Part shown: positions 1-32,595 of the stretch, piece by piece
Layout of the letters: each line of letters opens with the position of its first letter
Numbering within the stretch: position 1 is the first letter of the stretch
Assembly (NCBI GenBank): GCA_016198125.1
Contig: JACQJG010000004.1
Coordinates: forward strand, 1-32,595
Length of the DNA: 32,595 nt
Direction: 5' to 3'
Source: Candidatus Iainarchaeum sp.
GTDB taxonomy: Archaea > Iainarchaeota > Iainarchaeia > Iainarchaeales > VGJJ01
Notes under the pieces: generated by a model
Databases searched by the model: none
Told to the model about the DNA's origin: nothing
Seen by the model: only the letters and a program-made list of their open reading frames with translations
Translations under genes and position numbers: made by a program

Positions 1-17
1 ATTCAAAGACACGCACA

Positions 18-25
18 TTTAAATA
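18..25 (+). promoter_or_regulatory. TATA box of the micro-gene at 120
   Basis: The octamer TTTAAATA matches the TATA element used throughout this window. A transcript starting about 25 nt downstream would begin near 45-50 and carry a leader of about 70 nt before the ATG at 120. Most other genes here have the ATG about 27 nt from the TATA box, so this leader is unusually long. Confidence 0.55.
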
Positions 26-104
26 GAAGCGTGTGTTTATGCCATGCATTTGACCATTTATGGTTGAAACAGATCCTAAATTGGTTTTTGAATGAAACTA
101 TGAA

Positions 105-110
105 AGGAGG
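105..110 (+). promoter_or_regulatory. Strong Shine-Dalgarno site before the 23-codon gene
   Basis: AGGAGG lies 9 nt before the ATG at 120. It is one of the best ribosome-binding sites in the window and decides the reading frame: it serves the short basic frame, not the longer overlapping frame that begins at 31. Confidence 0.6.
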
Positions 111-119
111 TTTGAAGAG

Positions 120-191
120 ATGGCTGCAAGGAAAAGAGCGCGCAAAAAGTCCTCCACTAGAAGCAGGAGCAGAACTCGAAGGCGCCGTTAA
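120..191 (+). CDS. 23-aa extremely basic micro-protein (protamine-like)
   Basis: The frame encodes 23 residues beginning MAARKRARKKSS and ending RTRRRR. Thirteen residues are Arg or Lys (10 Arg, 3 Lys), none is acidic, and the rest are Ala, Ser, Thr and Met. It has its own TATA box, a roughly 70-nt leader, a near-perfect Shine-Dalgarno site and a T-rich tract downstream, so the unit looks like a complete single-gene transcript. I do not recognise a named family. The composition resembles nucleic-acid-binding tails such as protamines or the C-terminal tails of some bacterial HU and H1-like proteins, which suggests DNA or RNA binding (inference). Peptides this short are easy to find by chance, so the regulatory context carries the call. 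Confidence 0.5.
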   Translation: MAARKRARKKSSTRSRSRTRRRR

Positions 192-225
192 CGCAGGCGC
201 ACAAGAGTGCTGGACCATTAGAACC

Positions 226-266
226 ATTTTTCATTTAACATTCTATTTCTTATTTTTTCTTCTTTA
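226..266 (+). terminator. T-rich archaeal-type terminator
   Basis: Several T runs, the longest at 246-256, follow the micro-gene on the plus strand. Oligo-T tracts without a hairpin are the usual archaeal intrinsic terminators. The tract reaches into the 3' end of the convergent gene that stops at 250. Confidence 0.45.
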
Positions 267-648
267 CACCCCTCTTTGAAAGGGTTTTAACAGGCTTAAA
301 CACGTTTTTGGCTGGTTTACTCTTTTGAATGAACGGGGGTTCTTTGGCATACCGGGTGTTACGTTCCCGGTGGTAGGGATTTGCCGCCAGATAGAGGGTT
401 ATGGCGAGAAGTACAACTGCCCCAAACCCGATGTAATTGTAGGGGGCTTGTATGATATTGGTTTGGGGGTCCAAATAAACAGCCACCCCGATTAACAGTA
501 GAAGGATAAGCACCCATTCAAATGCCACATAGGCAAGAATGCGCGGATCCGATCTGGTGGCATGCCATTTTCCTCTTGCAGCCGCCCAAATAATGCGTGG
601 AATTTCCTTATTTGCTTCTTTCCAGTTTTTTTCCATTAAATCCCTCAT
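250..648 (-). CDS. Two-TM membrane protein with Lys-rich tail, coupled to the lipoprotein gene
   Basis: A 132-aa protein of unknown family. It has a charged N-terminus (MRDLMEKNWKEANKE), two hydrophobic segments around residues 37-55 and 73-88, and a basic tail ending in KKKK. The start at 648 is preferred because its ATG overlaps the upstream lipoprotein's stop as ATGA, an arrangement typical of translational coupling. With a short linker between the two segments, a hairpin topology with cytoplasmic ends is likely (inference from positive charge at both ends). Coupling to a large secreted lipoprotein suggests the two act together at the cell surface, but no function can be named. Confidence 0.75.
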   Translation of the reverse strand: MRDLMEKNWKEANKEIPRIIWAAARGKWHATRSDPRILAYVAFEWVLILLLLIGVAVYLDPQTNIIQAPYNYIGFGAVVLLAITLYLAANPYHRERNTRYAKEPPFIQKSKPAKNVFKPVKTLSKRGVKKKK

Positions 649-2483
649 GCAGTGTTTTTGCAATTTGTTTCTATTTCCGAACTGTAAATGGAATTGCATG
701 CTTCCTCATCTTTGGCCTTGGTTGCATACACATATATGCACGTGTCATTGGCATAATGGGCTTTGTTTTGATCGGAAACTTTTTCCAGTGGGACTGAATC
801 GCACAATGAAACGTCCAGGGCATTTGCTGCAATCGTTCCAACGCACGTTCCAAGGCGTTCATCATCTACAATGTTAAAGCACACCCCAGAATCCTCTTTG
901 CTTATGGCCACTTCGGAATAACATTCGTCTTTCATGATGTACGTGGCCGGGGGTTTTATATTCGCGCACAGGGATGCGTCCTCAAGGGCGAGTGCGATGT
1001 TTTTATAGCACGAAAATTTTCCCAACCCTGAGATGAGCGGGCAAATGGAAGAATCTTTATTGGCCTCTGCAACCGTTGTATAACAGCCGTCTTTTAACTC
1101 CAGGGTTCCTGCAAGGCCGCAGTATTCTTTGTTCTTTACTGCTTTTCCGACTTCTGCATAGCATTCGTTTTTAATGGAAAGAATGGTGCATTTGGCGCAC
1201 AGGTCTCCCTGTCCTTTGTTCAATGCAAGCGTCTTGAAGCAATTGGATAACTGGTTTTCGTCCGATATGGCTTGGCATGCACTTTCAGACAATTCTGCTT
1301 TTGGTATGAGCGCTTGCCAGCACGTTATTTTTTCAACAGGGGAAAGAATTTTTGCACAGGGGGCAATGGAAGGGATGGCTTGCGCCACGGCATAGTAGCA
1401 CACGTCCTTTTGGAATACCCCGCTGACTTGACTGGATATGAGTGCGCACAGGGAGGCATTCTTTGAGGCAAGCGCGACGCTTTGAATGCACGCTTCTTTG
1501 TTTGCAGTTGAAAGGCCCAAGCATGCGTCCACGTTTGCAGTTTTTGCCGAGACCGTCTGGAGGCAGGATTCCTGCAGGTTTTGGTCTTGAACGAGATTGC
1601 ACGTTTCAATATTGGAAGTGGCAATCCCCACTGCGTTGAAGCAACCGTCCGATTTTGTTTTTGAAACAATACTCTTGCACACGTTTGCATCGTTGTTTGC
1701 AATTGCCAAGTCGTAATAACATTTATTTTTCGCGGTCGTGTCCCCTAATTCTGAACAGCTTGTGGGAAGGGTGGTTGGCTGGCTGGCTTCATTACATACA
1801 TCTTGCAGGTTTTGGTCGGTGACTTTAATACATATCTGGGGGTTTTTGAGCAGGACTGCCACCTCCTTGTAGCACTTGTCTTTAACGCTCAACGTTGGAA
1901 TGAGTGCACAGGGCTCTTCTTTTTTGCTTGTGGTTGCAACCTGGAACATGCAATCGGATTGAAGGGATTCTGTTGAAAGGCTTGAGCAAAACGCCGGATT
2001 GGCTGCGCTTTTGGCCACTTGAAGGACGCATGCTGGTTTTTCAGTTTCTGAAATGATTTGGGTACATGCCGCGGGGTTTTGGGAGAGGATGGCCACTGCT
2101 TTAAGGCAGGCATCTTTGGAAGCTTCAAGGGAAATGAGCCCGCATTCTTCTGCACTCAAATTGGCTTTGGCCACGCTGAGAACGCATCCATCCCTGGGGG
2201 CTTGTTCGGAGATAAGATTGCATACTTGCGCGAGTTTTTTTTGCACGGCATAGCCTGCATAGCACGTATCCATGTCTTTGGAATTAAGGTTGTTTTTGCA
2301 CAGTTCCGGATTGGATGTTGAAATGGCTTGGTCCTTCCAGCACGCGGCCTGCTCAGCAGGGCTTGCAACCTGCGAACAGTCTTGAACTTTTACTTGTTCA
2401 ACGGGCTGTTCAAAAATGTCCAGGCATCCGGAAAGAAATACGATTCCTGCCAGGAGGAGGTAGGATGCATGCGTGCCATTCAT
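645..2483 (-). CDS. Lipoprotein with about 22 cysteine-paired repeats of 26 residues
   Basis: The 612-aa protein starts MNGTHASYLLL and has a signal peptide ending in the lipobox LSGC, so it is probably a lipid-anchored surface protein. After a short linker, almost the whole chain is a tandem repeat: Cys, 11-13 residues, Cys, 12-13 residues, with about 22 units and about 45 cysteines. Typical units read C-x-x-I...KD-x-CY-x-x-VA...D-x-x-x-C. The regular spacing suggests an alpha-helical solenoid with a disulfide in each unit (inference). The ATG at 2483 is chosen over an upstream TTG because a TATA box lies 27 nt before it, fitting a leaderless mRNA. The downstream two-TM gene overlaps its stop. 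I do not recognise a named family. The repeats have diverged at DNA level, so they are not recent duplications. Confidence 0.85.
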   Translation of the reverse strand: MNGTHASYLLLAGIVFLSGCLDIFEQPVEQVKVQDCSQVASPAEQAACWKDQAISTSNPELCKNNLNSKDMDTCYAGYAVQKKLAQVCNLISEQAPRDGCVLSVAKANLSAEECGLISLEASKDACLKAVAILSQNPAACTQIISETEKPACVLQVAKSAANPAFCSSLSTESLQSDCMFQVATTSKKEEPCALIPTLSVKDKCYKEVAVLLKNPQICIKVTDQNLQDVCNEASQPTTLPTSCSELGDTTAKNKCYYDLAIANNDANVCKSIVSKTKSDGCFNAVGIATSNIETCNLVQDQNLQESCLQTVSAKTANVDACLGLSTANKEACIQSVALASKNASLCALISSQVSGVFQKDVCYYAVAQAIPSIAPCAKILSPVEKITCWQALIPKAELSESACQAISDENQLSNCFKTLALNKGQGDLCAKCTILSIKNECYAEVGKAVKNKEYCGLAGTLELKDGCYTTVAEANKDSSICPLISGLGKFSCYKNIALALEDASLCANIKPPATYIMKDECYSEVAISKEDSGVCFNIVDDERLGTCVGTIAANALDVSLCDSVPLEKVSDQNKAHYANDTCIYVYATKAKDEEACNSIYSSEIETNCKNTA

Positions 2484-2506
2484 GTACCCGTACAACGGCT
2501 TTCCGG

Positions 2507-2514
2507 TTTAAATA
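2507..2514 (-). promoter_or_regulatory. TATA box of the cysteine-repeat lipoprotein
   Basis: On the minus strand this reads TATTTAAA, centred about 27 nt before the ATG at 2483. That predicts transcription starting at or within a base or two of the start codon. Confidence 0.65.
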
Positions 2515-2536
2515 CATTGGAGTTCCAGTCCCCTCT

Positions 2537-2594
2537 TTCCCTCATTAGCTCCTATTTCCCTCATTAGCTCCTATTTCCCTCATTAGTCTTCTAT
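2537..2594 (-). repeat. Three tandem copies of a 19-bp repeat at the end of a regulator gene
   Basis: Two exact copies and a third degenerate copy of a 19-bp unit lie end to end. Read on the minus strand each full unit is TAATGAGGGAAATAGGAGC, containing a stop/start overlap (TAATGA) and a Shine-Dalgarno-like AGGAG. The first TAA of the series is the stop codon of the winged-helix gene at 2583-3038. Replication slippage is the simplest origin. Confidence 0.8.
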
Positions 2595-3038
2595 CTCCAT
2601 TCCAAAGCGTTTGTCGATTTCGCGCGCGGTTTGTTCCATTCTGTCAAAAACGCGTTGGACTTCTTCTTCCACTTCCCGAAGGGTGCGCACCATGCTTTTG
2701 CTTCTGGCAAAGTAGGCCCGGCCCTGCTTTATTACAAGGCCCGCCTGAAGGAGGTTGTTCAAATGGTTGATTACCGAGCCGCGGGACATTTTCACCTGAT
2801 GGGCGAGTTGGCTGGAAGTGATTCCAGTCCCCTTTTCAGTTGCAAGCACGATTTCCTTAAACACTCCTGCCGCGGTCTTGTCTTTGTCAATGGGTTCAAA
2901 AAACCCTAAAGACTCGCAAATCCAGTTAAGCTCTTTTTGAAGGTCTTTATCAAAGGGCTTTTCGACCCTGCGCACCACGATCTGGAACTGGAACCTGCGC
3001 AGGGAAGGCATTGTGCGTTCAACTGGAGCGCGGGGCAT
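2583..3038 (-). CDS. Winged-helix transcriptional regulator divergent from grpE
   Basis: A 151-aa protein. A helix-turn-helix/winged-helix region at about residues 73-113 (ITSSQLAHQVKMSRGSVINH, then a wing ending in GRAYFARS) is followed by a charged, probably coiled-coil C-terminal helix that could mediate dimerisation. The N-terminal 65 residues have no motif I recognise. The ATG at 3038 is chosen because the shared TATA-like element at 3064-3071 lies about 29 nt upstream; an in-frame TTG at 3059 and an ATG at 3011 are alternatives. It is transcribed away from grpE, so control of the chaperone genes is a reasonable inference, analogous in idea to the archaeal heat-shock repressor Phr, though not recognisably the same protein. 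Confidence 0.8.
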   Translation of the reverse strand: MPRAPVERTMPSLRRFQFQIVVRRVEKPFDKDLQKELNWICESLGFFEPIDKDKTAAGVFKEIVLATEKGTGITSSQLAHQVKMSRGSVINHLNNLLQAGLVIKQGRAYFARSKSMVRTLREVEEEVQRVFDRMEQTAREIDKRFGMEIED

Positions 3039-3063
3039 ATACACGATTTGGGGGGCCAAAAGG

Positions 3064-3071
3064 AATAAAAA
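3064..3071. promoter_or_regulatory. Shared TATA-like element between the regulator and grpE
   Basis: AATAAAAA (TTTTTATT on the minus strand) is centred about 29 nt from the grpE ATG at 3096 and about 29 nt from the regulator ATG at 3038. One element could therefore serve both divergent genes as leaderless transcripts. A small inverted repeat, CTTT-N4-AAAG, at 3074-3085 lies beside it and could be an operator. Confidence 0.4.
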
Positions 3072-3095
3072 CCCTTTGATTAAAGAATGCTTTAA

Positions 3096-3692
3096 ATGAT
3101 TAAGAAATTTGAACAGGTTGGGGGGGTGAAAACCCCTTCAAAACCAGGGTCCCAGGAACCCCAAAAAGACATGGGAAGCGTTCAACGCCAGCTGGAGGAA
3201 TTGCGCAACAAGCTGGCGGCGCAGGAAACAAAGACCCAAGAATACGTTGAAACGCTTCAGCGCCTTCAAGCCGAATTTGAGAACGCGCAAAAGCGCATGG
3301 AAAAGGAAAAAGGAGAGCTGAAACAATTCGCGGTTGGAGAACTCATGAAAGAACTGCTTGCATTTGCGGACGCATTGGAAGACGCCTTAAAACACGCTTC
3401 AACCCCTGACCAGAAAGGGTTGAAGGCATTGCATGCCCAGTTCATGCACGTACTCCAGCACAATGGCATTCAACCCCTGCAAACCATTGGAAAAGCATTT
3501 AATCCGGAAGTGCACGAGTGCATGCTTAAAGGGGAAGACGCTTCCAAAGACGATGGGATTGTAGTAGAGGAATTTCAAAAAGGATATTTATTTCATGGGC
3601 GCGTACTGCGCCCCGCAAAAGTCAAAGTGAATGTTCACAAACAACAGGAACAATCAAGGGAAACACAATCACAAGAGGTCCGGCATGACTGA
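3096..3692 (+). CDS. grpE: GrpE nucleotide exchange factor
   Basis: The 198-aa protein has the GrpE layout: a disordered N-terminus, a long coiled-coil helix at about residues 27-80 (QRQLEELRNKLAAQETKTQEY onwards), then the compact beta domain with the family signature around FNPEVHECM and the C-terminal strand region containing GYLFHGRVLRPAKVKVN. GrpE releases ADP from DnaK to restart the chaperone cycle in the cytoplasm. It is first in a plus-strand cluster: grpE, a 53-aa gene overlapping its stop by 8 nt, an inserted homing endonuclease, dnaK and dnaJ. Archaeal Hsp70 systems were acquired from bacteria, and not all archaea have them. Confidence 0.96.
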   Translation: MIKKFEQVGGVKTPSKPGSQEPQKDMGSVQRQLEELRNKLAAQETKTQEYVETLQRLQAEFENAQKRMEKEKGELKQFAVGELMKELLAFADALEDALKHASTPDQKGLKALHAQFMHVLQHNGIQPLQTIGKAFNPEVHECMLKGEDASKDDGIVVEEFQKGYLFHGRVLRPAKVKVNVHKQQEQSRETQSQEVRHD

Positions 3693-3846
3693 AGAAATGC
3701 AGGAAGAGGCAGTGGAAGAAATGCAAGGAGCAGAACAGGGAATTAATCCCGAAATACTTAAACGCATGAACGTAAACGGCCGTGCCGTGCGTGTTCCGGT
3801 GAGCACGCTTGTACGGCGCATGGACGTTTACTGGGTTGCATCATGA
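3685..3846 (+). CDS. Small acidic/basic protein between grpE and dnaK
   Basis: A 53-aa frame whose ATG overlaps the end of grpE by 8 nt and whose stop forms ATGA with a following start at 3843. Overlaps on both sides are typical of genuine coupled genes. The first 18 residues are very acidic (MTEEMQEEAVEEMQGAEQ); the remainder is basic and contains NPEILKRMNVNGRAVRVPVS. There is no membrane segment and no cysteine. I do not recognise the family. It may be a small partner of the chaperone system, but nothing in the sequence shows this. Confidence 0.6.
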   Translation: MTEEMQEEAVEEMQGAEQGINPEILKRMNVNGRAVRVPVSTLVRRMDVYWVAS

Positions 3847-3872
3847 GTAAAGACACGGGTGAAAACACATGA
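3843..3872 (+). pseudogene. Nine-codon ATGA-coupled remnant, possibly the ancestral dnaK start
   Basis: An ATG overlapping the stop of the 53-aa gene (ATGA at 3843-3846) opens a frame of only nine codons, MSKDTGENT, before a TGA. The coupled start is well placed for a downstream gene, yet the frame dies where the homing endonuclease region begins. Joining this segment to the codons at 4860 would give MSKDTGENTMGKILG, a plausible DnaK N-terminus. I infer that the endonuclease insertion cut the original dnaK 5' end. Confidence 0.3.
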
Positions 3873-3927
3873 CAAACTTGGCTTGTTATTTTGGAAACAG
3901 TTCAACGGAAACGGGGTCTCCAAAGGA

Positions 3928-3936
3928 TTTAATATA
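3928..3936 (+). promoter_or_regulatory. TATA box of the homing endonuclease gene
   Basis: TTTAATATA centred at 3932 lies 24 nt before the ATG at 3956, so the endonuclease has its own promoter and probably a leaderless transcript inside the chaperone cluster. Confidence 0.55.
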
Positions 3937-3955
3937 CCTAAAAGAGAATACTCTT

Positions 3956-4867
3956 ATGGACACGGCCCTATTAAACCAGATAAAGGAAATACGAAAAAAA
4001 GGGGATTTTCACACCATCCGGAAAAAGATTGGGGATGAGAATCTTAGGGGGTTTATTTGTGACTTGTATCCAGCTCATACAATAACTGAACTTAAAAAAA
4101 TACTTGAAGTGCCGGACTCAACCCTTGGGTACTGGTTCAAACACCTCAACATTCCGCCTATTCGTCATCATGCTTCAATCGTTTCATTGCCTGCAAGCTT
4201 TACCGCACAAGCAGCAATAAGCAATGGGAAAATAGCGACCATTTATTCTGCCACAGAAATTACTCCTGAATTGGCATATTTGATTGGATTTGCCCTTGGC
4301 GATGAAAGTGTACAGAAATACATGGTAGAAGTATTCAACCAAGACAGAAAACTACGTGAACACCTACACCCAATATTAAAGAAGTACGGCACCGTAACGG
4401 AAGATGAAAGGGAAAACGGGCTGTGGCGGCTAAGATTATCAAGTGTAAAAATAGCGAATCTAATAAAGACTGGAAAAAAAATCCGAGAAGATACAATTGA
4501 CTACATACTAAGTAACGATGACCTTGCACGGCAATTCATAGCGGCTTTTTGGGATGCAGAAGGAACCGCGAGAAGGCAAGATAAGAACTACCATCTTTAT
4601 TTGTACAATACTAACGAAGCACTATTGGAAAGAATTGGGGCTTTTTTAGCAAGCAAGGGAATAAAGTTTTCAAAGTACAGCCGATTTGATAAGGGGCGTG
4701 TTTGTTTTTTCAATGGGCATGAGATAAGAACAACTAAGCCGTTGTACAGGTTAAGTATTCCTAAAGAAAGCCGACATACGTGGGTGAGTGAGATTGGCAT
4801 TTATTTGAAGCATTCAAAAAAGAAGGCAACTGTTGAAGAGATTGAGGAGGGCGATTTAGATGGGTAA
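3956..4867 (+). CDS. Free-standing LAGLIDADG homing endonuclease inserted upstream of dnaK
   Basis: A 303-aa protein with an N-terminal helix-turn-helix region at about residues 42-65 ([19 protein letters not shown]) and two LAGLIDADG motifs, [13 protein letters not shown] at about 106-118 and [15 protein letters not shown] at about 190-204. Both keep an acidic residue at the catalytic position (D in LGDES, D in WDAEGT), so the enzyme may be active. Such proteins cut one DNA site and copy their own gene into it by repair. The start at 3956 fits the TATA box; an in-frame ATG at 3869 is less likely. Base use is visibly more AT-rich than grpE or dnaK, as expected for a transferred element. Its last 8 nt overlap dnaK, and its terminal Glu-Glu-Gly codons form dnaK's ribosome-binding site. 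It is not an intein: no splicing blocks flank it. Confidence 0.88.
4844..4850 (+). promoter_or_regulatory. dnaK ribosome-binding site formed by the end of the endonuclease gene
   Basis: GAGGAGG lies 9 nt before the dnaK ATG at 4860. It lies within the last codons of the upstream endonuclease frame, so translation of the two genes is physically linked. Confidence 0.6.
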
Positions 4868-6716
4868 GATTCTAGGATGCGACTTGGGGACTTCAAACAG
4901 CGCGGCTGCAATTTTGGAAGGAGGAAAACCAAAAATAATCCCCAGTGCGGAAGGGGTAACTTTGTACGGCAAGGCCTTTCCATCCGTGGTCGCATTCACG
5001 AAGGACGGGCAGGTGCTCGTGGGAGAGCCTGCCAAGCGCCAGGCAGTAAGCAATCCAAGCGGGACCATTACAGCAGCCAAGCGTAAAATGGGCACGAGGC
5101 ACACGTATGAGGTATTTGGCAAAACATACACGCCCCAGCAAATTTCAGCTTTCATTTTGCAGAAAATAAAAAAAGATGCTGAAAGCTTTTTGGGGGACAA
5201 AGTGGAAAAGGCGGTTATTACAGTTCCAGCGTACTTTGATGATGACCAGCGCCAGGCCACCAAAGATGCCGGAAAGATTGCCGGTCTTGAAGTCATCCGC
5301 ATCATTAACGAACCCACGGCTGCAAGCATGGCATACGGGTTGGATAAAACCACAAAAGACCAGCGCATCCTTGTATTCGATTTAGGCGGTGGAACACTGG
5401 ATGTAACCCTCATGGAGTTTGGCGGGGGAGTGTTTGAAGTGAAATCCACTTCAGGCGACACCCAGTTGGGCGGAACAGATATGGACGCCTTGATAGTAAC
5501 CCATATTGTGGACGAATTCAAGAAGCTTGAAGGAGTGGATTTGCGCAAGGACCCTGTGGCCATGCAGCGCGTGCGCGAAGCCGCTGAACGGGCAAAAATA
5601 GAATTGTCCACGGTTCTTGAAACAGACATTAACCTGCCTTACATCACTGCAGATTCCAATGGCCCCAAACACCTGACCCTGAAATTGAACCGGGCCAAAC
5701 TTGAGGAACTGATTGAACCTCTTATAAAGCGGTGTGAGAAGCCCGTAAACCAGGCCCTTGCAGACGCTAAAATGACCCCTGCAGACATTGGCAAGGTCAT
5801 CATGGTTGGAGGCCCCACGCGCATGCCTGTTGTGCAGCGCTTTGTGGAAAAAATTGTGGGCACCAAAGTTGAACATGGAGTAGACCCCATGGAGTGCGTG
5901 GCCATGGGAGCAGCCATTCAAGCGGGAGTGTTGGCGGGAGAAGTGAAAGACATTTTGCTGTTGGACGTTACCCCACTTAGTTTGGGCATTGAAACGCTTG
6001 GAGGCGTTGACACTAAACTCATTGAACGCAACACCACCATTCCAACCCGAAAGAGCCAGGTATTCAGCACAGCCTCGGACAGCCAACCGGCAGTGGATAT
6101 TCACGTATTGCAAGGCGAGCGCCCCCTGGCAAAAGACAACAAGAGCATTGGACGTTTCAGTCTTGTGGGAATTCCCCCTGCTCCGCGCGGAATACCGCAA
6201 ATCGAGGTTGCGTTTGACATTGATGCCAATGGAATCCTTCACGTGGGAGCAAAGGACTTGGGAACCGGAAAAGAACAGCGCATTGCCATTACTGCAAGTC
6301 AAAAGCTTTCCGAAGAAGAAGTCAAACGCATGCAGGAAGAAGCCCAGCGCTTTGCCGAAGAAGACAAGCGCCGCAAGGAAGACATTGAAACGCTCAACGA
6401 AGCAGATTCAGTGATATATTCAACAGAGAAAATGTTGAAAGAATTAGAAGGAAAAATAGACCCTTCGCGTGCCCAGGAAATCCTGGACAACGTTGGAAGA
6501 GTAAAAGAACTTCTCAAAGCCGAACCCAAAGACGCAGCCAAAATCCGCACTGCCTTGGACGCGCTTAATAAAACCGTGCAAGCGGCTTCCACTGAATTGT
6601 ATTCCAAAACTTCCAAGAACGCCCAAAACCAGGAAACTGGCGGGGCCCATGCCATGCATGAAAAAAACACGGATGATGCGGTGGACGCTGATTACAAGAT
6701 GAAAGACGAAAAATGA
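4860..6716 (+). CDS. dnaK: DnaK (Hsp70) chaperone
   Basis: The 618-aa protein is a full-length Hsp70. The actin-like ATPase domain has the phosphate-1 motif DLGTSNSA at residues 8-15, phosphate-2 DLGGGTLD at about 174, and the adenosine motif VGGPTRMP at about 316. A linker, [16 protein letters not shown], leads into the substrate-binding beta domain, followed by the helical lid and the usual acidic C-terminal end [14 protein letters not shown]. It binds exposed hydrophobic segments of unfolded proteins under control of DnaJ and GrpE, both encoded here. The start at 4860 is supported by a Shine-Dalgarno site 9 nt upstream, but that site belongs to an inserted endonuclease gene, so the original start may have differed. 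Confidence 0.97.
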
Positions 6717-6739
6717 TTGTGCATTAAAAAAACGTGCAC

Positions 6740-6746
6740 TTTTTAA
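6740..6746 (+). promoter_or_regulatory. TATA-like element of dnaJ
   Basis: TTTTTAA is centred 30 nt before the dnaJ ATG at 6773, in the 56-nt gap after dnaK. A short inverted repeat, GTGCA-N11-TGCAC, at 6719-6739 precedes it. It indicates that dnaJ can be transcribed separately from dnaK. Confidence 0.4.
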
Positions 6747-6772
6747 CGTGTGCCCTTTGAAGGTATCTTGGA

Positions 6773-7951
6773 ATGGCTGAAAAACGCGGTTACTATGACG
6801 TGTTGGGCGTTGGAAAAAATGCTTCGCCTGAAGAAATACGGGACGCGTACAAGCGCCTGGCCAAAAAATTCCACCCGGATGTAAACAAAGAAGCCGGTGC
6901 AGAAGAAAAATTCAAGGAGGCTTTGGAAGCCTACTCTGTTTTGAACGACCCTGAAAAACGCCGGGTATACGACCAACACGGCTTTGAGGGAACCCGCTTT
7001 CAAGGATTCTCCGGGTTTCAGGAAGGATTTGACTTCTCGGATTTTGTGCATGAAAACTTCAACTTTGGGGATATTTTCTCGCAGTTTGGCGGGTTTGGCT
7101 TTGACGATGTTTTCAAAGAAGCATTCGGCATTGGAAGCCGGCCTGCAAATGGAAACCATGTGCGCGTGGACCTGTCCCTTTCATTTGAAGAAGCCGCATT
7201 CGGCACAACCAAGGAAATAGAAGTCGCACGCATTGGTACTTGCGAGTCCTGCAAAGGCAGCGGGGCAAAAAAAGGAAGCACGATTGATACCTGTGCCACG
7301 TGCAGGGGAACCGGCATTGAAACCCACACGCGCCGCACAGGGTTTGGAATATTTCAAACCCAAACCACGTGCACGGTATGTGGGGGAAGGGGAAAGGCTG
7401 CCAAGGAACGGTGCCCCGAATGCCATGGCAAAGGGCGCATGCGCACGCTACATCACATAGAGGTCACCATTCCCCCTGGCATTGACTCCAACCAGCACCT
7501 GCGCATCAAAAACCAGGGGCATGCAGGAACGCAGGGAGGCCAGGCAGGCGACTTGTATGTGGTAATAACGGTCAAACCCCACAAAGTATTCAAACGCGAC
7601 GGCCCTGACGTATTCTGTGATGTGCCCATGGGCATTGCAGAAGCCGCCTTGGGAACCCCTATTGAGGTCCCGACCATTCATGGAAAGGCTGACATTTCCA
7701 TTCCAAGCGGTACGCAGAACGGGACTGTTTTCAGGCTTAAAGGAAAAGGCATTAAACGCTTAAATGGCGCAGGGAATGGAGACCACTATGTCCGGATTAC
7801 CATTAAAGTGCCTGAACGCTTGACCAAAAAGCAACGCGACCTCCTGGAAGCATTTGCGGTTGAAGAAGGCATGAACGTTAAACGCAAAGGGTTCTTTGAT
7901 GAAGTTCTAAAAAAATTCAAATCCAAGAAACAAGGCGAAGAACCCAGTTAA
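6773..7951 (+). CDS. dnaJ: DnaJ (Hsp40) co-chaperone
   Basis: The 392-aa protein has the complete type I DnaJ layout: a J domain with His34-Pro35-Asp36 that stimulates DnaK's ATPase, a Gly/Phe-rich stretch from about residue 75 to 120, four CxxCxGxG zinc motifs between about residues 157 and 221 (CESCKGSG, CATCRGTG, CTVCGGRG, CPECHGKG), and the C-terminal substrate-binding beta domains with GDLYVVI and the final GDHYVRI region. All zinc ligands are intact. It delivers unfolded clients to DnaK. It lies 56 nt after dnaK and probably has its own promoter. Confidence 0.97.
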   Translation: MAEKRGYYDVLGVGKNASPEEIRDAYKRLAKKFHPDVNKEAGAEEKFKEALEAYSVLNDPEKRRVYDQHGFEGTRFQGFSGFQEGFDFSDFVHENFNFGDIFSQFGGFGFDDVFKEAFGIGSRPANGNHVRVDLSLSFEEAAFGTTKEIEVARIGTCESCKGSGAKKGSTIDTCATCRGTGIETHTRRTGFGIFQTQTTCTVCGGRGKAAKERCPECHGKGRMRTLHHIEVTIPPGIDSNQHLRIKNQGHAGTQGGQAGDLYVVITVKPHKVFKRDGPDVFCDVPMGIAEAALGTPIEVPTIHGKADISIPSGTQNGTVFRLKGKGIKRLNGAGNGDHYVRITIKVPERLTKKQRDLLEAFAVEEGMNVKRKGFFDEVLKKFKSKKQGEEPS

Positions 7952-8021
7952 AGCCCGTTATTACCGGCAACGCGCTTTCGTAAAGGATTTGTAAAGCAAT
8001 GGAAAAGAATGCATTTAAAGT

Positions 8022-8306
8022 ATGATTTTCAAAAAGTCACGCGAGGTGGTTGCAGTGGTTAAAGGAAAAAAGGCTTTAAATAGAAAAAAAGACCTGCAGA
8101 AGAAAGACTTTAAAGTGCTGGTTTACCAGGACAATGAATCCTATTACGCTGAATGTATAAACATTCCCGGTGCCATTGCACAAGGCAAAACCGAAGAAGA
8201 GGCCACGCGCAACATTCACCTCCTCATAAAATGGCATTTGAATGCCCAGGAACGCAGGAACGCCATCCCCGGGTACCCCCTGAAAAGCCTGCAGGTCAGC
8301 GTTTAA
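8022..8306 (+). CDS. Solitary HicB-like protein
   Basis: A 94-aa protein with the HicB fold signature from about residue 30: DFKVLVYQDNESYYAECINIPGAIAQGKTEEEATRN. HicB proteins are antitoxins of HicA mRNA-cleaving toxins, but no HicA frame lies next to this one, unlike the HicBA pair at 13111-13540. The first 29 residues are basic (KKSREVVAVVKGKKALNRKK) and atypical, so translation may begin further in, for example at the GTG at 8115, close to the domain edge. Solitary HicB-like proteins are common in archaea and may regulate transcription or be orphan antitoxins. Its stop codon overlaps the TATA box of the next gene. Confidence 0.75.
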   Translation: MIFKKSREVVAVVKGKKALNRKKDLQKKDFKVLVYQDNESYYAECINIPGAIAQGKTEEEATRNIHLLIKWHLNAQERRNAIPGYPLKSLQVSV

Positions 8307-8309
8307 AAG
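8302..8309 (+). promoter_or_regulatory. TATA box of valyl-tRNA synthetase
   Basis: TTTAAAAG overlaps the stop codon of the HicB-like gene and is centred about 27 nt before the ATG at 8333. A leaderless transcript is predicted. Confidence 0.55.
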
Positions 8310-8332
8310 GCTTTGCTGGCGTTGGATAGTGC

Positions 8333-10729
8333 ATGCGTTTGCCCATTCAGGCCACGCGGTGGGGCAAAGAACAGGAAGAAAAAGTCCTCCAGCAGTGGAC
8401 CCACGCTTGGCCCTATCGGCTTGGAAAAGCAGGGTTAAAGAAGCGGGTCTTTTCCATTGACACGCCGCCCCCCTATGTGAACGCGCCCATTCACATTGGC
8501 CAAGCCACCACGTATGTATTGATGGACATGTTTGCGCGGTTTCACCGCATGCGCGGAAAAACCGTGTTGTTCCCCCTGGGATTGGACAACAATGGCCTGC
8601 CCATTGAAGTGGCCGCGGAAAAAAAATTCAACGTGCGCATGCACGAAACGCCAAGAGAACAATTCATTCAATATTGCAAGCAACTCCTCCAAGAAGCAGG
8701 AAGTGCAACTTTGGATTCATTGCACCGCTTGGGGGTTGGATTCAACTCCTACGAAAAAGGCACCGGGCTTGGAGAAGTGTATGAAACCGATTCTCCAGAG
8801 TACCGTGCACTAACCCAAAGCATTTTCATTGACTTGTGGAAGCGCGGCCTCATCTATGAAGACGAGCGCATCAATAACTATTGCCCCGGGTGCCACACCA
8901 CGATTGCGGATTCTGAAATGGATTACATTGAAAAGGAAACTGCATTCAATTATGTAAAATTCAAGGTTCAAGAAACAGGAGAAAGCATCCTCATTGCCAC
9001 TACACGACCTGAGCTTATTGCCAGTTGCGGGATGATCATTTTCGCCCCTGAAGATGAAAGGTTCAAGCACTTGAAAGGAAAACACGCCCTTACGCCTGTT
9101 TACGAACGTGTAGTGCCTATTCAACCCCATTCCTTTGCCAAGTCAGACAAAGGTTCTGGGTTGGTTATGATGTGCTCGGCAGGCGATACAACCGACATTC
9201 GTTTTTACCGTGAAATGGGATTAAAACCTGTAATTTCCATTGACCAGCAGGGCCGCATGAATGCCCATGCAGGATTCCTGCAGGGCCTCAAAGTAAAAGA
9301 AGCGCGCGAAAAAATGATTGAAACCCTGCGCGAAAAGGAATTGCTGGCTGAACAAAAAAAAGTATTGCACCGCACGCCCATCTGCGAGCGTTCAAAACAT
9401 GACATTGAATTCATTTCCATGCGCGAGTATTATGTAAAACAGCTTGAATTCAAAAAAGACCTGAAAGCCTTGACAAAGAAAATAAAATTCTACGATGAAA
9501 GCTCGCGCCAAATACTGCTGGACTGGATTGAAAGCGTGAGCATTGACTGGCCGGTTTCAAGGAGAAGGTATTATGCAACTGAAGTTCCTTTATGGTATTG
9601 CACGTCCTGTGGAGGTGTAATAGCACCCGAAAAAGGAAAATATTATCAGCCCTGGAAGGATGCAGCACCTGTAAAAAAATGTCCAACGTGTGAAGGGACT
9701 GCATTCAAAGGGGATGAACGCGTTTTAGACACGTGGTTTGACTCCTCCAACAGCGTTTTCTACATAAATAGGTATGAAAAAGATTCTTTGTTTTTCAAAA
9801 AGAATTTTCCATGCTCGTTGAGGCCGCAGGGAAAGGAAATTGTGCGCACGTGGCTGTACTACACCCTGCTGAAAGGCTTGTTATTGACAAAAAAGCCTGC
9901 ATTCAACGGAGTGTGGGTAAACCACCACATCGTGGATGAAAAGGGAAACAAGATGAGCAAGAGCGTGGGCAACATCATCAATCCAGGGGATGTACTGCAA
10001 CGCTTTGGTGCCGAGCCATTTAGATTGTGGGCCACGCTTGAAGGGAATTTGGAGAAAACCGATTTCAGGTGCAGTTTTGAACGCATGGAAGGCGCGGGCA
10101 AGACCATTACCAAACTTTGGAATGTCGCGCGGTTCATCTCCCTGCTCCCCGAGCCAAAAGGGGCAAAAAAGCTGGGCGCGTTGGACAAGCAAATTATACA
10201 AGAGGTGCATGCGTTGGCTTGGACTGCATTCAACTCTTTTGACCAGTACGATTTTCATACCCCCATGGCTGCGTGGAGGCATTTTTTGTGGGAGAATTTT
10301 GCCTCCCAATATGTTGAACTGGTAAAAGCACGCGCGCAAAACGCAGACAAAAAGTTTTCTACTGCAGAACAGCAGGGCGCATTGTACGCGCTCAACCATT
10401 GCCTTGATCTTCTGTTGCGCATTGCAGCCCCAGTGAACCCGTTCATCACCCAGGAATTGTACGCGCACTTATTTGGCAAGGATATACACGCCCAACTGTT
10501 TCCAAAAGGCTCAAAACAAAAAGACAAAAAGTCTTCATTCTCTTTTGAGGAACTTGCTGAACTCAATGGAATGGTGTGGAAGGCAAAAAAGGAAAAGGGG
10601 TTAAGCTTGCGCGATCCATTGAAAGTTCTGCATGCACTTAAAAAATTCAAGTCCATTGAAAAGGATTTGAAAGCGTGCCACAACGCGCAGGAAGTCAAAT
10701 GGGGCACAGAAAACCGCGCAGAATTGTGA
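8333..10729 (+). CDS. valS: Valyl-tRNA synthetase
   Basis: A 798-aa class Ia synthetase that charges tRNA-Val. The Rossmann domain has SIDTPPPYVN followed by the HIGH-type motif HIGQ at about residues 54-57, and KMSKS at 540-544. The editing domain is present (TTRPELIASCGMI). ValRS-like marks are the IDTPPP start, DNNGLP, the tryptophan-rich VLDTWFDSS, and the anticodon-domain pattern WxxFAxxYxELVKAR. Zinc-type Cys pairs occur at YCPGC, YCTSC and KCPTC. It is shorter than many ValRS and lacks a long C-terminal coiled coil, as is usual in archaea. IleRS is the main alternative, but the motifs favour ValRS. The start at 8333 fits a TATA box 27 nt upstream. Confidence 0.85.
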   Translation: MRLPIQATRWGKEQEEKVLQQWTHAWPYRLGKAGLKKRVFSIDTPPPYVNAPIHIGQATTYVLMDMFARFHRMRGKTVLFPLGLDNNGLPIEVAAEKKFNVRMHETPREQFIQYCKQLLQEAGSATLDSLHRLGVGFNSYEKGTGLGEVYETDSPEYRALTQSIFIDLWKRGLIYEDERINNYCPGCHTTIADSEMDYIEKETAFNYVKFKVQETGESILIATTRPELIASCGMIIFAPEDERFKHLKGKHALTPVYERVVPIQPHSFAKSDKGSGLVMMCSAGDTTDIRFYREMGLKPVISIDQQGRMNAHAGFLQGLKVKEAREKMIETLREKELLAEQKKVLHRTPICERSKHDIEFISMREYYVKQLEFKKDLKALTKKIKFYDESSRQILLDWIESVSIDWPVSRRRYYATEVPLWYCTSCGGVIAPEKGKYYQPWKDAAPVKKCPTCEGTAFKGDERVLDTWFDSSNSVFYINRYEKDSLFFKKNFPCSLRPQGKEIVRTWLYYTLLKGLLLTKKPAFNGVWVNHHIVDEKGNKMSKSVGNIINPGDVLQRFGAEPFRLWATLEGNLEKTDFRCSFERMEGAGKTITKLWNVARFISLLPEPKGAKKLGALDKQIIQEVHALAWTAFNSFDQYDFHTPMAAWRHFLWENFASQYVELVKARAQNADKKFSTAEQQGALYALNHCLDLLLRIAAPVNPFITQELYAHLFGKDIHAQLFPKGSKQKDKKSSFSFEELAELNGMVWKAKKEKGLSLRDPLKVLHALKKFKSIEKDLKACHNAQEVKWGTENRAEL

Positions 10730-10782
10730 ACCCCCCGCACTTGCCCCCGGCCTGTTCACTGGCAACGCCCCTCCGCAAAGGT

Positions 10783-10790
10783 TTTAAATA
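10783..10790 (+). promoter_or_regulatory. TATA box of the VapBC operon
   Basis: TTTAAATA is centred 25 nt before the vapB ATG at 10812, giving a leaderless vapBC transcript. Confidence 0.65.
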
Positions 10791-10811
10791 ACAGTTATAC
10801 CAATATAATCC

Positions 10812-11045
10812 ATGAAGGCTATGATTGAAGTAACTGCCGAGGCCCGGAAATGGGGCCGGTCCATTGGACTGGTTATCCCCAAAGAACTCACCAAAAGGGA
10901 AGGCATCCGCCCTGGGGACCGGCTGAAAGTGCTGGTTCAGAAGGAAAAGAAAAACCCCTTAAAAGAAATGTACGGGTTTGACCCATCCCTGCGTCCAGCA
11001 AGGGAAATACTCAAAGACATAGACAAGGAGGGGTGGAATGAGTGA
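10812..11045 (+). CDS. vapB: AbrB-type antitoxin (VapB-like)
   Basis: A 77-aa protein. Residues 5-42 form a SpoVT-AbrB swapped-hairpin DNA-binding domain (EARKWGRSIGLVIPKELTKR, then GIRPGDRLKVLV). The C-terminal part, rich in Lys, Asp and Pro (YGFDPSLRPAREILKDIDKE), is the expected toxin-neutralising tail. It overlaps the next gene, a PIN-domain toxin, by 8 nt. By family precedent the antitoxin binds both its own promoter and the toxin. Confidence 0.88.
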   Translation: MKAMIEVTAEARKWGRSIGLVIPKELTKREGIRPGDRLKVLVQKEKKNPLKEMYGFDPSLRPAREILKDIDKEGWNE

Positions 11046-11406
11046 AGGGGTCTTTTTCTTTGACACTTACGCCTTTTTTGAAATCCTGCGCAAGAATCCT
11101 TCCTATGAAAAATATGTGGGCGCAAGACCCATAACCACCATTTTTAACTTGGCCGAATTAAACCACGGGTTGAAACGCGACGGCAAAAAATACGCGGATG
11201 AAATGACAAGAAAAAATGAAGCATCTCTTGTTGAAGTGGGGGTGGAAGACGTAATTCATGCCATAGACTTCAGGCTCAAATTTAAGTCTAGAAACGTATC
11301 CATACCGGATTCGATTGGATACGTTGTCGCCAAACGCCACGGCACTCTCTTTTTGACTGGAGACCAGGCATTCAAGGACCTGCCAAACGTGGAGTTTGTG
11401 AAGTAA
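11038..11406 (+). CDS. vapC: PIN-domain ribonuclease toxin (VapC-like)
   Basis: A 122-aa PIN domain. The acidic metal-binding set is complete: Asp9 (FFFDTYAF), Glu40 (FNLAELNHG), Asp91 (SIPDSIGY) and Asp109 (FLTGDQAFKDL). VapC toxins are Mg-dependent RNases that cleave tRNA or rRNA, so this one should be active unless bound by the VapB-like partner encoded just upstream with an 8-nt overlap. The natural RNA target cannot be told from the sequence. Confidence 0.92.
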   Translation: MSEGVFFFDTYAFFEILRKNPSYEKYVGARPITTIFNLAELNHGLKRDGKKYADEMTRKNEASLVEVGVEDVIHAIDFRLKFKSRNVSIPDSIGYVVAKRHGTLFLTGDQAFKDLPNVEFVK

Positions 11407-11422
11407 ACCAAAAAGCCCAACC

Positions 11423-11430
11423 TTTAAATA
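11423..11430 (+). promoter_or_regulatory. TATA box of the small lipoprotein gene
   Basis: TTTAAATA is centred 28 nt before the ATG at 11455, which supports that start over an upstream in-frame TTG at 11437. Confidence 0.6.
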
Positions 11431-11454
11431 CGCCTTTTGGCCTTTCAACAGGGT

Positions 11455-12009
11455 ATGGGGATGCGCATACTCTTGTTCACATTGCTGGCATTCCTGATTG
11501 CAGGCTGCCTTCAATTGCCTCCTTCCATGAATTCAAAGATTGCGGAATTGAATGCACTGCACGACCAGTTTCTGCGCCCAGGCCAGCTGGTTCCTGATAC
11601 TGCGAACAACACGGAAATATGGCAGGCGCGCCTGGAAGACTTCACGCTCAAAACGCAGGCACAGCCCTTTGAAGGAAAAGAGGCACTGCTCGCGTGGGTA
11701 GATATTTGGTTGAACGCCAATGCCATGCAGCGCACGCTCTTCAAAGCCTATGAAGGGTTTGGCACGCTTACACGGCTGCACACGGACTGCTCCAAGGCCA
11801 GCGCGCCTGGAAAAATTATAACCCGGTTAAGGCAGGCCCGCGACCAGGCAGATGCGCTTGTTGCTAAGACCAAATATTTTGAAAGCGCTCATGCGGGGCT
11901 TGCCTTGAAATTAGGTTCTTTACATGCGTGGAAGGACTTTGCGGGGTCGGTAAAGGAAACAGCAAATGCCCTTGAAGGGCAAATCCAGGTAAACTGCCGA
12001 ACATTTTAA
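11455..12009 (+). CDS. Small predicted lipoprotein, unknown family
   Basis: A 184-aa protein starting MGMRILLFTLLAFLIAGC: a short basic N-terminus, a hydrophobic core and a lipobox (LIAGC), so lipid attachment at the cell surface is likely. The remainder is mostly helical in composition (LARLEDFT..., ARDQADALVAKTKYFESAHA...), with two more cysteines, in TDCSKAS and near the C-terminus in VNCRTF, that could form a disulfide. No family is recognised. Its stop codon overlaps the TATA box of bud32. Confidence 0.8.
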   Translation: MGMRILLFTLLAFLIAGCLQLPPSMNSKIAELNALHDQFLRPGQLVPDTANNTEIWQARLEDFTLKTQAQPFEGKEALLAWVDIWLNANAMQRTLFKAYEGFGTLTRLHTDCSKASAPGKIITRLRQARDQADALVAKTKYFESAHAGLALKLGSLHAWKDFAGSVKETANALEGQIQVNCRTF

Positions 12010-12011
12010 AG
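12004..12011 (+). promoter_or_regulatory. TATA box of bud32
   Basis: TTTTAAAG overlaps the stop codon of the preceding lipoprotein and is centred 28 nt before the ATG at 12036. Confidence 0.5.
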
Positions 12012-12035
12012 ACGCGCACGCATAAGAAAAATTGC

Positions 12036-12674
12036 ATGAAAGGAATTCTAATCAAGCGGGGCGCGGAAGCCGAATTGCGGAAAACTACGTGGCTTGGAAA
12101 AATCGCGCTCAAAAAGATGCGCGTACCCAAGGCCTACCGTGCAAGGGAATTGGACAACGAAATCAGGGCCCAGCGCACCCGGCAGGAAGCACGCGCGCTG
12201 CACGCAGTAAAAGCATGGGGAATCCGCACCCCATTTGTATTTGAAGCGCGCCCCAAGGAATCCCTGCTGGTCATGGAATGGATTGAAGGCAAAACCCTGA
12301 AAGAGACCCTGCAGGACCCTAAAACGCCGCGTGCACAAAAAATAAAATGGTGCAGGGAATTGGGCCACATCATGGGCTTGCTGCATGCGCATGAATGCGT
12401 GCACGGAGACCTGACTACTTCCAATGTGCTGGTGCGTAAAAACAAAAGGGGCATGGAGCTCGTACTCATTGATTTTGGACTGGCATTTTACTCGCACAAA
12501 CTGGAGGACCTGGCAGTGGATGTCATTGGGTTAAAGAAAACCTACAACGCAACGCACTTTGACTTTCCAGCAGGATGGAATGCAGTGGTAAAAGGGTATA
12601 CGCGTACTTTCAAGAATGCAAGAAAAGTGCTTGCGCACATGAATGAAGTTGAAGGCAGGGTGAGGTACGCGTGA
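12036..12674 (+). CDS. bud32: Bud32/PRPK kinase of the KEOPS complex
   Basis: A 212-aa atypical small protein kinase with the Bud32 pattern: IKRGAEAEL near the start, RARELDNEIRAQRTRQEARAL, then the catalytic loop HGDLTTSNVLV with Asp125 and Asn130, and the metal motif IDFGLA with Asp146. The C-terminal part has the family-typical LEDLAVDVIGLKKTYNATH. Within KEOPS, Bud32 acts as an ATPase supporting Kae1 in making the t6A modification of ANN-decoding tRNAs. In several archaea it is fused to Kae1; here it is a separate gene. No other KEOPS subunit is visible in the window. Confidence 0.95.
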   Translation: MKGILIKRGAEAELRKTTWLGKIALKKMRVPKAYRARELDNEIRAQRTRQEARALHAVKAWGIRTPFVFEARPKESLLVMEWIEGKTLKETLQDPKTPRAQKIKWCRELGHIMGLLHAHECVHGDLTTSNVLVRKNKRGMELVLIDFGLAFYSHKLEDLAVDVIGLKKTYNATHFDFPAGWNAVVKGYTRTFKNARKVLAHMNEVEGRVRYA

Positions 12675-12714
12675 AATAGGCAGTGTTCTTATGCTTTTCC
12701 CTGCATGAAACAGT

Positions 12715-13023
12715 ATGTTCAGCCTTATAATTTTCTATATTTTTTTAATCGCTGTAACGCTGTTGCTTTCAATTGGAATGACTGTTCTTTTGCTTAAAAG
12801 GTTTTCAGCTCCAAAGAGCACTGCAATTTTTTCTTTGTTTCCACTCGCACTTTTTGGGCTGGGTTTTGTCTTGCGGTTGACCGCTGAACCCGCGTTGATT
12901 GACATTGGATTCTTCTTCACCGAGTTCAGCTACCTGTTCATTTACGTTCTTTTCACTCTCAGCCTTGTACTGGGCCAGGTAAAGTATTGGGGGATTTCTT
13001 CAAAACCGCATAAAACCAGGTAA
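12715..13023 (+). CDS. Small three-TM membrane protein, unknown
   Basis: A 102-aa very hydrophobic protein with three likely membrane helices at about residues 2-27, 36-56 and 65-89, and a short basic tail. Phe and Leu dominate, and there are no conserved polar residues suggesting transport or catalysis. It is richer in A and T than its neighbours and stands alone between bud32 and the convergent HicBA pair, possibly with a weak TATA-like element near 12688. It may be accessory or recently acquired. I recognise no family with confidence. Confidence 0.6.
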   Translation: MFSLIIFYIFLIAVTLLLSIGMTVLLLKRFSAPKSTAIFSLFPLALFGLGFVLRLTAEPALIDIGFFFTEFSYLFIYVLFTLSLVLGQVKYWGISSKPHKTR

Positions 13024-13110
13024 TAAATAATGCATTAAACAGGGGCTCCGCCAAAATGCATGCGCTGCTGGCTTCCTTTACAACAGGGCCATTCAAGTAG
13101 TAAATGCTTA

Positions 13111-13341
13111 TTACAAGTACTTGGCAAAATCTTCTTCTTTTATTCTCGCCAATTCTAACGCGCTTTTCAACGTAGACATTTTTAGCTCTTTGTGAACAGG
13201 AATCACGGTTCCAATGGTTCCTTCTGGGGTTACTTTCTTCAATACCACGTGGCTTCCCCTTTGACGTGCAATTGAAAAACCAAATTTGTTACACAATACC
13301 TTGATGCATTCCTTTCCTGAAATGCGCTTAAGCTTGGGCAT
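13111..13341 (-). CDS. hicA: HicA toxin
   Basis: A 76-aa double-stranded-RNA-binding-like toxin: MPKLKRISGKECIKVLCNKF, then the active-site segment RQRGSHVVLKK with the catalytic His31, then VIPVHKELKMSTLKSALELARI. HicA toxins are ribosome-independent mRNA interferases. The start at 13341 is chosen because it begins the canonical fold and overlaps the hicB stop by 14 nt, the usual close coupling. The antitoxin-first order seen here is also common. Confidence 0.92.
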   Translation of the reverse strand: MPKLKRISGKECIKVLCNKFGFSIARQRGSHVVLKKVTPEGTIGTVIPVHKELKMSTLKSALELARIKEEDFAKYL

Positions 13342-13540
13342 GTCCGGCCACCTCAAATGTCGTAAAAACAGGCCGTGAAACATGCGGTAGGGGAAATTCT
13401 TCCAAATAGAGCTCGGTTGCCTCTTTTAAATTTGCAACTGCTTCTTCAATTGTACTCCCTTGACTGGCGGTTCCCACTTCAGGGCACTTTGCCACATACA
13501 GGTCCTCTTCTTTATGAACAACTGCGGTGAACGTGTACAT
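13328..13540 (-). CDS. hicB: HicB antitoxin
   Basis: A 70-aa HicB domain: MYTFTAVVHKEEDLYVAKCPEVG, then ASQGSTIEEAVANLKEATELYLEE. It has the partial RNase H-like fold of the family but no added ribbon-helix-helix or HTH DNA-binding domain, so any autoregulation would need another route. It is expected to bind and block HicA, encoded next with a 14-nt overlap. A TATA box 26 nt upstream supports the start. Confidence 0.92.
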   Translation of the reverse strand: MYTFTAVVHKEEDLYVAKCPEVGTASQGSTIEEAVANLKEATELYLEEFPLPHVSRPVFTTFEVAGHAQA

Positions 13541-13562
13541 ACAGAAAGTGGGGCCCGTATAG

Positions 13563-13570
13563 TATTTTAA
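13563..13570 (-). promoter_or_regulatory. TATA box of hicBA
   Basis: On the minus strand this reads TTAAAATA, centred about 26 nt before the hicB ATG at 13540. An inverted repeat, TAGGGGT (13586-13592) and ACCCCTA (13611-13617), lies just upstream and could be an operator. Confidence 0.5.
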
Positions 13571-13748
13571 CCTTAAGTCGATTATTAGGGGTCAAAGCGC
13601 GGCGCATATAACCCCTATGGGTAAGCGCTTTTTTGTACTTTGTGCCCGCCACCTATTTCCCTAATGGGAATGGCACAAGCATAGAAACACGCACCAATCG
13701 CTGATTTTTAGGGATGTTTGCCGCCCCCGGATATGCCCAAAACCAACC
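13571..13748 (+). other. Intergenic region with inverted repeat and candidate structured RNA
   Basis: No protein-coding frame is convincing here. There is an inverted repeat, TAGGGGT/ACCCCTA, at 13586-13617; a TATA-like CATATAAC at 13605-13612; and about 28 nt further on an imperfect hairpin at 13640-13678 with outer arms TTGTGCC/GGCACAA and inner arms TTCCC/GGGAA around a TAAT loop. A short T run follows at about 13707. This layout could be a small non-coding RNA gene of about 75 nt, but it matches no family I know. Confidence 0.3.
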
Positions 13749-13750
13749 TT

Positions 13751-13758
13751 TTTAAATT
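13751..13758 (+). promoter_or_regulatory. TATA box of the uS15 operon
   Basis: TTTAAATT is centred about 117 nt before the uS15 ATG at 13872. Transcription would start near 13780, giving a leader of about 92 nt, in contrast to the near-leaderless genes elsewhere in this window. Confidence 0.55.
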
Positions 13759-13781
13759 CTTCTTAGGAGGCTTGGTATAGT

Positions 13782-13829
13782 GGCTTGTTTTGAAGCCTTT
13801 TGCTTTTCCGGGTCGTTAGAACGGAAAGG
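13782..13829 (+). promoter_or_regulatory. Two-hairpin 5' leader of the uS15 mRNA
   Basis: Right at the predicted transcription start is a hairpin with arms GGCTT (13782-13786) and AAGCC (13793-13797) and a six-base loop. A second hairpin follows, with 8-bp arms CTTTTCCG (13803-13810) and CGGAAAGG (13822-13829) around an 11-base loop. The Shine-Dalgarno AAAGGAG is about 27 nt downstream. In bacteria S15 represses its own mRNA through leader structures; the arrangement here could do likewise, which is inference. Confidence 0.4.
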
Positions 13830-13871
13830 TGCCAGTCAAAATTGAATTTGGTTTTGAAAGGAGTTAGAAGA

Positions 13872-14327
13872 ATGTCGCGCATGCACTCTGGGGCCAAGGG
13901 CCGGCATGGAAGCACCAGGCCTTCGTCCAAAGTCGTTCCGGAATGGGTAGAATACACCGCTCAAAATGCAGTGGAATTGGTGGTAAACCTGTACAATCAG
14001 GGGTTGACGCCTTCTGCCATTGGCACCACGCTGCGCGACCAGTATGGCATTCCCTCCGTTAAAACGCTCACTAAAAAGCGCATTGAACAAATATTGGAGG
14101 AAAACAAGCTCAAATCCGATGTTCCGCGGGATTTGCTGAATTTGATTCGCCGCTCAGTAACCCTGCAAAAGCACTTGGAAGCCAACCGAAAAGATTTTTC
14201 AGCCAAGCGCGGGTACCAGTTAACCGTTGCAAAGATTCGCAGGCTTGCGGATTATTACAAACACAGAGGCAAGCTGGGCGTGGACTGGAATTACACGCCT
14301 GAGATGGCCGCGTTATTGGTAAAGTAG
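13872..14327 (+). CDS. rps15: Ribosomal protein uS15 (S15)
   Basis: A 151-aa archaeal/eukaryotic-type S15. The start MSRMHSGAKGRHGSTRP is the family's N-terminal extension; the helical core includes SAIGTTLRDQYGIPSVK and the RNA-binding region LNLIRRSVTLQKHLEANRKD. The end, WNYTPEMAALLVK, is also typical. It binds the central three-way junction of 16S rRNA early in small-subunit assembly. The ATG at 13872 has a Shine-Dalgarno 9 nt upstream. It heads a cluster of uS15, a 41-aa gene, eS1 and DUF92, of which the last three are joined by overlaps. Confidence 0.97.
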   Translation: MSRMHSGAKGRHGSTRPSSKVVPEWVEYTAQNAVELVVNLYNQGLTPSAIGTTLRDQYGIPSVKTLTKKRIEQILEENKLKSDVPRDLLNLIRRSVTLQKHLEANRKDFSAKRGYQLTVAKIRRLADYYKHRGKLGVDWNYTPEMAALLVK

Positions 14328-14345
14328 AATGTTGAAGGTTTTGCC

Positions 14346-14471
14346 ATGGAAATCGAATGGACCCTTGGAATTAAAAAAAAGAAATGGAGTGGAAAAAGCA
14401 GAGACGTGGAAGCTGTATTAAAAAAGTTGAACAATAAACTGGATGCGTTGCATGAACAGAGGGAATTTTAA
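14346..14471 (+). CDS. 41-aa small protein between uS15 and eS1
   Basis: A short frame, MEIEWTLGIKKKKWSGKSRD then VEAVLKKLNNKLDALHEQREF, of 41 residues. Its stop overlaps the eS1 start (TAATG), so the two are translationally coupled, and it begins 18 nt after the uS15 stop. It is highly charged; the last 24 residues look like one amphipathic helix. In other archaea this interval often carries a DHH/RecJ-like gene and the KEOPS subunit Pcc1, but this is too short for either and shows no Pcc1 motif. The function is unknown; a ribosome- or translation-associated role is suggested only by position. Confidence 0.65.
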   Translation: MEIEWTLGIKKKKWSGKSRDVEAVLKKLNNKLDALHEQREF

Positions 14472-15088
14472 TGCCGGCCATTGCAGAAGAACACGAGAAA
14501 AAAGATGAAAAGAAAAAACAGGTGGTGCGGCGCAAGCCTACTTCGGACAAGCGGAAGGCCAAGAAATGGTTTGAAATCATTGCACCCGGGGCATTCAACA
14601 ATGTGACTCTTGCATGGTCTCCAGCCGTTGATGAGGAACAGATGATAAACCGCATGATTCACGTGAATGGAATGGAATTTGGTTCGCGAAAGAGTCCGGC
14701 TGAATTAATGTTCCGCGTGAATGGAGTGCAAGGACTTAAAGCAGGCACGCGCTTGCAGGGGTTTGAAATTTCTCCAGGGTATTTGAAGAGAATGGTGAAG
14801 CGGCATTCAACAAAAGTGGAGCACACTCAGCGTGCGCATACGCAAGACAATCACACTGTAAAAGTCAAAACCCTTGTAGTTGCGGCCATCAAACTCGACC
14901 GCGCCAAAGAAACCGGGATTCGAAAAATTGTTGAAAATGCTGTGCGCATGGCTGCAACTGGCGCAACCGCTGAAGCATTCATTAATGACCTTGCATTTGG
15001 AACGTTTTCCCAGCGCGTGCTGGGGGCATTGAAAAGCATTGGCAATGTGCGCCGCGTGGAATTTGTTGCGGCCAAGATTGAATCGTGA
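14471..15088 (+). CDS. rps3ae: Ribosomal protein eS1 (S3Ae)
   Basis: A 205-aa protein with the eS1 signature KKWFEIIAPGAFNNV near residues 31-45, a Lys-rich N-terminus, and the family's later block with FEISPGYLKRMVKRHSTKVE. It belongs to the small ribosomal subunit near the mRNA exit in archaea and eukaryotes. The start at 14471 overlaps the stop of the 41-aa gene; the stop overlaps the GTG start of the DUF92 gene. It is an archaeal marker not found in bacteria. Confidence 0.97.
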   Translation: MPAIAEEHEKKDEKKKQVVRRKPTSDKRKAKKWFEIIAPGAFNNVTLAWSPAVDEEQMINRMIHVNGMEFGSRKSPAELMFRVNGVQGLKAGTRLQGFEISPGYLKRMVKRHSTKVEHTQRAHTQDNHTVKVKTLVVAAIKLDRAKETGIRKIVENAVRMAATGATAEAFINDLAFGTFSQRVLGALKSIGNVRRVEFVAAKIES

Positions 15089-15798
15089 AAAGGGCTGTTT
15101 TTGACATGGTTTTTCCTTTAAGCGAATGGGGGGCAGTGGCCCTCATCATAGTTATTTTATCCCTGCTTTCCCGGTTCAAGCATTTATTGGATACAAAAGG
15201 GATTGTTTCCGCATGGATAGTTGGCCTCCTGGTTTATTTTTTGGGCGGGTTTTCCAGTTTTATTGTGCTCGTGTGGGTTTACGTGGTTATGGAGTTGAGC
15301 ACGCGGTACGCGCGCAAGATTTCTGGCAAGCCCCATGAAACGCGCACGCTGGGAAACATTCTTGGAAATACAGGGCCTGCAGTTATTGCCCTTGCATGGA
15401 GTCCAAGCCCTTTGAGTGTTGGTTTTTTTGGTGGTTTGACTGCCGCCATGGCAGATACGCTTTCCACTGAAATTGGAGGGCTTTCAAAGAAAAAACCGGT
15501 GCTTATTACCACGCTGAAAGAAGTGGAACATGGAACAGATGGGGGGATTACCCTTCAAGGGCTGCTGGCAAGCCTGGGAGGAGGCCTGCTGATTGGATTT
15601 GTGTATTACACATTGAACGGCCGTGCAGAATTTATTGCAGTATTTGGCATTATTGGGCTTTTTGGAAGCCTGGTGGACAGCGTGTTGGGCGCAGTATTTG
15701 AACGCAAAGGCCTTTTGAATAACACCCAAGTCAATTTTTTGGCGAGCAGTGCCGGGGCCTTAATTGCGTGGTTTTTAACGTGGTATCGCGGGCTATGA
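15085..15798 (+). CDS. DUF92 membrane protein (VTE6-like prenyl-phosphate kinase family)
   Basis: A 237-aa membrane protein with about six or seven hydrophobic segments and clear DUF92 motifs: GNILGNTGPAVIAL, ADTLSTEIGGLS, EVEHGTDGGITLQG and GSLVDSVLGAVFERKGLLNN, ending in VNFLASSAGA. The plant relative VTE6 phosphorylates phytyl phosphate to phytyl diphosphate; archaeal members have no settled role but may act on isoprenoid phosphates. It begins with GTG overlapping the eS1 stop (GTGA). Gene context adds a lipid hint, since CDP-archaeol synthase lies 1 kb further on the same strand. Its 3' end overlaps the convergent SppA gene by 6 nt. Confidence 0.88.
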   Translation: MKRAVFDMVFPLSEWGAVALIIVILSLLSRFKHLLDTKGIVSAWIVGLLVYFLGGFSSFIVLVWVYVVMELSTRYARKISGKPHETRTLGNILGNTGPAVIALAWSPSPLSVGFFGGLTAAMADTLSTEIGGLSKKKPVLITTLKEVEHGTDGGITLQGLLASLGGGLLIGFVYYTLNGRAEFIAVFGIIGLFGSLVDSVLGAVFERKGLLNNTQVNFLASSAGALIAWFLTWYRGL

Positions 15799-16725
15799 CC
15801 TTATTTTTGGAGCAGCGTTTTGCGCGTAAAACCCCTGCCGAAACCCTTTTCCAAGTGAGGCTCCCATGGATAAAAACAAGTCTGACAACGCGAATTTCTC
15901 TGTTTCTAATGTTTTGGTTTCTGGTTTTCCTTGAATGCCTGCAAGGTCTGCGGCTTTTTGAATGGCGTCTTCCTTGGAACCCAGGGCATCAATCAACCCT
16001 GCTTTGAGCGCCTGTCTGCCTGACAGGATGCGCCCATCTGCTACCTGATTGAAGTCTTGCACGTTCAACTTGCTTCCCCTGAAAGAGATTACATCGGATT
16101 TGAAGGTTTCAAACGTTTCATCGAGAATCGTTTGAAGAATGGCGCGCTCTTCTTCTGAGAGTTCTTTGAACGGAGACCCCATGGCCTTCAAATTGCCTGC
16201 ATGCAGCACTTCCATTTTAACGCCGATTTTTTCCAGCAGGGCTTGAACGTTGGGCGCCATGGACAGCACTCCAATGCTCCCTGTAATGGAATCCGCATCG
16301 GCTGCGATCCATGTGGAGGCGGCAGCTGCATAATAGGCCCCGGATGCCCCTGTTTCCCCAATCCAGGACACGATTGGTTTTTTCATGGAGCGAATTTTGT
16401 AGGCCAATTGCTTGCTGGCCACCACGCTTCCCCCGGGGCTGTCAATGTCCAATACGATTGCTGCCACCGTGAAATCATTTTCGGCTTCTTGCAGGAGTTC
16501 AATGCCTTCTTCCAAAGAAAAGCCTGCTTCCCCTGCAAAGCCCTGGCCAATTTCTCCTTTTAATGGGATAACGGCTACCACTCCATTTGTGGGAAGCCCT
16601 GAACCGCTGGAAAGGGACAACAGCACTGCAACAATGAATGCTCCCGCGATGACCAGGGCTACAAGCAAGGCAAACATGCGCAAAGGAGAAGTTTTGGCCT
16701 CTGCCGGTTTTGGAATTGGCGCCAT
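15793..16725 (-). CDS. sppA: Signal peptide peptidase SppA (S49 family)
   Basis: A 310-aa membrane-anchored serine protease of the short archaeal/Bacillus type. An N-terminal TM helix spans about residues 17-40. The nucleophile is Ser128 in GETGASGAYY, and the general base is Lys180 in AGNLKAMGSPF; their spacing of 52 equals that reported for Bacillus subtilis SppA (Ser147/Lys199). The oxyanion region SPGGSVVAS is also present. It degrades cleaved signal peptides within the membrane and may have a wider stress role. It is transcribed divergently from carS, apparently through one TATA element. Confidence 0.94.
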   Translation of the reverse strand: MAPIPKPAEAKTSPLRMFALLVALVIAGAFIVAVLLSLSSGSGLPTNGVVAVIPLKGEIGQGFAGEAGFSLEEGIELLQEAENDFTVAAIVLDIDSPGGSVVASKQLAYKIRSMKKPIVSWIGETGASGAYYAAAASTWIAADADSITGSIGVLSMAPNVQALLEKIGVKMEVLHAGNLKAMGSPFKELSEEERAILQTILDETFETFKSDVISFRGSKLNVQDFNQVADGRILSGRQALKAGLIDALGSKEDAIQKAADLAGIQGKPETKTLETEKFALSDLFLSMGASLGKGFRQGFYAQNAAPKIRS

Positions 16726-16751
16726 AATATTATAACCTTTTGTGGGATGGA

Positions 16752-16759
16752 TATTTAAA
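16752..16759. promoter_or_regulatory. Shared TATA box for sppA and carS
   Basis: TATTTAAA (TTTAAATA on the minus strand) is centred 27 nt before the carS ATG at 16782 and 30 nt before the sppA ATG at 16725. It is near-symmetric, so it may drive both genes as leaderless mRNAs. Confidence 0.5.
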
Positions 16760-16781
16760 ACGCGGTGAAGGTCTTTCTTGG

Positions 16782-17318
16782 ATGATGGATTTTTTTCAAT
16801 TGTTTTGGATTCAAATTATTTTGGTTCTTATCCCCATGTACGTGGCCAATTCTTCGGCCATGATTTTTGGCGGGGGAAAAACGCAGCTTGATTTTGGCAT
16901 TAAGTGGCGGGATGGCCAGCCGCTTTTTGGAAAAGGAAAAACCTGGCGGGGCGTTTTAAGCGGCATTGCATGCGGAACGCTTGCAGGTGCAATTGTAGGG
17001 TTTGCTTTTCCGGGGTATGCTGCTTTAGTTTCGCCATCGTATGGATTGCTTTCCCTTTTATTGTCCATGGGGGCCATTACAGGGGATGCGGTGGCAGGCT
17101 TTTTCAAGCGGCGCAATAAGTTGCCTCCAGGAGAACCCGTGCTGTTCTTGGACCAATTGGACTTTGTGATCGGAGGCATGGTGTTTGGTATTCCTTTGTT
17201 TGTGGCAAATTTTCCATCGTTTTACCAGTTGATTGCGCTTGCACTCATCACATTGCTTGTGCACCGCTCGGCCAACTTTTTGGCGTTCAAGTTGCATTTA
17301 AAACGGGTTCCGTGGTGA
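16782..17318 (+). CDS. carS: CDP-archaeol synthase CarS
   Basis: A 178-aa integral membrane protein of the CarS (former DUF46) family, which joins CTP to digeranylgeranylglyceryl phosphate to make the activated precursor of archaeal phospholipids. Family marks are NSSAMIFGGG near the start, the conserved FGKGKTWRG, GAITGDAVAGFFKRR and PPGEPVLFLDQLDFVIGG. About five TM helices are visible. The ATG at 16782 fits a TATA box 27 nt upstream; an in-frame TTG at 16740 is less likely. The archaeosortase-type gene follows 6 nt later, so the two are probably co-transcribed. Confidence 0.95.
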   Translation: MMDFFQLFWIQIILVLIPMYVANSSAMIFGGGKTQLDFGIKWRDGQPLFGKGKTWRGVLSGIACGTLAGAIVGFAFPGYAALVSPSYGLLSLLLSMGAITGDAVAGFFKRRNKLPPGEPVLFLDQLDFVIGGMVFGIPLFVANFPSFYQLIALALITLLVHRSANFLAFKLHLKRVPW

Positions 17319-17324
17319 ACGCGC

Positions 17325-17822
17325 ATGGGCACACGCAAAGAAAAAATGCATAAAGGCATTGCATTCATGCTGCGGTTTTTTGCATTATACGCTGTCCTTC
17401 AGGCCTTGCTGGTGGTAGCGCCTTTAAGCGTATTGCAGAACGCATTGGCAGGCTTTGTTGGAAGCGTTTTAAGTATTCCACATGCAGGGCCTTACCTTTT
17501 TTTGAATGGAGCCGTGTTTGAAATCACAAATTCCTGTACAGGCCTTGTGAGCGGCATTATCCTGGCAAGCGTGGTGTTTGCATTCAGAAAACCGGACTTG
17601 AAAACCAAGGCCAGGCTTTTCCTGGCAGGGTTTTTTGTATTATTTCCACTCAACGTGGTGCGCGTGCTTGGAATTGTGTGGGTGGCAAGAGAAACAAATC
17701 CCTTGTGGGCGGAAGGACTGCACATTGCAACGTGGTTCCTGGTAAGCGTTTTGGTGCTTGGATTGTGGTACTATTTGAGCACGCGGTTTGCAGGCGTGAA
17801 GAGGTTGGATGAATTGCTTTGA
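17325..17822 (+). CDS. Archaeosortase/exosortase-family protein
   Basis: A 165-aa membrane protein with four or five TM helices and the three invariant residues of the exosortase/archaeosortase family in order: Cys71 in EITNSCTGLVSG, Arg113 in PLNVVRVLG and His133 in EGLHIATWF. Such enzymes cleave C-terminal sorting tails (for example PGF-CTERM in haloarchaea) and attach surface proteins to lipid anchors. No protein with an obvious sorting tail is encoded here. Its placement 6 nt after carS is notable, since archaeosortase products are joined to archaeal lipids. It is shorter than haloarchaeal ArtA and so belongs to a compact subgroup. Confidence 0.85.
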   Translation: MGTRKEKMHKGIAFMLRFFALYAVLQALLVVAPLSVLQNALAGFVGSVLSIPHAGPYLFLNGAVFEITNSCTGLVSGIILASVVFAFRKPDLKTKARLFLAGFFVLFPLNVVRVLGIVWVARETNPLWAEGLHIATWFLVSVLVLGLWYYLSTRFAGVKRLDELL

Positions 17823-17842
17823 TGCAGTGCCTGGCGAAGCCT

Positions 17843-18097
17843 TTACCCAAAAATGATGCGTTCTATCTCAGCCTTTTTTTCTACATTCAATGAAACATGC
17901 AAACCATAACCAGTTGGTTTTTCAACCAGAATCCCTTCACGTATTAGCTGCTCCAGTTTTTTCTTGACTGCACCACGCGGGTCTTTTGGAAACCCGTGGG
18001 AAAGATTGTCAAAGGCTGTGTGCTTTCCGCCCCACCACGCGTGCCTGACCATCTTATACAATATCCGCCTGCGCACCTCATAATCAGAAAGTTTCAT
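17843..18097 (-). CDS. Small winged-helix protein
   Basis: An 84-aa protein with a probable winged-helix fold: an N-terminal helix (DYEVRRRILYKMVRHAWWGGKH), a helix-turn-helix-like segment around FDNLSHGFPKDPRGAVKKKLEQLIREGIL and a wing, VEKPTGYGLHVSLN. The basic charge and the paired Trp in HAWWGGKH suggest DNA or RNA binding. It has a TATA box 27 nt upstream of the start and is divergent from another winged-helix gene, with a 23-bp palindrome between them. A transcription factor role is likely; the targets are unknown. Confidence 0.7.
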   Translation of the reverse strand: MKLSDYEVRRRILYKMVRHAWWGGKHTAFDNLSHGFPKDPRGAVKKKLEQLIREGILVEKPTGYGLHVSLNVEKKAEIERIIFG

Positions 18098-18120
18098 AAA
18101 TTGAACTTTAAAGGTAATGT

Positions 18121-18128
18121 AATTTAAA
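18121..18128 (-). promoter_or_regulatory. TATA box of the small winged-helix gene
   Basis: On the minus strand this reads TTTAAATT, centred 27 nt before the ATG at 18097. Confidence 0.6.
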
Positions 18129-18151
18129 CTTTCCTGTGAACAAATAATGTC

Positions 18152-18174
18152 ATGTTTTATTTAAAATATAACAT
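18152..18174. promoter_or_regulatory. Near-perfect 23-bp palindrome between two divergent regulators
   Basis: The 23-bp sequence has outer arms ATGTT and AACAT and inner arms TATTT and AAATA around a central A; 10 of the 11 base pairs match. It sits between two divergent winged-helix genes, just upstream of the TATA box of the minus-strand gene. That is the expected place for an operator bound by a dimeric regulator. Confidence 0.55.
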
Positions 18175-18215
18175 TGCCCGTTCAACGTTTGTAAAGAATT
18201 AGGGAATGGTTGCAT

Positions 18216-18575
18216 ATGGCTTCGGACCGCTCGTTGTTTGTAGAATTTCTTGGAGACTACCCGATCATACGCGTTTTGGACTTTTTAATCGAGAACGACG
18301 TGTTTGACTACAGCAAAAAAGATGTGTGCAGGCACGCCCACGTTTCCTGGAATACCCTGCAAGGATTTTGGAAGAGGCTTGAAAAAACAGGCATTGTGGG
18401 TTTCACTCGAAAAGTGGGCAAGGCAAGGCTTTACAAAATAAATCCGCACAACCCTGCCGTTCAAAAACTCATGGAACTGGACAAAGCCCTTATTAAAAAA
18501 TCGCTGGAAGCCCTGCCGGGGAGTGATACACGCCCAGCAGTAAAAGCCGTTGCAGGAAACGCTAAACGCCGCTGA
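18216..18575 (+). CDS. Winged-helix transcriptional regulator
   Basis: A 119-aa protein. FLGDYPIIRVLDFLIEND leads into a winged helix with the recognition region KKDVCRHAHVSWNTLQGFWKR, then LEKTGIVGFTRKVGKARLYK as the wing. The C-terminal 25 residues are basic. The pattern is close to archaeal HTH proteins of the MarR/TrmB-like superfamily without a ligand domain. The ATG at 18216 is chosen over a TTG at 18210. It is divergent from the other small winged-helix gene across the palindrome at 18152-18174, and converges on secD. Confidence 0.78.
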   Translation: MASDRSLFVEFLGDYPIIRVLDFLIENDVFDYSKKDVCRHAHVSWNTLQGFWKRLEKTGIVGFTRKVGKARLYKINPHNPAVQKLMELDKALIKKSLEALPGSDTRPAVKAVAGNAKRR

Positions 18576-18599
18576 ACGGCCAGGTTGCCGGCAGGGCTG

Positions 18600-20240
18600 T
18601 TAGTTTTCGGGTTCTTTTGCAAGAATCCGGCGTATGAATTCCGCGAATGCAGGCCGCGTAATAAAGATGCCAAGCACAACGCCTGCAATGGTGGTAATGG
18701 CAAACCCTGTGAGTTTTCCCAGTCCAAGTCCCACAATGATGATGGGCAGGAGCGTGGCAATGATGGTGGCGGCTGCGGCTGTGACAATGAAGAACGCGCG
18801 TTTAACGCGCGCGGCCAGGGTAGTGGTTGCTTCCATGCTTTCCTCTTTTCCGCGTATGAGTTCATCCGTTATTACAATGATGTCATTGACCCCTGTTCCG
18901 ACTGCAGCAATGATTCCTGCCATGGACGCCAGGTCAAGCTTCCAGGAAATAAGCGATGCAAAGCCCAAAACCATGATTCCTTCTGACAGGCTGTTCACGA
19001 GAATGGGCAATGCAATTTTTGAGTTTCGGTAGCGGATGAAAAGCACAAGGGCGACCATGATTACTGCAATGACTCCCATGAAAGCCACGTTGAATAGGAA
19101 GTCCTGTCCGAGAACAGGGGAAACTGTTTGCGTGCTAATGGATTCAATGGGAATGGGAAGCGAACCTGATTCAAGCAAAATGGTTAAATCTTTGAGGCGC
19201 TGTTGTGCCGTTTTGGTGTCCGGCGCCCCGCCCTGAATGACAAGGGTTGAAAATGTTTTTGCGTCCTGCACGTTTTCAACAAAGGGTTCTAAGTTGGTTA
19301 CGCTGGGGGTAAGGGAGATGATTTCTTTTACGCCTAATGCCTGCCACGCCCAGGGAAGTGCTCCTTGCGGGAGTTCTTTGACTTTGAGGTTGTATGCGGA
19401 TAATTGGGTTTTAATGCCTTCATCCACCCCCGGGGAAACAAGGGCGGTTTTGATTGTGGAAGGCAATGCGTTGAGGGTTGCAAGGTTTTTTTCTGAAAGC
19501 GTGGAGCCTGCCACAACCATGTAAGCCACGCTGGCGTTGTCCAATAATTCCTGGACCTTTGTTCCGCTGGGGATGCTTTCCTGGGCATTGCCTTTCTGCA
19601 ATTCCAGGCCATCCTGGTCTAATTGCTGCTGGGAAATTACGAGCAGGACATGAATGGGCCGGTCGATGAAAAAGTAGGTTCTTTTGCAGTCATACTCGGC
19701 TTGGCCGCTCGGAGAAAAGGAGGTGCGCGTGCACTGGTGAAAGGTTTTTTCTGCAAAACTTTTTGCTGCGGCATCGCTCAATGCAAAGGGCAAGCGCCAC
19801 TCGCTTCCATTGGAAGTTGTTTGCACTCCATATCCTTGAGTAGCGTCTTTTAAGACTTGAAGAATGTCTTCTCCTTGAAAGATGAGCTGGCCTTCGAACA
19901 ACGCCTCAAACTTCCCCTGTTTTAAGAGTAGCTCCTGGAGCAATGCAATTTGCTGGGGGTTGGTTTCTGCTATTTGGGCGGTTACAAACTGGTTGCCCAC
20001 TGCGTTCACCGTGGTGTCTTTCAACCCTGTGAAGTCCAGGCGTTTTTGAATGATGGGCAGCACTTGTTCGCGCATTTGTTCTGGCGTTGCAGGGTCTGCA
20101 AGCTGGATTTGGAATAAGGTGCCTCCTGAAAAGTCCACTCCAAACTGCAGTCCCTTGAATGCAATCAGTCCAAAGGCAGCAAGTAAAACAGCAAGAAATA
20201 CAAGTATTTTCCAGTTCTCCTTGAGCTTGCTTTCCGCCAT
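18600..20240 (-). CDS. secD: Protein-export membrane protein SecD
   Basis: A 546-aa protein with one N-terminal TM helix, the signature FGVDFSGGTLFQIQL at about residues 33-47, a large extracytoplasmic domain (about residues 50-365) and five more TM helices with GTGVNDIIVITDELIRGKE in the C-terminal part. SecD works with SecF to pull translocating proteins through SecYE using the ion gradient. The start overlaps the SecF stop by one base (TAATG), in the archaeal secF-secD order. The periplasmic-side domain is longer than that of SecF, as expected. Confidence 0.95.
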   Translation of the reverse strand: MAESKLKENWKILVFLAVLLAAFGLIAFKGLQFGVDFSGGTLFQIQLADPATPEQMREQVLPIIQKRLDFTGLKDTTVNAVGNQFVTAQIAETNPQQIALLQELLLKQGKFEALFEGQLIFQGEDILQVLKDATQGYGVQTTSNGSEWRLPFALSDAAAKSFAEKTFHQCTRTSFSPSGQAEYDCKRTYFFIDRPIHVLLVISQQQLDQDGLELQKGNAQESIPSGTKVQELLDNASVAYMVVAGSTLSEKNLATLNALPSTIKTALVSPGVDEGIKTQLSAYNLKVKELPQGALPWAWQALGVKEIISLTPSVTNLEPFVENVQDAKTFSTLVIQGGAPDTKTAQQRLKDLTILLESGSLPIPIESISTQTVSPVLGQDFLFNVAFMGVIAVIMVALVLFIRYRNSKIALPILVNSLSEGIMVLGFASLISWKLDLASMAGIIAAVGTGVNDIIVITDELIRGKEESMEATTTLAARVKRAFFIVTAAAATIIATLLPIIIVGLGLGKLTGFAITTIAGVVLGIFITRPAFAEFIRRILAKEPEN

Positions 20241-21289
20241 TATGCGTTCACCCCCTGCTTGCGTTCAATGTACATAAGCAATACCGGGGCATTGAGGAAC
20301 CACGTGGCAATTAAATCGCCGAGCATTCCAAAGAACATGACAAAGCCAATTTCAAACACTACCAGGATTTGAGTGTAATAGGAAATGACCATTAAAACAA
20401 GCACGGCTGCCATTGCAGTGAATGTCATGGTGAGCCCTGTGCCTAATGCCTCGTCCGCGCGTTCATACAATGTTTTGTCCTTGCGTTTGAGAAGCCTGGT
20501 AGTAAGAAGAATGTCCGTGTCAACCGAGTATCCAATCAATGCAAGGAGCGCTGCAATAGAAGAAAGGCTTAACGGAATGTTAAACACTGCCATTGCAGCC
20601 ATGGCGGCCAGCAGGTCAAATGCCGCGGCTTCAATGACTGCAAGGGATGGAATGACTTCGCGAAAAAAGACAAAAATGACCAGGGTTAAAAGAACGATTG
20701 AACTGACGGCCACTGCGAGGGCCTGCGTCCAAAAGTTTTGCCCGAAGGAAGAGGAAATGTCTTCGCGCGTGATTTCAACGGCGCTTCCAAGGTTAAAGTG
20801 CTGCACCAGCGCATCCTGGATTTTGCTGCTGAAGGATGCAGCCGCCTGGGAGAGAGAGGTTTGGGCCAGGTCAACGAGTTCTTGTGCTGGGGTATTTTCG
20901 GGTACGGGAATGTTTAATGCATTCAACACGTTGGTTGCCGCACTGCTGGCAACAGAAGGGTTTTTGGACGCGTTTTCCAATGCAATGTTGAGTTGGGCGC
21001 GCGCGTTGACAAGGGTTTTGTCTTCGGTGAATTCAATGCGCACAGAGTTTTCCCCCAAGGGAGAGGAAATGCTTGCCACTTTGAGTTCGGTTAGATTAAA
21101 TTGTTCATTGAGAAAGGATTCCACTTCCTGCGCGTTGAGTGTATTGCTTTTCACCAGGATGCGCGTGCCCCCGGTGAAATCCAGGCCCAGTGAAATGCCC
21201 GGGTAGACAAGGATGACTGCAAGGAAGGCAATGAACAGGAGGATGGGCAGAATCATGAGGCGGCTGTAATGCGCGTTATACAATTTCAT
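20240..21289 (-). CDS. secF: Protein-export membrane protein SecF
   Basis: A 349-aa protein with six TM helices and the SecF signature ISLGLDFTGGTRILVKS near the start; the later block contains LIGYSVDTDILLTTRLLKRK. The first extracytoplasmic loop is about 150 residues. The ATG at 21289 is preferred to a GTG at 21298 because AGGTGG lies 8 nt upstream. It precedes secD with a one-base overlap, so the two are made together as the SecDF part of the Sec translocase. Confidence 0.95.
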   Translation of the reverse strand: MKLYNAHYSRLMILPILLFIAFLAVILVYPGISLGLDFTGGTRILVKSNTLNAQEVESFLNEQFNLTELKVASISSPLGENSVRIEFTEDKTLVNARAQLNIALENASKNPSVASSAATNVLNALNIPVPENTPAQELVDLAQTSLSQAAASFSSKIQDALVQHFNLGSAVEITREDISSSFGQNFWTQALAVAVSSIVLLTLVIFVFFREVIPSLAVIEAAAFDLLAAMAAMAVFNIPLSLSSIAALLALIGYSVDTDILLTTRLLKRKDKTLYERADEALGTGLTMTFTAMAAVLVLMVISYYTQILVVFEIGFVMFFGMLGDLIATWFLNAPVLLMYIERKQGVNA

Positions 21290-21408
21290 TTGGTCCACCT
21301 GAAAAAAGGCTGTTTGGGTTAAAATGCGTTAAAGCGGTAAATGGTACGCATTAAAGAATCCAAAGGGTTTAAAATGGGTAACGGGCATGCGTCCTGGAAT
21401 GGGCATGC

Positions 21409-22479
21409 ATGCAAAAGGATTTAAGGGGGTCTTTCATGGGAGCGGGTGTAAAAATCAGCGTTCCGTTTCTGGGCTCCTCCAAGGAATTGCTGGAAGCCGC
21501 ATTGTCCCGGGGCAGAAAGGCTGCTGGTGGCGTTGGAAAAGTAAGGGATCCTTTAAAACGCGTGAAAACCGTTGAAATGGCGCGGGTGAATGCGTTTCAT
21601 GATTATTTAAAGGCCCGGTTGAAAAGCGTTTCTGCAGGGGTTCCAACCCTTGAGGAATTGCATGCTTTTTACAGGGAATTATTGGAGCAAACCATTGAAG
21701 TTAAGGCATTCAAGCAGGCCTTGGGCCACGTGGAAAAGTCAACCAAATTGTTGGAGTCCTTTAAGCGCGCGTGCAAGAAAGGAATTTATTCTGTGAAAAC
21801 GGAAAAGGATGCTGAAAGGATTAAGAAAAGCGTGCGCATGTACCTGGGAAGAACGGCATCGGTTTTGCGTTCATTGGATTCCAGCATTGAACGCCTGGAA
21901 AGCACGCGCAAAAAACTGGCAGAGCTTCCTGTCATTGATTTGGACGCTCCCACTATCATACTTGCAGGGTATCCCAACACCGGCAAGACAACTCTTCTCA
22001 AACGTCTCACAGGCTCGCGTGCAGCCATTGCAAGTTATCCTTTTACCACCACCTCCATTCAAGTGAGTTCCTTTGAATGGAAGCACGCGCCTGTACAAGT
22101 CATTGACACCCCTGGTTTGTTGGACCGCGAAATGGAAAAACGCAACGCCATTGAACGAAAGGCAGTAGCCGCGCTCACGCATTTAAACGGGTTAATCGTT
22201 TTTATTGTAGACCCAACGCCCTATTCAGGGTATGAATTGGAAAAGCAAATGCGATTGTTGAGCCAGGTCGCGCGTACATTCAGCTCGCAGGTAATCGTAT
22301 TAATCAACAAAGCAGATCTGGCACGAGAGGGAGACGTGAAACGCGCACAGGCCGCATTAAAAGGCAGGAAGGTTTTTGTGGAAGGGGCTAACAGTCCTTC
22401 AACGTTGAAAGAATGGGTGGGAAACTGGGCGGCCCAGGAATACCGGAAAAGCCTTGCACCCACAAGTCCCTTTAAATGA
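21409..22479 (+). CDS. Nog1-family GTPase
   Basis: A 356-aa Obg/Nog1-type GTPase. An N-terminal helical domain of about 170 residues (SSKELLEAALSRGRKAA..., KTEKDAERIKKSVRMYLGR) precedes the G domain: G1 GYPNTGKTTL at about 187, the switch region FTTTSIQV, G3 DTPGLLD and G4 INKADLA. Eukaryotic Nog1 acts in 60S ribosome maturation, and archaeal members are thought to do the same for the 50S subunit. The start is uncertain: ATG 21409 gives the length listed, while ATG 21436, preceded by a G-rich run, would remove nine residues. Upstream is a TATA-like TTTAAAAT at 21369-21376. Confidence 0.92.
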   Translation: MQKDLRGSFMGAGVKISVPFLGSSKELLEAALSRGRKAAGGVGKVRDPLKRVKTVEMARVNAFHDYLKARLKSVSAGVPTLEELHAFYRELLEQTIEVKAFKQALGHVEKSTKLLESFKRACKKGIYSVKTEKDAERIKKSVRMYLGRTASVLRSLDSSIERLESTRKKLAELPVIDLDAPTIILAGYPNTGKTTLLKRLTGSRAAIASYPFTTTSIQVSSFEWKHAPVQVIDTPGLLDREMEKRNAIERKAVAALTHLNGLIVFIVDPTPYSGYELEKQMRLLSQVARTFSSQVIVLINKADLAREGDVKRAQAALKGRKVFVEGANSPSTLKEWVGNWAAQEYRKSLAPTSPFK

Positions 22480-22564
22480 GTTTCTGTGGAGGAACTTGAT
22501 TAAGCGGGTTGAATTACCCGCGGAGGCCTTTAAAGTGGCAGAACTTTTTTTACAGGCGAAACCC

Positions 22565-22849
22565 ATGACAAAAAAAGCAGTGGAAGCAGTGGACGTGGAA
22601 AAGGATGTTTACGCCGTTGTCTCACTCATGGACGCGCTCCTTGATGACCGCAGTGTTCCAAGGAATATCCGGGCAGCCGTGGAAGAGGCAAAGAACATGC
22701 TTGCATCCAATCCTGATGGGGTGGCAGTGAGCCGGTCCATGTATGTGTTGGATGACATCAGCAATGACATCAACATGCCTTCCCATTCAAGAACAGACTT
22801 GTGGAACATCATAAGCCACCTAGAAGCCTTAAAGGAAAAAATAGGCTGA
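22565..22849 (+). CDS. UPF0147 family protein
   Basis: A 94-aa all-helical protein with the UPF0147 pattern: VSLMDALLDDRSVPRNIRAAVEEAKN, then SRSMYVLDDISNDINMPSHSRTDLWNIISHLEAL. The family is nearly universal in archaea and of unknown function. The ATG at 22565 matches the usual length of about 90 residues, and a TATA-like CTTTAAAG lies about 33 nt upstream. The longer frame, open from 22454, has no fitting start. It lies 13 nt before the DP1 gene, so it may be co-transcribed with the polymerase. Confidence 0.9.
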   Translation: MTKKAVEAVDVEKDVYAVVSLMDALLDDRSVPRNIRAAVEEAKNMLASNPDGVAVSRSMYVLDDISNDINMPSHSRTDLWNIISHLEALKEKIG

Positions 22850-22862
22850 CAGGCGGTGTGCA

Positions 22863-24359
22863 ATGCAAGAAGCATCCCAGGAAACGTTCAATGAAATGGG
22901 ATTGAAGGAAATACTCGCGTACGCGGCCGAGAAAAACGTTTTGCTGGAACCCCAGGCCGCACACCTTCTCATTGGAGCCCCTTACCACGAAATTATAGAC
23001 GAATTGTTGTCTGAGAACGTTTTCATTTTGGATGCAAAAAAAATCGGGGAAAAGATTGTTTCAAGAAAAACCAAGATGTCTTTTGTCAAGGAAATTGAGG
23101 TATTGGACCGCATTCATAGGACTTTGAGCAAAGAGTACTCAGCCAATTTCAAGGTGCTTAAACACCTGTGCGTGGAAGAAGAAGCGTCTTCCAGGGGTAC
23201 GGCAAAAGACTTTCTGGCATTGTTCCAGGACCGGTACACGTTTTTGTCAGACTTGCTGTCCAAACGCGGAATAAATGCCCAGCCCATTTCAAAATTGGAC
23301 CGCATCACAATGAAACGGGATGTGGAGTTAATTGGAATGGTTGCAGAGAAATGGATTTCCAAGAATGGTCATTTGTGCATGAAACTCGAAGACCTGGAAG
23401 CCCATTGCATTGCACTTGTACTCAAATCCAATGCCTCCTTGCTGGAAAAAGCCGAGCATGTTTCATTGGACGATGTAATAGGAATTAAGGGAAAGAAAGG
23501 CGCCGGGGATTTGATTATCATTGAAGACATTGTCTTCCCGGACCTTCCCTTGCGGAAAACCAAAACCATTGATGAAGACCTGAGTATCGGCGTTATCTCT
23601 GACATTCACATTGGAAGCAGGTTGTTTTTGCAAAATGAGTTCGAGGAATTCCTGGAATGGATTCACTCTGGAAGGAATGGCAGTGAGAAAATAAAGTACC
23701 TGTTTGTGGCAGGAGACACCATTGATGGCATTGGCGTGTACCCCCAGCAAATCGACGAACTGGTCATCAAGGACATTTACGACCAGTACAAGGTGCTCTC
23801 TGAGTACATTCAAAAGATTCCTGAACACATTGAAGTGTTTATTGCCCCCGGACAGCATGATGCCGTTCGCTGGGCCGACCCCCAGCCTCCGCTCTCAAAG
23901 GAATTTGTGCCTGAATTGTACAAACTCTCCAACGTGCATTTTGTAAGCTCGCCATCGTGGGTGGAAGTGGAAGGGCTTGTAACCCTCATGTACCATGGCG
24001 GATCCTTGCATGACTTGATTGGAAGCGTGAGTTTTTTGAATCCCAACAAGCCAGCCGAGGCCATTAAGGAGGCATTGGTAAAGCGCACGCTCATGCTTTC
24101 CTATGGCGTGAAACGCCCTTATGCGCCCATGAAAAAGGACCTGATGCTCGTACGTGAAGTTCCGGACATTTACCTTGGAGGGGACTTTCACCATGTAGAT
24201 TACACGAATTACCGGGGGACAACCATCATTAATTCCGGGTGCTGGCAGCACCAAACCGAGTACGGCATGCAAGGCGGGTACATTGCCACTCCTGGAATCG
24301 TGCCTGAACTGAATTTGAAAACTTCAAAAATAACGGAGAAAGTATTCTATCAGGGGTGA
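22863..24359 (+). CDS. polB: DNA polymerase D small subunit DP1
   Basis: A 498-aa DP1, the exonuclease subunit of archaeal family D polymerase. The C-terminal calcineurin-like phosphodiesterase domain keeps the metal ligands needed for 3'-5' proofreading: SDIHIGS (Asp247, His249), GDTIDG (Asp285), PGQHD (His332), MYHGGS and GGDFHH (His443, His444). The preceding OB-fold region starts near residue 155. The N-terminal part is the less conserved region that meets PCNA and DP2. The stop is one base before the DP2 ATG, so the two subunits are made in tandem. Confidence 0.96.
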   Translation: MQEASQETFNEMGLKEILAYAAEKNVLLEPQAAHLLIGAPYHEIIDELLSENVFILDAKKIGEKIVSRKTKMSFVKEIEVLDRIHRTLSKEYSANFKVLKHLCVEEEASSRGTAKDFLALFQDRYTFLSDLLSKRGINAQPISKLDRITMKRDVELIGMVAEKWISKNGHLCMKLEDLEAHCIALVLKSNASLLEKAEHVSLDDVIGIKGKKGAGDLIIIEDIVFPDLPLRKTKTIDEDLSIGVISDIHIGSRLFLQNEFEEFLEWIHSGRNGSEKIKYLFVAGDTIDGIGVYPQQIDELVIKDIYDQYKVLSEYIQKIPEHIEVFIAPGQHDAVRWADPQPPLSKEFVPELYKLSNVHFVSSPSWVEVEGLVTLMYHGGSLHDLIGSVSFLNPNKPAEAIKEALVKRTLMLSYGVKRPYAPMKKDLMLVREVPDIYLGGDFHHVDYTNYRGTTIINSGCWQHQTEYGMQGGYIATPGIVPELNLKTSKITEKVFYQG

Positions 24360-24360
24360 A

Positions 24361-27300
24361 ATGGAAATGGCCGGGCTTGCGTTGAACGTGCTGGGAGATG
24401 AGCGTACAAAAAAATACTATGGTGCCCTGGCCGCGCGCGTGCATGAACAATTTGACTGGGCCAAAAAGGCCCGCGAAACAGGCTTGGATGTAAGCCTTGA
24501 AGTGGAAAGCCTTCCAGTGGCAGACCTTGCAGACCGCACGGAAAAAATTGCAGGTCCTCTTGGAATCGCGAAACGCTTTCGGGAAGCACTTGTGGAATGC
24601 AATGGCAAGCGCATGGACACCATTTTTAAAGTGTTCAAGGAAATTGTTGCAGAAAACACGTTCAACATTCCGGACACGCAAAAGCGCGTAGAACAAGGCA
24701 TTCGAACGGCACTGGTTATTCTTACTGAAGGCGTGGTAGTGGCTCCATTGGACGGCCTGCCTCAGGCACTCATTTCACGCAACCCGGATGGAAGCAGGTA
24801 CGTGGATGTATACTTTGCAGGGCCCATTCGCGCCGCAGGAGGCAGTGCCACGGTGCTCCCGCTTATACTGGGAGATTACGCGCAAAAGCTTTTGGGACTT
24901 GAAAGGTACAAGCCCACGGAAGATGAAGTGGAACGGTATGTGGAGGAAGTCAGCATTTACCAAACAGACGTGGTTTCACGCCAAATAAAGTTGACTGAAG
25001 AGGAAATCCGTATTATTGTACGCGGGTGTCCCGTGTGTATTAACGGGGTTCCAACTGAAGATGTGGAAGTACAGAACCACCGGGACTTGGAACGCATTCC
25101 AACAAATAAAATTCGTGGAGGCATGGGATTGGTGATAACTGAAGGCGTTGGGCTAAAGGCATTGAAGATATTGGATTGGAGCAAGAAGCTGGGATTGGAT
25201 TGGAGTTTTTTGGAGCAAATCATAAAAGTGGAAAAAAAAGCCGACAAGGTTACAGAGTTAAAGCCCGTGAACAAATACCTGGAAGGCATTGCCGCAGGAA
25301 GGCCCTTGCTTGCATACCCCCAGGAATATGGGGGTTTTCGTTTGCGGTATGGGCGTTGCCGCAACACAGGAATTGCCGCAAAAGGAATCAATCCGGCCAC
25401 CATGGCTCTTTTGGACGAATTTCTTGCAGTGGGAACGCACATTAAAGTGGAACGCCCTGGAAAAGCCGCGCAAGTGTTTCCATGCACGACCATTGAAGGC
25501 CCCACCGTGCTCTTGAACGATGGAAGCGTACGCCAAGTGAACATATATGAGGAAGCCCAGGCGCTGCGCCCCCAAGTTAAGCGCATTCTTTTCCTTGGAG
25601 ACCTGCTTGTAACAGTAGGAGACTACCGCAAAAGCTCGCACCCCTTAACGCCCAGTCCATTTGTACCTGAATGGTGGAAGCTGTTGGTTGAAAAAACACT
25701 GAAAGAAGGGAAAAGGACTGCGCTCTCAGAGGAACGCATTCGCATGCTCCTGAAAGACCCTGAACATGTTCCATTCAGCGAGGCCTGCACGCTAAGCAAA
25801 GAACTTGAAATTCCCTTGCACCCTGCTTACACCTATTATTATACTGCACTTTCGCGCGAGCAGTTCCTGGAAGTCATTCAAGCCCTAAACCAGGGAATTT
25901 CACGCCCTGCACAAAATGGAATGGAATGGGTTGTGCCATTTCATGAGCGTATAAAAGAACATTTGGAAAACATGGGAGTGCCCCACAAAATACAGGAAGA
26001 ATCCATTGTCTTCTCTTCCCCTCACGCAGATGCCCTTGCATTCACGTTTGTGCGCGAGGATGCATTAAAGCGTGTAGAGGGAAAGGAAAAAGTATTGGAA
26101 TGCGCTACCGCGCTTGCGGGCGTGCCCATTCTGGACCGGGCAGGAACGTTTGTTGGAGCGCGCATGGGCCGGCCTGAGGCTGCACGCGAGCGCACCATGA
26201 AGGGCAACCCGCACATATTGTTTCCAATCGGATTACATGGGGGTTCAACAAGAAGCATGAACAAGGCCATGAACACCCAGTCAGGCCAAACGTTTGGAAA
26301 CATAAAAGTGGAGGCAAGTATTTTCAAGTGCAGGGAATGCAAGCAGATCCTGCCCTATTATTATTGCCGCGCGTGCGGTCAGCGCACGCAGAAAATGTAT
26401 GCGTGCAAAACGTGTGCGGGCATCCTTGAAACCCCTGAATGCAGAAAGTGCGGCACTACTGCGCTTCCTTCTGAAAACCGGGCCATCAACCTGCATGAAC
26501 TGATGGAGAAAACACTCAAACGCATGAATGAACGCATGCCTGACCCTGTGAAAGGCGTAAAGGGCATGATATCCGATGACAAGGTCCCGGAACCCTTGGA
26601 AAAGGGCATTTTGCGCGCCAAACACCAGGTTCATGTATTCCGCGATGGAACCTGCCGATTTGAATTGTTGAATGCGCCCCTCACCCACTTCACGCCCAAC
26701 GAATTGGGCTTGAGTGTTGAACGCGCGCACGCCCTGGGATACGTGAAAGACATTCAAGGAAAGCCCCTCACGCAGGGAGACCAGTTAGTGGAATTATTCC
26801 CGCAGGACATTGTCATAAACGAAAAAGGGGGAGATTGGCTGTTAAGCATGAGCAGGTTTGTGGATGACCTGCTGGAAAAGTTTTACGCTCTTCCACGGTA
26901 TTACAATGCAAAAATAAAAGACGATTTAATCGGCGAACTTGTAGTAGGATTGGCCCCGCACACCAGTGCAGGCATTGTTGCACGCGTGATTGGGTATTCA
27001 AATGCGCGCGTGGGCTGGGGACACCCGTTCTTTATAACATGCAAGCGCAGGAACTGTTTAACGGGAGATACACCCGTTGTAATCCAAAACGGGCACAAAA
27101 CAAAAGCCGTGGCCATCCGCGATTTGGACGATGGAACGTTAAACGAGGAAATCCCCCTGGAAAACGTTTTCACGCACACCATTGATGAACAGGGAAGGCT
27201 GTCCACGCGCAAGGTAAAAGGCCTGCTGAAACAAAAGTCCCCGCAGGAACTGTTAAAATTCAAAACCAAATTCGGCCGCGAAATAACCACTACCCCTAAC

Positions 27301-29250
27301 CACAAACTGCTTACGTTTGACGGAAAAAAAGTGGTTGAAAAAGAGTCATCCAAATTTTCTCCGGGAGAAAACCTGCTTTCACTCCACTCCATTACATCCA
27401 ACAGCCAAGTACAGGAATTCAATGTGCTGGAATTTTACCTGAAAAAAGAATCGCGGGTGAAAAAATTACTGCGCGTTCACGGGGCAAAAAAAGAATTAAG
27501 GCACTGGATTAAAGGCCACGGGGGCTTTGCAGAAACTGCGCGGAGAATGGGGGTACAAAACTGGAAGAAAATGCACACCGCGGTTGACTTTGACTCCGTT
27601 CCATTGGACTTGTTTGAATTGCTGGCCAGGGACATGAAAAAGGGAAGCAGGGACTTCCCGCATGTGCGCATAGGGTACAACAAGCAGAAGAGCACGATTC
27701 CAAGCATCATCCCGTTTAACAGAGAACTCGGTGAAATCGTCGGATATTATCTGGCTGACGGGTATTCAAGGACCACGCGCGGAAAACGTGAAAAATTCGT
27801 GTACCAGGTCAACTGGGTTTCGGACGAGCGCGCGGTTACAAAAAAACTGCGCGATTCTGCCCTGAAACTGTTTGGAAGAACGGTCACCATTGAAAAGAGA
27901 AAACTGGACTATGTAACGCTGAGCGGGCGCGTGTACTATGAGTTTTTCACTGAAATGCTTGGAACAGGCGCAAGGGCAACCGACAAGCGCGTACCGTACT
28001 TACTGTTAAATTCCCAAAAAGAATGCCTGGAAGGGCTTTTGGCCGGGTACATTGTGGGCGACGGGCACATCAATGAAAATTCAATAAAAATGACTTCGGT
28101 CAACAAGTCTCTGATAAACGACTTTGGACTGGCATGCAACCTGCTTGGATTCTTTCCCCATTTCATCAACGAAAAAGAAAGGGAAATCAAAACTGGTTAC
28201 GTGAAAGAATTTTACGCTAAAAAGGGAAAAACCATTTCCATTCACTCCTATGGAATAAGGCTGTACTCGGAGGACCTGAAAGGAATCGGAAGGCATTTAT
28301 TTGGAAAAAAGGCCCAAGTATTTGATAAAATAATGGAAACGCATCCGTTCAGGAAGAAAAGAATAAAATGCATTGGAAGCTTTGCATTGGACCCCATTGT
28401 TGAAATAAGAAAAGTGGAAAGCAAAGAGGAATGGGTATACGATTTGATGGTGGAAGGGGAAAAGAATTACATTGCCGGATTCGGAAACCTGGCCGTGTAC
28501 GACTGCGACGGGGACCAGGACGCCATCATGCTCCTCTTGGACCTCTTGCTGAATTTCAGTCATTCCTATCTTGCAAGCTCGCGCGGAGGAAGAATGGACG
28601 CGGCGCTTGTTTTCACGGTTGCCCTGGACCCGCGCGAAATCGATGATGAAGTGCATGAAATGGAAACATGCAACCAATATCCCTTGGAACTTTACGAGAA
28701 AAGCCTTGAGTTAAGCCCTCCATTCTTGGATGTTGTCCCCACCGTGGGCCAACGGCTTGGAACAGAAGCACAATATGCAGGAGTCGCTTTCACCCATGAA
28801 ACTGAACGGTTTGACATAGGCCCCAAACAGTCCATGTACATTCAACTGGGTTCCATGGAAGAAAAACTGCGCACGCAGGCCAAATTGCAGGGCAAAATCA
28901 GGGCCGTGCATGAAAAAGACGCTTTGGAAAGAGTGCTCCTGTCCCATTTGCTTCCAGACATTATTGGGAATACGCGCGCGTATTCAAGGCAAACGTTCCG
29001 TTGTACAAAGTGCAACGCCAAGTACCGCAGAATCCCCTTAATTGGAAAATGCGAAAAATGCAGCGGGAATGTTATTTTGACCATCGCAGAAGGGTCTATT
29101 AAGAAATACCTTCAAATAGCCAAAAACGTTGTGAATGAATATGGATTGTCCAATTACCTCAAACAACGCCTGGAATTAGCGGGAAGGGAAATTGACACGC
29201 TCTTTGTCAACGAAGCCGAAAAGCAGAAAAGCCTGTTCGAGTTTGCGTAG
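24361..29250 (+). CDS. polC: DNA polymerase D large subunit DP2, intein-containing precursor
   Basis: A 1629-residue precursor; removing the 483-residue intein leaves 1146 residues, normal for DP2. It opens with a helical N-terminal domain, then the conserved block YFAGPIRAAGGSATVLPLIL. Cys clusters at about 657-700 (CRECKQI, CRACGQR, CKTCAGI, CRKCGT) and 1548-1575 (CTKCNAK, CEKCSGN; precursor numbering) are zinc-binding. The catalytic Asp motif of the double-psi barrel core, CDGDQD, is at 1382-1387 directly after the intein. DP2 is the catalytic subunit of the replicative polymerase in Euryarchaeota and DPANN. Until the intein is removed, the active-site loop is interrupted, so the precursor should not polymerise DNA. 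Confidence 0.97.
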   Translation: MEMAGLALNVLGDERTKKYYGALAARVHEQFDWAKKARETGLDVSLEVESLPVADLADRTEKIAGPLGIAKRFREALVECNGKRMDTIFKVFKEIVAENTFNIPDTQKRVEQGIRTALVILTEGVVVAPLDGLPQALISRNPDGSRYVDVYFAGPIRAAGGSATVLPLILGDYAQKLLGLERYKPTEDEVERYVEEVSIYQTDVVSRQIKLTEEEIRIIVRGCPVCINGVPTEDVEVQNHRDLERIPTNKIRGGMGLVITEGVGLKALKILDWSKKLGLDWSFLEQIIKVEKKADKVTELKPVNKYLEGIAAGRPLLAYPQEYGGFRLRYGRCRNTGIAAKGINPATMALLDEFLAVGTHIKVERPGKAAQVFPCTTIEGPTVLLNDGSVRQVNIYEEAQALRPQVKRILFLGDLLVTVGDYRKSSHPLTPSPFVPEWWKLLVEKTLKEGKRTALSEERIRMLLKDPEHVPFSEACTLSKELEIPLHPAYTYYYTALSREQFLEVIQALNQGISRPAQNGMEWVVPFHERIKEHLENMGVPHKIQEESIVFSSPHADALAFTFVREDALKRVEGKEKVLECATALAGVPILDRAGTFVGARMGRPEAARERTMKGNPHILFPIGLHGGSTRSMNKAMNTQSGQTFGNIKVEASIFKCRECKQILPYYYCRACGQRTQKMYACKTCAGILETPECRKCGTTALPSENRAINLHELMEKTLKRMNERMPDPVKGVKGMISDDKVPEPLEKGILRAKHQVHVFRDGTCRFELLNAPLTHFTPNELGLSVERAHALGYVKDIQGKPLTQGDQLVELFPQDIVINEKGGDWLLSMSRFVDDLLEKFYALPRYYNAKIKDDLIGELVVGLAPHTSAGIVARVIGYSNARVGWGHPFFITCKRRNCLTGDTPVVIQNGHKTKAVAIRDLDDGTLNEEIPLENVFTHTIDEQGRLSTRKVKGLLKQKSPQELLKFKTKFGREITTTPNHKLLTFDGKKVVEKESSKFSPGENLLSLHSITSNSQVQEFNVLEFYLKKESRVKKLLRVHGAKKELRHWIKGHGGFAETARRMGVQNWKKMHTAVDFDSVPLDLFELLARDMKKGSRDFPHVRIGYNKQKSTIPSIIPFNRELGEIVGYYLADGYSRTTRGKREKFVYQVNWVSDERAVTKKLRDSALKLFGRTVTIEKRKLDYVTLSGRVYYEFFTEMLGTGARATDKRVPYLLLNSQKECLEGLLAGYIVGDGHINENSIKMTSVNKSLINDFGLACNLLGFFPHFINEKEREIKTGYVKEFYAKKGKTISIHSYGIRLYSEDLKGIGRHLFGKKAQVFDKIMETHPFRKKRIKCIGSFALDPIVEIRKVESKEEWVYDLMVEGEKNYIAGFGNLAVYDCDGDQDAIMLLLDLLLNFSHSYLASSRGGRMDAALVFTVALDPREIDDEVHEMETCNQYPLELYEKSLELSPPFLDVVPTVGQRLGTEAQYAGVAFTHETERFDIGPKQSMYIQLGSMEEKLRTQAKLQGKIRAVHEKDALERVLLSHLLPDIIGNTRAYSRQTFRCTKCNAKYRRIPLIGKCEKCSGNVILTIAEGSIKKYLQIAKNVVNEYGLSNYLKQRLELAGREIDTLFVNEAEKQKSLFEFA
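27055..28503 (+). mobile_element. Intein with LAGLIDADG endonuclease in DP2
   Basis: The insertion begins at Cys899 (CLTGDTPVV, splicing block A) after KRRN and ends at Asp1381 before CDGDQD, 483 residues. Block B TTTPNHKLL has the conserved Thr and His. The endonuclease motifs are LGEIVGYYLADGY (intein residues about 225-237) and LEGLLAGYIVGDGH (about 325-338), both with intact acidic residues. Block F is WVYDLMVEGEKNYIAG. The C-terminus reads NLAVYD followed by Cys, so the usual His-Asn pair is Tyr-Asp. The +1 Cys is present. The site is the same catalytic loop used by known archaeal DP2 inteins. Confidence 0.93.
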
Positions 29251-29267
29251 GGCACGTGGACTCCGCA

Positions 29268-30095
29268 TTATACGGGAAACACAAACCCGATGATGAACAG
29301 CACAAACGCAATGATCACTAACAGAATAATTAGCGTTTGATTGTCCTTCCAGAAAGGCACGCGGTTTTCAGACGTTCGATGAGTTTTGTGATGTGCAGCG
29401 CCTTTGATGGCCTCTGCAGCTGTTTTTCCCACGCCTGCAGTGTACTCCGCCCAGGCACGGGGGTCTTGCAGGTCATTCAGGGTTTCTCCTACAAGTTCTC
29501 CAACGCCTTGGGTGCGCTCTGGGATTTCAATTTCCTCGCCCCAAAACTTTTCCGTGACCGCGTCCACATCCAATTCCAACGGTTCTTCCAAGCCCTTAAC
29601 GTCAACGCGCGCCTGCCAGTGCGGAAAATAAGCAAATTGCAGCGATGAAACATGCACGTTTTCCTTGGAAACATTCAATGCGTGCGCGGCCTTTATTAGC
29701 GCCACTTGAAGGGCGTCTGCTTGAATGAGAACAGGTTTAACCATTTGCACATGCCATTCGGATGGAAAGCGTTCCACGTTTTTGGTTTCACGGTCTTTGA
29801 ACAACCCGGCCACTTCCGGAGACAATTCCTGGGTTCCTGCGTGCAAGGCCATAACCCCTGAAAGCGTTTTGGTCACTCTCTTTTTTTTCTCCACTTCTCC
29901 TTCTTCATACGCCGTGTAATGAAAAAACCAATAGGGTTCCAAAATCAGGCGCAGGTCGCGTACATCAAATTCATTCCATCCTTCCTCGCGCACGCGGTCT
30001 TCAATGAGTTTTATTGCACGCGGAAGCGTGCACGCCACAGGAAGGACAAGAACATTTCCCACTGGCATTTGGGCTTTGGACTCTTGTTTGACCAT
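29268..30095 (-). CDS. Tail-anchored protein with duplicated PYW/PHW region, unknown
   Basis: A 275-aa protein. Two similar regions can be seen, LEPYWFFHYTAYEEGEVE at about residue 52 and FAYFPHWQARVDVKG at about 157, suggesting an internal duplication of a small beta-rich domain; the second includes ELDVDAVTEKFWGEE. There is no signal peptide. A single TM helix at the very end (TLIILLVIIAFVLFIIGF) would leave the bulk in the cytoplasm, a tail-anchored topology. The start at 30095 matches a TATA box 28 nt upstream. I recognise no named family or function. Confidence 0.78.
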   Translation of the reverse strand: MVKQESKAQMPVGNVLVLPVACTLPRAIKLIEDRVREEGWNEFDVRDLRLILEPYWFFHYTAYEEGEVEKKKRVTKTLSGVMALHAGTQELSPEVAGLFKDRETKNVERFPSEWHVQMVKPVLIQADALQVALIKAAHALNVSKENVHVSSLQFAYFPHWQARVDVKGLEEPLELDVDAVTEKFWGEEIEIPERTQGVGELVGETLNDLQDPRAWAEYTAGVGKTAAEAIKGAAHHKTHRTSENRVPFWKDNQTLIILLVIIAFVLFIIGFVFPV

Positions 30096-30118
30096 GAAAA
30101 ACAGGAAGTACGAGGACG

Positions 30119-30127
30119 TTTAAAATA
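30119..30127. promoter_or_regulatory. Shared TATA box for the tail-anchored protein and the GNAT gene
   Basis: TTTAAAATA (TATTTTAAA on the minus strand) is centred 28 nt before the ATG at 30095. On the plus strand it would start transcription near 30150, about 10 nt before the GNAT ATG at 30159. Confidence 0.5.
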
Positions 30128-30158
30128 CTTTCATGGGTTTTTAATATCAAGAAGGCCT

Positions 30159-30584
30159 ATGAAAATAAGAAACTACCAAGACAATGATTTTGTTTCTTTG
30201 ATCGACTTGCTTAGATCATGTAATCTTTATAACCCCCAATACGATAAACGCGAAATGATCCAACGAAAATCCGGGGCAGATTCAGACTCCATAATCTTGG
30301 CAGTACAAGGCACTCAAATCGTGGGGTGCATTTTCTTTATTTATGATCCTTGGAGTTCATTCATTTACCATTTAGGAGTGGTACCTGAGCATCAAAATAA
30401 AGGTATTGCCACTGCGCTTCTAAAGGAAGCCGAGGCACGCCTTTACAAGCGCGGAACCAACCCCGTCACATTATTTGTAATAAAGGAAAACAAGCACGGG
30501 TTTAACTTTTTCAAAAAACGAGGGTATGGAGGGGAATTCCTTACCTGGTGCTTTGAAAAACAAGAAAAAAAACAAGACAAATAG
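30159..30584 (+). CDS. GNAT-family N-acetyltransferase
   Basis: A 141-aa GNAT fold: the N-terminal strand MKIRNYQDNDFVSLIDLL, the core strand GCIFFIYDPWSSFIYHLGVVPEH, then the acetyl-CoA pyrophosphate loop QNKGIATALLKEAEARL (motif A, Q-x-x-G-x-A) and ENKHGFNFFKKRGY. It transfers acetyl from acetyl-CoA to an amine; the substrate cannot be named. It resembles RimI-type and small-molecule acetyltransferases equally. Base use is somewhat more AT-rich than its neighbours. The ATG at 30159 begins the canonical first strand. Confidence 0.9.
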   Translation: MKIRNYQDNDFVSLIDLLRSCNLYNPQYDKREMIQRKSGADSDSIILAVQGTQIVGCIFFIYDPWSSFIYHLGVVPEHQNKGIATALLKEAEARLYKRGTNPVTLFVIKENKHGFNFFKKRGYGGEFLTWCFEKQEKKQDK

Positions 30585-30604
30585 GAGAAAAAAAAGGACG
30601 GTTT

Positions 30605-30964
30605 TTACTCCATCCTTCTCTTCACGATTTTCACGCGCGCAGGCGTAATTAAAACGCGGTCCTGGGAAATGCGCGCAATGTCCCCATTAATCGCGGTCAC
30701 CGTGCCCTTGATGGAGCTTATGAGTTCGCGTAATTTGATGGCATTCCGCTTGCTCATATCCGAAATGTTCAACAACACCAGGTTGCCTTCACGCAGTTCT
30801 TTGTCCACCATTTTAACATCGTCTACATCGTTCAATGCAACCGGTTTAACATACGCATCCGCGTCTTCGTACAAGACTTCCTCTTGCACGTCCAAATTAT
30901 TCAACACCTCTTCCATGTCCACTGATTCCTGTTGCGTAGTGAATACTTTATCTAAGAACCCCAT
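30605..30964 (-). CDS. sepF: Archaeal SepF cell division protein
   Basis: A 119-aa SepF. The first residues, MGFLDKVF, form the amphipathic membrane-targeting helix. After an acidic linker comes the SepF core: YVKPVALNDVDDVKMVDKELREGNLVLLNISDMSKRN, ending ARISQDRVLITPARVKIV. In archaea with FtsZ but no FtsA, SepF tethers the FtsZ ring to the membrane, so FtsZ should be encoded elsewhere. The ATG at 30964 places the membrane helix first; GGGGTGA lies about 8 nt upstream. It is divergent from orc1/cdc6 across 248 bases. Confidence 0.93.
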   Translation of the reverse strand: MGFLDKVFTTQQESVDMEEVLNNLDVQEEVLYEDADAYVKPVALNDVDDVKMVDKELREGNLVLLNISDMSKRNAIKLRELISSIKGTVTAINGDIARISQDRVLITPARVKIVKRRME

Positions 30965-31212
30965 CCAATCATCACCCCAAACTGAAATTTTTTTCCTGCG
31001 AGCCCAAAAAACGTGTTTTTGGTATAATGGTATTCGCACAAAGGTGCTTTTAAACCGTATTGTTGGAAGCCTGAAAAAAAGCAGGCGCACGCTTTCAAGC
31101 CCCCAAATGGGAATGCTTTAACCGTTTTATGTTCCACAAGAGAACAGTAGGGGAAGTAAGCAAAAAAAGGCATGCTTCCATGTTATATTGTGTTGGATGG
31201 GCTGTGGTTGTA
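30965..31212. other. Intergenic region between sepF and orc1/cdc6, possible origin flank
   Basis: About 250 bases without a convincing gene, containing divergent promoters. A TATA-like element at 31048-31055 and another at 31021-31028 could serve sepF. An inverted repeat, TGTTC (31130-31134) and GAACA (31142-31146), is followed by GTAGGGG (31147-31153), an arrangement like archaeal origin recognition boxes (dyad plus G-run). A similar element lies just beyond orc1/cdc6. Confidence 0.4.
31182..31190 (+). promoter_or_regulatory. TATA-like element of orc1/cdc6
   Basis: GTTATATTG is centred 27 nt before an in-frame GTG at 31213, pointing to a leaderless GTG start there rather than the ATG at 31129 or 31180. 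Confidence 0.4.
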
Positions 31213-32430
31213 GTGGCAGAAGGGGGCATTCATGAAATTTTTGAACGCGAACTCAACAAACAGACTCTTTTTGTTGACCGTAATACCATGACCCCGCATT
31301 ACACGCCTGCAAAACTTCCTTTTCGTGAAAAGCAAATTGAAGAAATAGGCAGGCTGGTAGCTCTAACGCTTTCCGGAAAGCGCCCGGACAACCTGTTTGT
31401 GTATGGAAAGCCTGGAACTGGAAAAACATCCACTGCCCGGCATGTCCTGGAAGAGCTTATGGCGTTTGCCGCCAAACGCGGAGCGCGTGTGCGCGGCATT
31501 TACGTGAATTGCCGGACGCACAACTCCAAGTATAAAGTGCTCATTAAGTGCTTGAAGGAGTTGTACCCCCAGGAAAGCTTTCTTGGGTTTTCAGGGGCAT
31601 TCTTGTATGAAAAATTATTGGATTTCCTGCGGGAAAACAAACACCAAGTCATTCTTGCATTGGACGAATTGGATAAGGTCAAGGACTTGGATGAACTGGT
31701 GTACGCACTTACACGGTGCAACGATGAATTAACGGATGGCAGCGTGAGCATTCTTGGCATTTCCAACAATTTGATGTTCAAAGACCGCTTGGATCCCAGG
31801 ACAAAAAGCAGTCTGTGCAAGCAGGAAATGGTTTTCCCCCCTTACAATGCAGAGGAATTAAAGGCCATTTTGGAGCAACGCGTGCAACAGGCCTTCAAAC
31901 CCAACGTAGTGCAGGCAAATGCCATTAACTTGGCAAGCGCAATTGCTGCTCAGGAATCCGGGGATGCGAGAACTGCAGTGATGCTCATGCTTCGCGCTGG
32001 AGAGATTGCTGAAAAAGAAGGCCTGGACACGGTGCGCGAAGAAGAAGTGCGCAAGGCGCGTACAAGCGTGGAAGAAGAAATCATTTTGAGCATGGTTTCA
32101 ACGCTGCCCGAGCAGGAGCAAATCGTGTTGTATGCCATTGCATGCCTTGCTTTGGACAAAAAAGGGACGCGCAAACTCAGCGGAGAAATCGAGGAAGGTA
32201 TCTTGTACTCGGGGGAAGTCTATGAAGCGTACCAGCAGATCGCCAGGCAATTCAAGGAAGACGTTGTATCTGCAAGGTGGTACAGGGAATATGTAAACGA
32301 ATTGGAAATGTACGGGCTCATTTTAACAACGAATTCCGGAAAAGGCATGAAAGGCCAGACGCGATTCATTAAATTGACTTACAGTGCGCCCAAAATCAAG
32401 GAAGCATTGGAACGCGAACTACTGAAGTAA
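31213..32430 (+). CDS. cdc6: Orc1/Cdc6 replication initiator
   Basis: With GTG 31213 as start the protein has 405 residues. Family marks are IHEIFERELNKQTLF at the N-terminus, TPHYTPAKLPFREKQIEEI, Walker A GKPGTGKT at 65-72, Walker B VILALDELDKV, sensor 1 SILGISNN and a sensor-2 region with DARTAVMLMLRAGEIAE. The C-terminal winged-helix domain binds the origin (VYEAYQQIARQFKEDVVSARW). It marks origins and loads MCM. Upstream in-frame starts at 31129 and 31180 would add N-terminal residues (KRTVGEVSKKRHASMLYCV) that do not resemble the family, so the later start is preferred. Confidence 0.94.
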   Translation: MAEGGIHEIFERELNKQTLFVDRNTMTPHYTPAKLPFREKQIEEIGRLVALTLSGKRPDNLFVYGKPGTGKTSTARHVLEELMAFAAKRGARVRGIYVNCRTHNSKYKVLIKCLKELYPQESFLGFSGAFLYEKLLDFLRENKHQVILALDELDKVKDLDELVYALTRCNDELTDGSVSILGISNNLMFKDRLDPRTKSSLCKQEMVFPPYNAEELKAILEQRVQQAFKPNVVQANAINLASAIAAQESGDARTAVMLMLRAGEIAEKEGLDTVREEEVRKARTSVEEEIILSMVSTLPEQEQIVLYAIACLALDKKGTRKLSGEIEEGILYSGEVYEAYQQIARQFKEDVVSARWYREYVNELEMYGLILTTNSGKGMKGQTRFIKLTYSAPKIKEALERELLK

Positions 32431-32595
32431 CCTGCGAATGGCAAGGCTTTTAGCCTGTCAACGTTTCACGTGAACTACGGGGGGCTGAAGCCCCCCGCGT
32501 CCGCGGTTTAATACTGTAACAGGGTTGTTTGCTGGTTTTCAGGTTTTACTGTCTGTTCTTTCCAGTGATGGGATTGCGATTCCCTCACATATCGC
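32431..32595. other. Non-coding region after orc1/cdc6 with dyad, G-run and GC hairpin
   Basis: No gene is visible up to the end of the window. TTCACGTGAA (32465-32474) is a perfect 10-bp palindrome within GTTTCACGTGAAC. It is followed by TA and a G-run that forms the 5' arm of an 8-bp hairpin, CGGGGGGC/GCCCCCCG at 32478-32497 with loop TGAA. CCGCGG follows at 32501, a TATA-like TTTAATAC at about 32507, and TTCCAGTG, the core of euryarchaeal origin boxes, at 32560-32567. These are consistent with origin elements or the promoter of a gene beyond the window. Confidence 0.4.

Follow-up and report, generated by a model that had tools for sequence, protein, structure and literature searches.

The described systems closest to the repeat analysed here are exported helical proteins of Helicobacter and Campylobacter. 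The Sel1-like Hcp proteins of Helicobacter and Csep1 of Campylobacter are exported alpha/alpha solenoids with a disulfide in each helical hairpin (PMC12904459, PMC2581425). The central repeats of CagY in Helicobacter pylori form a long surface-exposed tandem array of alpha-helical modules with regular cysteines, in which disulfides matter for stability and which varies through DNA repeats (PMC2581425). The surface proteins of DPANN archaea and Patescibacteria mostly lack annotation, and the repeat described below provides one precisely defined, searchable module among them.

The stretch of DNA analysed, hereafter the window, comprises 32,595 nucleotides of Candidatus Iainarchaeum sp. (assembly GCA_016198125.1, contig JACQJG010000004.1). 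The host belongs to the phylum Diapherotrites, its genome is an 846-kb assembly of 20 contigs that is 71% complete, and the GrpE/DnaK, archaeal DP2 and Cdc6 genes of the window are consistent with an archaeal host. A LAGLIDADG homing-endonuclease-like ORF (3869-4867, plus strand) lies between the grpE-like gene and dnaK, overlapping the dnaK start by 8 bases, and the DP2 large subunit gene (24361-29250, plus strand) contains an intein with a LAGLIDADG domain (Pfam matches, residues 941-1374 and 1222-1278). The repeat protein, P0001, is encoded on the minus strand from an ATG at 2483 to a stop at 645-647, as read from the sequence, while stops close the reading frame on the plus strand over 645-2483. 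The features of the locus are as follows:

645..2483, minus strand: P0001 gene, encoding a predicted lipoprotein of 612 residues with 22 cysteine-pair units (ORF and cysteine count)
2424..2435, minus strand: lipobox LSGC, residues 17-20, with a predicted lipid anchor on Cys20 (sequence, alignment with eight relatives)
660..2378, minus strand: repeat array, residues 36-608, 22 C-x(10-20)-C pairs with spacers mostly x13 (cysteine gaps, AF2)
660..803, minus strand: C-terminal cap, C561 to C608, cysteine gaps 21, 14 and 12 (position-by-position match with orthologues, 11 families)
1188..1190, minus strand: odd Cys432, apparently unpaired (gap list 14, 3, 9)
250..648, minus strand: P0002 gene, encoding a 132-residue two-TM protein (ATGA overlap with the P0001 stop)
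442..480, minus strand: TM1-TM2 loop of P0002, motif YLDPxxNxxxxP (alignment A6; D60, P61, N64 and P69 invariant)
2583..3059, minus strand: winged-helix regulator gene, upstream of P0001 (conserved in three family-f1 relatives)

The 46 cysteines of P0001 consist of the lipobox C20, 22 pairs running from C36-C48 to C596-C608 with gaps that alternate almost strictly between 12 and 14, and the odd C432, which is not seen in three family-f1 relatives. The array follows the consensus KDxCYxxVAxxxKDxxLCxxI. Cysteines stand at a distance of exactly 14 in 19 pairs and of 26 in 28 pairs, against maxima of 11 and 9, respectively, over 5000 shuffles of P0001, and a chance origin of this regularity is excluded. 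The initial annotation, which had counted 22 units of 26 residues and about 45 cysteines, was thus accurate and left only the strand unstated. Its description of P0001 as a surface lipoprotein also agrees with the predicted signals for export and lipid anchoring: a hydrophobic signal is followed by a lipobox cysteine near the N-terminus, the arrangement that defines archaeal lipoproteins, which predicts a lipid anchor on Cys20, and G19-C20 are invariant columns in an alignment with eight relatives (A1). A simple rule of pattern and hydropathy assigns a lipobox or hydrophobic N-terminus to 72 of the 80 arrays, and several of the other eight look like wrong start calls or fragments.

The AF2 model of P0001 (mean pLDDT 88, pTM only 0.56) alternates 15-residue helices with helices of 4-6 residues, and that of a relative from Patescibacteria, L050 (pLDDT 94.3, pTM 0.76), has the same 15+6 helix pattern with a strict period of 26. 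One cysteine lies at the seventh residue of each long helix and the other in each short helix. Both models support the helical repeat solenoid proposed earlier, and exported tandem helical repeats of this kind would place P0001 in the disulfide-stapled alpha-solenoid class, a class assignment and not a claim of homology. Foldseek retrieved generic solenoids only, with no close PDB match: the PDB list for P0001 goes no higher than a TM-score of 0.30, viral models reach at most 0.37, and the best PDB match, the archaeal Ton1535 (3zpj; probability 1.0, E 3e-4, TM-score 0.21-0.23, 13% identity), is likewise all-helical and archaeal but shares at most the class, not the family.

The likeness to Hcp and Csep1 lies in the exported helical solenoid with regular cysteines, the disulfides of the P0001-type repeat being presumed, and the dimensions differ. 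The Hcp type has a 36-residue unit, with hairpin cysteines 9 apart in Csep1, whereas the unit here measures 26 residues with cysteines 12 or 14 apart; Sel1/TPR units of 34-36 residues contain two long antiparallel helices, whereas the present unit pairs a long with a very short helix (15 and 4-6 residues) and probably has its bond between units. Sel1/TPR profiles are absent from the Pfam listings for P0001 (E<=1) and near-consensus members. The principal A motif of CagY, 38-39 residues long and Lys/Glu-rich, belongs to a type IV secretion sheath, and the Pfam CagY repeat families gave no match in scans of P0001 and near-consensus relatives.

More broadly, no relevant family was found for the repeat, near-consensus members included, in Pfam, NCBIfam, PADLOC, PHROGs or, by sequence, the PDB (weak family matches with zero qualifying stretches being taken as chance), in line with the initial annotation's statement that no characterised member was known. 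The PADLOC collection contained no defence-system match, a contig scan of genomes with P0001 alone as query returned no matches, and no description of the repeat was found in the literature searched. A mobile or viral origin was rejected, as no match occurred among plasmids, phages and viral contigs (the viral scan used one close query only). The repeat is therefore an undescribed exported family of the disulfide-stapled alpha-solenoid kind, with presumed disulfides, and would add a 26-residue class to a small set.

Which cysteines pair with one another is suggested by the ends of the arrays. Across 80 arrays from four phyla, a 12-type pair opens 74 and closes 76, which makes the 12-spaced pair the likely disulfide; bonds of the 14-type are disfavoured because both terminal cysteines would then be orphans in nearly every array. 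The 12-type loop tolerates length change, and 14 is by far the commonest gap. A bond between units, from the cysteine in short helix n to that in long helix n+1, is thus likely from array-end statistics, and the near-invariance and pairing of the cysteines suggest that they are disulfide-bonded in the first place. A metal- or redox-active cysteine array, acting as a metal store or redox buffer in place of structural disulfides, would be in keeping with the very high cysteine content (46 of 612 residues) and with oxidative-folding enzymes that are not significantly co-distributed with the repeat. DsbA-like proteins (PF13462) occur in 56 of 83 genomes of the phylum and VKOR in 3 of 83, and neither was found in P0001's own 71%-complete genome, a point against the disulfide-stapled reading; the co-distribution of DsbA-like proteins with the repeat gave p = 0.20 in a comparison that, like those of DsbA-like/VKOR association, genome size and two-TM co-occurrence generally, treats related genomes as independent and so yields p-values that are too small. 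Such an active array is nevertheless very improbable, given that the cysteines form closed 12-type pairs and not CxxC-type metal motifs, that export signals accompany the great majority of arrays (the 72 of 80 above), and that the helical regularity puts the cysteines on the conserved, presumably buried side of the helix.

The repeat is widespread in some lineages. A search profile of five repeat units (A3) found it in 61 of 87 Diapherotrites and 25 of 29 Altiarchaeota genomes at a cut-off of 1e-3, and, at 1e-8, in 17 of 34 genomes of the phylum to which a genome recorded as Nanohalarchaeota belongs and 18 of 380 sampled Patescibacteria; the control phylum gave 1 match in 295 genomes, or 0 in 294 once the L060 genome is left out. 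That single 'Mollicutes' match is probably a binning artefact, its contig being 99.8% identical to a Paceibacterota contig (L059). Up to 34 matching stretches occur per Altiarchaeota genome, including one genome with a 1.39-Mb contig, so that the matches there are not contamination. Binning contamination was also rejected for three members from bacteria (L050, L059 and L062): the genes around them, named by eye and not by profile search, have a bacterial look (release factor and ribosomal protein L25; EF-Ts; bacterial signal peptidase). Most of the Diapherotrites and Altiarchaeota genomes examined thus carry the module; the disulfide pattern predicted for it can be put to the test and, in some lineages, so can a recognition face. 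The phylum of the Nanohalarchaeota record has its own fixed-architecture orthologue, with near-identical cysteine gap strings in four genomes (L102-L105). Fusions to other presumably extracellular domains also occur, with a weak Lcl_C match in L059 (3473-4633), a weak carboxypeptidase-regulatory-like match in L004, and Fn3-looking or cysteine-rich stretches, seen by eye, beside the repeat in L007 and L009.

Within Diapherotrites, P0001 belongs to a set of proteins of stable design. The C-terminal cap, with a cysteine gap of 18-21 before the last unit, is present in all 24 core proteins examined from 11 families, and unit similarity is position-specific, with an in- minus off-register score of 6.55 against 0.006 +- 0.27 (maximum 0.86) in 500 shuffles. 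By our own count, about 30 of 87 genomes, from 12 families, have a full-length match to the cap profile, usually a single one, and orthologues within one family keep both repeat number and cysteine spacing. Since cap and unit-by-unit register are conserved, P0001 is most simply read as an old, vertically inherited, capped orthologue conserved in Diapherotrites, and not as a recent array. Constancy of this kind would also suit a structural element of the envelope: a stalk, linker or S-layer support, stabilised by disulfides, that acts as a passive scaffold or spacer and binds no ligand specifically. Both the repeat number and spacing kept within families and the position-conserved cap across them speak for it, as do members that end in Ig-like or cysteine-rich domains, or start with other domains, in a stalk-like manner. 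We regard this reading as possible but on the doubtful side, because a passive spacer needs no variable face that outpaces synonymous sites, as observed in three arrays of Patescibacteria (L050-L052), and because tens of matching stretches per Altiarchaeota genome fit recognition better.

The variable face is clearest in L050, whose 13 units use an identical codon at nine scaffold positions (K-3, C0, Y1, A5, A7, K8, Q9, I13 and C14) and nearly so at S12, while the helix-face positions -4, -1, +2, +3 and +6 hold 6-8 different residues. At positions -1, 2, 3 and 6, units compared in pairs differ in 59-69% of cases at each of the first two bases of the codon and in 15% at the third. The ratio pN(stripe)/pS(all), computed from uncorrected proportions with stripe positions chosen after inspection of L050 and a bootstrap that treats units as independent, is 2.4 in L050 (1.9-3.1), 1.35 in L051 (1.2-1.5) and 1.6 in L052 (1.2-2.6). 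It is clearly above 1 in these three arrays, all from Patescibacteria, and near 1 or saturated in arrays of Diapherotrites, Altiarchaeota and the Nanohalarchaeota record; the units of P0001 are too diverged for this test. In seven arrays from four phyla, variation is greatest at these same stripe positions, which, judging from the helix boundaries, would occupy one face of the long helix. TAL effector repeats, which are 34 residues long and bind DNA, are likewise built of scaffold units that are nearly identical except at a few hypervariable positions along one face. The likeness to L050 lies in this stripe; the L050-type repeat is predicted to be extracellular and cysteine-paired, and no homology was found. 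A hypervariable stripe fits recognition, for which the three Patescibacteria arrays give strong evidence that does not transfer to P0001 as such; against it stands that every solenoid varies at the exposed positions of its helices.

In some variable codons of L050 (3629-4807) the third base is constant through all 13 units (NNG at -1 and +2, NNA at +6), which points either to young repeats under very strong selection or to mutation by a process that spares the third base. A diversity-generating retroelement is not favoured as the source of the variation, which runs through the whole array and in which one variable codon keeps its third-position A in every unit; no reverse transcriptase was recognisable by eye among nearby ORFs.

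P0001 and its relatives may then be rigid, disulfide-stapled binding scaffolds of the cell surface, a reading to which we give an even chance and within which we infer the disulfide connectivity, the binding function and the partner. P0001 would be a lipid-anchored extracellular alpha-solenoid in which every 26-residue unit contributes one helix of 15 residues and one short helix. The short-helix cysteine would probably bond to the cysteine that follows it by 12 residues, which lies in the long helix of the next unit. Consecutive units stapled in this manner would form a rigid rod that needs hardly any further support to stay stable outside the cell. Specificity would reside in the outward face of these long helices (positions -5, -4, -1, +2, +3 and +6 from the cysteine), and the rod would serve as a scaffold for binding or adhesion at the surface. 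In this scheme P0001 would be the fixed-architecture version; its most likely partner would be a single conserved component of the envelope or surface, and in two families the two-TM neighbour may be its partner in the membrane. More tentatively, and we think this rather less probable than not, the repeat as a whole could be an extracellular recognition scaffold of archaea and Patescibacteria, in which a codon-identical frame bears a helix face rapidly remodelled within arrays and P0001 is a fixed-specificity orthologue; if true, it would be a prokaryotic counterpart of variable receptor repeats. The repeat would also offer a stable scaffold for designed binders.

The two-TM gene P0002 starts at an ATG at 648, within the stop of P0001 (gcATGAggg), so that the ATGA coupling noted earlier can be read directly. 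It directly follows the lipoprotein gene in six genomes of two families (four of f1, two of f19) and is not always adjacent to it. Its family, found in 41 of 83 genomes of the phylum, co-occurs with the repeat (odds ratio 4.8, Fisher p = 0.004, related genomes again counting as independent), but also occurs in genomes without the repeat and, in genomes with it, away from the repeat gene. The two-component surface system suggested by the initial annotation therefore stands as regards adjacency in f1 and f19 and co-occurrence, but not as an obligate pair.

The same coupling in f1 and f19 would suit a host-contact adhesin of a symbiotic archaeon working with the two-TM protein, as would the presence of the repeat in Patescibacteria, which are presumed episymbionts, and in the Nanohalarchaeota record's phylum. 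This role, also proposed at the outset, is unlikely. Completeness-corrected genome size in Diapherotrites has a median of 1.28 Mb with the repeat and 0.85 Mb without it (p = 5e-10, related genomes treated as independent), the smallest genomes being those that lack it, and a part in symbiosis is not supported; the two-TM gene frequently lies elsewhere or occurs where the repeat is absent; and a free-living lifestyle has been suggested for Altiarchaeota and Diapherotrites, the phyla richest in the repeat (PMC8407392).

A winged-helix gene lies upstream of the lipoprotein gene in all four f1 genomes. In the three f1 relatives an M50-like membrane protease gene stands between the two (L002:914-1429, L003:931-1446 and L006:889-1437), and it is missing at this place in the window. 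The loop motif of the two-TM family can also be read from the alignment as YLDPxxNxxPxP, and one protein of the family is a tandem duplicate in which the loop motif occurs twice (L037:1285-1728, minus strand).
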